A program made the translations under genes and the position numbers. The notes beneath the pieces were generated by a model. The model saw only the letters and a list, made by a program, of their open reading frames with translations, ran no database searches and had not been told where the DNA came from. From an uncultured Bacteroidia bacterium (GTDB lineage: Bacteria > Bacteroidota > Bacteroidia > Bacteroidales > Prolixibacteraceae), in the NCBI GenBank assembly GCA_903918045.1, contig CAIXCY010000273.1, positions 62,001 to 126,000 on the forward strand: a stretch of 64,000 nucleotides of DNA, read 5' to 3'. Positions 1 through 64,000 of this stretch are shown piece by piece (positions within the stretch are counted from its first letter, which is position 1; each line of letters opens with the position of its first letter).

Positions 1-1369
1 TATTTTTCACATAATAATCCTTCTTTGTAAATATCAATACAACAATAACCAAAAATGCTGCAATAGCTTCTTCATAGTCACCAGCTTTGGTCAAATTGCC
101 AATCATTGAAACAAATGAGAGGAAAAATGCAAACCACCAGGCTATTTTTAACCCTTTGAGCATAAATGACGCCGTTACCAACAAAAATAGCCCCAGAACT
201 AAAACAAAATAGTTTGAAACAATGATGGCATCCATAGGCAAAAAATCGGTTAACCAATGAACTCGCTCTGCAATCGCGGGGGTTAGCACAGAGACTATAT
301 TTATTATTCCTAAGGATAATAAAAGTAAAGCAGGAACAATCCGCATTAATAACTTATTGATCTGCAATAAAAAACCAAATATTCCTGCAACGAGGGGCAA
401 CCAAAATTCAAAAAACCGGTAGAGAAGTGTGATCGTAACTGCCTCAATATTCGAATATCCAAACCGCACAAGGACGAAAGTCATGGAAACTTCGATCGCC
501 CCAAGTCCCCTTAAAAAAGGAGAAACGATCAGGAAAATCACTGAAATGACATATCCCATAAACGCTGCAAACAGAGAGGGATTAACATTTAGGGCAACCA
601 TTGCAATGTAAAGATGAGCAATGCCTGCAAACTCGATAAGGACCGAATACAAAACGGTGATAAAGAATTGTTTTTTGCTGATGCGGTTGTTCCTGATGTC
701 AACAGAAAAAACCTCAAAAAATGAAAAAGAGTTAATGAGCCATCGGTAGAACAATCCCTTTTTTACGATTGATCGGTATAGCAAATAGACAAATACAATT
801 AAAATCAAAACAGCGAAAAAAGCAATCCATTCGCCAGACCCAAGCCCTCCTGCAATTAATGCGTAAATAAATATCGGTATTGCCACAACGATCACCGAAA
901 GTATCCCAACAAATCCATAAACAGAGGAAGCAAAATGGATTTGAGATTTTGTAATCCCCTTTTTCTCAATTTCACCCGTAAAAAACGCCAGGGAGGAAAT
1001 GCCACCAGCAGGTAAAAAAATACTGATCAGGTTCCGCTTCAGAAATAAAATCGTGGCACTCAGTAAGGATATAGGGTGCCGGATAGCTGAAAATGACGCG
1101 ACATACATTAATCCTTGTAGAATAATATATACCAAAGTCATAAGAATGCCTGCCAAAACAAATTTCCAGTCTGCAGTGAACAATACCTGTTTTACTTCAG
1201 CCAGTTCAGTATGTTCGTGATTGATAAACCAAATACCGATCCCAATTGATAGGATTGTAAAGATAGCCTGAGCCACCAATTTACTGTTCTCCAATATAAA
1301 CGGGAGACTATGCTCTTTTAAAAAAAAGCCAACATTTTGAAACGGTCGTTTTATTTTATTCCAAATCAT
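1..1369 (-). CDS. mprF: MprF-like lysylphosphatidylglycerol flippase/synthetase, N-terminal part (cut by window edge)
   Basis: The frame opens at ATG 1369 and stays open to base 1, giving about 456 residues with no stop. It is almost entirely hydrophobic, with roughly 12 membrane segments: an N-terminal LPG_synthase_TM/UPF0104-type flippase region, then extra helices ending in a short stretch containing NLTKAGDYEEA, which resembles the middle of MprF. In MprF the remaining cytosolic domain transfers an amino acid from aminoacyl-tRNA to phosphatidylglycerol; that part would lie left of the window and cannot be checked. The start is 9 bases after the galM stop on the same strand, so the two are probably co-transcribed. 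If the synthetase domain is absent, it would be a plain UPF0104 flippase-like protein. Confidence 0.75.
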   Translation of the reverse strand, partial: MIWNKIKRPFQNVGFFLKEHSLPFILENSKLVAQAIFTILSIGIGIWFINHEHTELAEVKQVLFTADWKFVLAGILMTLVYIILQGLMYVASFSAIRHPISLLSATILFLKRNLISIFLPAGGISSLAFFTGEIEKKGITKSQIHFASSVYGFVGILSVIVVAIPIFIYALIAGGLGSGEWIAFFAVLILIVFVYLLYRSIVKKGLFYRWLINSFSFFEVFSVDIRNNRISKKQFFITVLYSVLIEFAGIAHLYIAMVALNVNPSLFAAFMGYVISVIFLIVSPFLRGLGAIEVSMTFVLVRFGYSNIEAVTITLLYRFFEFWLPLVAGIFGFLLQINKLLMRIVPALLLLSLGIINIVSVLTPAIAERVHWLTDFLPMDAIIVSNYFVLVLGLFLLVTASFMLKGLKIAWWFAFFLSFVSMIGNLTKAGDYEEAIAAFLVIVVLIFTKKDYYVKN

Positions 1370-1378
1370 ATTAAAAAA

Positions 1379-2503
1379 TTACTTTACTGAAAACCTGTAG
1401 AGACAAGCGGAAGAGTAAATCTCTCCTGGTTTTAAAACTACAGACGGAAATTCGGAATGATTCGGTGAATCCGGAAAATGCTGAGTTTCTAAACAGAGCG
1501 CAGAACGGAAATTGTATTGTTTATGTTTTTTTCCAACCTCTTTCCCTTTTAGAAAATTACCGCAATAAAACTGGATACCAGGCTCATTGGTGAACACCTC
1601 CATAAACCGACCACTAATCGGATCATAGACTGAGGCAGCCATGGAGACCTTTTCGTCTTCCTTTTTATTTAATACAAAATTATGGTCGTAACCCTTGCCA
1701 AAGTTTAGCTGTTCGGTATTATCATTAATCCTTGCTCCAACAGCTATCGGAGTTGTAAAATCAAAGGGGGTCCCTGTTACCGGATCAAGATTTCCTGTTG
1801 GAATCAGATTTGCATCAACCGGAGTATATTTATTGGCATTTAGCCATAAAATATGATCGAGGATGTCGCCATTCCCTGCTCCGTGAAGATTAAAATAACT
1901 GTGATTTGTAAGGTTTAGTACCGTTGATTTTGAAGTACTGGCAGAATAAAAAATTGCGACCTCATTTTTATCGGTCAGCCTGTAGATTATCATCACCTTT
2001 AATTCCCCGGGATAACCCTCCTCCATATCAGGTGAGACCAATGTCAGCTCCAGCTCATTCTCTCCGTTTTGAGTGGCATCCCATATTTTTGAGGAAAATC
2101 CTTTGGCTCCACCGTGAAGACTATTGGGAGGGTTATTGATAGCAAGGTTATATTGAAGATTATCGAGTTTAAATGAACCTTTTGCGATACGATTTCCATA
2201 CCGTCCGATAGCAGCCCCAAAATACTGCTCATTGGAATTGATATAGTCATCCAGCTTATCATAACCCAATACGATATCCTCCAATCTTCCACTTCTGTCA
2301 GGAACCATTAAAGAGACAATTCGCCCGCCATAGTTAGTCACCGACATCTCAATCCCATTTTTATTGGTAAGAGTAAAAAGTTTAGCCTGCTTCCCTCCAA
2401 TTGTTTGATGAAAATCTGACGGCAAAATTGCAGATTTTAAAATTCTTTCTTTACATGAACCCAGAGTCAAAGTAACAAGTAAGATAAGGGTAAATATTCT
2501 CAT
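1379..2503 (-). CDS. galM: Aldose 1-epimerase (mutarotase), lipoprotein
   Basis: About 374 residues. Interconverts alpha and beta anomers of aldoses such as galactose. The body matches the GalM family: an N-terminal NYGGRIVSLMVPD strand, GRYGNRIAKG, the NSLHGG and TNHSYFNL motifs with the catalytic His residues, and a C-terminal CLETQHFPDSPN segment with the catalytic Glu. I chose ATG 2503 because it begins a lipoprotein signal with lipobox LGSC; the frame runs upstream to 2608, but a TAnnTTTG box at 2596-2603 would put the transcript start below that. Lipidation suggests a periplasmic or outer-membrane location, acting on sugar as it enters. Followed at 9 bases by the MprF-like gene. Confidence 0.9.
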   Translation of the reverse strand: MRIFTLILLVTLTLGSCKERILKSAILPSDFHQTIGGKQAKLFTLTNKNGIEMSVTNYGGRIVSLMVPDRSGRLEDIVLGYDKLDDYINSNEQYFGAAIGRYGNRIAKGSFKLDNLQYNLAINNPPNSLHGGAKGFSSKIWDATQNGENELELTLVSPDMEEGYPGELKVMIIYRLTDKNEVAIFYSASTSKSTVLNLTNHSYFNLHGAGNGDILDHILWLNANKYTPVDANLIPTGNLDPVTGTPFDFTTPIAVGARINDNTEQLNFGKGYDHNFVLNKKEDEKVSMAASVYDPISGRFMEVFTNEPGIQFYCGNFLKGKEVGKKHKQYNFRSALCLETQHFPDSPNHSEFPSVVLKPGEIYSSACLYRFSVK

Positions 2504-2595
2504 AATTAAATAATTTATTTTATTCATAGTCAAATGAAAACCCAACACCGAGGCCTCTCCTGAAATAAAATCCAATTTTAAAATTGTAAAACATG

Positions 2596-2621
2596 CAAAG
2601 GTAATCAATAAATTTTATTGA
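2596..2621 (-). promoter_or_regulatory. Candidate galM promoter with palindromic operator
   Basis: On the minus strand TACCTTTG (2603-2596) matches the Bacteroidota -7 consensus TAnnTTTG. Just upstream, 2605-2621 is a perfect interrupted palindrome, arms TCAATAAA and TTTATTGA around one base, placed where a repressor or activator could sit. No good -33 TTTG is seen at the expected spacing. Regulation is inferred only. Confidence 0.35.
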
Positions 2622-2737
2622 ACTTACTCAATAATTTGAAAGGAATATTAACTATTTTGCACCCTCCAAATACCTAAATCTGCATCATTTTGAACGATTG
2701 AAAAGATCATTTTCGAAAATTCTAAAACTAATTATGA

Positions 2738-4042
2738 ATGGAAAACAAAAATCAGGAAACCAGAAGAAGTTTTATTCAAAAATCGGCTGCAGCTACCGCC
2801 CTGCTGTCCATTCCAACCATTATTCCTGCTCATGCTTTTGGAGCCAATGATCGGATTAATGCTGCAGTATTAGGTGTTAACGGGAGAGGTAAGAGCCACA
2901 TTGAAGGGCTGATGGCACAAAAAAATGTTCAAATCACTACTTTCGTTGATCCCGATCTTAATGTTGCGGGCGACCGTGCAAAGGAGTTTGAAAAGAAATA
3001 TGGTCAAAAGGTTAATATTGTACAGGATATGCGTAAAGCATTCGACAATAAAGACATTCATATTGTTACTGTCGCAACCCCAAATCATTGGCATACCCTG
3101 GCTACAATATGGGCGTGTCAGGCAGGTAAGGATGTCTATGTCGAAAAACCGGGGTCTCACAATATCTGGGAAGGGCGTAAAATGGTGGAAGCAGCCCATA
3201 AATATGACCGGATTGTACAACACGGTGTTCAGTTGCGCAGCTCAGTTGCCATCCGTGAAGCGATTCAGTTATTACGCGATGGTTATATCGGGAAGGTCTA
3301 TATGGCCCGAGGACTGGTTTTCAGAAGCAGACCTGACATTGGTAATAAACCGTTTGAGCCGGTTCCGGACGGATTAAATTATGATTTGTGGACCGGACCG
3401 GCGCCAAAGCGTCCGTTTACCAAAAACCTGGTTCATTACAATTGGCATTGGCATTGGGACTATGGCAATGGCGACGTTGGAAACCAGGGGATTCACGAAA
3501 CGGACCTCTGTATGTGGGGTCTTAATGTAGGTTTGCCCACAAAAATTACCGCGATGGGGGGTAAATTCCTTTGGGACGATTGCAAGGAGACTCCTGAAGT
3601 ATTATCATCTATCTATCATTACCCTGAAGAGAAAAAGATTATCCAGTTTGAAGTTCGCCCATGGTATACCAATGCAGAAGATGGTTCATCGGTAGGAAAT
3701 ATTTTTTATGGAGATAAGGGGTATATGGTAATTAAAGGTTATGATACCTATGAAACATTTTTTGGAGATAAAAAAGAACCAGGGAAGAAGGGGAAAGAGG
3801 GGGGTGATCACTTCAAGAATTTTATTGATGCAGTAAGGGCACACGATTCAACAATGCTGAATGGACCGGTCGAAAGTGCACATCTCTCCTCTGCGCTGGC
3901 ACACCTTGGAAATATTGCCTATCGCACCGGTCGTGTACTGACATTCAATCCAAAATCAGAGTCATTTGTAAACGATCCGGAAGCCGACAGAATGTTAAGC
4001 CGGAATTATCGTGCACCCTTTATCGTGCCGGAAATTGTATAA
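2738..4042 (+). CDS. Gfo/Idh/MocA family oxidoreductase, Tat-exported
   Basis: 434 residues. Probable NAD(P)-dependent sugar or cyclitol dehydrogenase acting in the periplasm. The twin arginines are residues 9-10 (RRSFIQK), followed by a hydrophobic stretch and AHA near residue 33, a typical Tat signal. The Rossmann fold begins near residue 40 with AVLGVNGRGKSH, and the family signature EKP is at 136-138. The C-terminal half has WHWHWDYGNGDVGNQGIHETD, as in Bacteroidota members with the Gfo_Idh_MocA Bacteroidetes-type C-terminal domain. It is transcribed alone, divergent from galM and followed by a hairpin terminator. The substrate cannot be named from sequence. Confidence 0.88.
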   Translation: MENKNQETRRSFIQKSAAATALLSIPTIIPAHAFGANDRINAAVLGVNGRGKSHIEGLMAQKNVQITTFVDPDLNVAGDRAKEFEKKYGQKVNIVQDMRKAFDNKDIHIVTVATPNHWHTLATIWACQAGKDVYVEKPGSHNIWEGRKMVEAAHKYDRIVQHGVQLRSSVAIREAIQLLRDGYIGKVYMARGLVFRSRPDIGNKPFEPVPDGLNYDLWTGPAPKRPFTKNLVHYNWHWHWDYGNGDVGNQGIHETDLCMWGLNVGLPTKITAMGGKFLWDDCKETPEVLSSIYHYPEEKKIIQFEVRPWYTNAEDGSSVGNIFYGDKGYMVIKGYDTYETFFGDKKEPGKKGKEGGDHFKNFIDAVRAHDSTMLNGPVESAHLSSALAHLGNIAYRTGRVLTFNPKSESFVNDPEADRMLSRNYRAPFIVPEIV

Positions 4043-4071
4043 CTGACATCTTATTAATTGCAGCAAATTAT

Positions 4072-4099
4072 AGAGGCGCGAATCATCGCGTCTCTTTTT
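4072..4099 (+). terminator. Rho-independent terminator after the oxidoreductase
   Basis: Arms AGAGGCGCGA (4072-4081) and TCGCGTCTCT (4086-4095) with loop ATCA pair over 10 bases with one G-T wobble, and TTTTTG follows. The arm sequence belongs to the same GAGACGCG family as the hairpin at 31987-32016. Confidence 0.75.
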
Positions 4100-4160
4100 G
4101 CAAATTTATATCTTAAGATAGGTTCAATTTTTATGTAACAATTTGTATTCTAATTTTTTA

Positions 4161-4168
4161 TATTTTTG
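4161..4168 (+). promoter_or_regulatory. Candidate -7 box for the PAS-HTH regulator
   Basis: TATTTTTG fits the Bacteroidota TAnnTTTG -7 consensus, about 66 bases before the ATG at 4234. A TTTG lies at 4142-4145, but the 15-base spacing is shorter than usual, so this is weak evidence. Confidence 0.3.
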
Positions 4169-4233
4169 ATGATAGGAATTACCCCTGAATTTAGAAGGTC
4201 TTACCTGACATTTAAAAATTAAATCTGATAGAA

Positions 4234-5226
4234 ATGAATAATGAAGCGGCATCAAACTCCAATATCAGAATAGCCGAACTCGAAAAGCAGGTTTCAGCAA
4301 TGAACGAGCAAATCCACTTTCTTGAAAGTGAGAATAACTTCGTCAGGGAAGAAAAAGAAAAATACCAGCTCATCGCCGATTATGCCCTCGACTGGGAATT
4401 CTGGATCGATCCTAAAGGCGCATTTATATGGATCTCCCCCGCCTGTATCGATATAACAGGGTATACTGCAAACGAATTCTTCCAGGATTCATCCCTATTC
4501 AACGAAATTATTTTTGGTGATGATTTGAACCGATTTCGAAAATTTATTCATGATTCAATAAGTTTTATGCAAGTAGGTCAATTTATTGAATTCAGGCTGC
4601 TCACACGAACGAAACAATTACGATGGTGCGAAATGAACAGCAGAGCAATTTTTGACAGGATGGGAAGTTACCTGGGTCAGAGGGGCTCAATACGTGATAT
4701 TACAAGACTAAAAACGGCGCTGGGTCAGATCACCAAAATGTCAGAATCGCAGGTCTGGGAAACAAAAACCAACCAAAAATACAGAGATGAACTGGCTGGA
4801 AAAGATCGGGAAATGATCTCAACATTGATCCGAATTGCTCAAAAAAATGAAATAGTACTCTATCTTCGGAAAAACCTCTCAGTTATCCAAAGCACACTTC
4901 CTGATCCAATCCGTAATAAAGTGAAAGAAATGGTACTAAAGATTGATGAACATCAACGCAGACAAGTGTTTAACTGGGAAGATTTTAAACTCCATTTCGA
5001 AAAAGTCCATCAGGGATTTTTCGAACGATTAAAAGGAAGTTATCCCGATTTAACTGCAAAAGATCAACGCATTTGCGCTTATATCCATCTTGGATTAACA
5101 ACCAAGGATATTGCCTCATTGGTCAATATCACCCCTGAAAGCGCTGAAATTGGCCGAATCAGGTTGCGCAAAAAAATGAAATTAGAAAGGTCACAAAACC
5201 TTGCAACATTCCTCCTTCAAATCTGA
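4234..5226 (+). CDS. PAS-domain regulator with C-terminal LuxR-like helix-turn-helix
   Basis: 330 residues, soluble, no signal peptide. Residues about 8-45 form a coiled coil. A PAS domain follows at about 46-160 (start LIADYALDWEFWIDPKG, ending in the PAC-like GSIRDITRLK). A second helical stretch leads to a helix-turn-helix at about 270-330 with LTAKDQRICAYIHLGLTTKD and a recognition helix in NITPESAEIGRIRLRKKM. This arrangement resembles Bacteroidota one-component regulators in which the PAS domain senses a small ligand or redox state and the HTH binds DNA. The ligand and targets are unknown. No kinase or receiver domain is present. Confidence 0.8.
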   Translation: MNNEAASNSNIRIAELEKQVSAMNEQIHFLESENNFVREEKEKYQLIADYALDWEFWIDPKGAFIWISPACIDITGYTANEFFQDSSLFNEIIFGDDLNRFRKFIHDSISFMQVGQFIEFRLLTRTKQLRWCEMNSRAIFDRMGSYLGQRGSIRDITRLKTALGQITKMSESQVWETKTNQKYRDELAGKDREMISTLIRIAQKNEIVLYLRKNLSVIQSTLPDPIRNKVKEMVLKIDEHQRRQVFNWEDFKLHFEKVHQGFFERLKGSYPDLTAKDQRICAYIHLGLTTKDIASLVNITPESAEIGRIRLRKKMKLERSQNLATFLLQI

Positions 5227-5404
5227 AAGTAAGGCTTACTAAAGAATTAATCAATTTATGATAGGTTTAAATATACTATATTATAATACTTTAAAATTAT
5301 ATATTATATTTATTAATTCGATGTTAGGTTTATTTACTTCTTTTTAAACTGTTTTGAATTGTTAATACCTTTCCTTTACGCAAAATATTAATTTATTCTG
5401 CCTC

Positions 5405-7423
5405 ATGGGAAAACATAACTATCGGAAACTGGCAAATGAAGAGATTGGCCGATTAATCATGCAGGGATGTTACTGCGAAGACTGGAATCTTATTGAAGTT
5501 GTCATTGATTTTTTACCGGATAACATTAAAAATACGCATTTCTCAGGATATAACTACCTGGGTCGTTTCGATGAAGAGATCACTCTTTTTGGCGGTGTTA
5601 GGATGAAGACAGGAATTCTCAATGCCCATATCCACAATTGTACCATTGGCAATAATGCTTTGATCAGCAATGTAAAAAGTTATATTGCCAATTACAGGAT
5701 CGGTGAACGGGTCGTTATTCACAATTTAAATCAACTTGCCGTTGAAAACAAAAGTTCGTTTGGGAACGGGCTGCGAATAAAAGTGATCAATGAATCAGGA
5801 GGTCGTGAAATTCCTATTTACGATTACCTCTCATCACACGTCGCCTATATTCTGGCATTGTACCGCGACAGGGTAAAATTGGTGGAAGTTATCGAGAAAT
5901 TTGTCGCAGAATACGCTGACTTTGTTTCCGACACAATCGGCGTAATAAGCAATGGAGTAAGGATCATTAATTGCGGTATTATGCGCAATGTTAAAGTTGG
6001 TCCTTATGCCTTGCTCGAAGGAGTTTCGAAAATTGTCAATGGTACAATCAATAGTTCAGCTTCTGATCCTGTGGAGATCGGTCAAGGGGTGATTCTTGAG
6101 AATTTCATTGTCTGTTCAGGATCCCGAATTACCGATTCAACACTGATTTCCAACTGTTTTGTAGGGCAGGGTTGCATTCTGGATAAACACTATTCCGCTG
6201 TCGAATCTGTTTTTTTTGCAAACTGCCAGGGGCTTCATGGCGAAGCCTGTTCGATCTTTGCCGGGCCATATACGGTATCGCACCATAAATCAACGCTTCT
6301 GATTTCCGGGTTGTTTTCGTTTTTAAATGCTGGTAGCGGTTCAAACCAAAGCAACCATCTTTATAAATTAGGCCCCATTCATCAGGGGATTGTTGAACGG
6401 GGAACAAAAACTGCAAGTGATTCATATCTGCTCTGGCCATCCAGAATTGGAGCATTCTCATTGGTGATGGGGCGTCATTACCGCCACTCGGATACAACTG
6501 ATTTCCCATTTTCATACCTTATTGAGGATAAGGACGAAAGCTTGCTGATTCCGGCGATCAACCTTCAAAGTATTGGAATTATCAGAGATTCGCAAAAATG
6601 GCCCAAAAGGGATCGACGGAAAGATTCACATATTCTGGATTTAATAAATTTCAACTTACTGAGTCCCTATACCATTCAAAAAATGATCAAAGGGAGGAAA
6701 ATACTCTTTGAATTGAAGAATGCATCAGGCGAAAGTTCCCCTTTTTATACTTATCGGGGTATGGTAATAAAAAACAGCGCCCTCCACCGTGGCATATCAT
6801 TATATGAAAAAGCAATTTGGAAATTCCTTGGAAATTCGATGATTTCAAGAATTCAAAGGATTAAAATTAAGTCTGTTCAGGATATCCAGGATGCCTTACA
6901 AAAAGATACTCCGCTTGGAAGTGGATCTCAATGGCTTGATCTGACTGGAATGATTTGCCCTTCAAACGCTATAAGCCACCTGCTCGATTCAATCGAAAAC
7001 GGAGAAGTTCAATCGTTGGAAGAGATAAACAGCGCAATCCGGTCAATTCACGAAAACTATTATACCTACGAATGGTCATGGGCTTTTGATGTAATAGAGA
7101 CGTTTTATGGAACAGCAATTGCGAATTTCACTCCTAATGATGTAATCGCAATTACCCGAAAATGGATGAGCGCTGTACAGGATATTGACCAGCTGCTATA
7201 CAATGATGCGCGAAAAGAGTTTTCGTTGATTAAACAGACAGGTTTCGGCGTTGATGGCGACAGAGCCACTCAACAGCTTGATTTTGATAAAGTAAGAGGA
7301 GAATTCGAAACCCATGCAGAGGTTAGTTCAATCCGGGATCACATGTTGAAAAAAGAAGCCCTCGGTAAAGAGGTAATTACCCGGATGGAACAAATTGCAC
7401 TTCTGGAATCAATAATAAATTAA
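5405..7423 (+). CDS. DUF4954 family protein (left-handed beta-helix, nucleotidyltransferase-like)
   Basis: 672 residues, cytosolic. The first 300 or so residues carry imperfect hexapeptide-type repeats (NCTIGNNALISNVKSYIANYRIGERVVI and the VKVGPYALLEG region) typical of a left-handed beta-helix as in GlmU and LpxA acyltransferases. The C-terminal half is helical. Overall length and the opening LANEEIGRLIMQGC match the DUF4954 family of Bacteroidia. The stop is only three bases before glmS, so it is translated from the same message; this suggests a role near UDP-GlcNAc or amino-sugar synthesis. That role is inferred from context; no biochemical function is established that I know of. Confidence 0.82.
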   Translation: MGKHNYRKLANEEIGRLIMQGCYCEDWNLIEVVIDFLPDNIKNTHFSGYNYLGRFDEEITLFGGVRMKTGILNAHIHNCTIGNNALISNVKSYIANYRIGERVVIHNLNQLAVENKSSFGNGLRIKVINESGGREIPIYDYLSSHVAYILALYRDRVKLVEVIEKFVAEYADFVSDTIGVISNGVRIINCGIMRNVKVGPYALLEGVSKIVNGTINSSASDPVEIGQGVILENFIVCSGSRITDSTLISNCFVGQGCILDKHYSAVESVFFANCQGLHGEACSIFAGPYTVSHHKSTLLISGLFSFLNAGSGSNQSNHLYKLGPIHQGIVERGTKTASDSYLLWPSRIGAFSLVMGRHYRHSDTTDFPFSYLIEDKDESLLIPAINLQSIGIIRDSQKWPKRDRRKDSHILDLINFNLLSPYTIQKMIKGRKILFELKNASGESSPFYTYRGMVIKNSALHRGISLYEKAIWKFLGNSMISRIQRIKIKSVQDIQDALQKDTPLGSGSQWLDLTGMICPSNAISHLLDSIENGEVQSLEEINSAIRSIHENYYTYEWSWAFDVIETFYGTAIANFTPNDVIAITRKWMSAVQDIDQLLYNDARKEFSLIKQTGFGVDGDRATQQLDFDKVRGEFETHAEVSSIRDHMLKKEALGKEVITRMEQIALLESIIN

Positions 7424-7426
7424 TTT

Positions 7427-9265
7427 ATGTGCGGAATAGTAGGATATATAGGTACATTAAACGCTTATGCCTTCCTTATCCAGGGGCTTAAAAAACTTGA
7501 ATATCGGGGATATGATTCAGCCGGAATAGCAGTTGTTGATAAAACTGCAAAAATATTTAAATGCAAAGGTGGAATTACCGATCTTGAAAAACATATTGGC
7601 AATCAGAATGTTGCAGGGAATATTGGAATCGGGCATACCCGGTGGGCAACACATGGCGAGCCCGATTCCCGCAATGCTCATCCACATGCTTCGATGAACG
7701 CAAAATTTATTCTTGTACACAACGGAATCATTGAAAACTATGCCGAACTCAAGTGCGAACTTCAGAAGCACGGATACCTCTTTCAATCAGATACTGACAC
7801 TGAGGTACTGGTTAATCTGATGGAATATTTTTATCAAAAAAGTGCTGATTCCACCTGCGAAATTGCCGTGAGACTTGCCCTTTCCAAGGTCGTAGGCGCT
7901 TTTGGAATTGCTGTTATTTGTGCCGATGAAAAAGATCAGCTTATCGTCGCCCGCAGAGGAAGTCCCCTGGTTATCGGGATAGGAGATAATGCCTTTTTCG
8001 TCGCCTCTGATGCCTCTCCAATTATTAGCTTTAGTGAAAATCTTATCTACCTGAATGACAATGATGTAGCAATTGTAACACCTACTAATCTAACCCTTAA
8101 AACAGTAGATAATACGCCTGTACCCTTTAATATTACAAAAAATGGGATGACCATTGGTGAGGTAGAAAAAGGAGAATTCGATCATTATATGCTTAAGGAG
8201 GTCTTTGAACAGCCAGAAACTATTTTTAATACGTTTCGTGGACGAATTTCACCTGACCATTCAGCGATTAAATTAGGAGGGTTAATGGCTGTTTTTCCTA
8301 AATTAATAAAAGCCAGGCGAATTATTATAATTGGCTGCGGAACATCATTACATGCCGGCCTTATCGGGGAATACCTCATCGAGGCGTATGCCAGAATTCC
8401 AGTTGAAGTTGAATATGCTTCAGAATTCAGGTATCGTAATCCAATTCTAACAGTTGATGATGTTGTAATTGCAATCAGCCAGAGTGGCGAAACTGCTGAT
8501 ACATTGGCTGCATTAAGATTGGCGAAAGAATCTGGTGCTACGGTCCTTGGAATTTGTAATGTAGCCGGTTCCTCCATTGCACGCGAAACGGATGCCGGTG
8601 TTTTCACCCATGCCGGAGTTGAAATCGGAGTTGCCTCCACAAAAGCCTTTTCTGCACAAGTTACCGTTCTTACCCTTCTGGCTCTTAGTCTCGCGAGTGA
8701 AAAGGGGGAGATAACACAAGATCTCTATCAACTGCTGATTCAGGAACTGATAAATATACCCGATAAAATACGCACTATTCTTGCGAAGCATCCCCTGATC
8801 AGGAGTATTGCGGAAAAATACAAAGAGGCTAATAGCGCTCTCTATCTGGGTCGTGGAAATCTTTTCCCTGTTGCACTTGAAGGTGCACTGAAACTCAAGG
8901 AAATCTCTTATATCCATGCGGAAGGTTATGCTGCCGGAGAGATGAAGCATGGCCCTATTGCCTTGGTTGACAATAATCTACCGGTAGTCGTTGTGGCAGC
9001 CAAAGACGAATATTATGCAAAAATAGTCAGCAATATTCATGAAATAAAGGCGCGCAAAGGAAATATTATAGCTGTGGTAACTCAAGGCGATTCAAGTCTT
9101 AAAGAAATGGTTAACGATCTGTTCGAAATACCGGAATCACATCCGCTTGTAACACCGCTTCTGGCCATAATACCACTTCAACTTTTTGCCTATTATATGG
9201 CGCTTAACCGGGGATGCGATGTTGATCAACCAAGAAATCTAGCCAAATCGGTCACCGTAGAGTAG
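7427..9265 (+). CDS. glmS: Glutamine--fructose-6-phosphate aminotransferase (isomerizing)
   Basis: 612 residues, standard length. Makes glucosamine-6-phosphate from fructose-6-phosphate and glutamine, the first committed step to peptidoglycan and LPS amino sugars. The N-terminal class II glutaminase starts MCGIVGYIG with the nucleophile Cys2 after Met removal, and contains GHTRWATHG and HNGIIENY. Two SIS isomerase domains follow (GCGTSLHAG, SQSGETADT, then GRGNLFPVALEGALKLKE). The end CDVDQPRNLAKSVTVE is the conserved C-terminus of the enzyme. Co-transcribed with DUF4954. No glmS ribozyme is seen upstream, as expected for Bacteroidota. Confidence 0.98.
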   Translation: MCGIVGYIGTLNAYAFLIQGLKKLEYRGYDSAGIAVVDKTAKIFKCKGGITDLEKHIGNQNVAGNIGIGHTRWATHGEPDSRNAHPHASMNAKFILVHNGIIENYAELKCELQKHGYLFQSDTDTEVLVNLMEYFYQKSADSTCEIAVRLALSKVVGAFGIAVICADEKDQLIVARRGSPLVIGIGDNAFFVASDASPIISFSENLIYLNDNDVAIVTPTNLTLKTVDNTPVPFNITKNGMTIGEVEKGEFDHYMLKEVFEQPETIFNTFRGRISPDHSAIKLGGLMAVFPKLIKARRIIIIGCGTSLHAGLIGEYLIEAYARIPVEVEYASEFRYRNPILTVDDVVIAISQSGETADTLAALRLAKESGATVLGICNVAGSSIARETDAGVFTHAGVEIGVASTKAFSAQVTVLTLLALSLASEKGEITQDLYQLLIQELINIPDKIRTILAKHPLIRSIAEKYKEANSALYLGRGNLFPVALEGALKLKEISYIHAEGYAAGEMKHGPIALVDNNLPVVVVAAKDEYYAKIVSNIHEIKARKGNIIAVVTQGDSSLKEMVNDLFEIPESHPLVTPLLAIIPLQLFAYYMALNRGCDVDQPRNLAKSVTVE

Positions 9266-9307
9266 CCACAAACTGCTTCATTGTGATTTCAGAAATTGGA
9301 GAATATA

Positions 9308-9353
9308 AGAAAGGTTAAAGTTGTCAAAACAGAAATGACACTTTAACCTTTCT
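9308..9353. terminator. Hairpin between convergent glmS and the envelope operon
   Basis: AGAAAGGTTAAAG (9308-9320) pairs with CTTTAACCTTTCT (9341-9353); the stem continues inward after a one-base bulge (GTCA with TGAC). It sits between two convergent stop codons, so it probably serves both strands. Confidence 0.65.
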
Positions 9354-9371
9354 CTGATCAACTAAAAATCT

Positions 9372-10232
9372 TTACAAACGCAAGATCATCCTGGGATACA
9401 GAGGAAGAGCCTTATAAAGAATTGTTGCATCCGATTTAGGAATCACAATCTCAATCTGGGGTTTAACCGGTTCACGGTTAAATTTGGTCAATGCCTTAAC
9501 TGTTCTGGAAATTTCAATTTTATGGTATCTATTCCGAAGGTTTGAAATGATTTTCTTCCCTTCGGGATCTGGTAGTTCACTCTGCGAAATTACCAACCTT
9601 AAATTACGATCAAAATCCATGACGATAAATACATCCTCAAGCTTTGTCTCTTTTGGCTCGGTGACCATTTTATTTGCCTCCAAAGTATCTTTAGGTGCTA
9701 TTTTTTCGATAAACGAGATCTTAGGAATTGTGGCCTCAACATTCTTAAGAATAAAAGGTTCTGACATCCAGTTCAATAAAGCATCCTTGGAATAGCTTCG
9801 GAATGAATTACTGATTTCAGAGTGCAAAATCTTACATTCGTGAAGTGGTATCCCTTTCAATTCTAAAACTGCAGTATTATTGATTAAATCAAGGATCAGG
9901 TATGTTGAATCCTCATTGGCCAGGGACAATCTTGATCGCAGTAAAATCTCCTTTCTTCGGAGTTCAATGAGCTTATTAACATTTTCGTTAGGGGTAGTTC
10001 CTGCCCCGTCGGAAGCCGAGATAGAATCATCTCCTGAGTTATTCTGCTCTGGTTTAGTAACCTTATCCTTATCCCCTTTAGTGCCCTTATCCTTAATTTC
10101 CAAATTTCGGGCAATTGCTCTTGGCAATGTATTCTTAGTAAATACAGGTTGAATTACGGTAATAACCGAAATGTAAACAACCAAAATAACGGAAATCAGC
10201 GTGATGATCCAAAAAGCTATTTTATTTTTCAT
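9372..10232 (-). CDS. Membrane-anchored protein of unknown function
   Basis: 286 residues. A single N-terminal membrane segment (about residues 5-30, FWIITLISVILVVYISVITV) is followed by a charged linker rich in Lys, Asp, Gly and Ser (about 45-80) and then a mixed alpha/beta region without recognisable motifs, so the bulk should be periplasmic. It is the last gene of an operon with two L,D-transpeptidase-fold proteins, 11 bases after the preceding one. A role in cell-wall or lipoprotein attachment is suggested only by position. Confidence 0.7.
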   Translation of the reverse strand: MKNKIAFWIITLISVILVVYISVITVIQPVFTKNTLPRAIARNLEIKDKGTKGDKDKVTKPEQNNSGDDSISASDGAGTTPNENVNKLIELRRKEILLRSRLSLANEDSTYLILDLINNTAVLELKGIPLHECKILHSEISNSFRSYSKDALLNWMSEPFILKNVEATIPKISFIEKIAPKDTLEANKMVTEPKETKLEDVFIVMDFDRNLRLVISQSELPDPEGKKIISNLRNRYHKIEISRTVKALTKFNREPVKPQIEIVIPKSDATILYKALPLYPRMILRL

Positions 10233-10243
10233 CCTTTAAATCT

Positions 10244-10939
10244 TTAATAAATATAAACTTTTGAACCTTTACTCAAGGTATTATAGATCACTTCGAGATC
10301 TTTATCTCCAAGTCGAACGCAGCCGTGAGTAACCGGCAGGCCAAGAAATCGCTGATAAAGGGTTCCATGAAGCATATATCCGTTCCCAATCTCCAGCGCA
10401 TAATCACCTAAGGTACTATAATCTATCCGTTCTGCAGATCTGGCTGAAGGAATAGGTAATCCGTCTTCAATAAAGGCCCAGTCTGGTTTAATCCAGGGGC
10501 GATTTTGTTGTTTATTTCTGACAGTAAATATCCCCTTCGGTGTTTTAAAGATAATTCTTTTATTCCCGGCAATCAATAATTCATTCTTACCTGTTGAACA
10601 AACGCCGGTCCGTATTGTATCGCCATTTATAGTTCGCAATGAAAACCGGTTCTCAGTAGTATTAACAACAATATACGGTTTAACGGGTTTAAGTAAGTTA
10701 AGCTTATCCTCAATTATAGTTATATTCCTGGTTGATTTAAGGATGAGTTTTTCAATTACATCAGCCGATTTTCCTTCGTAAGGTGCAGGAGTTGAGAAAG
10801 TACTCTTCATCTTAAAGGCGCTATCCTGAAAATCCGGATTATAAAGGATTACACAAACCGATAAAGAGAGAAGTAATATCGGAATGATCCATTTAACAAC
10901 ATGAAGGAATCCCCTATTTTGTTTTTGTTCGATCTCCAT
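10244..10939 (-). CDS. L,D-transpeptidase (YkuD/ErfK type), membrane-anchored
   Basis: 231 residues. An N-terminal membrane anchor (about residues 13-35) is followed by a linker and a YkuD domain from about residue 95 (YIVVNTTENRFSLRTINGD). The catalytic signature is HG at about 191-192 and THGCVRL with Cys207 as nucleophile. Such enzymes form 3-3 peptidoglycan cross-links or attach outer-membrane lipoproteins to diaminopimelate. The motif is the canonical HGC-[IV]-R form, unlike its neighbour. Second gene of a three-gene operon with 11-base gaps on both sides. Confidence 0.88.
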   Translation of the reverse strand: MEIEQKQNRGFLHVVKWIIPILLLSLSVCVILYNPDFQDSAFKMKSTFSTPAPYEGKSADVIEKLILKSTRNITIIEDKLNLLKPVKPYIVVNTTENRFSLRTINGDTIRTGVCSTGKNELLIAGNKRIIFKTPKGIFTVRNKQQNRPWIKPDWAFIEDGLPIPSARSAERIDYSTLGDYALEIGNGYMLHGTLYQRFLGLPVTHGCVRLGDKDLEVIYNTLSKGSKVYIY

Positions 10940-10950
10940 TATATTGAAAT

Positions 10951-12066
10951 TTAATTAAGTAATTCAGCAAGCGAAATTCTTGATCCTATAATTGTAACCG
11001 GAGTACCTACAGGCGTCTTACTGAAAAGTTCATCCATCTCTGAATTAGAGAGTGCAATACATCCGCTTGTCCAGTCAGCCCCTTTTCCACCATCTCCGTG
11101 AATTTCAATTAAACCGCCAATGCGGCTGTTTTTTGAAATAAGACCTTGCCTTTTTTTGCTGTTAAATGAAGCGTAATCCTCATCATTTGGATAATTAATC
11201 AACATCGCCTTGTAATATTTCGAATCTCCGTTACCCTTTTTTTTGATTATCCGGTACATCCCTTCGGGAGTTGCCTTATCTCCGGCAAAGTATTTATTAC
11301 CTATCCAGTTTCTGCCAAACTCTACATCATACTCTTTATATAATTTTCCTTTAAAATAGAGATAGCCCTTGTGTTTTATTTTATCTACAATTAGGGCATA
11401 GCCACCATTTTGCTCCGACATTCGGATTGTAGAAGTATACCAATTTTGCCATTTTGAATAATTGCCGAAATATTCCTTCAGCAGGGTATTGACCTCTTTA
11501 TCGGCAATACCAATTTTCAGCTTCCCTTCATTTAATCTTTTTGTAGCCTGCATTATATCACCGCTACTGAAAGCATTTAACCCTTGCTCAAGGGAGAGTT
11601 TACCAAACTCATAATTCTTTCGGACGCTAACTTTAAGAGGAAGGTGTATAAACACATCATGGTAATTATCCAACTTTAGTTTAAGCAATTCAACCTCCTG
11701 TAAATATTTCATCTTTAATGAATTCTTATTTACTCCGGAGGAGGCATTAGCTTCCTCCGCTTTTAAGGTTGCGGTAAGGATTAACTCCTTGGCCCTGGTA
11801 TAATTTCTTTGGAAGAAAATCTTCTCATTTTGAATCTTCCATTCAATCAGGGCCGCCTGATACTTCCGCTCGGCTGTCCCATAATATTCAGGAGAATAGA
11901 CATCTGCATTAGCCCGTTTGGCTTTTGCAAGAATCTGTTGACACGTTTTAAATTCGGCTAATGGTGGCTTGTCCATTGTCAGAATAAGCACCATATAGAC
12001 AATCACAAAAATTGAAACTGAAATTCCAATACTAATAAACAACCTCTTTTTCCAACCAAGTTTCAT
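10951..12066 (-). CDS. L,D-transpeptidase-fold protein of YafK/DpaA-like type with DUF4398-like helical domain
   Basis: 371 residues from ATG 12066. The frame extends to 12165, but that start would be only 18 bases past a terminator and would put extra hydrophobic residues before the clear anchor at about 9-30, so 12066 is preferred. Residues about 42-140 are a helical region whose core (ADxYxPE, then QNxK, then RNYxxAK at 54-97) is shared with the lipoprotein encoded just upstream. The C-terminal catalytic domain has IHGDGGKG and TSGCIAL with Cys336. The SGCIAL form, lacking the usual Arg, is typical of YafK/DpaA proteins, which in E. coli release Lpp from peptidoglycan. Substrate here is inferred. 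Confidence 0.82.
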   Translation of the reverse strand: MKLGWKKRLFISIGISVSIFVIVYMVLILTMDKPPLAEFKTCQQILAKAKRANADVYSPEYYGTAERKYQAALIEWKIQNEKIFFQRNYTRAKELILTATLKAEEANASSGVNKNSLKMKYLQEVELLKLKLDNYHDVFIHLPLKVSVRKNYEFGKLSLEQGLNAFSSGDIMQATKRLNEGKLKIGIADKEVNTLLKEYFGNYSKWQNWYTSTIRMSEQNGGYALIVDKIKHKGYLYFKGKLYKEYDVEFGRNWIGNKYFAGDKATPEGMYRIIKKKGNGDSKYYKAMLINYPNDEDYASFNSKKRQGLISKNSRIGGLIEIHGDGGKGADWTSGCIALSNSEMDELFSKTPVGTPVTIIGSRISLAELLN

Positions 12067-12182
12067 TCGTAAAAGATAAATTCCTAAAATTTTAAGCGGT
12101 ATTGCGATCAGCAAAGAAACTGAAAAATATGATTGCTTTGGGACCTGTGAGCGGGAAATCCCCAAAATAATATTTAAAAAAG

Positions 12183-12208
12183 AACCCCCGGAAAATCTTC
12201 CGGGGGTT
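12183..12208 (-). terminator. Strong terminator after the Ala/Lys-rich lipoprotein gene
   Basis: A perfect 11-base stem, AACCCCCGGAA (12183-12193) with TTCCGGGGGTT (12198-12208), loop of four. On the minus strand it is followed by CTTTTTTAAA. It lies between the lipoprotein stop (12232) and the transpeptidase start, so the lipoprotein is likely a monocistronic, highly expressed message. Confidence 0.85.
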
Positions 12209-12231
12209 AAATTTTTTAAGCTTTAGAAAAA

Positions 12232-12855
12232 TTATTTCTTAGCTTTTTTGCCACCTTTAGATTTTGCTTTTTCAATAACTTCTGTCAATTCAGTGCTGAT
12301 AGCTTTTGCTTTTTCAACGGCTGGTTTGATTTTTCCAGAAAGTGTCAAGATGTCTTCGTTGTTGGTAACACCAGCAGTAACTTCAGTGCTAACAGTTTCA
12401 ACAGCAGCAATTTCCTGACCAATAGCTTCAACAGCAGCTTTGCCTTCTTTACCCTTAGGGGCTTTAGCAAGCAATTCTTTGTTAGCAGCGATGATAGTTG
12501 CAATCTCGGTTAAAGAAGCAGTAACTTCAGCTTTCAAAGCGGCTTTCTTTGCAGTTGTTTCTTCAACAGCCTTAGCAGCTAAAGTGTTAACAGAAGCAAG
12601 AGTAGTTTTTGCTGCATCATAGTTACGGAATAAAGCAAATTTAGAATTCTGCTCTTCAACTGCAGTTACAGCAGTTTTTAATGCTTCAGAAGCAGAATTG
12701 AAAGATTCTGGAACATAACGATCAGCACCTGCAGTTTTTGCAGCTTCGATAGCTACATTAGCAGCATCAATTTCAGCCTGTGGAGCTTTGGCACAAGAAG
12801 CCAATGTAACAACTAAAACACTAAAAGCAACCAGTTTTAATAATCCCTTTTTCAT
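12232..12855 (-). CDS. Ala/Glu/Lys-rich helical lipoprotein (DUF4398-like), possible Lpp-like tether
   Basis: 207 residues from ATG 12855; the longer frame to 12921 lacks a signal, whereas this start gives MKKGLLKL, a hydrophobic core and lipobox LASC (Cys21). The mature protein is predicted almost wholly alpha-helical, rich in Ala, Glu, Thr and Lys with little aromatic content, and ends KSKGGKKAKK. Residues 44-87 share the ADRYxPE / QNxK / RNYxxAK core with the neighbouring transpeptidase-fold protein. Its own strong terminator and restricted codon choice suggest abundant expression. A lysine-tailed helical lipoprotein beside two L,D-transpeptidase-fold genes recalls Braun lipoprotein. This is an inference; no motif proves attachment. 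Confidence 0.85.
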   Translation of the reverse strand: MKKGLLKLVAFSVLVVTLASCAKAPQAEIDAANVAIEAAKTAGADRYVPESFNSASEALKTAVTAVEEQNSKFALFRNYDAAKTTLASVNTLAAKAVEETTAKKAALKAEVTASLTEIATIIAANKELLAKAPKGKEGKAAVEAIGQEIAAVETVSTEVTAGVTNNEDILTLSGKIKPAVEKAKAISTELTEVIEKAKSKGGKKAKK

Positions 12856-13020
12856 AATTTTGAAGATAAATTTAAATAAAAAATGTTTTTCAATTCTTAA
12901 AAATATACTGTTTAGACGCAAACCTGTGGAGAGGTCACAATAATTTCAGATTTTTTTTTTAATTTTGACCTGTGAATTATACTAAATTCTTAATTTTTAA
13001 TGTTTTATCGCTTTTAAAAG

Positions 13021-13587
13021 ATGGCAATAAAAAATTCTGTAAAGGATTATTCAGATAAAGAAATCATCAGACTTATTAAACAAGAGCACAATACAAACCT
13101 TTTTGAAGTGCTCTATAAGCGTTATTCTGATAAGGTCTACGACAAATGTTACTCTTTACTAAAAGATAAAACACTTGCCCAGGAATTTGTACAGGATATC
13201 TTTTGCAAAGTCTTTGAGCGATTAGCCGATTTCAGGGGTGAAGCCAACTTCTCCACCTGGCTTTATGCGATCACCTATAATAACTGTATAGAGTACCTGC
13301 GGACGAAAAAGAAAATGAATTACCCGGATTGGAACAGTACCCACGAACTTCCCGATGTTATCGATGAACTAAACGAAAAAGAGATCAACAGCGAACGCCT
13401 CATGAAGATACTTGAGTTTATCCATCCTGAAGAAAAAGCACTCCTCACCATGCATTATATAGATAATGTCCCAATCGCATATATTCAAACTGCGCTAAAA
13501 ATCAGTGAAAGCGCTACAAAGATGAGACTCAAGCGAGCCCGTGACCGCGTTGCTTTCCTCTACAAAGAACACTATAATCATGGGTAG
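13021..13587 (+). CDS. RNA polymerase ECF-type sigma factor
   Basis: 188 residues. Region 2 lies at about 25-95 (FEVLYKRYSDKVYDKCYSLL, then AQEFVQDIFCKVFERL and FSTWLYAITYNNCIEYLR), and region 4 at about 125-180 with a helix-turn-helix (ALLTMHYIDNVPIAYIQTAL, SESATKMRLKRARD). It is divergent from the lipoprotein gene across 165 bases and is followed after 57 bases by a small PepSY-like protein. No anti-sigma gene with a membrane segment is adjacent, so control may be transcriptional. Region 4 is intact, so it should bind a -35-like element. Confidence 0.9.
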   Translation: MAIKNSVKDYSDKEIIRLIKQEHNTNLFEVLYKRYSDKVYDKCYSLLKDKTLAQEFVQDIFCKVFERLADFRGEANFSTWLYAITYNNCIEYLRTKKKMNYPDWNSTHELPDVIDELNEKEINSERLMKILEFIHPEEKALLTMHYIDNVPIAYIQTALKISESATKMRLKRARDRVAFLYKEHYNHG

Positions 13588-13644
13588 TTCTCCTTTTAAA
13601 TGTGACTTTTACGAAATTTTCCGTCTCAAATAGAAAACTATTCC

Positions 13645-14070
13645 ATGAAAGATTTTATCCTAAAATATCTATTTCGGATTAATCCCAATACCCCCGGACA
13701 ACCATTGCTTAAATCATTTAACCAGTTATTTCCAGACGCAACCAATATAGAATGGTCCAAAGAAAAGGACCACCATTTTGAAGTTATTTTCCGGATAAAC
13801 GGGATTGAACAAATTGCCCTCTTTGAAAAATCGGGAAAATGGCTTAGAACGGAGACTAATTACAAAATTGAAATGCTGGACCTTTCAATTCGCGAAAAAC
13901 TGGAAACTTTTGGGCAGATCATGAGCTCAATTTTTATTGAAAAATTTGACAGTTCAGGTAGTTATGAGTTTATCATCCGTGACCATTTCCAGGTGAGACA
14001 TATCTTTATTACCGACTCTGAAGGAAATGTTACCGAAAGACGAAATTTTGACGAAGGGGAATTATTGTAA
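13645..14070 (+). CDS. PepSY-like (BLIP-fold, DUF2874-type) protein
   Basis: 141 residues. No signal peptide and no membrane segment are evident. The core (FPDATNIEWSKEKDHHFEVIF, then a GKWLRTETNY strand) follows the PepSY-like pattern in which a helix with FP.A..I.W precedes antiparallel strands; Bacteroidota members are often periplasmic, but this one begins MKDFILKYLFRI without a clear cleavable signal. A second half-repeat occurs at about 85-135 (IFIEKFDSSGSYEFIIRD). Function unknown. It probably shares the sigma factor's message. Confidence 0.6.
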   Translation: MKDFILKYLFRINPNTPGQPLLKSFNQLFPDATNIEWSKEKDHHFEVIFRINGIEQIALFEKSGKWLRTETNYKIEMLDLSIREKLETFGQIMSSIFIEKFDSSGSYEFIIRDHFQVRHIFITDSEGNVTERRNFDEGELL

Positions 14071-14137
14071 TTAGGCCGCCCTTTTACCACTATTTTACCT
14101 TCTGCCACTCCATTAACCCAAATTTTCACATTCCCGC

Positions 14138-14710
14138 TTAAAGTGCACCACCAAGTTCACTATACCTATGGCAAGTGACTACATGATCATTGGTCATCCC
14201 GGTTGCCTGCATATGTGAATAGATAATCGTTGGACCCACAAAAGTAAATCCCCGCTTTTTTAATTCCTTCGAAATTATTTTCGATAAAATAGTCTCCGCA
14301 GGAATCTCTTTTAGCAAGGTAAACCTACTCTGAATCGGTATCCCATCGACAAAACCCCAGATATACCTGTCAAAACTTCCAAACTCCTGCTGGACAGCCA
14401 GAAAAGCCTTCGCATTTTTAATAACCGAATCAATTTTCAGCTTATTACGGATAATTCCACTATTATTCATCAGATCCGCAACTTTATTTTGATCATATTT
14501 GGCGATCTTATTAGGATCAAAACTATCAAATGCTTTTCTAAAATTCTCGCGCTTACGCAAAATTGTCAACCAGCTTAGTCCTGCCTGTGCCCCTTCGAGT
14601 GTTAGAAATTCGAATAATTTCTGATCTTCATGCACCGGAACACCCCATTCCTGATCATGATAGTTTAGGTATTGGTCATCCCCCAAACACCATTCGCACC
14701 TATTTAACAT
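14138..14710 (-). CDS. tag: DNA-3-methyladenine glycosylase I
   Basis: 190 residues, the usual Tag length. Removes N3-methyladenine (and N3-methylguanine) from alkylated DNA. Recognised by RCEWCLGDDQYLNYHDQEWG near the N-terminus (zinc ligands Cys and His), the helix EGAQAGLSWLTILRKRENFRKAF with the substrate-pocket Glu, IIRNKLKI, and a C-terminal His-containing tail (CHRYSEL) that completes the zinc site. Monocistronic, convergent with the PepSY-like gene and divergent from the TPR gene. Confidence 0.95.
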   Translation of the reverse strand: MLNRCEWCLGDDQYLNYHDQEWGVPVHEDQKLFEFLTLEGAQAGLSWLTILRKRENFRKAFDSFDPNKIAKYDQNKVADLMNNSGIIRNKLKIDSVIKNAKAFLAVQQEFGSFDRYIWGFVDGIPIQSRFTLLKEIPAETILSKIISKELKKRGFTFVGPTIIYSHMQATGMTNDHVVTCHRYSELGGAL

Positions 14711-14771
14711 GCTTTATACTTTATTATTATAAAATTAAAAATCTCAATTCTGTCAACAAACACTATTTTAC

Positions 14772-14779
14772 TAAATTTG
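14772..14779 (+). promoter_or_regulatory. -7 box for the TPR protein gene
   Basis: TAAATTTG matches TAnnTTTG exactly and sits 29 bases before the ATG at 14809. It supports that start over the frame's upstream ATGs, which lie inside tag on the other strand. Confidence 0.45.
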
Positions 14780-14808
14780 CAACCTTACAAATTGCTATTC
14801 TCCTGCTG

Positions 14809-16851
14809 ATGAAGAAAATTATATCTCTACTTTTATTGACAATCCTATCATTGTCTGCATTTCCGCAACTCAATATAGATCAGTATTTTTACATTGGACG
14901 TAGCCGGATATATTTCGGCAATTATGTGAGTGCCATTGAGAATTTAAATATAGTTATTAAACTAAGGCCGACAAATCCTGAACCTTACTATTTCAGAGGT
15001 ATGGCAAAACACTACATTGATGATTTCAGGGGAGCTAAAAACGATTACGATAAAGCTCTGGAAATCAAACCATTCTATCCAGAGGCCTATATGTATCGCG
15101 GAATGGCCAATTATGAGCTTAAAAACTACAAGGAAGCTTTAAGCGATTATTCCAAGGCACTTGAATATAAGAGTGATGATCAGGCAATTTATACCAACAG
15201 AGGGATTTGCAAAGCTGCCATGGAGGATCTTGACGGGGCTATTGAGGATTATTCAACTGCACTGGAAATTGATCCGTTATTAGCAAATACCTACCTCAAT
15301 CGAAGTTCCGCGAAACAAATGAAAAACGATTTGGAGGGCGCCATAAAAGATTGCGATGCCGCGATTAAAATAAGGCCACATTTCTCAGGTGCTTACCTTA
15401 TGCGGGGTATCGCAAAATTCGAAAAGCAGGATTATGCCGGTGCTTTGAAGGATTATGATCTGTGCATCAGACTGGATCCTAAAATGGGTCAGGCTTATGT
15501 CAACCGCGGAATTGTTAAACATAAACTCGATGATGCCCGGGGTGCAATTCCCGATTATGATATGGCAATTAAATTAAACCCAGATATTGCTGTTGCTTAT
15601 CTGAACCGTGGAATTGCAAAAGAATCATTGAAAATTCCGGGATTTGAATCCGATTTTGCAATTGCAGAACAACTTGATCCACAATATGCTAAATTTAAGA
15701 AACGGATGGATGTGGAGCAGGAGAGAGAGCGACAACGACGCTTGTATGGCTTTGTACCTACTGCAAATCAAAATCAGAAATCTCAAAACCAAAACAGTCA
15801 GAATAAAAATTCAAATCAGGTTGCAAACCAGCCAAACGGCTTGGGCAAACAAGCAGTGGCCAATAGCGTAACTGCAAATGCCGGAACCGGGAACCAGGCC
15901 AGTACCTTAGCACAAAATAATAAAGTCCAGGGTAATGCCGCCGACTCGATTGCAACAGGACAGGAAAACAGCAAAGGACCAGTAACCCAGAAAAGGGCCC
16001 GAAGAAATATTGTGGTACGCAATGGAGGTGAAGTAACTGAAACCGAAATCGCAAGAGGAATGGTTCAGAACCGCAACGTTAAAATAGAATTAAAACCTGA
16101 ATTTATTGTTTCAATCTTTCATAAAGACTCGGTTGATTACGAGCGACTGCAGTACTATAGCATGGAGGTTGATGCCCTGAATCGCAAAAACAATAATCAG
16201 CCCTTTATGCTGATTACAAATAAACCGGTCAAAAATGATGACTGGAGATCAGAAGAGTATAACGAAAGCGTAAGTTTTTGGGATAAGTCAATCCAAAACA
16301 ACAAGAAAAACCCGGATAGCTATTTCAACAGGGCCCTCTATTATGAATTGCTCAAAAACTACAATTCAGCAATAGAAGATTATAATAAAGCCATAAAAAT
16401 GGATGGCCGAAATATTTTGGCCTATTTCAGCAGGGCAAATGCGATGATGAAAAGGGTTGATTTTATCCGTATGCCGGGACTTCTACCTGAACCAATGACA
16501 TTGAGCATCAATGGCACAAAAGCCGCGGCAGATGCTCCGAAAGAAGAAAAAGTACTTGACTATGAAGATATTATAAAAGATTACGAGTCAATCCTGTATA
16601 TGAATCCACGATTCATCTTTGCCTGGTTCAATATGGGAAATACGAAGGTTAAAAAGAAAGATTACCTTGGAGCAATCGATGATTTCTCAAAGGCAATAGA
16701 GCTCGAACCCGATTTTGCTGAAGCCTATTTTAACCGGGGATTGACCCGCATCTTCCTTGATGATATGGAGGGTGGGTCGCTCGATTTAAGCAAGGCCGGT
16801 GAATTAGGGCTAAGTGAGGCCTACAATGTAATTAAGCGATACTGTAATTAA
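14809..16851 (+). CDS. Secreted tetratricopeptide-repeat protein with Gln/Asn-rich linker
   Basis: 681 residues from ATG 14809, which begins a signal peptide (MKKIISLLLLTILSLSAFPQ). Eight or so TPR units cover residues about 22-300 (repeating pattern YFRGMAKHYIDDFRGAKNDYDKAL). A low-complexity Gln/Asn/Ser linker follows at about 315-400, then a beta-like segment and a second block of three TPRs near the C-terminus (about 500-670), where one repeat is interrupted by an insert (MPGLLPEPMTLSINGT). TPR arrays mediate protein-protein contact; the periplasmic partner is unknown. The next gene, rarA, starts two bases after the stop but is functionally unrelated. Confidence 0.82.
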   Translation: MKKIISLLLLTILSLSAFPQLNIDQYFYIGRSRIYFGNYVSAIENLNIVIKLRPTNPEPYYFRGMAKHYIDDFRGAKNDYDKALEIKPFYPEAYMYRGMANYELKNYKEALSDYSKALEYKSDDQAIYTNRGICKAAMEDLDGAIEDYSTALEIDPLLANTYLNRSSAKQMKNDLEGAIKDCDAAIKIRPHFSGAYLMRGIAKFEKQDYAGALKDYDLCIRLDPKMGQAYVNRGIVKHKLDDARGAIPDYDMAIKLNPDIAVAYLNRGIAKESLKIPGFESDFAIAEQLDPQYAKFKKRMDVEQERERQRRLYGFVPTANQNQKSQNQNSQNKNSNQVANQPNGLGKQAVANSVTANAGTGNQASTLAQNNKVQGNAADSIATGQENSKGPVTQKRARRNIVVRNGGEVTETEIARGMVQNRNVKIELKPEFIVSIFHKDSVDYERLQYYSMEVDALNRKNNNQPFMLITNKPVKNDDWRSEEYNESVSFWDKSIQNNKKNPDSYFNRALYYELLKNYNSAIEDYNKAIKMDGRNILAYFSRANAMMKRVDFIRMPGLLPEPMTLSINGTKAAADAPKEEKVLDYEDIIKDYESILYMNPRFIFAWFNMGNTKVKKKDYLGAIDDFSKAIELEPDFAEAYFNRGLTRIFLDDMEGGSLDLSKAGELGLSEAYNVIKRYCN

Positions 16852-16853
16852 CA

Positions 16854-18125
16854 ATGTCTAATCAGCCACTGGCAGAGCGGTTAAGACCCACAAGTCTGGG
16901 TGAGTATATCGGTCAGAAACACCTGGTTGGAGAGGGAGCTGTGCTCCGGAAAATGATCGACTCTGGGAATCTCTCCTCAATCATTCTCTGGGGACCACCC
17001 GGCGTTGGAAAAACAACATTGGCAAAAATTATTGCAAACTCGTTAAACCGCCCATTCTATATCCTTAGTGCGATAAATTCAGGGGTAAAAGATGTTCGTG
17101 AAGTGATTGAGAAAGCAAAGAACAGCCGGTTTTTTACTTCTCCAAATCCGATTCTGTTTATTGATGAGATCCATCGGTTCAGCAAGGCTCAGCAGGATTC
17201 GCTTCTTGGGGCTGTCGAACAAGGTTTGGTAACACTGATTGGAGCAACTACCGAAAACCCCTCATTTGAAGTAATCTCCCCACTACTTTCCCGATGCCAG
17301 GTTTATATCCTTAAATCGCTTGAGAAAGAGGATTTACTCACTTTGTTAAATCATGCATTAACAACCGATTACGAGCTCAGTCAACGCAAAATTGTTGTTG
17401 AGGAGCACGAAGCGATGCTCCGCTTCTCAGGTGGTGATGCCCGGAAACTGCTCAACGTTCTGGAAATTGTCCTCAATGCTGAAACAACGGATGAAATTGT
17501 TATTACTAACGAGCTGGTCACTTCAAGATTACAGGAAAACCTTGCTTTGTATGATAAAAATGGTGAGATGCATTATGATATCATCTCTGCATTTATCAAA
17601 AGTATTCGGGGTGGTGACCCTGATGGTGCTGTCTATTACCTGGCTCGTATGATCGAAGGGGGTGAAGATGTAAAATTCATTGCCCGTCGTTTGCTCATCC
17701 TCTCTTCTGAAGATGTGGGGCTTGCAAATCCCAACGCATTTCTGATCGCCCAAAATACCTTCGATGCCGTTCATAAGATCGGAATGCCCGAATCGAGAAT
17801 CATCCTGTCGGAATGCACAATCTATCTGGCTACCTCTCCCAAAAGTAATTCAGCCTATGAGGCTATTGACGCAGCGCTGGCAGAGGTACGCGAATCTGGA
17901 CATCTTCCCATTCCGCTGCATCTGCGAAATGCCCCAACCAAACTGATGAAAGATCTGGGATATGGCAAGGAATATAAATATGCCCACGCCTTTGAGGGTA
18001 ATTTTGTTGACCAGCAGTTTCTCCCCGAAAAAATCAAAAACAAACGATTTTATACCCCTCAAAATAATCAATCCGAGTTAAAAATCCTCGAACGGCTTAG
18101 GATGTGGTGGAAGAACAGGTACTAA
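16854..18125 (+). CDS. rarA: Replication-associated recombination protein A (RarA/MgsA), AAA+ ATPase
   Basis: 423 residues, standard length. Cytosolic ATPase acting at stalled replication forks, related to clamp loaders. Walker A is GPPGVGKTT (47-55), Walker B LFIDEIHRF (about 101-109), sensor 1 GATTENPSFEV, and the C-terminal tetramerisation domain includes HYDIISAFIKSIRGGDPDGA and the conserved KYAHAFEGNFVDQQFLP. Starts two bases after the TPR gene stop, so translation is probably coupled. Confidence 0.97.
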   Translation: MSNQPLAERLRPTSLGEYIGQKHLVGEGAVLRKMIDSGNLSSIILWGPPGVGKTTLAKIIANSLNRPFYILSAINSGVKDVREVIEKAKNSRFFTSPNPILFIDEIHRFSKAQQDSLLGAVEQGLVTLIGATTENPSFEVISPLLSRCQVYILKSLEKEDLLTLLNHALTTDYELSQRKIVVEEHEAMLRFSGGDARKLLNVLEIVLNAETTDEIVITNELVTSRLQENLALYDKNGEMHYDIISAFIKSIRGGDPDGAVYYLARMIEGGEDVKFIARRLLILSSEDVGLANPNAFLIAQNTFDAVHKIGMPESRIILSECTIYLATSPKSNSAYEAIDAALAEVRESGHLPIPLHLRNAPTKLMKDLGYGKEYKYAHAFEGNFVDQQFLPEKIKNKRFYTPQNNQSELKILERLRMWWKNRY

Positions 18126-18380
18126 GGAAGGAACTCTTTTAATTAACACGCCACATCGTATTAAATTACTGTTATCTATCTCATTCTAATCATTCCATAT
18201 TTATAAAATATCCGAGCCTTTCCGATATTTGCATTAGTGATTCTTTTTTTCTCTTATTTGTCCCAGGTTTTCAAACAAAAAGTTGTTGTTACACGTTAGC
18301 AATACATTAAGTAATAACAAATAAAGGGGCTACTAAGAATTCCTTATTTTAGTTATTTATCATCCTGAAAAATTAAGTGC

Positions 18381-21300
18381 ATGGCAATTCTTGTAGCGAT
18401 AAAACACAGTACTTCTTATAATTATGATCGGCTAATAAACATGGGACCTCATGTTATCCGGTTAAAACCCGCCCCGCACAGCCGGACAATAATTCATTCC
18501 TACTCCCTTAATATTGAGCCTAAGGAACATTTTATCAATTGGCAACAGGATTCCTTTGGCAACTATCTTGCGCGGATAGTTATGCATGATAAAGTAAGGG
18601 AGTTTAAGGTCGATGTTGAAGTTATCGCAGAGATGACAGTTATTAATCCCTTTGATTTTTTTGTTGAGGAGTATGCAGAATCATTCCCATTCCAATATAT
18701 TACACAGGATATCAAAGAACTGGCTCCCTACTTCGAAATAATTGAAAATGGTCCATATCTGATTGAATGGATTAAGAAGATTGCACATTTAAGGGATATG
18801 TTGATTGTGGATTTTCTCGTTGCAATAAACCAGGCGCTTTTCCATGAACTCGAATATACGGTCAGGATGGAGCCCGGCGTGTTTACATGCGAGGAGACCT
18901 TGCAGAAGAAATTAGGTTCCTGCAGAGATTCTGCATGGTTGATGGTTCAAACGATGCGTCACCTTGGACTTGCTGCCCGTTTTGTTTCAGGATACCTTGT
19001 TCAGCTCAAGGCTGACCAGAAAGCGCTCGACGGCCCTTCTGGTACAGAGGAAGATTTTACCGATTTGCATGCCTGGTGTGAGGTTTATATACCGGGGGCA
19101 GGATGGATTGGACTTGATCCAACTTCCGGACTTTTAGCCGGTGAAGGTCATATACCCTTGTGCTGTACCCCTTCGCCATCAAGCGCCGCACCTATTTCAG
19201 GGGCGATTGATCCCTGTGAAGTGGAATTCCATCATTCCAATCAGGTGATTCGAATCCATGAAGATCCGCGTGTCACAAAGCCCTATAGTGATCAGCAATG
19301 GGCTGGAATCATGGGACTTGGAGATCAGGTGGAACAGAAACTACAATCGGGAGACGTTCGTCTTACGATGGGGGGAGAACCTACATTTGTTTCTATTGAT
19401 GATATGGAATCTGAGCAATGGAATACCTCTGCCGATGGAAAAGAGAAGCAAAAGCTTTCCAATGCTCTGATTCATAAACTAAGCGAGAATTTTGGTTCAG
19501 GGGGGTTGTTTCATTACGGTCAGGGGAAATGGTATCCCGGCGAACCCACCCCCCGTTGGCAAATGGCATTATACTGGAGAAAAGACAGACAACCAATCTG
19601 GAAAAACAAAAATTGGCTGGCCGATTTTAGTCGAAAAGAGATCTATACCATTGAAGATGCCCAAAAATTCATGGTTCACCTCACCAAAATGCTTGGGGTT
19701 TCAGAACAAAACATCGTTGCCGGTTATGAGGATGCATTTTATTACCTCTGGACTGAACGAAAGTTACCCGTAAATATCGATCCTGCAAATATCGATCTAA
19801 AAGATACCCTAGAACGCCAAACGTTAATGGAACAACTTGACCGGGGATTAAATCAACCGGCAGGTTACGTCCTTCCGCTCCAGTGGGCATATCAGAAGGA
19901 GGGCTGGATAAGTTGCAAATGGGAATTCCGCGGGGGAAATATGTTTTTGATACCGGGGAATTCGCAGATGGGGCACCGTCTACCACTCGATTCCCTGCCG
20001 AAAATGCCCGAATCGAAAAAAGCAAAATCAATCGATCGAAGTCCATTTGAAGAAACCGGAGAGCTTGGTGATTTTCATAAATCAGTAGCCGAAAGATCTG
20101 GAGAAAAACCCGATTATTCAATACCAGATGAGCTTCTGAATCCCAAAAAGTACGATTTAAGTGAATCGGAGAATGAGAGAAAAGATAAACTAAAGCACCT
20201 CCCTTTCCAGAAACGGAAAGAGAAAAAAGAGGAGTTTGAACCGGTATTTGACCTGTTTACAATCCGGACAGCCCTCGTTTCAGAGATCAGGGAGGGTAAA
20301 ATCCATCTGTTTCTTCCCCCTGCGGATTTGATTGAACATTACCTCGACCTTATCGCAGCCATCGAATTAACGGCTGAAGGCCTTCAGATTCCTGTAATTG
20401 TTGAAGGTTATGCTCCTCCAAAGGATAAGCGGATCGAAAAACTGATGGTCACCCCCGATCCGGGTGTTATTGAAGTGAATATTCATCCGGCCAAATCATG
20501 GAAAGAGGTGGTAAACAACTACAATATCCTTTTTGAATCAGCCATAGAAAGCAGACTTGGCTCTGAAAAATTTATGCTTGATGGAAAGCATACCGGAACA
20601 GGCGGGGGAAATCATATCACACTCGGTGGTGTAACACCAGCCGATTCCCCACTACTTCGCCGGCCGGATCTGCTGCGAAGCATGTTAACCTTCTGGCAGC
20701 ACCATCCCGGTTTATCCTACCTCTTTTCAACTGCCTTTGTTGGCCCGACAAGTCAGGCACCGCGGGTGGATGAAGGAAGACAGGAGATGCTCTATGAACT
20801 TGAAATTGCTTTTGATCAAATTCCCGATCCGGGCGAAGGTGAAGTTCCAAATTGGCTTGTTGACAGACTTTTCCGTAATCTGCTTATTGACCTTACCGGC
20901 AATACTCACCGGGCCGAATTCTGCATCGACAAATTATATTCTCCCGACTCATCTACCGGACGATTGGGAATACTTGAATTACGCGGTTTTGATATGCCGC
21001 CGAACAAACAAATGTGCCTTGTGCAGCTGCTATTAATCAGAACTCTGGTAGCATGGTTTTGGGAGAAACCCTACAAGGGAAAACTGGTCCGCTGGGGTAC
21101 CGAACTACACGATAAATTCCTGACTCACCATTTTGTAAAGGATGACCTTAATGATGTTGTTGCTCAATTGAATGAAGCAGGTTATCCATTTGATATCAAC
21201 TGGCTTGAACCATTTTTTGAATTCCGTTTTCCACATATTGGAAGGGTTAAATTTAAGGATGTTGAGCTTAGTCTGCGCTCAGCGATAGAGCCATGGAATG

Positions 21301-21857
21301 TTTTGGGAGAAGAGATGTCGAGCTCGGGAACGGCGCGTTTTGTAGATTCCTCGGTGGAGCGAATTGAAATAAAAGCTACCGGATTAACCGGAGAGCGGTA
21401 TGCTATTCTGTGTAACGGAATGAGAATACCTATGGCAGGCACCGGAACCAAGGGTGAGTATGTTGCTTCAGTAAGGTACCGGGCCTGGCAACCGCCGTCT
21501 GCGCTCCATCCAAATCTGGGAGTTGACACCCCCTTGGTCTTTGATATCTTCGATTTATGGGTTGGCAAATCGGTGGCTGGCTGTACCTATCACGTTTTCC
21601 ATCCTGGGGGAAGGTCGTATGACGCGTTCCCTGTGAACAGTTTTGAAGCCGAAGGGAGGCGTGTTTCACGGTTTTACAATGAGAATCACACCCAGGGTGT
21701 TTACACCCCCCGCGAGATCAGCACTGAAATCCAGCGGTATATTCTCGAAAAAGAATCAGAAACAAATCTAAAAGTGGTACTTACCCCAAAGATCATTGAA
21801 CCTGATCCGGAGTATCCGCATACCTTTGATCTGAGGAAGATTAAACTGAAAAATTAG
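18381..21857 (+). CDS. Transglutaminase-like / DUF2126 giant protein (putative amidoligase)
   Basis: 1158 residues, matching the large transglutaminase-DUF2126 family. The N-terminal part has a Bact_transglu_N beta domain (about 1-150) and a transglutaminase core with triad Cys181, His230 and Asp246. The C-terminal DUF2126 part (about 300-1110) contains RLTMGGEPTFVS, HTGTGGGNHITLGG (about 737-750) and GPTSQAPRVDEGR, a pattern recalling glutamine-synthetase-fold carboxylate-amine ligases. Together they suggest formation and cleavage of amide bonds on a peptide or peptide tag. It converges on the Anbu operon, with which this family is commonly clustered. Substrate unknown. Confidence 0.9.
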   Translation: MAILVAIKHSTSYNYDRLINMGPHVIRLKPAPHSRTIIHSYSLNIEPKEHFINWQQDSFGNYLARIVMHDKVREFKVDVEVIAEMTVINPFDFFVEEYAESFPFQYITQDIKELAPYFEIIENGPYLIEWIKKIAHLRDMLIVDFLVAINQALFHELEYTVRMEPGVFTCEETLQKKLGSCRDSAWLMVQTMRHLGLAARFVSGYLVQLKADQKALDGPSGTEEDFTDLHAWCEVYIPGAGWIGLDPTSGLLAGEGHIPLCCTPSPSSAAPISGAIDPCEVEFHHSNQVIRIHEDPRVTKPYSDQQWAGIMGLGDQVEQKLQSGDVRLTMGGEPTFVSIDDMESEQWNTSADGKEKQKLSNALIHKLSENFGSGGLFHYGQGKWYPGEPTPRWQMALYWRKDRQPIWKNKNWLADFSRKEIYTIEDAQKFMVHLTKMLGVSEQNIVAGYEDAFYYLWTERKLPVNIDPANIDLKDTLERQTLMEQLDRGLNQPAGYVLPLQWAYQKEGWISCKWEFRGGNMFLIPGNSQMGHRLPLDSLPKMPESKKAKSIDRSPFEETGELGDFHKSVAERSGEKPDYSIPDELLNPKKYDLSESENERKDKLKHLPFQKRKEKKEEFEPVFDLFTIRTALVSEIREGKIHLFLPPADLIEHYLDLIAAIELTAEGLQIPVIVEGYAPPKDKRIEKLMVTPDPGVIEVNIHPAKSWKEVVNNYNILFESAIESRLGSEKFMLDGKHTGTGGGNHITLGGVTPADSPLLRRPDLLRSMLTFWQHHPGLSYLFSTAFVGPTSQAPRVDEGRQEMLYELEIAFDQIPDPGEGEVPNWLVDRLFRNLLIDLTGNTHRAEFCIDKLYSPDSSTGRLGILELRGFDMPPNKQMCLVQLLLIRTLVAWFWEKPYKGKLVRWGTELHDKFLTHHFVKDDLNDVVAQLNEAGYPFDINWLEPFFEFRFPHIGRVKFKDVELSLRSAIEPWNVLGEEMSSSGTARFVDSSVERIEIKATGLTGERYAILCNGMRIPMAGTGTKGEYVASVRYRAWQPPSALHPNLGVDTPLVFDIFDLWVGKSVAGCTYHVFHPGGRSYDAFPVNSFEAEGRRVSRFYNENHTQGVYTPREISTEIQRYILEKESETNLKVVLTPKIIEPDPEYPHTFDLRKIKLKN

Positions 21858-21990
21858 GCATTGCCTTTTCAATTGACGAAGGTTTAAAATCAGGTTTGCT
21901 AAATGAAACGGAGAAACTGGATTTTATTGCCAATTTGAAAGGAGATTGAAAAATGAAAATTTATAAATATTTCCCTTAATCTCAGGTGAG

Positions 21991-22033
21991 GTGACCGGGT
22001 GACTTTTCAGGACCTGAAGGGTCACTCGGTCAC
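21991..22033. terminator. Palindromic hairpin between the DUF2126 gene and the Anbu operon
   Basis: Arms GTGACCGGGTGAC (21991-22003) and GTCACTCGGTCAC (22021-22033) pair with one wobble; the loop itself contains a smaller CAGG/CCTG stem. Lies between convergent stops. The arm sequence recurs at 27294-27336. Confidence 0.6.
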
Positions 22034-22048
22034 TATGAGTCGATTAAA

Positions 22049-22753
22049 TTAATCGTCAAAATGAAGGAACTTTGGCAGTTCATTGGCGGCATTAACCAGC
22101 ATTTCATTCCAAAGCCGTGCAGTTCCTTTTAACTCATCCTCCGTTTTGCGGAACTCCTGGATATCCCAGCTTCCATTTTTATAGAGCGCAAAATCGAGCG
22201 GAAAGTCGACATCACTGGCATTTTTAAAGGTTGCATCGAATGAGAGAAAGGCCACTTTGATTGCCAGATCAAAGTTTATCTCTTCATGAAGCAGACGCCG
22301 CAAAATCGATTTCCCAAATGCGGTATTCCCAATTACGGTATAGGGCGATTCATCCGACACCTCTACCCAGTTCCCCTCAGGAAAAACTAAAAACAGCGTT
22401 GACCGTTTGTCCTTCTGACATTGACCACCGATTATAAAATGTGAATCAAAGAAGAACTTACTCTTCAGTAAATCTTCCATATCCTCTTCACGAACCTTCT
22501 TAACCATATTGCCCAGCAGATTGGCAACCTTATAAAGTTTATCAGCAGGTCGATCCTGTACCTCATCTTCAAACATATGAAGTACTTTGTCTCGTATAGA
22601 GCGCAAGCCGGAAGACATAATGAAAAACGAGTTACCCCCCATCTGATAGGTCTTAATTTTCTTGGAGGTTGTAACTCCCAACCCACTGCTTATCCTGGTG
22701 TCAGAGAGTGCGACAACGCCGGTTTTACTTTTAATTGCAAGACAAAATGTCAT
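22049..22753 (-). CDS. Anbu, proteasome-type peptidase (ancestral beta subunit)
   Basis: 234 residues. The N-terminus MTFCLAIKSKTGVVALSDTR is that of an Ntn hydrolase of the 20S proteasome/HslV superfamily; removal of Met exposes Thr2 as the nucleophile, without a propeptide. Residues Asp18 and Lys32-33 occupy the positions of the usual catalytic Asp and Lys. The neighbourhood (transglutaminase, alpha-E, ATP-grasp) is the known Anbu context. Last gene of a four-gene operon, two bases after the small transglutaminase. Probably degrades or processes a peptide made or modified by its partners; substrate and activity are not established. Confidence 0.9.
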   Translation of the reverse strand: MTFCLAIKSKTGVVALSDTRISSGLGVTTSKKIKTYQMGGNSFFIMSSGLRSIRDKVLHMFEDEVQDRPADKLYKVANLLGNMVKKVREEDMEDLLKSKFFFDSHFIIGGQCQKDKRSTLFLVFPEGNWVEVSDESPYTVIGNTAFGKSILRRLLHEEINFDLAIKVAFLSFDATFKNASDVDFPLDFALYKNGSWDIQEFRKTEDELKGTARLWNEMLVNAANELPKFLHFDD

Positions 22754-22755
22754 AG

Positions 22756-23601
22756 TTATTGATTCGTTACAGTTACAGAATGAATACTTCGTTGAACCCC
22801 GGTTGATTCAAGGACACCGATAATTGGACTACAATCGCGGTAATCAGTGCCATGGGCAATTTTCAAATAATGATGATCAGCCAGCAAATTATTGGTTGAA
22901 TCAAATCCGACCCAACCCAGACCCGGAACGAGTGCCTCTACCCAGGCATGCAGCTGACTCGATCCGATAAAGTCGGCTCCCTGATTCAGATAACCACTGA
23001 CGTATCGGGCCGGTATTTTGTTTTTACGGCAAAGCGAAATAAACAGATGGGCATAATCCTGACATACCCCTTTTTTAAATTCCAGTACCTCTTCAATCCT
23101 TGTATTAATATTGGTGCTTTCGGGGGTATAAATTAAAAGTTTAAATATATATGAATTTAACTCGAGTAAAAAATCAAAAACCCGAATATTTTCAGAATAA
23201 CCGGGAAATTCAAATTCACCACCAATAGGAAATCGGGTAAGGTCAGTCGCGGAAAGAAAAATTGCATTGTCGATGCGAAAATCGAGTGAACGGATCTCTT
23301 CATATTCTGCAAAGGATGACCAGGGGCTTAAAGAATACGGATTGAATTCCGCCTTCTCAATTTTTGCAGAGAGGCTAAACTTAAATTCAGTAAAAGGGGT
23401 ATCAACAAAATACTGAATTGTTTTAAATCCGAAAATATTCTTCGAAAAGTGGATCTGGTAGTCACCGGAAGTGGCAAACTTTAATTCTGAAACCTTTTGC
23501 TCCCTATTGGATTCAGGGACTACAAGCAATTGAAAATTAGCCTTTCGAACCTGATTTTCATACCTATTCTCAATGTGATATTGTATTTCAAATTCATCCA
23601 T
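22756..23601 (-). CDS. Transglutaminase-like cysteine peptidase (small, Anbu-associated)
   Basis: 281 residues. An N-terminal beta-rich domain (about 1-150) precedes a transglutaminase core with Cys180 (KKGVCQDYAHLF), His218 (SSQLHAWVEALVPG) and Asp234 (GWVGFDSTNN). No signal peptide, so cytosolic. The ATG overlaps the alpha-E stop as TAATG, indicating translational coupling. In this family context it is thought to form or cleave isopeptide bonds together with the ATP-grasp enzyme. It differs from the giant transglutaminase protein in lacking DUF2126. Confidence 0.92.
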   Translation of the reverse strand: MDEFEIQYHIENRYENQVRKANFQLLVVPESNREQKVSELKFATSGDYQIHFSKNIFGFKTIQYFVDTPFTEFKFSLSAKIEKAEFNPYSLSPWSSFAEYEEIRSLDFRIDNAIFLSATDLTRFPIGGEFEFPGYSENIRVFDFLLELNSYIFKLLIYTPESTNINTRIEEVLEFKKGVCQDYAHLFISLCRKNKIPARYVSGYLNQGADFIGSSQLHAWVEALVPGLGWVGFDSTNNLLADHHYLKIAHGTDYRDCSPIIGVLESTGVQRSIHSVTVTNQ

Positions 23602-24539
23602 TAAAAAGAGAGGTATTTTTTTTCTATTTCCAAGCTAATTTCCATTACCATATCCTGTGTGCTGTTTAGCAACCCGTAAATATCATCCTTATATTCATCA
23701 AAACTCAGGTAGTTATACTGGGCACATAGCTTTCCGATTTTGAATGCTATTGATTTGGTATCTGTATTCTGATCACTGGTGAGCTTTAACAGGTACCGTT
23801 GCATCCCATTGACTGAATGAGTTATAGACCTGGGACATTGTGGGTTAAGCATTATAAATTCCAATACCTGCTCTTTATTGGGTACCGTACGGTAATATTT
23901 CCGGTTCATATCGAATGATTCGGTACAACGCAACATCGTTGTCCATTCAAATGACATCTCTGTGACCGAATGCCCAGCCTTTTCAATCTTATAGATATCG
24001 TGCAATTTTGAGTTAATTATCCGAATCACCTGAATAACCCTTTCGATAAACATTCCCAGCCGGATAATAGCCCACTCCTCATCATGGAGCAATGTACCCG
24101 AAATTTTGCTATGTACAATAGAGGATTGCTCAAGAATGATTTGGGTCAGTTCATAAAAGCCTGTAGAGATATAAGTCTCAACCGAATAATTATTGACCAG
24201 GTGGTAATATTTATTTATGGCCTCCCAAAGGTCGGTTGAGATTGCATTGCGGGCACCGCGCGCATTTTCGCGCGCATCAGTAATAATGCTGATGATTGAA
24301 TTTGGATTTTGCGAATCAAGCCCAATTCTGAACAGAACATCTTTTTCATCATCAGCTTCCATATCAAAAATGCCGGCCATATAAAGCATCGACTCCAGCA
24401 CAAACTTACGGTCATAGGTTTTCAAAATAGGGGCATCAAGTGAAGAGAAATAGATCTCTTTACTATATCTGGCAAAATGTTCAGCCCTTTCGATATAGCG
24501 TCCCATCCAGTATAGATTATTTGCAACTCTCGATAACAT
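23601..24539 (-). CDS. Alpha-E domain protein (DUF403)
   Basis: 312 residues, nearly all alpha-helical. The opening MLSRVANNLYWMGRYIERAEHFAR is the family hallmark, with conserved Glu and Arg in each helical repeat (ARENARGARNAIS further on). Function is unknown; the family almost always sits beside the circularly permuted ATP-grasp enzyme and transglutaminases, as here. Starts 25 bases after the ATP-grasp stop and overlaps the next start (TAATG). Confidence 0.93.
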   Translation of the reverse strand: MLSRVANNLYWMGRYIERAEHFARYSKEIYFSSLDAPILKTYDRKFVLESMLYMAGIFDMEADDEKDVLFRIGLDSQNPNSIISIITDARENARGARNAISTDLWEAINKYYHLVNNYSVETYISTGFYELTQIILEQSSIVHSKISGTLLHDEEWAIIRLGMFIERVIQVIRIINSKLHDIYKIEKAGHSVTEMSFEWTTMLRCTESFDMNRKYYRTVPNKEQVLEFIMLNPQCPRSITHSVNGMQRYLLKLTSDQNTDTKSIAFKIGKLCAQYNYLSFDEYKDDIYGLLNSTQDMVMEISLEIEKKYLSF

Positions 24540-24564
24540 ACTTTCTGTTTTTTACATTAAAATT

Positions 24565-26064
24565 CTAATCCAACACCCATGTATCCTTGGAACCACCACC
24601 CTGTGAAGAGTTTACAATCAGGTTTCCTTTCTTTAAGGCAACCCGTGTGAGTCCACCTTTCAGTACAAAGTCTTCATTTTTCCCCATCAGACAAAAGGTT
24701 CTAAGATCGATATGCCTGGGCTCAAACTCCTTTGATTCTTCAATGAAGGTGGCATGCACCGAGAGACTCATGATCGGTTGGGCAATATATTTCCTTGGGT
24801 TGGATTTAATCCGGACTTTCACCTCCTCAATTTCAGCTTTGGTGAGTCTGTTTCCAATGGTAATTCCGTATCCGCCGGATTCGTCCACCGGTTTTACAAC
24901 CAGTTTGTCAATATTTTCGAGCACATATTTCCCTTCTGATTCATTTTCACAATGATAGGTCTGTACATTATTGAGTATTGGCTCTTCATTAAGGTAATAT
25001 TTAATGATATCCGGGACATAGTGGTAAACCGCCTTGTCGTCTGCAACGCCGGTTCCGGGGGCATTGGCCAGAGTTACATTACCTGCCCGGTATGCATTCA
25101 TCAATCCGGCTACGCCAAGCATTGAATCTTTCCGGAAACACAACGGATCAATAAATTCATCATCAACCCTGCGATAAATGACATCCACTTTGATCGGGCC
25201 ATAGATTGTTTTCATGTAGACAAAATCCTTTTCAACAAAAAGGTCTCTCCCCTCTACCAGCTGTACCCCCATTTTCTGGGCAAGAAAAGAGTGTTCGAAA
25301 TATGCGGAATTGTACATTCCCGGAGTAACAACGACGATTGTCGGGTTGTCGATATTTTTTGGTTTTACCGATTTTAACATCTCAAGCAGATGCTCCGGAT
25401 AATGGTAGATCGCCTTGGTCTTCAGTTTATCGAAGAGGTCAAACAAAGATTTTTTGAGTGCTACACGGTTCGATAAAACATAACTTACACCTGAGGGACA
25501 TCTTAAGTTGTCCTCCAGGATATAATACTGACCATCAGTATGTTTTATAAGATCAGTACCGGAGATATGGGTATAGATCTTCCCTTCAGGTGTAAAATCG
25601 ACCATCTCCTTGAGGTAGTTCTTCGATGAAAAGATTAGGTCCGCGGGAACAACTTTATCCTTTAGGATTTTCTTCTTGTGATAGATATCATGAAGAAAAA
25701 GGTTGATTGCCTTATTCCGTTGAATTACACCCGTTTCAAGCTGAATCCACTCTTTATTCGGGATGATACGCGGGAAAAGGTCAAACGGGAAAATCCGTTC
25801 ATCCGGCTTTTTATCTTCGGCATACACGGCAAAGGTAATTCCCTGATTCAGAAATGCAGTTTTTACTTCGTTGTTTATCCGCTCAAAATCGGAAAGACTT
25901 AACTGATTAAACCGTTCTACCATGCTGGTATAATGGTCCCGGGGTTGTTTTGAACCTGCATAAATCTCATCGTAATGAGAATTTTCAAGTGTATAGGAGT
26001 CTAAGATCCCGCTGGAGTACTGTTTCATATCTATCTCATTTATATTACCTCTACTTCTTGACAT
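24565..26064 (-). CDS. Circularly permuted ATP-grasp protein (DUF404/DUF407)
   Basis: 499 residues; an in-frame ATG at 26028 would give 487 and fits the usual family start slightly better. Motifs include YDEIYAGSKQPRDHY near the start, GITFAVY, FPFDLFPRII, RCPSGVSYVLSNR, NAPGTGVADDKAVYHYVP and KPVDESGGYGITIG, the latter forming the ATP-binding part. Family members are predicted carboxylate-amine ligases that build a peptide or modify a C-terminus. First gene of the operon ATP-grasp, alpha-E, transglutaminase, Anbu, preceded by a 247-base gap that must hold the promoter. Confidence 0.93.
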   Translation of the reverse strand: MSRSRGNINEIDMKQYSSGILDSYTLENSHYDEIYAGSKQPRDHYTSMVERFNQLSLSDFERINNEVKTAFLNQGITFAVYAEDKKPDERIFPFDLFPRIIPNKEWIQLETGVIQRNKAINLFLHDIYHKKKILKDKVVPADLIFSSKNYLKEMVDFTPEGKIYTHISGTDLIKHTDGQYYILEDNLRCPSGVSYVLSNRVALKKSLFDLFDKLKTKAIYHYPEHLLEMLKSVKPKNIDNPTIVVVTPGMYNSAYFEHSFLAQKMGVQLVEGRDLFVEKDFVYMKTIYGPIKVDVIYRRVDDEFIDPLCFRKDSMLGVAGLMNAYRAGNVTLANAPGTGVADDKAVYHYVPDIIKYYLNEEPILNNVQTYHCENESEGKYVLENIDKLVVKPVDESGGYGITIGNRLTKAEIEEVKVRIKSNPRKYIAQPIMSLSVHATFIEESKEFEPRHIDLRTFCLMGKNEDFVLKGGLTRVALKKGNLIVNSSQGGGSKDTWVLD

Positions 26065-26311
26065 TTTATCAACAAATGCCTTATCAGAAACTCATTATGT
26101 CACGAATATAGATATTTTAATATCGTTAAGTCAAAGCCAGGGGGTGAATTAATGTAATATTAACAATTAGGATATAAAAAACATACAAAAAGAATATTTT
26201 TAGTAATAACTGACATATATTTGGGGTATAAGAGAATAATATTATACAATTAATTCATCATACCCCCTTAAAAAGGATGCTTATTGAAATTAATTCACTT
26301 TTATAGTTAAA

Positions 26312-27136
26312 CTAGTAAACCTCCGGTACGAATGTCTGGTCACTTACGGGGGGGCGGATATATCCCACATCCGATTGTTTTGGGGGAAGACTTATCGCCT
26401 CAGACTCTATTTCAGTATAGGGAATCAGGGATAACAAGTGGTGGATGCAATTTAGCCTGGCCTTTAATTTGTTATTCGCATTCACCACAAACCAGGGGGC
26501 CTGTTTAATATCGGTATATTGAAACATCGCGTCCTTAGCCTTGGAGTATTCAAGCCATTTCGACCGGCTAAGGACATCCATCGGACTTATTTTCCACCGT
26601 TTGGCAAGATTGCTGATTCGCTCCTGAAACCTCCGTTCCTGCTCTTCATCACTTACCGAGAACCAGTATTTGATAAGGATGATACCCGATCGGACGAGCA
26701 TCCGCTCAAATTCGGGACACGACCTGAGAAATTCCTCATATTCAGTTGGTGAGCAAAAACCCATCACCTGCTCCACCCCTGCCCTGTTATACCAGCTGCG
26801 ATCGAAAAGAATCATCTCACCCGCAGCTGGCAAATGCTTGGTATACCGCTGAAAATACCATTGCGTTTTCTCCTTCTCAGTGGGAATGCCCAGAGCAACG
26901 ACTTTACAGAAACGGGGATTTAAATACTCCATAACCCGCTTGATAACACCACCCTTACCCGCAGCATCGCGCCCCTCGAATATCACCACAACCTTGAGTT
27001 TTTTGACCTTGATCCATTCAAGCAGTTTGACCAGCTCGAGTTGAAGCCGTTCAAGCTCTTTTTCCAGCTGCTTCTTTTCGTCTTTGGAAAGATCGTGAGA
27101 TTGGTGGGAATCAGATTTGTAATGTTGGTCTTCCAT
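26312..27136 (-). CDS. ppk2: Polyphosphate kinase 2 (class I-like)
   Basis: 274 residues from ATG 27136 (the frame extends to 27163). Transfers phosphate between polyphosphate and nucleotides. Walker A is EGRDAAGKGG (about residues 54-63), the lid/Walker B region FDRSWYNRAGVEQVMGF, and QERRFQERI follows. A charged N-terminal helix (about 15-45) precedes the kinase. The GRDAAGKGG form and RAGVE resemble the PPK2 class that handles nucleoside diphosphates. It lies upstream of the Anbu operon on the same strand but 247 bases away. A second, distinct PPK2 is at 50627. Confidence 0.92.
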   Translation of the reverse strand: MEDQHYKSDSHQSHDLSKDEKKQLEKELERLQLELVKLLEWIKVKKLKVVVIFEGRDAAGKGGVIKRVMEYLNPRFCKVVALGIPTEKEKTQWYFQRYTKHLPAAGEMILFDRSWYNRAGVEQVMGFCSPTEYEEFLRSCPEFERMLVRSGIILIKYWFSVSDEEQERRFQERISNLAKRWKISPMDVLSRSKWLEYSKAKDAMFQYTDIKQAPWFVVNANNKLKARLNCIHHLLSLIPYTEIESEAISLPPKQSDVGYIRPPVSDQTFVPEVY

Positions 27137-27293
27137 AACAGTGGGTATTATCAGGTGACGCAAATCGATAAGTAAACGGTATCATTCTAAAAGTGAATGA
27201 TTTCCTCAAAATACAAATTTAATTAAATGTACAGTTTAAAATATCGTTTTGGAAATTTTATTAATCAGGTAGAAAATTCTGAGGATCTATAAA

Positions 27294-27336
27294 GTGACCG
27301 GGTGAGTATTTAATGCCGGGACACTCACCCGGCCAC
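27294..27336. repeat. Dispersed palindrome, GTGACCGGGTGA family
   Basis: GTGACCGGGTGAGT (27294-27307) pairs with ACTCACCCGGCCAC (27323-27336) except for one mismatch. Same arm as the hairpin at 21991-22033. Found upstream of ppk2, so not an obvious terminator for that gene; it may end transcription coming from the island. Confidence 0.6.
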
Positions 27337-27390
27337 TGCATTAAAACTACATGGATACTCTGCAAATTTGAAAAGACCTCAAATTGTAAA

Positions 27391-27556
27391 ATATTGGCAG
27401 TATAACTTAATGGGGAAGGTCAGACTTAGACTATTTACTCCGACCCCGGCTTATAATTGAAAAGGACTGTTCCCACTTAAAGTCGGGCCCGGACTATTTA
27501 TGCTAAAGTCCGGGTGCGACTTGGAGTCGCGCTCGGACTTTACAAGTTATTTTATA
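27391..27556 (+). repeat. Direct repeat copy 1 with GTCCGGG palindromes (left border of accessory island)
   Basis: Aligns over its length with 30901-31038: the shared head reads ATATTGGC[AG]GTATAACT, then AATGGGGA, then palindromes built from GTCCGGGTGCGACTT and its complement (27508-27540), and a common tail TTATTTTATAT. The tail runs into the stop codon of the small ORF at 27552. This fills most of the 27164-27551 gap, which otherwise holds only the palindrome at 27294. Confidence 0.75.
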
Positions 27557-27746
27557 TGGCGTAACTTCCGATCATTTGTGGGGAAAAAACTATCTCACTA
27601 GCTAAATCGATGCATATTACTTTTGTCAACTCTGTAACTTGTTTAACTGATGGAGCAATATAGATTCGCTGGGGTATTTGATTATAGTCATCGACTGCAA
27701 CAACCTGATATTGAATTATTAGTTGCCTAAAAGTATCCAGACTCAT
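27552..27746 (-). CDS. Small hypothetical protein
   Basis: 64 residues, no signal or membrane segment, no recognised domain. Its ATG overlaps the stop of the 100-residue ORF upstream by four bases (ATGA), an arrangement typical of translationally coupled pairs such as toxin-antitoxin modules, though neither protein resembles a family I know. The last codons lie within the border repeat, so the C-terminus may have been changed by repeat insertion. Confidence 0.5.
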   Translation of the reverse strand: MSLDTFRQLIIQYQVVAVDDYNQIPQRIYIAPSVKQVTELTKVICIDLASEIVFSPQMIGSYAI

Positions 27747-28045
27747 GATCGTTTTCCCTCCTTCAAATTATAACCAAGTAAAAGAATAACTGCTTCTTGC
27801 ACCCGACGACCAATGTCATGACGGTCTTGTTCCATATAGCGTTCTTTGTAGTCAAAGATCAATGCATCTAATTCTTCGCCGTTTTCGATAACCTTCATTA
27901 AAATTTCAATTTTCCGATTCATACTAGTTGCATCCCATTCTGAGGAGCCGGGATCAAAAACAGTTCGCAGTGTGCGATGATTCCATAAATGACCTTGTGT
28001 GAAAATTTTGTCCATGCGTGCTTCGTAATCAATTGGCTCTTTCAT
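27743..28045 (-). CDS. Small hypothetical protein, first of an overlapping pair
   Basis: 100 residues, acidic/basic mixed and probably helical (DATSMNRKIEILMKVIENGEEL, then DRHDIGRRVQEAVILLLGY). Not recognised. Stops inside the ATGA overlap with the following 64-residue ORF. Lies in the accessory island between the two direct repeats, preceded by a 213-base AT-rich gap with no other gene. Confidence 0.55.
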   Translation of the reverse strand: MKEPIDYEARMDKIFTQGHLWNHRTLRTVFDPGSSEWDATSMNRKIEILMKVIENGEELDALIFDYKERYMEQDRHDIGRRVQEAVILLLGYNLKEGKRS

Positions 28046-28258
28046 TTTCTTCTATTTTAAATTGATTGCCCCTACTTCAATTTGTCAATATCGCTGCGTT
28101 TTGTGAAATGTCCTACATATTAATCACACTTCAACATAACTCACTAATATCATGTGCGATAATGATAATACTCGATAATTTGTTTTTCACTCTTGTGAAT
28201 CGAAAATTTCTTTTTCTTAGTCATAAGTTTTAGTTAAACTAAGCTATAATCTGATTGG

Positions 28259-29149
28259 TTAATTCATCGGCACCATCCCTTTTAGATTCCTGCCATATTC
28301 AAACAGAAACATCTCCACCTGGTCGGGTTCAGCCTGTAGATACTTGGCCAGCTCATTTATAAAAATCAAATAATCATCGTAATATTTTAAGGCATTGGTA
28401 TAGGTGAGTGACTTGAACTTTTCTATTCCCGGATCGCTATATTTACCTGAATTTAATGCACTGATTACCCGTAAATCCAAAATAAGTATCCGGTTGGAAC
28501 CCATTATTAACCTCATAAAGTATAGAAATTTAGTTAAGGTTGAGAGTCCAAGTCCATCTATTTTTAGAATATCCTTTATTTCAGAAATTGTGACGGTTTC
28601 TTTGGTCGCAAACTGACCAAGTGCAATCTTAAGTTTAGTTATATTGGAATCATTCAGAAGGTTCTCAATGTTTTTACCTCTCCCTTTGGTTGGATATCCC
28701 CACATTAAAACCTTTACAATAAATAACTCAATATTTTGGTATTTGTGAAAAAGTTCAAATCTTGAAATCATTACGGTCTGGTCAATGGGTTTTATCGAAG
28801 GTTTTTTTTGATCGGAGATAACTGCCGTTTTTTGTTCAACATTTTCACCAAAAATCTGATTAAGTATCTCTTCTGAAACTAAATTTGTCCATTGGCTTCG
28901 TTTAACCTCAAATGCCTGTTCCATAAAAGGTAGTACCTGGATCAATCTCTTGTAATTTGATATTTTCATAGTTTTAGCTTGTTTGCCTGATCTTATCATT
29001 CCTTCTTTTATCCTTTTTGTCTGGGCTTTTGCCTGCTCTAGTGTAAATGGATGCTTCCTCATCTCCATTATTGCCTTACAGGCTTTTTTACTCTGCTCCT
29101 GATGATATGCATTCAGGACTGTTGAACCTTCGGATAATTTAATTTTCAT
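28259..29149 (-). CDS. Putative HhH/OGG-fold DNA glycosylase-like protein
   Basis: 296 residues, basic N-terminal third rich in Lys and Arg (about 1-70). The C-terminal half contains a helix-hairpin-helix-like stretch, ILKIDGLGLSTLTKFLYFMR, followed at the expected distance by an Asp in LILDLRVISAL, recalling the HhH-GPD arrangement in which that Asp is catalytic. This suggests an 8-oxoguanine glycosylase-fold protein of the divergent bacterial type found in accessory regions. I do not see the Lys before the hairpin that bifunctional enzymes use. Classification is tentative. Monocistronic within the island. Confidence 0.6.
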   Translation of the reverse strand: MKIKLSEGSTVLNAYHQEQSKKACKAIMEMRKHPFTLEQAKAQTKRIKEGMIRSGKQAKTMKISNYKRLIQVLPFMEQAFEVKRSQWTNLVSEEILNQIFGENVEQKTAVISDQKKPSIKPIDQTVMISRFELFHKYQNIELFIVKVLMWGYPTKGRGKNIENLLNDSNITKLKIALGQFATKETVTISEIKDILKIDGLGLSTLTKFLYFMRLIMGSNRILILDLRVISALNSGKYSDPGIEKFKSLTYTNALKYYDDYLIFINELAKYLQAEPDQVEMFLFEYGRNLKGMVPMN

Positions 29150-29354
29150 ATCGATCAGGGTTAGTTTTTTTTCAAAAGTAAATGATGGCTATGCCAAAAC
29201 AGGTCACACCTATAATCAAAATGAAATTAATTCTTAAATCGAAATTATTCCCATTTTAATGAAATTTGAAGGAATCTTTTGATTGTACTCATGTGCGGAA
29301 TATTCAGATTTGGTTTAAGGCTGTTAAGATCTAATTTAAATCAATGGTTAGATA

Positions 29355-29362
29355 CAAACTTA
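29355..29362 (-). promoter_or_regulatory. Candidate -7 box upstream of the OGG-like gene
   Basis: On the minus strand the site reads TAAGTTTG, a match to TAnnTTTG. It is 206 bases upstream of the ATG at 29149, so either a long leader exists or the match is by chance. Confidence 0.2.
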
Positions 29363-29390
29363 CGATACAGAATGATCAATGACAAAAATA

Positions 29391-30206
29391 TCATTCAAGA
29401 CCCTGTATGGCCCTGACGTTAATCAATGAGGTCATTTGACTTATGGCTATTCTATTTAGTTGATATAATCGTTCTGACTGAGATAATCCTTCCCTTATTA
29501 AGATTGCATTGATACTCTCCAAATTTGACAATACGACTAATTGAGCAAGATTGGCATAATCACGAATATTACCATCTTTATCCGGATTCAAATTTCTCCA
29601 TTCATGAGCCGTAACTCCAAACAATGCCATGTTTAACAAATCAGCTTCGTTAGCATATATGAAATTAATTTGTTGTTTGTTTAATTGATCAGGGATGAGA
29701 TTTTCTTTAATAGCGTCGGTATGAATATGGTAATTTACCTTAGATAATGTACGTTGCAAATTCCATTCAAGCTTTAGTCTTAGGTTCTCATCTTCTTTAA
29801 GTCGTTGATATTCTTTTATCAGATATATTTTAAATTCAGCACTTATCCACATTCCAAACTCAAAGGCTATATCCTTATGAGCATATGTTCCTCCATATCT
29901 TCCGGCAGTGGCTTTTATTCCAATAGCATTGGTTTTTTCAACCCATTCTTTTACACTTAGTTTATAACTATTTAGCCCGACCTGGCTTTTAATTATGGCA
30001 AATTCGCCATAATTAAAAGCTGGATTATAAACACCTTCCCAAATGCCAAGAAACTCAACGGTGTTGCGGTTTCGAAGCCAGTCCGCGATAAAAAAATCTC
30101 CATCTTTTGCTTTCAGCATATCCGTTAGCGAGATAAAATCCATACCTCCTTGCTGCAAAATTGTTAATTGAGTTCCTCTTACAACAATGGATTGCACTTT
30201 ATTCAT
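29391..30206 (-). CDS. KilA-N domain protein
   Basis: 271 residues. The KilA-N DNA-binding domain covers about residues 20-125: ISLTDMLKAKDGDFFIADWLRNRNTVEFLGIWE, then KEWVEKTNAIGIKATAGRYGGTYAHKDIAFEFGMWISAEFKIYLIKEYQRLK. The remainder is helical. KilA-N proteins come from phages and large DNA viruses and are common as single accessory genes in Bacteroidota; they are presumed regulators. No other phage gene lies nearby. Monocistronic. Confidence 0.9.
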   Translation of the reverse strand: MNKVQSIVVRGTQLTILQQGGMDFISLTDMLKAKDGDFFIADWLRNRNTVEFLGIWEGVYNPAFNYGEFAIIKSQVGLNSYKLSVKEWVEKTNAIGIKATAGRYGGTYAHKDIAFEFGMWISAEFKIYLIKEYQRLKEDENLRLKLEWNLQRTLSKVNYHIHTDAIKENLIPDQLNKQQINFIYANEADLLNMALFGVTAHEWRNLNPDKDGNIRDYANLAQLVVLSNLESINAILIREGLSQSERLYQLNRIAISQMTSLINVRAIQGLE

Positions 30207-30309
30207 TTTCCAGATTTTTTATATTTTAAATCACATTATTAAAACACAACTTATTACCTTAAAGAGACTTCACCCCTGATTGAAATTTCTCAAACGAGGG
30301 GTGAATACA

Positions 30310-30699
30310 TCAATGCTCAACTTTAGAAGCTTCTACACTCTTAGCAACCTGCAAGGAATCATCAACCTGAAAGCCCCACTCTGCTAATCGTTTTGGATTC
30401 TTCGGATTTAATGCCTTCAGTAAGTTACGGCTTGCCTTTACCGCCTCCAAAATCGGTGGTGTATACCGGTCGCGCTCGCGGTAGGCCAACTCCATCTGAC
30501 TCTTTAAAGCCTCAGCCTGCTGATGTTTTCCCAATGCAGTTTCAATAGAGGGACCTACAATATTCCATTGGATACCATCAAGATTTGTCAGGGGTGATGC
30601 GGCGCCATCGGCCAGGTGTTTTGCATAAACTTTAGCTGCCAGGTTAAGCATTTCTCCGGCACTGTTTGAAATAACAATTCTTCCTGAAGTTCTTGTCAT
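30310..30699 (-). CDS. Conserved hypothetical protein (Bacteroidota)
   Basis: 129 residues. Mostly helical with a central Gln/Ala/Lys-rich coiled-coil-like stretch (ALGKHQQAEALKSQMELAYRERD) and a C-terminal motif LNPKNPKRLAEWGFQVDDS. I recall similar small proteins with a WGF.VDDS ending in Bacteroidota, often beside structural or adhesin-like genes, but no function is known. No signal peptide. Confidence 0.6.
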   Translation of the reverse strand: MTRTSGRIVISNSAGEMLNLAAKVYAKHLADGAASPLTNLDGIQWNIVGPSIETALGKHQQAEALKSQMELAYRERDRYTPPILEAVKASRNLLKALNPKNPKRLAEWGFQVDDSLQVAKSVEASKVEH

Positions 30700-30752
30700 A
30701 CTACTGAATTTAAATTGTTTATCAGTAAATATAACGAAATAAAATGAATAAT

Positions 30753-30836
30753 ATATTCGCCGTTTTCAGTAATGATTTTGCTATTTTCACTAATTATTTT
30801 GACATTATCAATCATCATTTCGGTATTATCATTGGT
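30753..30836 (+). repeat. Degenerate 21-base tandem repeat
   Basis: About four imperfect 21-base units of the form ATTTTGNNATTNTCANTAAT. Translated in the + frame they give a heptad pattern (F-S-N-D-F-A-I, F-T-N-Y-F-D-I, I-N-H-H-F-G-I). The frame from 30744 to 30962 runs into the palindromic repeat and is unlikely to be a gene. Confidence 0.5.
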
Positions 30837-30900
30837 AATAAGGCCAAAATCATTATTAAAAAGGGGGAAATAAGTATTGAAAACGCCAAAAATAGAGGTG

Positions 30901-31038
30901 ATATTGGCGGTATAACTAAATGGGGAGGGGCAGAATCAAAATTTAGTCCGGGTCCCACTTGAAGTGGGGCTCGGACTATTTAAGCTTACGTCCGGGCGCG
31001 ACTCCAAGTCGCACCCGGACTAAATAAGCTATTTTATA
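30901..31038 (+). repeat. Direct repeat copy 2 with GTCCGGG palindromes (right border of accessory island)
   Basis: Second copy of the element at 27391-27556, same orientation. Contains two hairpins: GTCCGGGTCCCACTT paired with AGTGGGGCTCGGAC (about 30946-30976), and GTCCGGGCGCGACT paired with AGTCGCACCCGGAC (about 30990-31020). The tail overlaps the end of metA, whose stop codon is within it. It may also act as the metA terminator. Together with the 21-base repeat it accounts for the 30700-31028 gap. Confidence 0.75.
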
Positions 31039-31946
31039 TCATGCAAATCATACGGGGTCTCCTGGTAGACATAATAGTTGAGCCAGTTCAGAAAAAGGAG
31101 GTTGGCATGTGATCGCCAGCTGAGAACGGGATCTTTGGATGAGTCGTTATCTTTGTAGTAGTTTCGTGGAAGGTCAATCGGCAGCCCTTTTTCAAAATCC
31201 CGTTTATATTCCCGGTTTAAAGTTCCCCTTGAATATTCAGGATGACCGGTTATAAATAACTGTTTCCCCTGGTTGGCCAACACCATGTGAACACCCGCTT
31301 CTTTCGATTGTGAAATCAATTCAATTTCAGGTACTTTGAGGATATCCTCTGCCAGAATCTGCGTGTGTCGCGAGTGGGGAGCCCTGAAAACATCATCAAA
31401 ACCGCGGAAAATGGGAAGCTTGGCCTCTGAATGGGAATGATCAAATATCCCGAACATTTTCTTTTCAAGCGGATATTTCTCAACTCCGTAAAAGTGGTGA
31501 AGCCCTGCCTGCGCCGCCCAGCAAATAAACATTGTGGAAGTGACGTGGTGTTTGGTCCAGTCAAAAATCTCACAAATATCTCCCCAGTAATCAACCTCCT
31601 CAAAAGGGAGATGCTCAACCGGTGCTCCGGTAATGATCATCCCATCATATTTGTTCTCCCTGATCTCCGGAAAGGTGTGGTAAAACGTGTTTAAATGATC
31701 TTTTGAAGTGTTTTTTGAAATATGCCCCTCAATCTGCAGAAAATCGATCTCAATCTGTATCGGAGAATTGGAGAGTAACCGGAGTAAATCGGTCTCTGTT
31801 GCAATTTTCAACGGCATAAGATTGAGAATAATGATCTTTAACGGACGAATATCCTGATGCGCTGCCTGAGTTTCATTCATCACAAAAATATTCTCCTTAC
31901 GCAGAAGATCGATAGCAGGAAGACCGTCGGGAAGATTTAAAGGCAT
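31029..31946 (-). CDS. metA: Homoserine O-acetyltransferase (MetA/HTS family)
   Basis: 305 residues. Activates homoserine for sulfhydrylation. Family motifs are intact: NLMPLKIATETDLLRLLSNSP, ITGAPVE, the nucleophile Cys142 in MFICWAAQAG, and GHPEYSRGTL. Position 111 is Glu (GAPVEHLPF); in this family Glu111 goes with acetyl-CoA and Gly111 with succinyl-CoA, so acetyltransfer is expected. This fits the O-acetylhomoserine-using metY just upstream in the same direction. A hairpin between the two may reduce read-through. Confidence 0.95.
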   Translation of the reverse strand: MPLNLPDGLPAIDLLRKENIFVMNETQAAHQDIRPLKIIILNLMPLKIATETDLLRLLSNSPIQIEIDFLQIEGHISKNTSKDHLNTFYHTFPEIRENKYDGMIITGAPVEHLPFEEVDYWGDICEIFDWTKHHVTSTMFICWAAQAGLHHFYGVEKYPLEKKMFGIFDHSHSEAKLPIFRGFDDVFRAPHSRHTQILAEDILKVPEIELISQSKEAGVHMVLANQGKQLFITGHPEYSRGTLNREYKRDFEKGLPIDLPRNYYKDNDSSKDPVLSWRSHANLLFLNWLNYYVYQETPYDLHDIK

Positions 31947-31986
31947 AATTAATATTTTTAAAATTATAATATTTGAAACATTGGTT

Positions 31987-32016
31987 TGTAGAGACGCGTT
32001 TAACCGCGTCTCTACA
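31987..32016. terminator. Hairpin between metY and metA
   Basis: A perfect 12-base stem, TGTAGAGACGCG (31987-31998) with CGCGTCTCTACA (32005-32016), loop TTTAAC. Belongs to the same GAGACGCG family as 4072-4095. There is no strong T tract on the minus strand, so it may attenuate transcription instead of ending it. Confidence 0.6.
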
Positions 32017-32030
32017 TTTGCCGAAATTAA

Positions 32031-33344
<1,314 letters not shown>

Positions 33345-33411
33345 TTAAATTGTTTATCCTATTTCTAATTTATATTTATTTCAATTTCCTATGTATTTCT
33401 GTTCTAATTAA

Positions 33412-34806
33412 CTATCCTAACGGATTAATTGTTTCAAAAAATTCATGATGAATTGCCCTGACCGCCTCAATTCGGTCGTTTGCTCCGACCAGGAAGTAGC
33501 TCACAAGAGGAGAAGCGCCGGAACAGCTCATCAAAACGTTAATTCCATTTTTAGCCAGTGCTGTAAAGATCCGGGCTGCAACTCCGTAATTTTCAGCAAT
33601 TCCATTCCCAACAGCGGCCACGACTGAGATATCCTCGATGATCTGAACCCTGCCAACAACCGAAAGCTCGATGGCACTTACAAGGGCATAAGCCGTACTG
33701 AGGTCCTTTTTAGCAATTAAAATATTAATCGAAATCTGTGAAGTGAGCACTGAACTGATGTTAATACCTGCCAGGTGAAGTGCTGATGTAACTTTAGCAA
33801 GGATGCCGGGCTTTGCACCAACACCCGATCCCTTTAGTTTCAGAATTCCAAAATCATCACTGTATGTAACGCTTTTGACGATACCTTTTGATACTATCTT
33901 TTCAGCACTGACTACCGACAGCGGTTTATTTACATCCGATTCGCCATAAATATTGAAAATCCGGATTGGAATATGTGGAGCAGCTAAAGGTTCAACGGTT
34001 CGGGGATGGAGAATCTTTGCGCCAAAATAGGCAAGTTCGGCCGCCTCATTATAGGTTAACCGTTCAATTTGTACGGGGTTTTCGACCGTTTTAGGGTCTG
34101 CACTTAAAAATCCATTCACATCTTTCCAGATATCCAGAGATGGTGCTCCGATACACCGGGCTATTGCTGCAGCAGAATAATCAGAACCTCCCCTTCCAAA
34201 GAGCGTCGTTTTTCCATCAGCAGACAATCCATAGAAACCTGGTACCACATAAATCAAGTCTTCAGAAAGCGCTTCCCTTACCTTTGACGTAGATCTTACA
34301 AAATCAACAGAAGCGGTGCCAAATTCTCCATCGGTGATGAGCCCAATCGATTCGGGAAAGGCGACTTTTGTATCAATACCCGCATTTTGAAGAATTCCTG
34401 CAAGAAACACTGCAGATATGCGTTCTCCATAAGCAAGCACATGATCCTCAAGTGCAGGAGAAGCATCTCCTGTAAGTGCGATGCCATGAAGATATCTTTC
34501 AAGTTCATCGAGCAGAATTGTAATTTCCGTTAAAATAAGATTTGACTTTTCCTCATTGGCTATATGTAACGCAAGAGTCTCCCTTTTAAGATTCAATAAA
34601 TACGTGGTGGTATTCTTAGCTACATGTTCATCGTAACGTGCCTTATCAAGTGCCTCAACCAGGTAATTAGTCACGCCGTAAAAGGCAGATACAACAATTA
34701 CGACAGGTTTTCCATAATTTTTTACAACCTGAATAATACGTGCGATATCCTCCTTGCATTTAAGGTTGGATCCGCCGAATTTAACGACAGCTTTAGGCAT
34801 GATCAT
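33412..34806 (-). CDS. lysC: Aspartate kinase (monofunctional, LysC type)
   Basis: 464 residues; ATG 34800 is an equally good start. Phosphorylates aspartate, the entry to Lys, Thr and Met synthesis. KFGGSNL near the N-terminus is the kinase motif, LFGRGGSDYSAAAIA is the substrate region, and two ACT domains occupy about 310-460 (SVTYSDDFGILKLKG, SSVLTSQISINILIAKKDL). No homoserine dehydrogenase domain is fused. It heads the kinase-metY-metA group. The ACT domains imply feedback control, probably by Lys or Met. Confidence 0.94.
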   Translation of the reverse strand: MIMPKAVVKFGGSNLKCKEDIARIIQVVKNYGKPVVIVVSAFYGVTNYLVEALDKARYDEHVAKNTTTYLLNLKRETLALHIANEEKSNLILTEITILLDELERYLHGIALTGDASPALEDHVLAYGERISAVFLAGILQNAGIDTKVAFPESIGLITDGEFGTASVDFVRSTSKVREALSEDLIYVVPGFYGLSADGKTTLFGRGGSDYSAAAIARCIGAPSLDIWKDVNGFLSADPKTVENPVQIERLTYNEAAELAYFGAKILHPRTVEPLAAPHIPIRIFNIYGESDVNKPLSVVSAEKIVSKGIVKSVTYSDDFGILKLKGSGVGAKPGILAKVTSALHLAGINISSVLTSQISINILIAKKDLSTAYALVSAIELSVVGRVQIIEDISVVAAVGNGIAENYGVAARIFTALAKNGINVLMSCSGASPLVSYFLVGANDRIEAVRAIHHEFFETINPLG

Positions 34807-35222
34807 GCAATTTTAAAAATAAACTTTATTTAGGAATTTGCTCAAATGGAGCATTTTGATGAAGCCTTCAAACAGGATCTACCCGCAGGAAGGCTATCGC
34901 ATGGACATAGACATGATGAGCATAGAATATACAGAACGTAGAAAACCTGAAAAACATGGCTGTTTCCCCTGTGCAAAAATGACACTATGTACGTTTTCTC
35001 TTTTCATCCTGAATGCTCAGCTAAAAAATGAATTTTATTCTGCGACAAACATAGTGAGCAGAATTTTAATATCCAAATATCTTTACGATAATTCTACATT
35101 AAAAAAATATACGCTTGTATAATTCGATGATTCAACATGTAATCGGATTATTCTTTCTCGATTTGAAAATTTGAAGTCCAATAGTATATGGCAAGATCAA
35201 ATAAATTCAGCTTCTCCCCATC
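34807..35222. other. Gap without a gene, leader region of the aspartate kinase group
   Basis: About 416 bases. A 94-codon frame on the + strand (34838-35122) has no recognisable features and is not called. On the minus strand, towards the kinase start, there are small inverted repeats: TGCTC/GAGCA around 34840-34856 and AGCCTTC/GAAGGCT around 34862-34896. I could not match a known SAM, lysine or other riboswitch consensus. Confidence 0.4.
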
Positions 35223-35621
35223 TTATTTTTCTGCCTCTTTTTGTATTTTTTCCAAAAATGCACCTGCCATAGTCTCGCCACGAAATTTGGCCCGATCTGC
35301 AATAACCCCCTCAAAATTAGCATCAATAATCGACGACCAAATGGTCAGCCAACGGCTGAAATGGCGTTTGTCAATATTCATCTGGTAGTGCAGGGGAACG
35401 GGGTTTCCAAAATAATCGGGACGTCGTAATAAAACAGTGTGCCAGAACCGGTAAAGCTTCTTGTGATGCATCTCCCACCGCCCCTCAAGTCTTAAATTAA
35501 AAATTGGACCGATAAAAGAATCCTGCTGAATTGCCTCATAAAAATGATCAACAAGGAATTCTACGTCCTTTAAGCTCCTGATATCGTTCTTCATTTTTTG
35601 ATAATTTGGTTCAAAATTCAT
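35223..35621 (-). CDS. Group III truncated hemoglobin
   Basis: 132 residues, usual length for the group. Haem protein for oxygen or nitric oxide chemistry. Recognised by DVEFLVDHFYEAIQQDSFIGPIF, then FWHTVLLRRPDYFGNPVPLHYQM with the group III pattern, and DKRHFSRWLTIW containing the expected proximal His. No signal peptide. ATG 35594 (MKNDIRSL) is a possible shorter start. Monocistronic, divergent from the aldo/keto reductase. Confidence 0.88.
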   Translation of the reverse strand: MNFEPNYQKMKNDIRSLKDVEFLVDHFYEAIQQDSFIGPIFNLRLEGRWEMHHKKLYRFWHTVLLRRPDYFGNPVPLHYQMNIDKRHFSRWLTIWSSIIDANFEGVIADRAKFRGETMAGAFLEKIQKEAEK

Positions 35622-35723
35622 GAATTAAACCTTATCAATCAAATTTTGAAGATTATATTTGAAAATTATTTACTCAGAACAGATGCAACGAATAATTAAA
35701 AATATATAATTTTCTATATAACA

Positions 35724-36557
35724 ATGATAATTAATGACTTAAAAGGGGCCATACAATTGAGTAATGGCGTATCAATGCCTTACCTGGGTTTAGGTGTCTT
35801 CAAAACCAGGGATGGTGTAGAGGTGGAAAATGCTGTAAAATGGGCAATAGAAACCGGTTATCGTCACATCGATACTGCAGCAATTTACAATAATGAAAAA
35901 GGTGTTGGAAATGGTATTAAAAATAGTGGTATTCCCCGCAACGAGCTTTTTATAACTACAAAAATATGGAATGATAATCAGCGAAACGGAACTATTATGG
36001 AAGGTTTTGAGGAGAGTCTCAAATTACTTCAAACCGAATATGTTGATCTTTACCTCATCCATTGGCCAGTAAGCGAGAAATTTTGTGCAACATGGAAGGT
36101 TCTCGAAGAAATTTACCGATCCGGAAGGGCAAGAGCAATTGGGGTAAGTAATTTTCTGCAGCATCATCTGGAAGAATTATTTGAAACCACTGAGATTATG
36201 CCGATGGTCAATCAGGTTGAATGTCACCCTCATCTTGTACAACAACCTTTGATTGAATTTTGCCAGTCGCATAATATTGTCTATGAGGCATGGAGTCCAA
36301 TAATGCGGGGTAAGGTGAATGATATTCCACTGTTGGCAGAGCTTTCTGAAAAGTATCATAAATCACCGGTACAGCTTGTGTTGCGCTGGGATCTTCAAAA
36401 GGGGATCGTCACAATACCAAAATCAGTTCATAAAGATCGTATCGAGCATAACGCTGATATCTTTGATTTTGAACTATCAGCTGAGGATATGCGTCGGATT
36501 GATGCGCTTGATCAGGACCGCCATTATGGAGCACATCCTGATAATTTTTCATTTTAA
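35724..36557 (+). CDS. Aldo/keto reductase
   Basis: 277 residues, cytosolic NADPH-dependent carbonyl reductase of the AKR fold. The tetrad is visible: Asp in HIDTAAIY, Tyr in the same stretch (AAIYNNEKGVG), Lys in ITTKIWND and His in DLYLIHWP. IGVSNFLQHHLEEL and the NADPH-binding IPKSVHKDRI are present. Resembles the methylglyoxal/2,5-diketogluconate reductase branch, but substrate is open. Monocistronic. Confidence 0.93.
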   Translation: MIINDLKGAIQLSNGVSMPYLGLGVFKTRDGVEVENAVKWAIETGYRHIDTAAIYNNEKGVGNGIKNSGIPRNELFITTKIWNDNQRNGTIMEGFEESLKLLQTEYVDLYLIHWPVSEKFCATWKVLEEIYRSGRARAIGVSNFLQHHLEELFETTEIMPMVNQVECHPHLVQQPLIEFCQSHNIVYEAWSPIMRGKVNDIPLLAELSEKYHKSPVQLVLRWDLQKGIVTIPKSVHKDRIEHNADIFDFELSAEDMRRIDALDQDRHYGAHPDNFSF

Positions 36558-36604
36558 TGAGATAATTTCAATTATATTTCCTGTATTTCTAACCATATCT
36601 TTTA

Positions 36605-37723
36605 TTATCTAATTGACTCATAGCCTCCGGGTACCCCATTTTTGGAAAGGACGATCTGCCATAAATGGATCCGTCTGGACCGGAAGGCTGCTGCATATGC
36701 CAGGAGATAGTATTTCCACATGCGGAAAAACTGTTCAGTTATCTTAAGTTCCATCCGATCCAGGCTATTTATAAAATTATAATGCCAAGCCATGAGTGTC
36801 TTATCGTAATCATTCCCAAAATTGTGCCAATCCTCCAAAACGAAAAGCTTTTCAAAAGCAAGGTTTAGTTGTGTGGCAGAGGGTACCATTCCATTTGGAA
36901 AAATATATTTATGGGTCCATGGATCAAGATTCTGCGAGGATTCCATATGACCGATCGTATGTAAAAGAAATATTCCGTCATCGATCAGACACCTTCTGGA
37001 GACCTCAAAAAATCGGTCGTAATTCTTATAACCGACATGCTCAATCATCCCAACACTCACGATGCGGTCAAATTTTTCATTCATATCGCGGTAATCCATC
37101 AACCTGAAATCAACCGGTAATCCTTTACAAAGTTTTCGTCCCAGTTCAACCTGTTCACGGGAAACCGTTATGCCAACGACTTTAACCCCATATTTTGAAG
37201 CAGCATATTTTCCAAAGGGTCCCCACCCGCAACCGATATCAAGCACGCGCATTCCAGGTTTGAGCTGAAGTTTGCGACAAATAAGTTCAAGTTTATTCTC
37301 CTGAGCCTCATCCAAAGTTCTGGCATCCTTCCAATATCCACAGCTATAGTTCATTCGCCGATCCAGCATGATCTGGAAAAGTTCATTTCCCAGATCATAA
37401 TGCCTTTGCCCTACAATATAGGCGCGCCGTTTAGATTGAAGATTGAATAGCCTTCCAATTAACAACCTCAGAAATGTGGCGAAGTTAAGTTGCAATTTCT
37501 CATCCAACCTGGAAACTAATAACCTATGAATCAATTCATCAACTCGTTCAGCATCCCACCAACCCTCCATAAATGACTCGCCAAAACCTAATCTGCCATC
37601 GATAATTACTCTGTTATAAAAGTGCGTGTTATGAATATGGATATCCCAGGGATTAGTTCCGTTAATTTCGACTCCTGCTAAACCTAAAATCTCTCTTGTT
37701 AACTTTTCATAATGATTATTCAT
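36605..37723 (-). CDS. cfa: Cyclopropane-fatty-acyl-phospholipid synthase
   Basis: 372 residues. Adds a methylene from S-adenosylmethionine to unsaturated acyl chains in membrane lipids. The N-terminal domain (about 1-95) has WDIHIHNTHFYNRVIIDGRLGFGESFMEGWWD. The methyltransferase part carries the SAM motif VLDIGCGWGPFGKYAA, GITVSREQ and the active-site region EHVGYKNYDRFFEV. Length is close to the E. coli enzyme. Monocistronic. Confidence 0.95.
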   Translation of the reverse strand: MNNHYEKLTREILGLAGVEINGTNPWDIHIHNTHFYNRVIIDGRLGFGESFMEGWWDAERVDELIHRLLVSRLDEKLQLNFATFLRLLIGRLFNLQSKRRAYIVGQRHYDLGNELFQIMLDRRMNYSCGYWKDARTLDEAQENKLELICRKLQLKPGMRVLDIGCGWGPFGKYAASKYGVKVVGITVSREQVELGRKLCKGLPVDFRLMDYRDMNEKFDRIVSVGMIEHVGYKNYDRFFEVSRRCLIDDGIFLLHTIGHMESSQNLDPWTHKYIFPNGMVPSATQLNLAFEKLFVLEDWHNFGNDYDKTLMAWHYNFINSLDRMELKITEQFFRMWKYYLLAYAAAFRSRRIHLWQIVLSKNGVPGGYESIR

Positions 37724-37844
37724 AACGCTCCCCTTCGTCCTAAAATTAAAATGATTATTTAAGTTATCAGTTTTAATAAATTATATGTCAATACATTGAA
37801 TATATTGAAGTCAGAATTAATAACCCCTGGATTCACCCTGAAAA

Positions 37845-38330
37845 TTATTCTATCTGACCCAGAAGCACAACATAGTTTTTGCCGTATTTCTTAGCACACT
37901 TTGGACAGGTTGTATACCACATGTAGATCTTACCGGTTTTAAATCTTCTTGAAATTATTGTTTGCTCAAAATCTTTACACCATTTATCGGTTTCCCTGAA
38001 GGGGCCTTCATAAACCTTACAATAATATTTACCGCTTAATTGAATATTTACTGCACCGGGTATCTCTTTATCCACAGCCAGCAAAAGATTCATTCTCCAT
38101 TTTGACTGGTGATCCGAGAGGCAAAGATAATCGGGCATCACCGCATCGGCTTTCAGCAATGTTTTATTTAAACGTTTCATGACACTACCAAAATTTACCG
38201 GCATGTAAAAAAAGGTACAGACGCTATCCTTAATGAATTTTTTATTTTCCCACACCACGATTTTGTCATCCCAGGGGGTGGGATCAAACTTTGGACAGCA
38301 AATTGAATCAGTTTCAGATTGAGTTGTCAT
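37845..38330 (-). CDS. Conserved hypothetical protein with CxxC
   Basis: 161 residues, no signal peptide. Starts with CCPKFDPTPWDDK and ends with a CPKC motif (TTCPKCAKKYGKNYV), so it may bind a metal. The middle (PVNFGSVMKRLN, LSDHQSKWRMNLLLAVDKEIPGA, GKYYCKVYEGPF) resembles a bacterial family sometimes labelled hydrolase, with a possible GyrI-like ligand-binding fold. I do not see catalytic residues that would support a hydrolase. Monocistronic. Confidence 0.7.
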   Translation of the reverse strand: MTTQSETDSICCPKFDPTPWDDKIVVWENKKFIKDSVCTFFYMPVNFGSVMKRLNKTLLKADAVMPDYLCLSDHQSKWRMNLLLAVDKEIPGAVNIQLSGKYYCKVYEGPFRETDKWCKDFEQTIISRRFKTGKIYMWYTTCPKCAKKYGKNYVVLLGQIE

Positions 38331-38506
38331 AATAACCTATAATTTTAAATGGTTTAAAAGAAAACTTCAATAATCTACTCCATAGGAACCGCATTTAATA
38401 TTGCAGATCCAAATTACAAGATCCTTAAAGTTACGATAAATGTCATTAGGTAGTTTTGTCAAAATAAATAATTTTAGCAAAATTTTACATTCTATTTTCC
38501 AACGTT

Positions 38507-40378
38507 ATGAAAAACCTGCTTTTGCTTAATTTTATCTTATTTTTATCAATTACACTCTTTGGACAAAAAGAGAGGGATCAGATCGAAGACCAGTACAAAT
38601 GGAATCCATCGCATTTATATCAAAGTGACAAAGCGTGGGAAGAGGCCAGAGATATATTAGTGGCTAAGATGCCCGGGATCGATAAATTTAAAGGTAAACT
38701 CACCACGTCCTCTAAAGATCTGCTGGCCTGTCTCGATTTTTCAACCAAATTGGATAAGGAAGCCTCGCAACTCTTTCTTTATGCAAGTCTTAAAAGCGAC
38801 CAGAACACACGCGAAATGACGTATATGTCTATGCAGCAAAGCCTTGAACAAATACTTGCAAATTACAGTACAAAAACCGCATTTATTGAACCCGAACTAT
38901 TAAGTGCCGACTGGAAAGTTATTGACGGTTTTATTAAAGAAGAGAAGGGTCTTGCTGATTATAAGAAGGAGCTATATGATTTGTTCAAAAAGAAGGAACA
39001 TATCTTATCTGAACCGGAAGAGCGGATTCTTGCCCGCTCCTCAATGATTTCAGGAGTTGCAAACGATATTTATGGGACATTTAAGGATGCAGAGATGCCC
39101 TCGCCTGAGATTACATTAAGTGATGGCAGTAAGTTAAAGCTGACCGGATCAGCTTTTAACAAGATTCGGACATCGGCAAACCGCGCTGATCGGAAGATTG
39201 CCTTTGAAGCTTTCTGGAAAAATTTTGACAATTATAAAGCGACCTTTGGTCAGATGCTCTATGCAGATGTAAAAGGTCATATTTATCGTGCGCAGTCCCG
39301 CAAATACGGGTCCGCCATCGAAGCTTCCCTCTCCCCTAATGATATTCCTGTTGCCGTTTACCAGAGTCTTGTAGATAACGTAAATAAAAACCTTCCCACT
39401 TTTCACAGGTATCTGGCCATAAAAAAACGGATGCTGGGTGTTGACACGCTTAAATACTATGATTTGTATGCTCCGGTTGTAAAAAACGTTGAGTTAAAGT
39501 ATACTTACGATGAGGGTCGGAAGCTGGTTTTGGATGCACTTGCACCACTTGGAAACGAATACATCGAAACAGTTAAAAAAGCAATGAATGACCGGTGGAT
39601 GGATATTTATCCTAATCCCGGGAAGCGGTCGGGAGCCTATTCCAATGGCGGGGCATACGATGTCCATCCCTATATCCTATTAAATTATGATGACTCATAC
39701 TCAGCTGTCAGCACTTTGGCTCACGAACTTGGCCATACGATGCAGAGTTATTTCTCCAATAAAACTCAACCTTATCCGCTTGCAGGTTATAAAACGTTTG
39801 TGGCTGAGGTTGCCTCTACGTTTAATGAGGTTTTACTTTTTAATTATATGATTAAGAATGTGAAGGAGGATGATATCAAATTGTCCTTACTGATGAATTG
39901 GCTGGATGGCTTTAAGGGGACACTTTTCAGACAAACTCAATTTGCCGAGTTTGAGAAAAAAATCCATGAAGAGGTTGAAAAAGGAAAGCCACTGACCGGA
40001 GATTATCTTTCGGAAATCTATGGTGATATTCTGAAGAAATACTACGGAAATGACCAAAAAACGTGCATTATTGATAAATATATAAATATTGAATGGGCCA
40101 ACATTCCCCATTTCTATATGAATTTCTATGTCTTTCAGTACAGTACCTCTTTTACAGCCTCCATTTCACTGGCAGAAAAGGTCATGAACAAGGAACCCGC
40201 AGCACTGGAAAAATACCTGAAATTCCTTGGTGCAGGTGGTTCAGATTATCCGATCAATCTGTTGAAAAATGCCGGTGTTGATATGACCTCCTCGGAACCG
40301 TTTGATAAAACAATTCAGGCAATGAATAAGGTGATGGATGAAATTGAGACAATTCTGAATAAAAAAGGGAATAAATAA
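38507..40378 (+). CDS. pepF: Oligoendopeptidase F, exported
   Basis: 623 residues. M3 family zinc peptidase: HELGHTMQS is the HExGH motif, with the third zinc Glu in the downstream helix TFVAEVASTFNEVLLF. A signal peptide (residues 1-20, MKNLLLLNFILFLSITLFGQ) predicts a periplasmic enzyme, unusual compared with cytosolic PepF of Firmicutes but common in Bacteroidota. The N-terminal helical domain (WNPSHLYQSDKAWEEA) is intact. Convergent with ychF. Confidence 0.95.
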   Translation: MKNLLLLNFILFLSITLFGQKERDQIEDQYKWNPSHLYQSDKAWEEARDILVAKMPGIDKFKGKLTTSSKDLLACLDFSTKLDKEASQLFLYASLKSDQNTREMTYMSMQQSLEQILANYSTKTAFIEPELLSADWKVIDGFIKEEKGLADYKKELYDLFKKKEHILSEPEERILARSSMISGVANDIYGTFKDAEMPSPEITLSDGSKLKLTGSAFNKIRTSANRADRKIAFEAFWKNFDNYKATFGQMLYADVKGHIYRAQSRKYGSAIEASLSPNDIPVAVYQSLVDNVNKNLPTFHRYLAIKKRMLGVDTLKYYDLYAPVVKNVELKYTYDEGRKLVLDALAPLGNEYIETVKKAMNDRWMDIYPNPGKRSGAYSNGGAYDVHPYILLNYDDSYSAVSTLAHELGHTMQSYFSNKTQPYPLAGYKTFVAEVASTFNEVLLFNYMIKNVKEDDIKLSLLMNWLDGFKGTLFRQTQFAEFEKKIHEEVEKGKPLTGDYLSEIYGDILKKYYGNDQKTCIIDKYINIEWANIPHFYMNFYVFQYSTSFTASISLAEKVMNKEPAALEKYLKFLGAGGSDYPINLLKNAGVDMTSSEPFDKTIQAMNKVMDEIETILNKKGNK

Positions 40379-40383
40379 CATTG

Positions 40384-40408
40384 CAATTGGCAGCTGGTGA
40401 CTGGCAGA
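40384..40408 (+). repeat. GCTGGC-type repeat after pepF
   Basis: Reads CAATTGGCAGCTGGTGACTGGCAG, six bases past the pepF stop. Family also found at 40622, 46960, 47065 and 59021; it forms an inverted pair with 40622-40654. Confidence 0.55.
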
Positions 40409-40510
40409 ATGCACCTTTAAAAATCACTGAAAAGCGTATTCTTTGTTTAAGTATTTAAAATAAGTTTTGCGAACATAAAACAAGGAGGCTTTAACAAATG
40501 TGGAAAATTA

Positions 40511-40554
40511 AACCGCGGAGAATCGGTAAGGGATACCAGTGATTCTCCGCGGTT
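40511..40554. terminator. Perfect hairpin between pepF and ychF
   Basis: A 14-base perfect stem, AACCGCGGAGAATC (40511-40524) with GATTCTCCGCGGTT (40541-40554), and a smaller GGTA/TACC stem inside the loop. There is no long T tract on either strand, so it could be a dispersed palindrome used as a bidirectional stop. Confidence 0.6.
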
Positions 40555-40621
40555 AGAAGATTTTGGAACCAACCTTATTTTGGATTAAAATATGGTGCGG
40601 AATTCAAATATTTGGGACCTT

Positions 40622-40654
40622 AGCTAACTGCAAGCCGCCAGTTGACAAATGCAA
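40622..40654 (-). repeat. GCTGGC-type repeat after ychF (inverted partner)
   Basis: Reverse complement reads TGCATTTGTCAACTGGCGGC then TTGCAGTTAGC, related to the copy at 40384. It begins three bases past the ychF stop. Confidence 0.5.
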
Positions 40655-40657
40655 TTT

Positions 40658-41758
40658 TCAGACATTAAATCTAAAATGCATAATATCTGCATCCTGAACG
40701 ATGTATTCCTTCCCTTCGATTGCAATTTTGCCCGCATCACGGCACGCAGATTCTGATCCTAGCCTTAAATAGTCGTCGTATTTAATGACTTCAGCGCGAA
40801 TAAATCCCTTTTCGAAATCGCTGTGAATAATCCCGGCTGCCTGAGGAGCTTTAATCCCTTTAATAAATGTCCATGCCCGGGTCTCAACTTCACCTGTTGT
40901 AAAATAGGTCTGAAGGTTGAGTAATTTGTAAGCAGAATGAATCAGCTTATTAACTCCGGGTTCATCGAGACCAAGATCCTCAAGAAAGAGTTGTTTCTCA
41001 TCATAATCCTCCAATCCTGCGATATCAGCCTCAGTAGCCGCAGCAATAATCAATATTTCAGCACTTTCGTCTGAAATGGCAGCAGAAAGTTGTTGCGTAA
41101 ACTTATTTCCTTTTGAGGCTGAAGCTTCATCAACATTACAAACATATAAAACCGGTTTTTTTGTCAGCAGGAAGAAATCGTGTATCAATGATTCCTCATC
41201 CTCTGTTAACTCTACGGTTCGGGCGCTCTTACCAGTAAGCAATACCGATCGTATCCTTTCTGCAGTCGCGACAGTCTTCTGTGCAATTTTATCATTACCG
41301 ACCTTTGCCTGTTTTTGCAGTTTGGCGATTCGGCTCTCTACCGTTTCAAGATCTTTTAATTGTAACTCAATATCAATGACCTCCTTATCCCTAACCGGAT
41401 TTATTGATCCATCGACATGGATTATATTATCATTTTCGAAACATCGGATCACATGGATAATGGCATCCACTTCACGGATATTGGCCAGAAACTGGTTCCC
41501 CAACCCTTCCCCTTTACTGGCCCCTTTTACAAGACCGGCAATATCGACAATCTCAACAGTTGTTGGAATTATCCGCTTAGGCTTGTCAATTTCTGCCAGT
41601 TTTATCAGCCTTTTATCCGGAACTGTTATCACACCCACGTTGGGTTCAATTGTACAAAAAGGGAAGTTTGCAGCCTGCGCTTTCGCATTTGACAAACAAT
41701 TAAAAAGAGTCGATTTCCCAACATTGGGTAGTCCAACTATGCCACACTGTAAAGCCAT
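40658..41758 (-). CDS. ychF: Redox-regulated ATPase YchF
   Basis: 366 residues, standard length. Obg-related P-loop ATPase that binds the ribosome. Walker A is GLPNVGKSTLF at about 8-18, with VGVITVPDKRL, VDIAGLVKGASKGEGLGNQFL (G3) and NVDE in place of NKxD, the change that makes the family prefer ATP. The C-terminal TGS domain includes TFIKGIKAPQAAGIIHSDFEKGFIRAEVI. Monocistronic. Confidence 0.98.
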   Translation of the reverse strand: MALQCGIVGLPNVGKSTLFNCLSNAKAQAANFPFCTIEPNVGVITVPDKRLIKLAEIDKPKRIIPTTVEIVDIAGLVKGASKGEGLGNQFLANIREVDAIIHVIRCFENDNIIHVDGSINPVRDKEVIDIELQLKDLETVESRIAKLQKQAKVGNDKIAQKTVATAERIRSVLLTGKSARTVELTEDEESLIHDFFLLTKKPVLYVCNVDEASASKGNKFTQQLSAAISDESAEILIIAAATEADIAGLEDYDEKQLFLEDLGLDEPGVNKLIHSAYKLLNLQTYFTTGEVETRAWTFIKGIKAPQAAGIIHSDFEKGFIRAEVIKYDDYLRLGSESACRDAGKIAIEGKEYIVQDADIMHFRFNV

Positions 41759-41870
41759 TATAAATTCTGTATATTTTAGTGCGGCAAAATTACTAATTTA
41801 GCTGAGAATTAAAACTTAACCGGTCTTTCTGATGTTTAATACTTATCAATTACTAATCCTGGGATCATTT

Positions 41871-42527
41871 ATGAATAGAAAATGTGTTATAATTTTAATC
41901 CTTACCTGCTTCTCTATAGCCTCTTTTGCTCAGGATCAAACGATTAAAGCAATTAATGATTCGATTGTACCAGCAGCGAATTATTCCCAATATGAGCTCC
42001 AACATAAGAATGCCTTCAAAATGGGATTTTTAACAACTTTATTCGGCGCCACAAGTTTCACCTATGAAAGAAGCCTGAAACCTTCAAAAAGCCTTGAAGC
42101 TACCGTCGGGATTATCGGTTTAGGTTTGGATGTTGCCGGGACTAATCCCTCCGGTTTGTTTCTCAAGTTTGGATACAAATTCATTAAAATTCCCAATCGT
42201 AATGCCCAACGGACCCACTTAAAGCATCTTTTAGATGGAAGTTATATCAGACCTGAGATCTCCTTTTCCAATTATAGTGTCAATTCAAATCTTGGAGATC
42301 CGCAATCCGGGTTTCCAAAGTTGACCAATAAAATGTATGCCTTGATGGTGAACGCAGGCAAACAATGGATTCTGGACAATCGGTTTTTAATTGACTGGTT
42401 TGTTGGATTAGGTTACGGTAATGGTCAGATTCATAAAGATATGGCGATGCATTATGCGTTTATTGGCGGGGTTACTGATTTTCCGGTTGCGATTTCAACA
42501 GGGATCAGAATCGGAGTTGTTTTTTAA
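41871..42527 (+). CDS. Exported protein of unknown function, possible small outer-membrane barrel
   Basis: 218 residues from ATG 41871, which starts a signal peptide (MNRKCVIILILTCFSIASFAQ); the frame begins earlier at 41832. The mature part alternates hydrophobic and polar residues in strands such as ATVGIIGLGLDV and GLFLKFGYKF, and ends in GIRIGVVF with a terminal Phe, all consistent with an outer-membrane beta-barrel. No family recognised. The next gene, an ECF sigma, starts 65 bases downstream. Confidence 0.7.
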   Translation: MNRKCVIILILTCFSIASFAQDQTIKAINDSIVPAANYSQYELQHKNAFKMGFLTTLFGATSFTYERSLKPSKSLEATVGIIGLGLDVAGTNPSGLFLKFGYKFIKIPNRNAQRTHLKHLLDGSYIRPEISFSNYSVNSNLGDPQSGFPKLTNKMYALMVNAGKQWILDNRFLIDWFVGLGYGNGQIHKDMAMHYAFIGGVTDFPVAISTGIRIGVVF

Positions 42528-42592
42528 GTTTTAAACCTTTTTTAAAAATCCGAGTCTGAGAAGCATTAATCGAACACTGGGAAACGCAGATC

Positions 42593-43144
42593 ATGGAGCT
42601 TAACGAGCAGGAGCTTATTGCATCTCTTAAATCTGAAAGTGGAAGAGAAGAGGCATTTCAATTGCTGGTAAAAACATACCAGCAAAGGCTCTATTGGCAT
42701 ATTCGGAAAATTGTTATGAACCATGATGACACTGACGATATTCTGCAAAATGTTTTTATAAAGGTATGGAAGAATGTTGATGGCTTTAGAGAAGATTCTT
42801 CACTCTTCACCTGGATGTTTAAAATCGCCACCAACGAATCGTTGAGTCATTTACAAAAACTTCGGCGCCATACTGTTGTTTCCATGAATGAGGTCAGTCA
42901 GTATCTTGCAGAATCACTGGAATCGGATGTCTATTTTGAAGGCGACGAAATTCAGCGGAAATTTCAGTTGGCAATTCTTCAACTACCTAACAAACAGAGA
43001 ATTGTATTTAACATGAAATATTTTGACGAAATGAAATATGAAGAGATATCCAAAGTTCTTAAAACCTCTGTCGGAGCACTTAAAGCATCCTATCACTTTG
43101 CAGTGAAAAAAATAGAAGAATTCTTAAAAGAAGATCATACATAG
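42593..43144 (+). CDS. RNA polymerase ECF-type sigma factor
   Basis: 183 residues. Region 2: AFQLLVKTYQQRLYWHIRKIV, DDTDDILQNVFIKVWKNVDGF and SLFTWMFKIATNESLSHLQ. Region 4: LPNKQRIVFNMKYFDEMKYEEISKVLKTSVGALKASYHFAVKKIEE. Followed by a membrane protein of anti-sigma type and a Spy-like periplasmic protein, so it probably heads an envelope-stress operon. Confidence 0.93.
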   Translation: MELNEQELIASLKSESGREEAFQLLVKTYQQRLYWHIRKIVMNHDDTDDILQNVFIKVWKNVDGFREDSSLFTWMFKIATNESLSHLQKLRRHTVVSMNEVSQYLAESLESDVYFEGDEIQRKFQLAILQLPNKQRIVFNMKYFDEMKYEEISKVLKTSVGALKASYHFAVKKIEEFLKEDHT

Positions 43145-43188
43145 TATTAAACCATTTGCGATTAATCGTGTCAAAATGTTGTAAGAAA

Positions 43189-43650
43189 ATGAAAATAAAA
43201 GATACAAATATTGAAACCAGTTTCAGAGGTCTCAGGAAAGATAATCCTTTCAGAGTTCCTGAAAACTACTTCGAAACCTTTTCTGAGCGGCTCAACACCA
43301 AAATAGGAGAAGAGCAGAGGGTTCATGTAAAAAGATCCATGTATATCACCTTCAAACCATTCCTGGCAATGGCTGCCAGTTTTGCGCTTCTCATCGTACT
43401 GATTTACATTCCTTACAGAAAATATTATCGAGCTGAGAGTAATCATTTTGCTCAAAATAAAGCTGTCAATGAGCGTATTGATTCTGCCGGTGGATTCCCC
43501 CAGGCTCTGATCTCGAGCTTCTCGGATGAACAGTTCATGTCTGCATTTTCAGATATGGACAAAAGTGAATCCAAAAGTTTAACTTCTGAAAATCTTGCTG
43601 ACTTTATCGCGGCTAATTACAACGATTATGAAATTGTTGCAAATAATTAA
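43189..43650 (+). CDS. Putative anti-sigma factor (single membrane segment)
   Basis: 153 residues from ATG 43189; a TTG at 43156 would add 11 unlikely residues. An N-terminal cytosolic part contains PFRVPENYFETFSERLNTKI, a motif seen in Bacteroidota proteins encoded after ECF sigma genes. One membrane helix lies at about 57-75 (FLAMAASFALLIVLIYI). The C-terminal part is short and acidic, periplasmic. Role as sigma inhibitor is inferred from order and topology; no zinc motif is present. Confidence 0.72.
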   Translation: MKIKDTNIETSFRGLRKDNPFRVPENYFETFSERLNTKIGEEQRVHVKRSMYITFKPFLAMAASFALLIVLIYIPYRKYYRAESNHFAQNKAVNERIDSAGGFPQALISSFSDEQFMSAFSDMDKSESKSLTSENLADFIAANYNDYEIVANN

Positions 43651-43667
43651 ACAGATATTCGAATCAT

Positions 43668-44138
43668 ATGAAAACCAATATTTTAACTACCATTCTTGTA
43701 TTCTTGTCAATTGCAGGGATTGCCCAGCGAAATTTTGATCCTCAGACTCTTGAAGCCATTAAGACAAAAAAAATTGCATTTCTCACCGAACAAATCGGAC
43801 TAACATCCCAGGAGGCTGAAAAGTTCTGGCCGGTTTACAATGAACTCGACAAACAACGATTTCTGATGATGGACAAAAAAAGGGAACTTGAACTCAGTTG
43901 TGAGAACCTTAAACCTGGAATGAGCGACGCAGAGTATCACAAATTAGCAGTAGAACTAGCCTCGATGCATTCAAAAGAGGGTAAATTAATTGAAGAGTAC
44001 AATTTGAAACTATTAAATGTCCTTCCTGCCGAAAAAGTGGTAAAACTTTACCTAGCCGAAGGGAGGTTCAGAACCACTTTAATGCGTGAATTTCGTAAAA
44101 GTCAGCAAGAACAGAAAGAAACAGAAATTAAAAAATAG
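43668..44138 (+). CDS. Periplasmic Spy/CpxP-like helical protein
   Basis: 156 residues with a signal peptide (MKTNILTTILVFLSIAGIAQ). The mature protein is helical; LTEQIGLTSQEAEKFWPVYNEL is an LTxxQ-like stretch with the Phe-Trp-Pro-x-Tyr pattern common in Bacteroidota homologues. Spy and CpxP proteins act as periplasmic chaperones or stress sensors. Third gene in the sigma/anti-sigma operon, 17 bases after the anti-sigma stop. Confidence 0.75.
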   Translation: MKTNILTTILVFLSIAGIAQRNFDPQTLEAIKTKKIAFLTEQIGLTSQEAEKFWPVYNELDKQRFLMMDKKRELELSCENLKPGMSDAEYHKLAVELASMHSKEGKLIEEYNLKLLNVLPAEKVVKLYLAEGRFRTTLMREFRKSQQEQKETEIKK

Positions 44139-44189
44139 ATTTGATCAGTGTTTAGTTTAAGTGAAAGTTTAGTTAAGTAGTTTTGGTAG

Positions 44190-44233
44190 AGAGGTTGTCA
44201 TAAATCATTGATTTGTCGACAGCCTCTTTTTTT
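44190..44233 (+). terminator. Rho-independent terminator of the sigma operon
   Basis: AGAGGTTGTC (44190-44199) pairs with GACAGCCTCT (44218-44227), one wobble, followed by TTTTTT. The loop contains a further AAATCA/TGATTT stem. Confidence 0.85.
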
Positions 44234-44240
44234 GGAGAAG

Positions 44241-44297
44241 CTTTTAGGCTGTAGTTAACAGGCTGTTAGGCTATAGGAGGTTAGGCTGTAGGCAATA
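44241..44297 (+). repeat. TTAGGCTGTAG short degenerate repeats
   Basis: Four imperfect copies of TTAGGCTGTAG / CAGGCTGTTAGGCTATAG just past the terminator. No coding potential. Similar in style to other short degenerate repeats in this window but different in sequence. Confidence 0.45.
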
Positions 44298-44370
44298 TTG
44301 ATGAACAACCAAATCAAAACTTCAAGATTTAAGCTCAATGTTTTAATACCTAAAAGCCTTTCTTACTGCG

Positions 44371-45735
44371 TTACCCTTTTAATGTTGCAACCAGATCCAT
44401 CGCAGAAAGGAGCTGTTGTTCTCCGGATTCCATGTTTTTAAGATTTATCATTCCCTCCTGGATCTCTGACTCGCCTGCCAAAGCAACGAATTTTATCCCT
44501 TTCCGGTTGGCATAATTCATCTGCTTCTTCATTTTGTCGGGATCGGGATATATTTCACTGCTTATACCTTCCCTTCGTAAGGCGGCTAAAATCGGGAGAC
44601 AGTATTTCTCCTCTTTATCCCCAAAATTAACAAACATAACACGGGCAGCTGAAATAGTATCTTTTGGAAAAAGATCCAGCTGCGACATTACATCATAAAT
44701 CCGGTCAGCGCCAAAGGAGATCCCAACTCCGGAAACTCCTGGAAGTCCGAAAATGCCGGTAAGATCATCGTATCTGCCACCACCTGTTATCGAACCAATT
44801 GAAACATCCTTCGATTTGACCTCAAAGATAGCTCCTGTATAGTAATTCAGTCCCCGGGCAAGGGTAAGATCCAGCTGGATCTCAGATTCAAGATTCATGG
44901 ATGCCAAATATCTAAAGATTGTGCGCATCTCATCTATTCCTTTCATCCCTATTGCTGAATTGGCAATAACCTGCTCAATCTGGCTTAACTTCCCAATATT
45001 GTCCCCGCTCAGATTTAAGATTGGCTGAAGTTTCAAAATTGCTTCCGAAGATACACCCCTGAGTAGTAATTCTTCGTTAACTTTATCAATTCCAATCTTA
45101 TCCATTTTGTCAATGGCAACTGTAATATCAATAATCCGGTCAGCCTCACCAATAGTCTCAGCAATTCCAGCAAGAATTTTGCGATTATTCATTTTCAAAA
45201 TAACCCTCAGCCCAAGATTACGATAAATCTGATCAACAATCTGAATTAATTCGACCTCGTTAAGTAATGAATGAGATCCTATAATATCAACATCACATTG
45301 ATAGAATTCCCTGTAACGCCCCTTCTGAGGCCTGTCAGCCCGCCAGACTGGCTGAATCTGGTACCTGCGAAACGGGAAAACAAGATCATTTTGGTACTGA
45401 ACAACATAGCGGGCAAATGGCACTGTCAGATCATACCGTAAACCTTTTTCTGAAATTTTTGTCGTTAATTTTTGGCTATTTTGCTGAATTAACTCTGTGG
45501 AGTCTACCCCTGACAAGTAGTCACCTGAATTTAAAATCTTAAATAAAAGCTTGTCACCCTCCTCACCATACTTTCCCATCAACGTAGAGAGGTTTTCCAT
45601 TGCAGGAGTCTCAATTTGCTGGAACCCGTAGATCTGGAAAACCCGTTTTACAGTATCAAATATATAATTTCTCCTGGCCATCTCATTCGGAGAGAAGTCA
45701 CGTGTTCCTTTTGGTATTGATGGTTTCTGTGCCAT
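44371..45735 (-). CDS. hisS: Histidine--tRNA ligase
   Basis: 454 residues from ATG 45735 (frame extends to 45759). Class II synthetase: motif 1 region [18 protein letters not shown], motif 2 [15 protein letters not shown] with the catalytic Arg, the HisRS-specific [16 protein letters not shown] and GGRYDDLTG, motif 3 [13 protein letters not shown]. The C-terminal anticodon-binding domain follows (about 355-450). The start [16 protein letters not shown] is typical. Monocistronic. Confidence 0.97.
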
Positions 45736-45904
45736 TGAATTGTTAAATTTGAACTGCAAAGTTAGGGAATATTCCCAAAATACATCGGCAGATTACGCTC
45801 TTACCCTTTCCTATCTAAAGAAATCGATCCTAAATCAGAGGCAACTTTAGCCTATTGGATGTTATTGGCTACACTGACGGGTGCAAAAGTTTGGATTGAA
45901 TTAG

Positions 45905-45912
45905 TATTTTTG
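45905..45912 (+). promoter_or_regulatory. -7 box for nadA
   Basis: TATTTTTG fits TAnnTTTG and lies 16 bases before the predicted nadA ATG (25 before the second in-frame ATG), implying a very short leader. No clear -33 TTTG at ideal spacing. Confidence 0.35.
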
Positions 45913-45928
45913 CACCGATCATCCAAAT

Positions 45929-46930
45929 ATGATTCCGATGTTAAAAGAAAATTTCGCTCAGCTAATAAAAATACACGGCTACGTCAACCAGCCAATTGCA
46001 CCCGCATTAGACCTTCAAAAAGAGATTCGTAAACTAAAGGAGGAAAAAAATGCCATTATTCTGGGACATTACTATATTACACCAGAACTTCAGGACATCT
46101 CCGATTTTTTGGGAGATTCCCTTGCTCTTGCGCAACAGGCACAAAAAACCGATGCCGATATTATTTTGTTTGTTGGTGTTCATTTTATGGGAGAGACCGC
46201 CAAAATCCTCAATCCCGGTAAGAAGGTGATTGTACCCGATCTTAACGCCGGTTGTTCACTTGCAGAATCGGCACCTGCTGATCGTTTTCAGGCTTTTAAA
46301 AATCAATATCCGGATCACAAGGTGATATCATACATTAATTGTTCCGCAGATATCAAGGCGCTTTCAGATGTGATTGTGACCTCTTCAAATGCAATGAAGA
46401 TTGTAGAATCGTTTCCAAAGGAGCAACCTTTAATTTTTGCACCTGATAAAAACCTGGGTAATTATATCAACTCGGTGACTGGTAGGCAAATGGTTTTATG
46501 GGATGGGGCATGTATGGTTCACGAGAAATATTCGCTCGAGAAAATTGTAACCCTTATGGAACAACACCCTAAGGCAGTATTCATTGCCCATCCTGAATGT
46601 GAACAGCAGGTGTTGCTTGTAGCTGATTTCATTGGTTCAACTACCGCTTTGCTTAATTATGTAGCCAAAAATGAGTCTACGGAGTTTATCGTAGCCACTG
46701 AAAGCGGAATTCTTCACCAGATGCAGAAAAATTGTCCTGGCAAAACATTTATTCCGGCACCCTCAATCGATTCTACCTGCGGTTGTAATGACTGTAGTTT
46801 TATGAAATTGAATACGATGCAAAAATTATACCTTGCCCTGAAATATGAATCTCCGGAAATAATTCTTGATCCTGCAACTATTGAAAAGGCCAAAATACCA
46901 ATCCTTCGAATGTTGGAGTTGTCTGTTTGA
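45929..46930 (+). CDS. nadA: Quinolinate synthase NadA
   Basis: 333 residues; ATG 45938 is an alternative start. [4Fe-4S] enzyme that condenses iminoaspartate with dihydroxyacetone phosphate in NAD synthesis. Conserved elements: ILGHYYITPELQDISDFLGDSLALAQQA, VGVHFMGETAKILNP, LNAGCSLAESAPAD (first cluster Cys), PDKNLGNYI, HPECE, and STCGCNDCSFM carrying another ligand. No nadB or nadC lies nearby. Convergent with ilvE. Confidence 0.97.
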   Translation: MIPMLKENFAQLIKIHGYVNQPIAPALDLQKEIRKLKEEKNAIILGHYYITPELQDISDFLGDSLALAQQAQKTDADIILFVGVHFMGETAKILNPGKKVIVPDLNAGCSLAESAPADRFQAFKNQYPDHKVISYINCSADIKALSDVIVTSSNAMKIVESFPKEQPLIFAPDKNLGNYINSVTGRQMVLWDGACMVHEKYSLEKIVTLMEQHPKAVFIAHPECEQQVLLVADFIGSTTALLNYVAKNESTEFIVATESGILHQMQKNCPGKTFIPAPSIDSTCGCNDCSFMKLNTMQKLYLALKYESPEIILDPATIEKAKIPILRMLELSV

Positions 46931-46959
46931 ATGTAGTTTGAAATTAAATTTACAATGCA

Positions 46960-46988
46960 CAGCTGGCAGTCAGCAACTGGCAGCTGGC
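46960..46988 (+). repeat. GCTGGC-type repeat after nadA
   Basis: CAGCTGGCAGTCAGCAACTG continues as GCAGCTGGC, 30 bases past the nadA stop. Inverted with respect to 47065-47113. Confidence 0.6.
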
Positions 46989-47064
46989 TTGACATCATTA
47001 TTTAATTTATTACCAGGAACTTTTTAAAGATAGTATAAAAGGTAGGTGGTTATAATCCTAATCT

Positions 47065-47113
47065 CAGCCAGGCGCCAGCAGCCAATGGCCAGCAGCCAGT
47101 TGCCAGTCGCCAA
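47065..47113 (-). repeat. GCTGGC-type repeat after ilvE (inverted partner)
   Basis: On the + strand it contains GCCAGGCGCCAGCAGCCAAT and AGCAGCCAGTTGCCAGTCGC; the reverse complement has GGCAACTGGCTGCTGGC units like the partner at 46960. Ends six bases before the ilvE stop. Confidence 0.6.
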
Positions 47114-47119
47114 TTTTAT

Positions 47120-48133
47120 TTACTCAATAATGGTTGTCCAGTTATATGGATCTGGTTCGAGCCCATATTGTATTCCCTGAAGTTTTTCGTAAAGCTGAAC
47201 GCTTACCTTTCCCGGTTCTGATCCGTACAGGTACTCCTTATCGTGATCCGCATCGTAGATTCTTTTTATCGGCGAGATTACAGCCGCAGTACCACATGCA
47301 CCAACTTCATCAAATTCAGAAAGTTCTTCAACAGGTATCTGTCGTTCCTCTATCTTCATCCCCATATCAGCAGCCAATTGCCTTAAACTCATATTCGTAA
47401 TTGATGGCAGGATAGATTCCGACCTAGGGGTGACATAACTATTTCCCTTAATAGCAAAGAAATTTGCCGGTCCGCACTCATCAATATATTTCTTTTCTCG
47501 AGCGTCAAGGTACAATACAGCTGAAAATCCCTCCTGATGCGCACGTTGACCGGCTACCATACTTGCTGCATAATTACCGCCAACCTTAATCTTACCGGTA
47601 CCCAATGGCGCAGCGCGATCATATTCCCTGTAAATTACAAGATCGGTAGCCTTAAAACCCTCTTTGAAATATGGACCAACTGGCATAACAATTATTGTAA
47701 ACAGGTATTCCTCGGCCGGTTTAACTCCGATTTGGGGCCCTGTGCCAATTAGCAAAGGGCGGATATATAATGAGGCACCCGAGTCAAATGGTGGCACAAA
47801 AGCTTCATTAAGTTTTACAACTTTCTTAACAGCATCTATAAATAGCGAGGTTGGCACTTCTGCCAGCATAATTCCCTGAGCAGAACGCTGCATCCGTTTT
47901 GCATTCTCATCCATCCTGAATACACGTATCTTACCGTCTTGCCCCCGGAATGCCTTAATTCCTTCGAAAGATTCCTGTCCATAATGCAAGCATGTTGCGC
48001 CAATATGCATTGTAACATGTTCATCGGTAGTTACCTCTATCTCGCCCCACTGACCATTACGATACCAACTGCGAACATTATAATCCGCTTTGCTATAACC
48101 AAATCCAAGATTTTTCCAGTCTATTGTTTCCAT
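47120..48133 (-). CDS. ilvE: Branched-chain amino acid aminotransferase
   Basis: 337 residues. PLP fold type IV transaminase for Leu, Ile and Val. Motifs: LHYGQESFEGIKAFRG, IRPLLIGTGPQIGV, the PLP lysine in GTGKIKVGGNYAAS, DECGPANFFAI, and VGACGTAAVISPI near the C-terminus. Fits the longer (eukaryotic-like) BCAT subgroup common in Bacteroidota. Monocistronic. Confidence 0.96.
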   Translation of the reverse strand: METIDWKNLGFGYSKADYNVRSWYRNGQWGEIEVTTDEHVTMHIGATCLHYGQESFEGIKAFRGQDGKIRVFRMDENAKRMQRSAQGIMLAEVPTSLFIDAVKKVVKLNEAFVPPFDSGASLYIRPLLIGTGPQIGVKPAEEYLFTIIVMPVGPYFKEGFKATDLVIYREYDRAAPLGTGKIKVGGNYAASMVAGQRAHQEGFSAVLYLDAREKKYIDECGPANFFAIKGNSYVTPRSESILPSITNMSLRQLAADMGMKIEERQIPVEELSEFDEVGACGTAAVISPIKRIYDADHDKEYLYGSEPGKVSVQLYEKLQGIQYGLEPDPYNWTTIIE

Positions 48134-48394
48134 ATCATAAATTTATGCACAAATTCCGTCTGCTAAAATACAATTAATCCGTCAACAGTTTGATTCTTCA
48201 GGACAACAATGTGCTTAAATTGCACTAATTCCGGTAATTTTAATAATTACCGCCCCTTGTATAAAAACAGGCAGCCGATAACCAATATTGGAAAAGTTTG
48301 TTTAATTTTATCAAGTTTCATTTTCTTTTCCAGGTTAAAGGTTTTTGCACCCCTTAATTCGGAAGTAATTTATATGTTAAACTAACCTGACATC

Positions 48395-48901
48395 ATGAAA
48401 ACCGAAGCCAAACCCGAATATAAAAATTTAGGTTTTAGGAAAACCGTAGTTCCTACCGACATTATGACTGTTACAGACATTCTTAAATCGACCGGATATT
48501 TCAAATCTTATGACATAGAAGCAGCAACTGAACTGGTTGAAGATCGACTCAAAAATGGGGAGGGGGGTGGATATCAGTTTTATTTTCTTGAAGTTGAAGG
48601 GAGGACTATCGGTTACGGTTGCTATGGGGAGATCCCAAGAACCACAAAAAACTATGAATTATATTGGCTGGCAGTTAATAATGATTTCAGGGGCAAAGGA
48701 TTCGGCCGGATGCTTCTTGAAAAAATTGAAGCAGATATCAAAAAAAAGACAGGCAGGGGTATTTACACTGAATCTTCGAATATGGAACAACATTCGCAAA
48801 CCATTGAATTCTATAAAGAAAACGGATACCGCCAAATATCTGTTTATAAAGACTATTACGATATCAAAGACGACAGGGCAACTTTTTATAAAAAACTTTA
48901 A
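48395..48901 (+). CDS. GNAT family N-acetyltransferase
   Basis: 168 residues. The acetyl-CoA site is ELYWLAVNNDFRGKGFGRMLLEKIEADI (the RGKGFGR loop), followed by EFYKENGYRQISVYKDYY. The substrate is unknown. Convergent with the HdeD-like gene, 12 bases apart. Confidence 0.9.
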   Translation: MKTEAKPEYKNLGFRKTVVPTDIMTVTDILKSTGYFKSYDIEAATELVEDRLKNGEGGGYQFYFLEVEGRTIGYGCYGEIPRTTKNYELYWLAVNNDFRGKGFGRMLLEKIEADIKKKTGRGIYTESSNMEQHSQTIEFYKENGYRQISVYKDYYDIKDDRATFYKKL

Positions 48902-48913
48902 ATCTAAAGTATC

Positions 48914-49492
48914 TTAAACTTCTTCATAGGGGATATCATGCACCTCTGATCCGTTATATTTTGGGGGTCTCTTTCCAGCCTTCCAGATTCTGATTAATTC
49001 AGAAAAACCATTCAGTATGAAAAGCCCACCAAGAAACGGAAGAATTGTTTCAGCACTTTTAAAAGGGTCCGTCAACAGAAAAATACCACTCCCTGTTGTA
49101 AATAGTCCAATAATTAAAAAGACCCATGCCCAAATCGATCGCGTGAGTGACCCCAAAGCTCCAGCAAGTTGAATTAGTCCCATGATAAGCAAAATAATTC
49201 CAATGAAAATCATGAAAAGCTTAATCATAGCAGAAGGCGCCGCTATAAAAACGATCCCGAAGAGTATATTCATAATTCCCTGAGCGGACCAAATTCCTTT
49301 GGAAAGTCCACCCTTCCTTAGGTTAGAAAAGACCAGAGTAACCAGGCCTCCTAACATTAGCATTCCACCAATAACAATCATGACCGCTTTCATTGTCAGG
49401 CCAGGTACAAAAAGGAGTATTGTTCCGGTTAAAATTGTCGAAATGCTACGTGGTACTGATCCCATTGAATTTGATGCAAAAAATTTTGCCAT
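48914..49492 (-). CDS. HdeD/DUF308 family membrane protein
   Basis: 192 residues with six predicted membrane segments in three hairpins, glycine-rich (GTILLFVPGLTMKAVMIVIGGMLMLGGLVTL, LFMIFIGIILLIMGLIQLAGALGSL). DUF308 family; E. coli HdeD is linked to acid resistance, but most members are uncharacterised. The C-terminus is a short cytosolic tail. Monocistronic. Confidence 0.88.
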   Translation of the reverse strand: MAKFFASNSMGSVPRSISTILTGTILLFVPGLTMKAVMIVIGGMLMLGGLVTLVFSNLRKGGLSKGIWSAQGIMNILFGIVFIAAPSAMIKLFMIFIGIILLIMGLIQLAGALGSLTRSIWAWVFLIIGLFTTGSGIFLLTDPFKSAETILPFLGGLFILNGFSELIRIWKAGKRPPKYNGSEVHDIPYEEV

Positions 49493-49661
49493 AGTTTGGG
49501 CTTAAGGTTGAATCGATTAATGTCAGGATAACCTTTGATTCGGTAGCAATTAAAAAATGGCCATAATACCAAATAAGATCATCTCAGTTTACGAAATTAA
49601 TGCAAAAAAAGTGATTTTTCGATTATTTTACGGTGGATTCAAATTTTTTTAGAAAATGCGT

Positions 49662-49669
49662 TAAATTTG
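49662..49669 (+). promoter_or_regulatory. -7 box for yebC
   Basis: TAAATTTG, an exact TAnnTTTG match, 34 bases before the ATG at 49704. Confidence 0.45.
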
Positions 49670-49703
49670 CCCCCTTAAAACCTCAAGTTATTTTATAAAG
49701 AAT

Positions 49704-50417
49704 ATGGGACGCGCATTCGAATATAGAAAGGCCAGAAAGATGAAACGCTGGGGCTCGATGGCCAGAACGTTCACTAAAATTGGGAAAGAGATTGCAATTG
49801 CGATAAAGTCGGCAGGACCAGATCCTGCGGCAAATTCGCGGCTGCGCGTTTTGATGCAGAATGCCAAAAATGCAAGTATGCCCAAAGAAAATATCGAACG
49901 GGCCATTAAAAAAGCGACTTCCAAAGATCAGACCGATTATAAGGAGGTTGTTTATGAAGGATATGCCCCTTTTGGTATTGCAGTACTTGTTGAAACAGCA
50001 ACCGATAATACCACACGAACAGTGGCAAATGTTCGAAGTTATTTCAACAGAACCGGCGGTTCACTCGGAACTTCCGGATGTGTTGAATACATGTTTGAAC
50101 ATAAATGTCTTTTCAAAGTAAAGAATAAAGAGGGAATTGATCTTGAAGAACTTGAATTCGAGATGATCGATCTTGGGGTACAGGAAGTTTTTGCCGAAGA
50201 TGAAAACATAATTATTTATGGAGACTATGAAGCATTCGGACCAATTCAAAAATATATTGAAGAGAATAATTTTGAGATTGTAAATGCAGAATTTGAACGA
50301 ATTCCTACCGAACTTAAGGAATTAAATGAAGAGCAGATTGCCGGAGTTGAGAAACTACTCGAAAAACTGGAGGAAGACGAAGATGTCACAAATGTTTATC
50401 ATAACATGAAAGATTAG
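49704..50417 (+). CDS. yebC: YebC/PmpR family protein
   Basis: 237 residues. Recognised by MGRAFEYRKARKMKRWGSMARTFTKIGKEI, DPAANSRLRVLMQNAKNASMPKENIERAI, YEGYAPFGIAVLVE and TDNTTRTVANVRSYFNRTGGSLG. Members act as DNA-binding regulators or, by more recent work, in relieving ribosome stalling. The W-G-S variant replaces the usual HSKW-type start, as in the Bacteroidota branch. Followed by a clear terminator. Confidence 0.95.
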   Translation: MGRAFEYRKARKMKRWGSMARTFTKIGKEIAIAIKSAGPDPAANSRLRVLMQNAKNASMPKENIERAIKKATSKDQTDYKEVVYEGYAPFGIAVLVETATDNTTRTVANVRSYFNRTGGSLGTSGCVEYMFEHKCLFKVKNKEGIDLEELEFEMIDLGVQEVFAEDENIIIYGDYEAFGPIQKYIEENNFEIVNAEFERIPTELKELNEEQIAGVEKLLEKLEEDEDVTNVYHNMKD

Positions 50418-50579
50418 AAAAGTTAAATTTCTATTAAAATTTAACACTTTTTTATCACCACTTTCAAAATAATTTAACTACATTTGCTGTCAGAGAAGTT
50501 AAAAATAAAACAATAAAGATATTTAAGAAACCCTTTCACCAGTTGAAAGGTTATTTAGGTTAGGTTTAGGTTAGGTAGA

Positions 50580-50611
50580 GCAAGGAGTCATTCGACTCCT
50601 TGCTTGTTTTT
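50580..50611 (+). terminator. Rho-independent terminator after yebC
   Basis: A perfect 10-base stem, GCAAGGAGTC (50580-50589) with GACTCCTTGC (50594-50603), loop ATTC, then TTGTTTTT. Confidence 0.9.
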
Positions 50612-50626
50612 ATAAGTTTCCAGTTC

Positions 50627-51502
50627 CTACTCTTCCAAAAGCAGTTGTTTCCCTTTTTCAATATTATCACGTTGCGCGGAAGTCAGTTTAGGGTACTCAA
50701 TTCCCAAAGAATTAAGCTTTTCAACAATAATCTGGCTTACTACGATCTGCATAAACCATTTGTGATCTGCCGGAATAATATACCATGGAGCCAATGCAGT
50801 TGAAGTATGGATAAAAGTTTGTTCGTAGGCTGTTTGATAATCATCCCAGTATTTGCGCTCCTCTACATCACGATCTGAAAATTTCCAGTTTTTTTCCGGA
50901 TCCTCAATCCGTTTTAAAAATCGCCGCTTCTGCTCCTCTTTCGAGACGTTAAGGAAAAATTTAAGGATAAGTGTCCCGTTATTGGAGAGGTATTTTTCAA
51001 AATTGTTGATGTCATTATAACGCTGAAGCCATAAGGAATGATCCGGAGAAACCTTGCTGTAATCAATTGGCAGCTTTTGTCCCGCTAGAATCTCCGGATG
51101 AACACGGGTAACAAGCACCTCCTCGTAATAGGAACGGTTAAAGATACCAATGTCTCCCTTTGCAGGCGTTGCTTTCATACAACGCCACAAATATGCATGG
51201 TCGAGCTCCTCGGTTGAGGGGGCCTTAAAACTGGTCACATTACACCCCTGAGGGTTGATACCTGACATTACATGCTTGATGGTGCTGTCTTTCCCGGCAG
51301 CATCCATCGCCTGAAAAATTATAAGAAGCGAAAATTTATCCTGCGCATAGAGCACATTCTGGATTTCAGATAACTGCTCAACTCCTTGTTTCAGTGACTC
51401 TTCGGCACTTTTCTGTGTAGTGTAGGAATTTTTATCATCCGTACGAAAATCAGAAAGCTTTTTGCTCCTGTCTGCCGGGAAAATGTATTTATTATGATCC
51501 AT
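50627..51502 (-). CDS. Polyphosphate kinase 2 family protein (class III-like)
   Basis: 291 residues. Walker A is QAMDAAGKDS (64-73), followed by TIKHVMSGINPQGCNVTSFKAPS, then FNRSYYEEVLVTRVHPEIL and EEQKRRFLKRI. The QAMDAAGKD form and HVMSGINPQG mark the PPK2 group able to phosphorylate AMP as well as ADP from polyphosphate, unlike the GRDAAGKGG enzyme at 26312. Cytosolic. Convergent with yebC and divergent from mnmE. Confidence 0.92.
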   Translation of the reverse strand: MDHNKYIFPADRSKKLSDFRTDDKNSYTTQKSAEESLKQGVEQLSEIQNVLYAQDKFSLLIIFQAMDAAGKDSTIKHVMSGINPQGCNVTSFKAPSTEELDHAYLWRCMKATPAKGDIGIFNRSYYEEVLVTRVHPEILAGQKLPIDYSKVSPDHSLWLQRYNDINNFEKYLSNNGTLILKFFLNVSKEEQKRRFLKRIEDPEKNWKFSDRDVEERKYWDDYQTAYEQTFIHTSTALAPWYIIPADHKWFMQIVVSQIIVEKLNSLGIEYPKLTSAQRDNIEKGKQLLLEE

Positions 51503-51675
51503 TGCGCTGAGATTTAAATAGAATAAATGAAAGGAACCTGCTGTTGTAATAAACGATTAAAATTAAGCATTTTATCGCTGTTTTCAATTAATTCCAGACA
51601 TACTTTTAAAGCGACAGCAAAGATAATCACAACAATCCTCAGGAACTATTCGCAAAACTGACTCTCAATTTTAGC

Positions 51676-51683
51676 TATCTTTG
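51676..51683 (+). promoter_or_regulatory. -7 box for mnmE
   Basis: TATCTTTG matches TAnnTTTG, 26 bases before the ATG at 51710. Confidence 0.45.
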
Positions 51684-51709
51684 TCTCTTGTTCGCTAAAC
51701 AAATATTAA

Positions 51710-53104
51710 ATGTTAGATCAAAAAACGATTTGTGCCATTTCGACACCTCCGGGAATTGGTGGAATAGCGGTAATCCGTGTTTCTGGAAAAGAGGCCATTG
51801 CTGTTGCAGATAAGGTCTACAAATCACCTGTTGCAGGAAAAAAGCTTGCTGATCAAAAGGCCAATACGCTTCATTTTGGTGTTGTTCAAGCTGGTGACAC
51901 GCTGATCGACGAAGTTGTTGTTGGCCTCTTTAAAGCACCTCATTCGTTTACTGGGGAAGATATTGTTGAGATCTCTTGTCACGGTTCACTCTATATTCAG
52001 CAACAGATCCTCCAGCTTTTAATCTCACTTGGTGCACGGATGGCCAGACCAGGGGAGTTTACGCAACGGGCTTTTTTAAATGGGAAAATGGACCTTTCAC
52101 AAGCTGAGGCGGTGGCAGACCTGATTGCATCGGCAAATGGGGCCGCCCACAAAATGGCGCTCAATCAGATGCGTGGAGGATTTTCTAACGAGATTAAACA
52201 ATTACGGGGAGAATTACTCCGTTTTGCAGCTCTCGTCGAATTGGAACTTGATTTCGCCGAAGAGGATGTTGAATTTGCTGACCGTAATTCACTAATCGAA
52301 CTTTCCACGCGCATTGCCAACCTGCTGCAGAAGCTCACCGAATCGTTCAGGCTTGGAAATGCAATTAAAAACGGTGTCCCTGTTGCGATTATCGGTGAAA
52401 CTAACGTTGGAAAATCGACACTCCTCAATGCATTACTTAATGAAGATAAAGCTATCGTTTCGGATATCCACGGAACGACACGTGATGTTATTGAAGATGT
52501 TGTAAATATCGGAGGAACTCTGTTCCGATTTTCCGATACAGCCGGAATCCGCGATACGGAAGATGTTATTGAAACAATGGGAATTGAAAGGAGCTACCTT
52601 CAGCTGGATAAAGCAGAGATTGTGTTGTTGGTAACCGACCTCAGCCGATCAGTTGAGCCAATCCTTGACAGAATTCAGAAAATCCGTGAAAAGATCAAAG
52701 ACCAGCATCTGATCATCATTGCCAACAAAGTAGATATTGCACCTGAAGAAACAAGGTCTCAATTATCCCGGTTCCCTTTACTGCCTAATGAGTCTTTAGT
52801 TTTTATTGCCGCCAAAAACCGGGCAAACCTCGGGCAACTGATCCAAATTATGACTAATTCACTGAGCCTCTCCCCCTTAGCTCCTGAAGATATCATCGTC
52901 TCAAATGTGAGGCACTACGAAGCGTTATCCCTGGCGCTTAATGCGATAAGGCTGGTAATCAATGGATTGCATTCTGGTATTTCAGGCGATTTCCTGGCCC
53001 AGGATATCCGTGAATGCCTCCACTACCTGGGCGAAATAACGGGTGAAATAACTACAGATGAGACACTTGGATATATATTTAAGAATTTTTGTATCGGAAA
53101 GTAA
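51710..53104 (+). CDS. mnmE: tRNA uridine-5-carboxymethylaminomethyl(34) synthesis GTPase MnmE
   Basis: 464 residues. With MnmG modifies the wobble uridine of certain tRNAs. N-terminal folate-binding domain: CAISTPPGIGGIAVIRVSG and HSFTGEDIVEISCHGS. G domain: GETNVGKSTLLNALL (G1), GTTRDVIED (G2), DTAGIRDTED (G3), NKVD (G4). The C-terminus FCIGK carries the conserved catalytic Cys. Monocistronic. Confidence 0.98.
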   Translation: MLDQKTICAISTPPGIGGIAVIRVSGKEAIAVADKVYKSPVAGKKLADQKANTLHFGVVQAGDTLIDEVVVGLFKAPHSFTGEDIVEISCHGSLYIQQQILQLLISLGARMARPGEFTQRAFLNGKMDLSQAEAVADLIASANGAAHKMALNQMRGGFSNEIKQLRGELLRFAALVELELDFAEEDVEFADRNSLIELSTRIANLLQKLTESFRLGNAIKNGVPVAIIGETNVGKSTLLNALLNEDKAIVSDIHGTTRDVIEDVVNIGGTLFRFSDTAGIRDTEDVIETMGIERSYLQLDKAEIVLLVTDLSRSVEPILDRIQKIREKIKDQHLIIIANKVDIAPEETRSQLSRFPLLPNESLVFIAAKNRANLGQLIQIMTNSLSLSPLAPEDIIVSNVRHYEALSLALNAIRLVINGLHSGISGDFLAQDIRECLHYLGEITGEITTDETLGYIFKNFCIGK

Positions 53105-53213
53105 CCGGCGTTTTTAAATAAATTTTAAATAGAAATCAAACTGCTTCGCTAAACTTAAGTTTGAAGAAAGCACCTTTCAAATAAGCAGCATAAACCAATA
53201 TCGAATATCAGAT

Positions 53214-54614
53214 TTACTTTTTCAAAATCAGATAGTTGTAGGGCGCCAGAGTAAGTTGGGTATTTAAAGAGACTGCTTCACCAGTAAATGCATCAGTCCA
53301 GATAGTACCTGCGACCACTGCCGGAAGAGTGAAATTTACACTTGAATTGCGAAGATTGCAGACCACAAAAACAGTCTCAGCTCCTGATGTTTTAGTAAAA
53401 GCACAAACATTGGCATCGTCATAGGAAGTTAATGTACCCCGTCGAATTGCCATACTGCTGTTTCGGAAAGCAATTATTTTTTTGTATTCAGAGACCATTT
53501 CCCGATTTAATGTCCAGTCTATAACTTGTGACGTAAAGGGGAATGTGATCTGGAAAGGGGTTCCTACCTCCTGCCCATTATAAATCATTGGCACTCCCTT
53601 CATATAGGCTGCAATAACAAATGCTGCCATCGAACCTGATTTGCCGTCAAACAAATCCAAAGGGGTGCCATCAGAGCTATTTACGTCATGGTTGGAAGTA
53701 TAGCGAACAACCATGTTCGTTTCCGTTGCTCCCGTGTACTCCTGAGAATTAATATTGTCAAGACTGGTAATCGGTTGATTGCTAATGAAAATTGATTTCA
53801 TCTGACTGTAAAACCTGAAACCAAAGGAATAATTAAACCCCGAGGCAAAATTATCGCTTCTGGTTCCTTCGGCGAGCATTAAGAGTTTGTGGGTTGAAAT
53901 ATTGCGCAGGGTATCGATAGCCTGCTTCCAAAAGTCAGCCGGTGGTCCATCCGAATAATCGCATCTGAAACCATCACAATTGGCTGCATAAACCCAATAT
54001 TTCATCGACCTGATCATTGCTTTACGCATATCAAAGTTTTGAAAATTGAGCTGTGCAACATCATTCCATCCTTTCGGACTAACAATATTTCCCAAATTAT
54101 CCTGCGCATACCACGTTGAGTTTTTAATCCAGCCATTATCCCAGGAAGTATGATTTGCCACCCAATCAAGAATTACTGTCATCCCTTTGGCATGTGCTCC
54201 ATCAATCAGATTTCGCAGGTCAGAAAGTGTTCCAAATTCAGTATTCACAGCAGTATAATCTTTTACACAATAGGGTGAATTGACCGATTTCAGCACCCCC
54301 ACAGGGTAAACAGGCATTAGGTATAGGACATTTACACCCAGGCTCCTGATGGAATCAAGACGGGTAATTACCCCCTGAAAATTATAGGTAGGGCTGAAGC
54401 AACGCATATTTACCTGATATATTGTGGCATCACGTGGATCAGGAACACGGGCAAAGGGGGTGCCATACTGAGTCGGATCAGGATTTGCGTTAACAATTAC
54501 CGGAATTACGGGCTTATCAGGCGCTTTATGACAGCCTCCGAAAACAGTTAATAGGATGACCAGAATATAATTCAACATGACATTTTTTATTGGTTTGAAA
54601 GTTGGCTGGATCAT
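53214..54614 (-). CDS. Alpha-amylase family (GH13) glycoside hydrolase, exported
   Basis: 466 residues; the start ATG overlaps the Crp-like stop as TAATG, while an internal ATG (54578) gives a lipoprotein-like signal (MLNYILVILLTVFGGC). GH13 motifs: VILDWVANHT (region I), GFRCDYSDG with the nucleophile Asp (II), LMLAEGTRS with the acid/base Glu (III), RYTSNHDVNS (IV). The small C-terminal beta domain is present (INFTLPAVVAG-like strands). Likely degrades alpha-glucans at the cell surface or periplasm. Coupled to a Crp-like regulator. Neither maltose transport nor Sus genes lie nearby. Confidence 0.93.
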   Translation of the reverse strand: MIQPTFKPIKNVMLNYILVILLTVFGGCHKAPDKPVIPVIVNANPDPTQYGTPFARVPDPRDATIYQVNMRCFSPTYNFQGVITRLDSIRSLGVNVLYLMPVYPVGVLKSVNSPYCVKDYTAVNTEFGTLSDLRNLIDGAHAKGMTVILDWVANHTSWDNGWIKNSTWYAQDNLGNIVSPKGWNDVAQLNFQNFDMRKAMIRSMKYWVYAANCDGFRCDYSDGPPADFWKQAIDTLRNISTHKLLMLAEGTRSDNFASGFNYSFGFRFYSQMKSIFISNQPITSLDNINSQEYTGATETNMVVRYTSNHDVNSSDGTPLDLFDGKSGSMAAFVIAAYMKGVPMIYNGQEVGTPFQITFPFTSQVIDWTLNREMVSEYKKIIAFRNSSMAIRRGTLTSYDDANVCAFTKTSGAETVFVVCNLRNSSVNFTLPAVVAGTIWTDAFTGEAVSLNTQLTLAPYNYLILKK

Positions 54615-55303
54615 TACCCAATTTTACTGATGTATTGTAACTTTTCAAGATCAATAATTTCAATCTTCTTTCCTTCAATGGTTATGATTTTCTCGTTTTG
54701 CCATCTCGAAAGGGTCATAATCACGTTTTCGGTTGAACAACCGGCAAATTCGGCAATCTCTTTTCTTGTCAGGGAGAGGACAAAGATATTTTCGTGGTAA
54801 ACTTCAGCTGCAAGGTATAGCATAATATCGGCAATCCGCCCCTCCTTCTGTTTATGAGCAAGGCTGATAAAGTTCATAATTGCCTTTTTGAACATTTCGG
54901 AGGCTATCTGAAACATCATCATGGCAAACTTGGAATTTTCAACCAGTATCTCCTCCAGTACTTTAGCATCAATGAGAATTGCCTCACAATCCTCAACGGC
55001 AACGAAAGAGAACAGGTTGTTATCCTTATAGAAAAGGTTTGCACCACCAAGGATTTTCGGGGCAGAAACGATTGTAAGAATCAGATTTTTGTTGATCTCA
55101 TTTTCGTAATTAAACTTGACAATTCCCTTTTCGAGGTAAACAATATGGGTAGGAACCCCACCCTGCTTAAGAATCGTTTCCCCTTTTTTAAAATGTAGCC
55201 GAACGGAGGTTTTTTCGAGTTTTTCAAACTCTTTTTCGCTGATAAACTGAAGTGAAATCCTTCTGAACCAGGAGTATTCCTGATTATTTGTGATTAGATT
55301 CAT
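54614..55303 (-). CDS. Crp/Fnr family transcriptional regulator
   Basis: 229 residues. The cyclic-nucleotide-binding fold covers about 25-135 (LHFKKGETILKQGGVPTHIVYLEKGIVKF), then a long dimer helix and an HTH at about 165-225 (LTRKEIAEFAGCSTENVIMTLSRWQNEKII). No cysteine pattern for an iron-sulfur cluster is present, so it is unlikely to be Fnr-like. Its stop overlaps the GH13 start, suggesting that the two are made together. Effector unknown. Confidence 0.93.
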   Translation of the reverse strand: MNLITNNQEYSWFRRISLQFISEKEFEKLEKTSVRLHFKKGETILKQGGVPTHIVYLEKGIVKFNYENEINKNLILTIVSAPKILGGANLFYKDNNLFSFVAVEDCEAILIDAKVLEEILVENSKFAMMMFQIASEMFKKAIMNFISLAHKQKEGRIADIMLYLAAEVYHENIFVLSLTRKEIAEFAGCSTENVIMTLSRWQNEKIITIEGKKIEIIDLEKLQYISKIG

Positions 55304-55485
55304 TTGTGAAATATTTGTTTTATTCCCGTTCGGGAGGGATAATCAGGACTTAATAAATAAGTCTCATACAAATATACATTAAATTCATTACCAATGGACG
55401 GAAATGCAAATACACGCTCATTCCGATAAACAGTATGCGGGTCAAAGACCGGAATGGTGAATTTTTTGCTGCATCGTATTGAAAC

Positions 55486-55518
55486 AGTCCGAGCGCGACT
55501 TTAAGTCGCACCCGGACT
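55486..55518 (+). repeat. GTCCGAG palindrome, third copy of the island repeat core
   Basis: AGTCCGAGCGCGACTT pairs with AAGTCGCACCCGGACT around a single base. Same palindrome as within 27391-27556 and 30901-31038, without the flanking head. Confidence 0.7.
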
Positions 55519-55824
55519 TGAAATTCAAGTACACCTTTATATCAATGAATAATACCCGGGGTATCGACAGGAATGGAAAGTTTGAAAAGGACAAAACCTC
55601 TGAAAAGAAGAACTCCATCTTACCTGAAGAGGCGACCCAGTTCGGGGATAGTCTGGATAAAAGGATTTAAACCCATTATGGTCATTTGATTAATTTTAAT
55701 CATGTGACTTTCGTTTCACATTAGTGATCAGCACTCTTGTTTTTTCGAAATATAAATAAAACGAGCAGAGTAAAAATATTCTATTATTAATTCCCTGAAA
55801 AAGAATTTAAATTCAATCCATTAT

Positions 55825-55843
55825 GGGCGATTAAAAATCGCCC
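55825..55843 (+). repeat. GGGCGATT hairpin, upstream copy
   Basis: GGGCGATT and AATCGCCC pair perfectly with loop AAA; CCACCCGGTCCTGCTGTT follows. The downstream sequence is related to that after the hairpin at 56114, so the two are copies of one element. Confidence 0.6.
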
Positions 55844-56113
55844 CCACCCGGTCCTGCTGTTATTAAATGCTCAGGATAAGAAACCAAAGAGACAATTAAA
55901 ATTCAGCACCAAATTAAACTGTCGCTGTTTTCCCTTTTTTTGAATAATATTCCCGGATTGACATTACATTTAAAAGCTGCTCTCTTTTTTCAGAATCAAG
56001 CTTTACATCACAGTTTACCCCAACCAAGGATTCCAGTGGAATTCCCAAATATTGGTTCAGGAGTGAAATCATATTTAATGTTGAAATTGAAAGTCATCTG
56101 GTCTCTTCCAAAA

Positions 56114-56134
56114 GAGGCGAATAAAATTCGCCTC
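56114..56134 (+). repeat. GAGGCGAAT hairpin in the operon leader
   Basis: GAGGCGAAT (56114-56122) and ATTCGCCTC (56126-56134) pair perfectly, loop AAA, followed by ACCCGTCTACCCTGTT. It ends 102 bases before the carrier-protein ATG, so it could lie in the transcript leader. Confidence 0.6.
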
Positions 56135-56236
56135 ACCCGTCTACCCTGTTTATGGTATAAAAAATGCCGCATTAAAGGGATTTCTCAAAACCTTAAAAAA
56201 TATTACTTTCGCCCTTGTTAACACTATAGTAAAAAA

Positions 56237-56452
56237 ATGGGAAGCATACTGGTAAACGGTAAGACTCAGGAGGTAGAATTACCGATCTCACTGATAGATT
56301 TAATCAAAAAAAATAATGTCGAACAACCTGAAATGGTCTCCATACAGGTAAATGGCGAATTTGTGGACCGAAATAATTTTGATTCCACACAGATCAATGC
56401 CAATGATGAGGTTGACTTCCTCTATTTCATGGGAGGAGGCTCCCGATGTTGA
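56237..56452 (+). CDS. ThiS/MoaD-like sulfur carrier protein with masked C-terminus (HcyS-like)
   Basis: 71 residues of ubiquitin-like fold. Carries sulfur as a C-terminal thiocarboxylate. It has the ThiS pattern: VNGKTQEVELPISLIDLIKKN, then VSIQVNGEFVDR, and INANDEVDFLYFMGGG. Unlike ThiS and MoaD, it does not end at Gly-Gly but continues Ser-Arg-Cys after Gly66-68, so a protease must expose the Gly terminus before adenylation. A JAMM protease ends the same operon. The 3' end overlaps the next gene's ATG by seven bases. A thiamine role is possible but no thi gene is near. Confidence 0.88.
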   Translation: MGSILVNGKTQEVELPISLIDLIKKNNVEQPEMVSIQVNGEFVDRNNFDSTQINANDEVDFLYFMGGGSRC

Positions 56453-57687
56453 AACCCAACGGGTTCACAACCAGAATAATACATACACCTTATGCCAGGG
56501 AGGATGCCCACCATGCCTTGCATCAGCCTATTTATAGCAATGCTGCATTTGATTTTGAATCAGCTGAGCAAATGGAGCTTGCCTTTCAGGGGCGGCTTCC
56601 GGTTCATGCCTATTCCCGAATTTCAAATCCAACTGTAGAAAATTTTGAACTCCGCATCAAACAGATTACCGGTGCGCTGAATGTGACGGCCTTAAGTTCC
56701 GGAATGGCCGCAGTTTCGAATGCAATCTTTATGCTCGCTTCAACGGGATCCAATATCATTGCTTCAAAACATCTGTTTGGAAATACTTACGTGTTCTTCG
56801 AATCGACGATCAAAGATTTCGGTATTGAAACCCGATTCTGTGATCTGACAAATAATGAGGAAGTAAAGGCAAACATAGACGAGAATACAGTAGCGATTTT
56901 TGTTGAGACGATCACCAATCCGCAACTTGAGGTGGTTGACCTTAAAAGTCTGTCGGATACTGCTCATGCGCTTAACGTACCGTTTATTGCAGATTCCACA
57001 CTTACACCCCCGAATGTTTTCAGTGCCAAAGATTTTGGTATTGACATTGAGATTATCTCAAGTACCAAATGCATCTCTGGTGGCGGCACCAGTGTCGGTG
57101 GACTGATAGTCGATTATGGCACTTTTAACTGGAGTAAATCGAAAAAACTGGCTTCTTACGCCAAGCGATTCGGCCCTTATGCCTTTAACTACAAACTAAG
57201 ACGGGAAATTTTCCGGAATCTGGGTGCCTGCCTCTCCCCTTTTGCCGCCTTTCTGCAGAGTCTGGGTCTTGAAACCCTGCAACTTCGTTTTGAGAAAGCT
57301 GCAAATAATTGTCGTGAACTCGCCGAATTCCTGATTTCGTTACCGGAAATAAAACAGGTTAATTACCCTGGAATAAAAGGTACCGAATTTTATGAGATCA
57401 GCGAAAAGCAGTTTGGGAAATTTCCAGGTGCTATGCTCACCTTCGATTTTTCGACCAGAGAAGAGTGTTTTAACTTTATGAACAAGCTGGAACTCATCCG
57501 AAGAGCCACCAATGTTTACGATAATAAAACCTTGATTCTTCATCCGGCCTCAACGATCTATTGTGATTTTGATCAAGAGAAAAAGGAAAGTCTTCATGTG
57601 AGTGACACGATGTTGCGCCTCTCTTTAGGGATAGAAGACATTGAAGATCTCAAAAACGATTTGATTCAGGCAATCAGTAAATTATAA
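56446..57687 (+). CDS. metY: MetY-type PLP enzyme of the thiocarboxylate operon
   Basis: 413 residues. Cys/Met-metabolism PLP fold with Lys208 in SSTKCISGGGTSVGG, YSRISNPTVENFE and SSGMAAVSNAIF. Shorter than and clearly diverged from the metY at 32031. In the Wolinella pathway, a MetY of this sort takes sulfur from a carrier-protein thiocarboxylate to make homocysteine. The start overlaps the carrier gene, so the two proteins are translationally coupled. Activity on O-acetylhomoserine is inferred, with O-succinylhomoserine or cysteine synthesis as alternatives. Confidence 0.9.
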   Translation: MLKPNGFTTRIIHTPYAREDAHHALHQPIYSNAAFDFESAEQMELAFQGRLPVHAYSRISNPTVENFELRIKQITGALNVTALSSGMAAVSNAIFMLASTGSNIIASKHLFGNTYVFFESTIKDFGIETRFCDLTNNEEVKANIDENTVAIFVETITNPQLEVVDLKSLSDTAHALNVPFIADSTLTPPNVFSAKDFGIDIEIISSTKCISGGGTSVGGLIVDYGTFNWSKSKKLASYAKRFGPYAFNYKLRREIFRNLGACLSPFAAFLQSLGLETLQLRFEKAANNCRELAEFLISLPEIKQVNYPGIKGTEFYEISEKQFGKFPGAMLTFDFSTREECFNFMNKLELIRRATNVYDNKTLILHPASTIYCDFDQEKKESLHVSDTMLRLSLGIEDIEDLKNDLIQAISKL

Positions 57688-57693
57688 CAAGCG

Positions 57694-58503
57694 ATGGATT
57701 TCAACGAAGATCAAATACAACGGTATAGCCGCCATATCCTGCTTCAGGATGTTGGTGTCGAGGGTCAGGAAAAAATAAGTAACGGAAAAGTGCTGATTAT
57801 CGGTGCAGGTGGCCTGGGCGCTCCGGTGGCGCTTTACCTTGCTGCTGCCGGCGTTGGTACAATAGGGATCATTGATGGTGATGTTGTCGATTTGTCGAAT
57901 CTTCAACGACAGGTGATCCATTTCACACCGGATGTCAACAAATCAAAGGTTCAGTCGGCAAAGGAGAAAATAAATCTTTTGAATCCGGATGTCAACGTCA
58001 TAACCTATTATGATCTCCTTACGGCCAGCAATGCGCTGGAGATTATAAAAGATTACGATTTCATCGTCGACGGCACGGATAATTTCCCGGTGAAATTTCT
58101 GATCAACGATGCCTGTGTAAAGGCAGGAAAACCATTCTCTCATGGGGGAATTCTCCGTTTTGATGGTCAGACCATTACCGTTCTTCCGGGGAGTGCCTGT
58201 TACCGGTGTGTTTTTCATGCACCTCCACCGGCCAATGCGGTTCCAACCTGTTCACAGGCCGGAGTATTGGGTGCAATCGCTGGTATGTTAGGGACTATTC
58301 AGGCTGCCGAAGTATTAAAATATCTTACAGGGGTGGGCGACTTACTCACAAACAGGCTGCTCACCTTCAATGCCAAAACTATGGATTTTAGAACTATCAA
58401 GGTAAAACATAATTCGAAATGTCAGGTTTGCGGAGATCATCCCACAATCACGGAACTTATCGATTACGAACAGGCAACATGTGAAATTAAAAGCAATCAT
58501 TAA
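57694..58503 (+). CDS. MoeB/ThiF-family E1-like adenylyltransferase (HcyF-like)
   Basis: 269 residues, the length of MoeB rather than the longer rhodanese fusion. Adenylates the C-terminal Gly of a ThiS/MoaD carrier. Rossmann motif VLIIGAGGLGAP (33-44), the DGDVVDLSNLQRQ strand, VDGTDNFPVKFLIND, and zinc Cys pairs at 169/172 and 243/246. Cys186 in PTCSQAGVLG could form a carrier persulfide or thioester. Six bases after metY, four before the DsrE-like gene. Confidence 0.94.
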   Translation: MDFNEDQIQRYSRHILLQDVGVEGQEKISNGKVLIIGAGGLGAPVALYLAAAGVGTIGIIDGDVVDLSNLQRQVIHFTPDVNKSKVQSAKEKINLLNPDVNVITYYDLLTASNALEIIKDYDFIVDGTDNFPVKFLINDACVKAGKPFSHGGILRFDGQTITVLPGSACYRCVFHAPPPANAVPTCSQAGVLGAIAGMLGTIQAAEVLKYLTGVGDLLTNRLLTFNAKTMDFRTIKVKHNSKCQVCGDHPTITELIDYEQATCEIKSNH

Positions 58504-58506
58504 ATA

Positions 58507-59019
58507 ATGGATACAACAGAAATAACATCATTGATCCAGCCGAAGGAACCTAAAAAACTATCGATCATTAGTTTCAGCGGGGACTTTGATAAGCTGGTCG
58601 CAACATTTACGTTAGCTACCGGAGCCGCGGCAACAGGTTACGAAGTAAATATCTTCTTTACTTTTTGGGGTCTTGATGCCATCAAGGAGAAAAAGGGACG
58701 TGCCTTTGTTGGTAAAGGGTTCCTTGGAAAGATTTTTGGATTTCTAATGGGCGGTTTGCATAGCGCACCTGTAAGCAGGTTAAATTTCTGTGGAATAAGT
58801 CCGAAGATCTTCCGTTACCTTATGCGCAAGAAAAATGTAGCCACCCTCGAAGAATTGGTTGAGGCTGCCAAGGCGCTTGAAGTAAATATGTATGCCTGCG
58901 AAATGGCGATGCACATCCTGGGTCTTCAAAAAAGTGATTTCATTCATGAAGTGAAGGATGTACTTGGAGTAGCTACATTCCTCGATATTTCTGAAGGGGG
59001 AAGAACTTTATTCATTTAA
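58507..59019 (+). CDS. DsrE/DsrF/DrsH-like protein
   Basis: 170 residues. DsrE-like fold: LSIISFSGDFDKLVATFTLATGAAATGYEVNIFFTFWGLDA, GGLHSAPVSRLNFCGIS, and YACEMAMHILGL with a Cys at the position often used for sulfur relay. Family members pass persulfide sulfur between partners such as TusA. Placed between the E1 and TusA genes, it fits a sulfur donor for carrier thiocarboxylation. Also resembles the DsrE-like proteins near sulfurtransferases in anaerobes. Cytosolic. Confidence 0.9.
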   Translation: MDTTEITSLIQPKEPKKLSIISFSGDFDKLVATFTLATGAAATGYEVNIFFTFWGLDAIKEKKGRAFVGKGFLGKIFGFLMGGLHSAPVSRLNFCGISPKIFRYLMRKKNVATLEELVEAAKALEVNMYACEMAMHILGLQKSDFIHEVKDVLGVATFLDISEGGRTLFI

Positions 59020-59020
59020 A

Positions 59021-59092
59021 GCTGCAGGCAGCTGGCAACTAGCGGCTGGCAACTGGCCAGAAGCAAGCAGCCAGTAGCAAGCAGCCAGTATC
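59021..59092 (+). repeat. GCTGGC-type repeat, both arms side by side
   Basis: First half reads GGCAGCTGGCAACTAGCGGC then TGGCAACTGGC; second half CAAGCAGCCAGTAGCAAGCA then GCCAGTA, which is the inverted form. Placed between the DsrE-like stop and TusA-like start, so a transcript would carry an imperfect hairpin inside the operon. Confidence 0.6.
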
Positions 59093-59119
59093 AATTCAAC
59101 ACAAACAATCTTAATTATC

Positions 59120-59344
59120 ATGTCAACAGTCAAATTAGATATCACCAAAGAGCATTGTCCGATGACCTTTGTGAAAACAAAAATCGCCCTTTCAAAACTA
59201 CAGACAGGAGAAATCCTTGAAGTATTGCTGGTCGAAGGTGAGCCGCTTCAGAACGTACCTAAGAGTTCAAGAGAACAAGGTTATAAGGTTCTTGAAGTGT
59301 CACATGTTGAGGGATTAGTCCACAAGGTCCTTATCGAGAAATAA
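59120..59344 (+). CDS. TusA-family sulfur carrier protein
   Basis: 74 residues, the usual size. The acceptor Cys13 lies in the EHCPMTFVKTKIAL motif (Cys-Pro helix), followed by LQTGEILEVLLVEGEP and VLEVSHVEG. Carries persulfide sulfur from a cysteine desulfurase or DsrE to an acceptor. In this operon it probably feeds the E1/carrier pair. A 100-base gap with a palindromic repeat precedes it, so expression may differ from the upstream genes. Confidence 0.93.
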   Translation: MSTVKLDITKEHCPMTFVKTKIALSKLQTGEILEVLLVEGEPLQNVPKSSREQGYKVLEVSHVEGLVHKVLIEK

Positions 59345-59354
59345 CATTTGCAAC

Positions 59355-59753
59355 ATGCTCCGAATTTCACAGCAAATTATCGATCAGTTATTTGATCATG
59401 CAAAAAGCGGTTTGCCAGAAGAAGTATGCGGATATCTGGCAGGTATTGACAGAGAGGTGACTCGTCATTTTCAACTCACTAACATCGACCACAGCCCTGA
59501 ACATTTCTCGTTTGATCCTTCCGAACAGTTTCAGGTAGTAAGAGAGGTACGCAAAACCGGTGAAGTAATTCTTGCAAACTACCATAGTCATCCTGAGACG
59601 CCTGCAAGACCCTCGATTGAAGATATCAGGTTAGCATTTGATCCTGAGATCAGCTATGTCATTGTTTCGCTGGCGGCTGAATTACCAGATATAAAGTCAT
59701 TCCGGATTCGTAACGGGGAGGTAGAAAGGGAGGAAATTCAGCTGATTGACTAA
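59355..59753 (+). CDS. JAMM/Mov34 metalloprotease (HcyD/Mec+-like)
   Basis: 132 residues. The JAMM motif is complete: Glu22 or 23 in PEEVCGYLAG, then H77-x-H79-x7-S87-x2-D90 (HSHPETPARPSIED). Bacterial Mec+ and HcyD enzymes cut residues or a cysteine adduct from the end of a sulfur carrier; here the obvious substrate is the Ser-Arg-Cys tail of the carrier. Ten bases after the TusA-like gene. Its stop overlaps the end of the TonB receptor on the other strand by four bases. Confidence 0.93.
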   Translation: MLRISQQIIDQLFDHAKSGLPEEVCGYLAGIDREVTRHFQLTNIDHSPEHFSFDPSEQFQVVREVRKTGEVILANYHSHPETPARPSIEDIRLAFDPEISYVIVSLAAELPDIKSFRIRNGEVEREEIQLID

Positions 59754-62263
59754 TAGAATAATCGTAAAGAAATGCGGGGAGAGAACGGCACTGCCTGAGA
59801 ATAGATATTAAGTGTTGCCGATTGATTGACAGGAACTCTTTCAAAATTGGAATACCTTATATTTTTTGTATTAAACAGGTTCAAAATCGATACTCCCGAC
59901 TCACAGAGGACCTTTCCGACATTAAACCTGTAATTCACTGCGATATCCATTCGATGGTAGGATGTTGAGGTATAGGAGGAGTTCAGAACGGCACCCGTAT
60001 ATAATGGGAATCCTGTTCCATACACATAAATTGCAGAGAAATTAAAAGGTTTTACGTTGAATAAACCGGCTAGCTTTAATTCATGCCGCTGGTCCTGTGG
60101 AGCCGGAAGAAATTCATTTCTGGGGAAATATGAAAATTTCTCTTCCGTTTTGCTGAGTGTATAGGAGATCCATGCAGAATGTTCCCCAAAATCTCTTCTT
60201 ATAAAAAAATCAAGCCCGTAGCTTCTTCCGTTTCCCTTATAAATCAAATCCTTATAGTTCTGATTTGCGTTAATGAATCGGGTTAAACCATCACTGTTTT
60301 TATAGTATGCTTCAAGACTTACTGTATAATCATTCTTATGATAAGAGCTGCCAATTACATAATGTGTTGCCTTAAGAACAGGAATCTGAACATTGTCACA
60401 TGAGGTCCAAATATAACGATAATTGCCCTGATTATCAATGACAGAGCTTTTGGAAATAAACTGATTATAGATACCCCATGCGGCATTAAGTCTGACAAAT
60501 TCTGAAAGTTTAATACTTGATGATATGCGGGGCTGGATATAGACCCTATTGAGACTGAATGGAAAATCGGTCCGAATTCCGAATTTCAATTCTATCTCAC
60601 CTGGAAGGGTTACATGATCCTGAACATATCCGTTAATTCTTGTTACCTGAGTCTTCAGATCTGTTTGATTAAATCCGGCGGAGTCAGTTCGTAAGCCAAC
60701 TTCGTTACGATCAAAGCCAAACCCTGTTTCAAGTTTATGCGACTGCGACAGCCTGATGAAATTGTCAACTTTTCCCGAAAACTCTGCCATCTTATTAAAT
60801 ATCTGATTATTGACGATCTGGTCAAAGACATTTAGTTGCCGTTGTATACTCTGAATATTTGAAAGTTCAGTTTCAAGTGAAGACCACGATGCTGTAAGAT
60901 TGGAGATATTCCCATTTTTCCAGGTGCGGCCATAGAAGGCTGAAGCCCCAAATTGGTAATTATTTTCAGCATCAATCTTAAAGAGGCCGTTATATGCAGA
61001 GTACGGAGTGATTGTATATCTGAAACGGTCTTCCCCTCCCAACAGACTTAGGTTAAACAGGGCACCTTTGTCATTTCGGGTGGTAAATCTCAAATTGGCA
61101 TCCCGATAGTTATAATCGGGTAGTACGGTATAATCAATTTTTGCGGCTTTAGTATCACCTGGTAAAATTGCATTTTCATTGTTAGCCGGGTATGTATCTT
61201 TTCCTTTATATAAATTATAATAGGTCTGGCGAAATGACATTACAAGAGAACTATTTTTCCACAAGGGAACTTCAGCCATTCCATTTACAGTAACATTGTT
61301 AATATTGAGGCTGAAAGAGGGTTTTACCATACTTCCGGTCTTACCCGAAATATTTACAATACCTCCAATCCGCCCTCCATAGCTTGCATCATACCCTCCT
61401 TTAAAGACCTCAATTTCCTTGGCAATCAAAGGGTTCACCGCATCGATATCATCATTAAAACTTTTAAGTCCCCAGAGCGTAAACCCGTCAAAAAGTACCT
61501 GGCTATGTCCTTCATAGGATCCCCAGATTATCAAACCATTAGATTGCTCACTTGCTGCAAGAATGCCTGGCATCAGCCTAAGCAGCGTAAATACTGAATT
61601 ATCACCGCTTCCAGGGAGGTATTTTGCAATTTGATGGTTAACTTTAATGACTCCTGCCCGGTTTCCGATGTGAGTTGCCTTATCAAGTGATCTGTTTTTA
61701 ATCACAATTTCGTGCAACCCGATAAATGAAGGGATTAGGTTTAACTGATGATGATAACCGGCGATGACAACAGTATCAAGGATAAAATATCCAAGATGAG
61801 ACACTTTTATATGAAAAATACTGTCACCGTTACTTTGATATGAGAAGCTCCCTTTAAGATCCGATATCAGAACCCGGCCATCCACAAAGAGCTGAGAATA
61901 TGGAAGAGGCTCATTCGATCGTGCTTCAGAGACTTGTCCAAACAACAGGTAGTTTACCTTAGTAACCTCCCTTACTTTAGGAAGAATCATGTAAATATCA
62001 CCCTGCTTTCTGTATGATAATGGAAGATTGTTGATTAATGATCGGATTGCCTCATCGGGAGTATCCCATAAATGATTGATCGATAGCTTATAATGCGAAA
62101 GAAGAAGGTCGTTAAAGGAAAACTGTAACTGATATTTACTGCGTAAACCAATCAGAATCTTATTTAAGGGGGTATTATGAGCAACAATTTCTACCTGTTG
62201 GGAAAAACAGGATAAAGTAGTCATTAAAAATAAAAGCGTTAAAAAAATAAAACGTTGCCTCAC
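59750..62263 (-). CDS. TonB-dependent receptor with STN and carboxypeptidase-like domains
   Basis: 837 residues. Signal peptide (1-22), STN secretin/TonB short N-terminal domain (about 24-95, VEIVAHNTPLNKILIGLRSKY), a CarboxypepD-like domain (about 105-185), a plug (about 200-315, with FDGFTLWGLKSFNDDIDAVNPLIAKEIEVFKGGYDASYGGRIGGIVNISG) and a barrel to the end, which finishes ISLRLFY with a terminal Tyr. STN domains signal to FecR anti-sigma proteins, and the next two genes upstream are FecR and FecI. No SusD partner is seen, so the ligand may be a siderophore or other small molecule. Confidence 0.94.
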   Translation of the reverse strand: MRQRFIFLTLLFLMTTLSCFSQQVEIVAHNTPLNKILIGLRSKYQLQFSFNDLLLSHYKLSINHLWDTPDEAIRSLINNLPLSYRKQGDIYMILPKVREVTKVNYLLFGQVSEARSNEPLPYSQLFVDGRVLISDLKGSFSYQSNGDSIFHIKVSHLGYFILDTVVIAGYHHQLNLIPSFIGLHEIVIKNRSLDKATHIGNRAGVIKVNHQIAKYLPGSGDNSVFTLLRLMPGILAASEQSNGLIIWGSYEGHSQVLFDGFTLWGLKSFNDDIDAVNPLIAKEIEVFKGGYDASYGGRIGGIVNISGKTGSMVKPSFSLNINNVTVNGMAEVPLWKNSSLVMSFRQTYYNLYKGKDTYPANNENAILPGDTKAAKIDYTVLPDYNYRDANLRFTTRNDKGALFNLSLLGGEDRFRYTITPYSAYNGLFKIDAENNYQFGASAFYGRTWKNGNISNLTASWSSLETELSNIQSIQRQLNVFDQIVNNQIFNKMAEFSGKVDNFIRLSQSHKLETGFGFDRNEVGLRTDSAGFNQTDLKTQVTRINGYVQDHVTLPGEIELKFGIRTDFPFSLNRVYIQPRISSSIKLSEFVRLNAAWGIYNQFISKSSVIDNQGNYRYIWTSCDNVQIPVLKATHYVIGSSYHKNDYTVSLEAYYKNSDGLTRFINANQNYKDLIYKGNGRSYGLDFFIRRDFGEHSAWISYTLSKTEEKFSYFPRNEFLPAPQDQRHELKLAGLFNVKPFNFSAIYVYGTGFPLYTGAVLNSSYTSTSYHRMDIAVNYRFNVGKVLCESGVSILNLFNTKNIRYSNFERVPVNQSATLNIYSQAVPFSPRISLRLFY

Positions 62264-62275
62264 ACTCCGCTGGTA

Positions 62276-63133
62276 TTAGTTAACCAGAAATTCGGTATCT
62301 GATTTGGCATCAAATTTAATCCCTAATGAGGTACAAACCAAATCGAGCACCTCTTTTCCTGAGAGAGATCTGGAAAAATTTCCGGTATAGGTTAAACCGG
62401 GATCTGCCTGGTAATGAATTTTAATACCATATTGACGTTCAACTTCCTCTAAGACAGAAACAATTGGCGATCCTGTAAAAACAAACATATTATCGCGCCA
62501 TGATTTTAATGTCCTGGCATCTGCATCCTGAGCAAAGCGCAGAAAGCCATCTTTATTTATAAATGCCTTTTCGTTAGGATTCAGCAGTACCCTTTCATTA
62601 TTCAACATCGAAACAACCCTTACTTTTCCGGTAAAACAAGTTACATTGTATTCATTATTTCTGGAGAAAATATTAAAACTTGTCCCTAATACGGAGGTCT
62701 CCCCCAATTTGGATACCACCTTAAAGTCTTTACCCTTATTAACTAAAAAATATCCTTCGCCGTTAAGTTTAACGGTACGGGAAATATTAAACCAGTAGGG
62801 GTGAAAATTTATTTCCGATTTGGCATTTAATTGAACTTTTGATCCATCAGGAAGCAGGAATGAGATTTGTTGACCATTTGGAGTAAAAACGGATTTAGTA
62901 TAGAACCGGAGAAATCCGGTCACGCTAAGCAATAAAAGCAGTGAGGCAGCTGCAGCAATTCTGAAAAAGGAGTTTAATGAAATGATCCGGTGATTCACTT
63001 TGGGTACATCGAGTTGATATACGAGGTTTTCCCATACTTTTTCCTTTGAGACCGAATACTCCAATTCGATCCCGGGAAACTGGTCAACCCTATTTATGGC
63101 ACCTAAATTCATATTTTTATTTATTTTTTTCAT
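62276..63133 (-). CDS. FecR-family anti-sigma / sigma regulator
   Basis: 285 residues. A short cytosolic part precedes a membrane helix at about 55-75 (FFRIAAAASLLLLLSVTGFL). The FecR domain follows (GQQISFLLPDGSKVQLNAKSEINF, GEGYFLVNKGKDFKV), and the C-terminal domain that meets the receptor STN contains SVLEEVERQYGIKIHY. The start overlaps the sigma stop as TAATG. It should transmit receptor occupancy to the sigma factor. Confidence 0.94.
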   Translation of the reverse strand: MKKINKNMNLGAINRVDQFPGIELEYSVSKEKVWENLVYQLDVPKVNHRIISLNSFFRIAAAASLLLLLSVTGFLRFYTKSVFTPNGQQISFLLPDGSKVQLNAKSEINFHPYWFNISRTVKLNGEGYFLVNKGKDFKVVSKLGETSVLGTSFNIFSRNNEYNVTCFTGKVRVVSMLNNERVLLNPNEKAFINKDGFLRFAQDADARTLKSWRDNMFVFTGSPIVSVLEEVERQYGIKIHYQADPGLTYTGNFSRSLSGKEVLDLVCTSLGIKFDAKSDTEFLVN

Positions 63134-63618
63134 TACTCTCCTACCGCATTTCTTAAATATTGCAATGCATTTTTCATTCGTTTTTCAACCGCTTTAACAC
63201 TCAAGCCAAGTGTTTCGGCGATTTCACTATATTTCATACCATCCATTCGACTCAAAAGGAATACTGTTCGCTGTTTTTCAGGCAGATTTTCAAGTGCCCG
63301 CTCATAATTTTGCAATAACTCTTTATATCGCATTAAATCATGAGGACTTTCGCTATACTGTTCCTCAACCACCCTTCCTTTGTACCTTAAAATCACGTTA
63401 CGCTTCCGAAGTTGCGTGATTAATAGATCACTGGCAATTTTATAAAGAAGCGCCTTCAGATTATCTGTAACAAGTTCCGAATTTTTCTCCCATAACCGAA
63501 TGAAGGTCTCCTGTGCCACATCAGTAGCGAGTTCCTGATCACCTGCCCGATAATAAATATAGTTTCGGACGTCGGTAAAATGGGTATCAAATATTTTTTT
63601 AAACTCCTCCCGTGTCAA
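63133..63618 (-). CDS. FecI-type ECF sigma factor
   Basis: 161 residues. Region 2: FKKIFDTHFTDVRNYIYYRAGDQELATDVAQETFIRLWEKN. Region 4: LPEKQRTVFLLSRMDGMKYSEIAETLGLSVKAVEKRMKNALQYLR. First gene of the sigma-FecR-receptor operon; expected to activate transcription of the receptor on ligand signal. Confidence 0.95.
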   Translation of the reverse strand: MTREEFKKIFDTHFTDVRNYIYYRAGDQELATDVAQETFIRLWEKNSELVTDNLKALLYKIASDLLITQLRKRNVILRYKGRVVEEQYSESPHDLMRYKELLQNYERALENLPEKQRTVFLLSRMDGMKYSEIAETLGLSVKAVEKRMKNALQYLRNAVGE

Positions 63619-63757
63619 AGTTTCGATTCCTTTTAAATATAGTGCGAAACTACAAAATGGTTTCTACTTTTCAATACCCCTTTTCTGCCGGTAACCCGGA
63701 AATAAGAACGCTTAAAATATATACGCTATACCAAAATTAATGGTTTGAATATAAATA

Positions 63758-64000
63758 CTATACAATGTCTTCTCCAATTGCTGCCAGATTCTTATTCATA
63801 CCAACCCTTAATGTATATGATTCAGGATGCTTTACTGATCTTGGACTGATCCAGGTATCAAGAAGAAATGCTTTGAAATAATAGTTTAATAATTTAGCAT
63901 AAGCCTTGGTGGCGCATAAACACCGCTTATTGTAAAAAAGAATTAATCCGGGGATGGCTAAAATAAACCCGGCAACAAGATTATTCAGAACTAAAAAAAT
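63758..64000 (-). CDS. C-terminal part of an unidentified protein (cut by window edge)
   Basis: An open frame on the minus strand enters from base 64000 and stops at 63758-63760, giving 80 residues. It has one hydrophobic segment (LVAGFILAIPGLILFY) near its start and a charged C-terminus. Not recognised. It may belong to a gene upstream of the FecI operon on the same strand. Confidence 0.45.
   Translation of the reverse strand: MFLVLNNLVAGFILAIPGLILFYNKRCLCATKAYAKLLNYYFKAFLLDTWISPRSVKHPESYTLRVGMNKNLAAIGEDIV

Follow-up and report, generated by a model that had tools for sequence, protein, structure and literature searches.

Genes of the locus

The DNA analysed is a stretch of 64,000 nt (the window). 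Six open reading frames follow one another on its + strand in the order carrier, MetY-like enzyme, E1, DsrE-like protein, TusA-like protein and JAMM protease, and the best match of each passes the curated Pfam cut-off. The features are as follows (bit scores are against the Pfam family named):

56237..56452, + strand: ThiS/MoaD-like carrier (HcyS-like); ThiS, 43.5 bits; C-terminus FMGGG-SRC
56446..57687, + strand: MetY-like PLP enzyme of the 3RI6 type; Cys_Met_Meta_PP, 334 bits
57694..58503, + strand: E1 (HcyF-like) of the ThiF/MoeB family; ThiF, 273.9 bits
58507..59019, + strand: DsrE-like protein of the DrsE_2 family; DrsE_2, 136.9 bits
59021..59085, + strand: hairpin predicted between dsrE and tusA; -36.7 kcal/mol, z -3.64 relative to 200 shuffled sequences
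59120..59344, + strand: CPMT-type TusA-like protein (C13); TusA, 69.7 bits
59355..59753, + strand: JAMM/JAB metalloprotease (HcyD-like); Prok-JAB, 87.9 bits; E22 and HSHPETPARPSIED from residue 77

Consecutive genes are spaced by -7, +6, +3, +100 and +10 nt. A preliminary description of this DNA had six genes running in one direction with tiny gaps or overlaps; this is accurate for the direction and for four of the junctions, but not for dsrE-tusA, the sole wide gap. With its predicted hairpin, this 100-nt interval may make for weaker co-transcription. Promoter and terminator scans returned no more candidates than shuffled sequence (9 versus a mean of 10.5, and 3 versus 4.2, respectively), and a search for a riboswitch linking the operon to methionine found no Rfam family at gathering score within the window.

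Conservation of the arrangement was assessed in 61 genomes, the window's own and 60 relatives. JAMM matches of any strength occur in 22 of them; 14, the own genome included, have a strong match (at least 77 bits), and the other eight score 22-46 bits. The full six-gene set lies in the same order on one contig in 11 of the 14 strong-JAMM genomes (own included), which argues that the gene order is not due to chance. The operon is interrupted by contig ends in G016 and G004, where the visible genes are in order (TusA of G004 was not seen), while G046 has an operon lacking both DsrE and a stand-alone TusA. Altogether, the operon DsrE is present in 13 of the 14.

A probable thiocarboxylate core beside a conventional route

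The carrier ends with three residues (SRC) past GGG. Such an extension is found in 44 of 45 carriers of the scanned loci, the exception being L067, which has none. The carrier is the only match to PF02597 (ThiS/MoaD) in its own genome and, at 58.1 bits, exceeds the cut-off (37.45) of the thiamine ThiS model TIGR01683. However, this genome (98.8% complete) gives only a partial ThiG match below cut-off (21.4 bits) and no match to ThiC or MoaE. The carrier thus hardly serves thiamine or molybdopterin synthesis, and these roles were dropped. The preliminary description had counted a sole ThiS needed for thiamine against its own reading; the carrier is indeed the sole ThiS/MoaD match, but with ThiC, MoaE and any genuine ThiG missing from the matches in its genome the reading is not refuted.

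In the E1, ThiF is the only Pfam family found and there is no rhodanese domain. Residue C186 lines up with the NCRTAG cysteine of ThiF, and the seven cysteines of the protein are conserved in all 49 aligned E1 rows. The score against the MoeB subfamily model NF004281 (272.3 bits) exceeds the cut-off of 266; other MoeB models stay under theirs. The protease finds its best PDB match in 2KKS (131 bits); E22 and HSHP..S..D are taken by us to be its metal-binding motif. As for the MetY-like enzyme, the best PDB match is 3RI6 (456 bits; next, 292), which we take to be the Wolinella MetY of the thiocarboxylate pathway; K208 is presumably the PLP lysine, judging from the motif.

A second enzyme of the MetY family is encoded in the same window, next to MetA:

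31029..31946, - strand: MetA, homoserine O-acetyltransferase; NF047918 (MetA_acetyl), 484.9 bits, cut-off 460.5
32031..33332, - strand: canonical MetY, of the free-sulfide type by family; TIGR01326 (OAH sulfhydrylase), 670.8 bits, cut-off 495.1

This MetY is closest to 2CTZ (550 bits) and scores 240.6 bits with 3RI6. The proximity of the MetY-like enzyme to 3RI6, and its distance from the canonical MetY encoded nearby, support the thiocarboxylate reading. The metA-metY pair announced at 31-33 kb is therefore real, both families being over cut-off, and the suggestion of two coexisting homocysteine routes extends to relatives: all 13 genomes that carry the DsrE-type operon also encode a canonical MetY (78-100% identity). 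MetA would furnish O-acetylhomoserine for both routes.

A loop of MetY measures 34-35 aa in all 50 carrier-linked rows versus 49-52 aa in five canonical rows (the sixth row of the canonical group, L126, is a frame ending at a contig end). Among 29 orphan rows without E1, however, the loop is 35 aa in 20, 36 in two, 38 in four and 18 in three. The short loop thus marks a clade and was dropped as an indicator that a carrier is used. A point against the overall reading is that MetY is intermediate in two distant DsrE-containing operons (G248 and G134), at 40.8 and 41.6% to the MetY-like enzyme versus 39.7 and 39.6% to the canonical one.

Homocysteine synthesis by HcyS, HcyF, HcyD and MetY was reportedly described in Wolinella succinogenes by Krishnamoorthy and Begley in 2011. 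The preliminary description had recognized this logic in the operon, and the details bear it out: as reported for Wolinella, a tailed ThiS-like carrier, an E1 without rhodanese and a JAMM protease accompany a MetY near 3RI6. Judged by sequence, the core of the operon is this known pathway, and the operon very probably makes homocysteine from sulfur held on a small carrier protein. By homology, the JAMM protease would trim the SRC tail and expose GGG, E1 would adenylate the new C-terminus, and sulfur would displace AMP to yield the carrier thiocarboxylate; the MetY-like enzyme would then join the latter to O-acetylhomoserine, and the JAMM protease would finally free homocysteine. CysO-Mec-CysM is the actinobacterial system for cysteine synthesis. 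It shares with the window operon a carrier thiocarboxylate, a JAMM protease and a PLP enzyme (compare row 4d of PMC1779556); the PLP enzyme of the window is, however, MetY-like and not a cysteine synthase.

DsrE and two types of TusA

The window operon differs from the Wolinella system by the presence of DsrE and a CPMT TusA; in addition, sulfite reductase and sulfate genes were not seen in it, CysJI being encoded elsewhere. The operon is close to neighbourhood 4e of Burroughs, Iyer and Aravind (2006; PMC1779556), which combines ThiS/MoaD, JAB, an E1 without rhodanese and O-acetylhomoserine sulfhydrylase with an invariably present SirA (= TusA). Unlike neighbourhood 4e as given there, the operon has no sulfate-assimilation genes beside it. 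DsrE does not occur in the available text of PMC1779556 (0 occurrences). Hence, of the two genes initially viewed as additions, DsrE qualifies but TusA does not, already being constant in such neighbourhoods: the new element relative to known neighbourhoods is DsrE.

The best PDB sequence for this DsrE is 2QS7 (100 bits; SSO1126, a DsrE2B); 3PNX follows with 77.5 bits and DsrE3A (3MC3) with 24.5. Fold comparison gives Z 19.6 for 3PNX and 18.6 for 2QS7. The DsrE2 equivalog NF047629 is matched at 75.7 bits, under the cut-off of 210. One cysteine, C131, is invariant across 13 aligned sequences, in contrast to the Cys-x7-Cys of DsrE3A. The 61 genomes contain 39 DrsE_2 places, 13 in the operon and 26 elsewhere. 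A profile of the operon DsrE gave at most 130.5 bits on the 17 of these 26 that were scored (the other nine were not), versus 203-350 bits in the scanned operons, the value of 203 belonging to a sequence that ends at a contig end. Across 395 genomes of the window's phylum, in many of which only nine candidates were scored, this type (>260 bits; next, 136) was found in three, each time in such an operon. Plasmids searched for this DsrE at E 1e-20 yielded nothing.

CPxP is the active-site motif of classical TusA. The TusA of the window has CPMT instead (EHCPMT in the DsrE-linked loci), unlike the other TusAs that lie beside DsrE in relatives, which have CPGP. Of 44 scanned loci with E1 and JAMM, DsrE is found in 16, all 16 with a CPMT TusA, and in none of the 27 lacking this TusA. 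After phylogenetic correction, the link is represented by four contrasts on supported branches, three agreeing and one showing no difference (p 0.25), a number with which significance cannot be reached; the association could reflect a few shared events. DsrE requires six changes on the MetY tree, a quick search with 19 of 77 forks open and an outgroup branch of 4.13, used only for this count and for one orphan group.

A second TusA type, CP-x-N, accompanies sulfite reductase, either fused or adjacent. Many related operons, both from other phyla and from some of the relatives, include sulfite reductase with its own CP-x-N TusA; sulfite reductase or sulfate genes lie in the cluster in relatives L027, L028, L183 and L184. 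Within the window's genus, sulfite reductase is on the operon contig in only one of 11 genomes. The window's genome lacks the sulfite reductase/CP-x-N arm, and its NIR_SIR gene is on another contig (C130, the operon being on C273). This genome encodes CysI (782.5 bits), CysJ (703.5 bits) and PAPS_reduct proteins of CysH/CysD size. CysJI makes free sulfide available and, together with the PAPS_reduct proteins, could allow E1 to be fed by it directly. The preliminary description had suggested persulfide, and not free sulfide, as the incoming form of sulfur; this would be one possibility beside free sulfide. Two of the 13 DsrE-type genomes (G012 and G024) gave no NIR_SIR match; these drafts may be incomplete, and both contain PAPS_reduct proteins, which weakens them as proof of a variant without sulfite.

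Searches of the open-licence PMC literature found nothing joining TusA, DsrE and thiocarboxylate, nor TusA, DsrE, sulfite reductase and methionine biosynthesis; TusA, DsrE and O-acetylhomoserine together returned environmental surveys only, judging by title. NirA-rhodanese fusions are described in Halobacteria, no TusA being reported in the available part of the source (PMC11237513).

Proposed delivery of sulfur to the carrier

On gene association only, the most likely source of sulfur is a dedicated DsrE-TusA(CPMT) pair: sulfur would pass from C13 of TusA to C186 of E1 and the carrier, and not come from free sulfide alone. The absence of rhodanese from E1 and the retention of the ThiF-type cysteine support such a relay. 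We consider the reading as a whole, a thiocarboxylate homocysteine route supplied by this pair, to be reasonably probable. According to PMC4175335, Metallosphaera DsrE3A binds TusA and transfers thiosulfate to it, so that passage of sulfur from a DsrE to a TusA has an example. The same source reports that DsrE2B, the nearest studied DsrE, was inert to all six sulfur compounds tried and takes no thiosulfate, an inertness that speaks against the relay, as does the failure of DsrE3A and TusA of that organism to react with sulfide, glutathione persulfide or polysulfide. The window operon resembles the dsrE3A-dsrE2B-tusA genes of Metallosphaera cuprina described there in having a probably DsrE2B-like sequence and fold with TusA adjoining, but is biosynthetic and not associated with Hdr or sulfur oxidation.

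The inertness of DsrE2B also suits a simpler scheme, as in Wolinella, that we regard as appreciably less probable: free sulfide from CysJI would attack the E1-bound carrier adenylate, and DsrE and TusA would be accessory (holding, sensing or protecting) and bring no sulfur to the carrier. The CysI and CysJ genes favour this scheme, as does the fact that no DsrE was seen in 28 of the 44 scanned operons, so that the chemistry does not require DsrE. The donor in the Wolinella work is, reportedly, bisulfide from Sir. The scheme is harder to reconcile with the distinct TusA that accompanies DsrE in 16 of 16 scanned operons and, within the limits noted above, with G012 and G024. Alternatively, DsrE and TusA might feed the carrier with sulfur in another oxidation state (thiosulfate, polysulfide), the operon serving growth on such sulfur and metA-metY serving for sulfide. 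The coexistence of canonical MetY in the 13 genomes is in keeping with this division, and the Metallosphaera DsrE3A-TusA pair moves thiosulfonate, not persulfide (PMC4175335). We find it unlikely, as the DsrE of the operon is by sequence nearer to DsrE2B than to DsrE3A and has the single invariant cysteine, and the open reading frames at 53-63 kb, by reading and not by a family search of all, include no transporter, rhodanese or Hdr gene. Finally, the carrier might be a SAMP-like protein modifier, or serve another thio-product, with MetY in its neighbourhood by accident. Matches in that direction, the protease scoring 83.1 bits with the desampylase model (cut-off 130) and E1 scoring 317.9 bits with the SAMP-activating UbaA model (cut-off 450), are both under cut-off; the 7-nt overlap of the MetY-like and carrier genes, the E1 near 49 of 80 scanned MetY-like loci and the 3RI6-like nature of the enzyme make this very improbable.

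The dedicated DsrE-TusA supply can be extended, tentatively, to a chain in which sulfur travels from sulfite reductase through CP-x-N TusA, DsrE and CPMT TusA to E1 and the carrier, and so to homocysteine, at no point being free sulfide; in this view the genus of the window would have retained the second half with another donor, for example a cysteine desulfurase.

These data bear on the way in which carrier thiocarboxylates for amino-acid synthesis receive their sulfur, be it as free sulfide or on proteins. The two TusA types are divided by partner, DsrE or sulfite reductase, at times within one operon, a split that opens this question to direct tests on small soluble proteins. Relatives provide natural variants, with both arms, one arm or neither TusA in the operon.

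The operon and its probable homocysteine pathway

Six ORFs between positions 56237 and 59753 of the window, all running in the same direction on the plus strand, encode proteins of the ThiS, Cys/Met PLP, ThiF, DrsE_2, TusA and Prok-JAB families. Each exceeds its Pfam cut-off, and the six-gene operon of the preliminary description thus stands. The window is part of contig C273 of its source genome (5.36 Mb; estimated completeness 98.8%, estimated contamination 3.99%). In this genome, Prok-JAB, DrsE_2 and TusA have one match each at E 0.001, all three inside the operon. A close Prolixibacteraceae relative (locus L047) has the same operon, with a MetY-like protein 92% identical. Genes reading as a TonB receptor, a FecR protein and a sigma factor lie 3' of the operon (59750-63618, minus strand). 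The dsrE-tusA gap, whose length differs between relatives, contains a predicted stable structure built of short repeats:

59021-59085, predicted hairpin in the dsrE-tusA gap (-36.7 kcal/mol, z -3.64)

Within the window, a 20-mer from this hairpin, with up to 3 mismatches allowed, has no match besides its own site and an overlapping copy; a 14-mer pattern is present in 5 of 184 loci, belonging to the source genome and to genome G011.

Among solved sequences, the MetY-like protein is closest to 3RI6 (456 bits, far above the runner-up at 292), which we take to be the MetY of the Wolinella protein-thiocarboxylate route, its database name being only O-acetylhomoserine sulfhydrylase. The canonical MetY encoded near 32 kb has 2CTZ as its top match (550 bits) and scores 240.6 bits against 3RI6. 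With the NCBIfam O-acetylhomoserine sulfhydrylase model (cut-off 495.1), the canonical copy reaches 670.8 and the MetY-like protein 367, below the cut-off. K208, the JAMM motif and the E1 cysteines, to which we assign their presumed functional roles, are all present, and the carrier ends in FMGGG-SRC. A genome search for other ThiS and thiamine genes had been proposed as a means of learning whether this carrier is spare. It is the sole PF02597 match; ThiG gives at best a partial match under the cut-off (21.4 bits), and neither ThiC nor MoaE has a match in this genome (8 genomes searched for each). Among 41 genomes searched, 3 have a real ThiG (>350 bits). With no second PF02597 match and no real ThiG, ThiC or MoaE found in the genome, the carrier should be free for the homocysteine pathway. 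With this and the affinity to 3RI6, thiocarboxylate homocysteine synthesis by the HcyS-HcyF-HcyD-MetY logic, as originally put forward, is very likely.

Sulfur supply and the possible role of DsrE and TusA

Contig C130 of the same genome encodes CysI (782.5 bits) and CysJ (703.5 bits), adjoining ORFs that read like siroheme genes, and the genome has three proteins of the PAPS_reduct family whose lengths fit CysH or CysD, a split that we assume from length. Sulfide is therefore on hand for the canonical MetA-MetY route, and the same sulfide could feed E1. The genes for metA, canonical metY and aspartate kinase form one row (31029-34806, minus strand), at which no Rfam riboswitch was found.

Operon DsrE has as its nearest solved sequence 2QS7 (100 bits), named DsrE2B (PMC4175335); 3MC3 is of the DsrE3A type (PMC4175335). 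Its AlphaFold model (mean pLDDT 75.4) resembles 3PNX (Z 19.6, 154 residues, 3.2 A), 2QS7 (Z 18.6, 133 residues, 3.2 A) and 3MC3 (Z 16.7, 114 residues, 2.7 A). Sulfur transfer by this protein is therefore plausible, but what is reported of its best-studied relative argues against small molecules loading it directly. Overall, DsrE-TusA probably delivers the sulfur, possibly as persulfide.

Burroughs et al. 2006 (PMC1779556) described a gene neighbourhood in which ThiS, JAB and rhodanese-less E1 go with O-acetylhomoserine sulfhydrylase, with sulfite reductase and, without exception, with SirA (TusA), along with a ThiS-sulfite reductase fusion in two species. DsrE, present in the window operon, does not occur in that text. 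The literature searched yielded no DsrE cassette, CPMT/CPxN split or sulfite reductase-TusA fusion in a homocysteine-operon setting.

Nearby genomes and distant loci

JAMM has a strong match (at least 77 bits) in 14 of 61 nearby genomes, the source genome included; eight genomes at 22-46 bits were left out of the operon comparison. Eleven of the 14 have all six genes in order on a single contig, and contig ends cut the operon in G016 and G004. G046 has ThiS-E1-JAMM-MetY only, with a sulfite reductase bearing a C-terminal TusA on a different contig; no canonical MetY was found there at E 1e-100, this genome being only 84% complete. All 13 genomes with DsrE encode a canonical MetY with at least 78% identity, which bears out a second, conventional route beside the operon. 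Ten of these 13 have a sulfite-reductase gene (567-599 aa frame) away from the operon, and three, two of them among the ten, have a sulfite reductase-TusA fusion. Such a fusion comes directly after JAMM in G009 and G021 and lies on a different contig in G013. NIR_SIR had no match in G012 and G024. Of the 13, 11 belong to the window's genus, and among these a sulfite reductase sits on the operon contig in G009 alone. Seventeen of the 26 DrsE_2 places outside these operons were scored with the operon-DsrE profile, none above 130.5 bits.

A collection of 84,980 species was scanned with the MetY-like alignment and two peptide patterns, and 80 of 93 confirmed loci were kept. This sample is biased to near relatives, and 11 of its loci are contigs already in the nearby set, so that the two sets are not additive. 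E1 lies near the MetY-like gene in 49 loci and is missing from 31, in a few of these because the contig ends. The E1-less proteins (L073, L074, L076, L080, L083-L085 and others) fall in the same clade and come chiefly from relatives of Dysgonomonas, Rikenella and Prevotella; one supported group takes in 25 of the 31. These proteins may have gone back to using free sulfide, or may work with a carrier encoded far away.

E1 and JAMM occur together in 44 loci, accompanied by TusA in 38, DsrE in 16, sulfite reductase in 28 and a sulfite reductase-TusA fusion in 19. The count of 28, from our own profile, is an undercount, since two fusion proteins (L068 11241-12620, L081 11033-12316) were classed as JAMM. 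Each joins a JAMM protease to a sulfite reductase of the siroheme/4Fe-4S type and has a CP-x-N TusA as its neighbour. TusA was not found in six of the 44 loci: L087 and L120, where the contig ends within the reductase, L064, with a short reductase frame, L056 (identical to G046), L100 and L116. Beside the operon of L064 (Omnitrophota), frame 232-1104 encodes an ABC-transporter ATPase domain followed at the C-terminus by a TusA domain. L067 has the sole carrier among 45 that ends exactly at GGG, its JAMM gene nonetheless being present.

TusA types and the DsrE cassette

In the scanned loci, 17 TusA proteins have the motif EHCPMT; DsrE accompanies 16 of these, the exception being L055. Another 28 TusA proteins are of the CP-x-N type, 19 as fusions with sulfite reductase and 9 as separate proteins near JAMM or reductase. 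Scored for DsrE, CPMT and CPxN, the 44 loci divide into 10 with the first two, 6 with all three, 1 with both TusA types alone, 21 with CPxN alone and 6 with none, L059 being scored without CPxN because its contig breaks off within the reductase. Seven loci thus have the two TusA types together. Where TusA is next to or fused with DsrE outside these operons, it is of the CPGP type in the relatives examined. In relatives without strong JAMM, L145 (3525-5987) and L149 (849-3332) encode long proteins that unite a DsrE domain with a CPGP TusA motif, as do further frames of 813-860 aa.

In one sample of 395 phylum genomes, with at most 9 candidates scored per genome, operon-type DsrE was found in three (316.7, 278.6 and 267.5 bits; next 136), every one in such an operon. 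Two of these three, G248 and G134, have sulfite reductase, CPxN TusA, carrier, MetY, E1, DsrE, CPMT TusA and JAMM in one stretch, interrupted in G248 by two additional genes, with a gene in front that reads as siroheme-type. Their MetY proteins are intermediate, matching the MetY-like protein of the window at 40.8 and 41.6% identity (342 and 343 bits) and canonical MetY at 39.7 and 39.6% (280 and 288 bits). On the MetY tree, DsrE requires 6 changes, so that, if that tree holds, the DsrE cassette would have been gained or lost several times.
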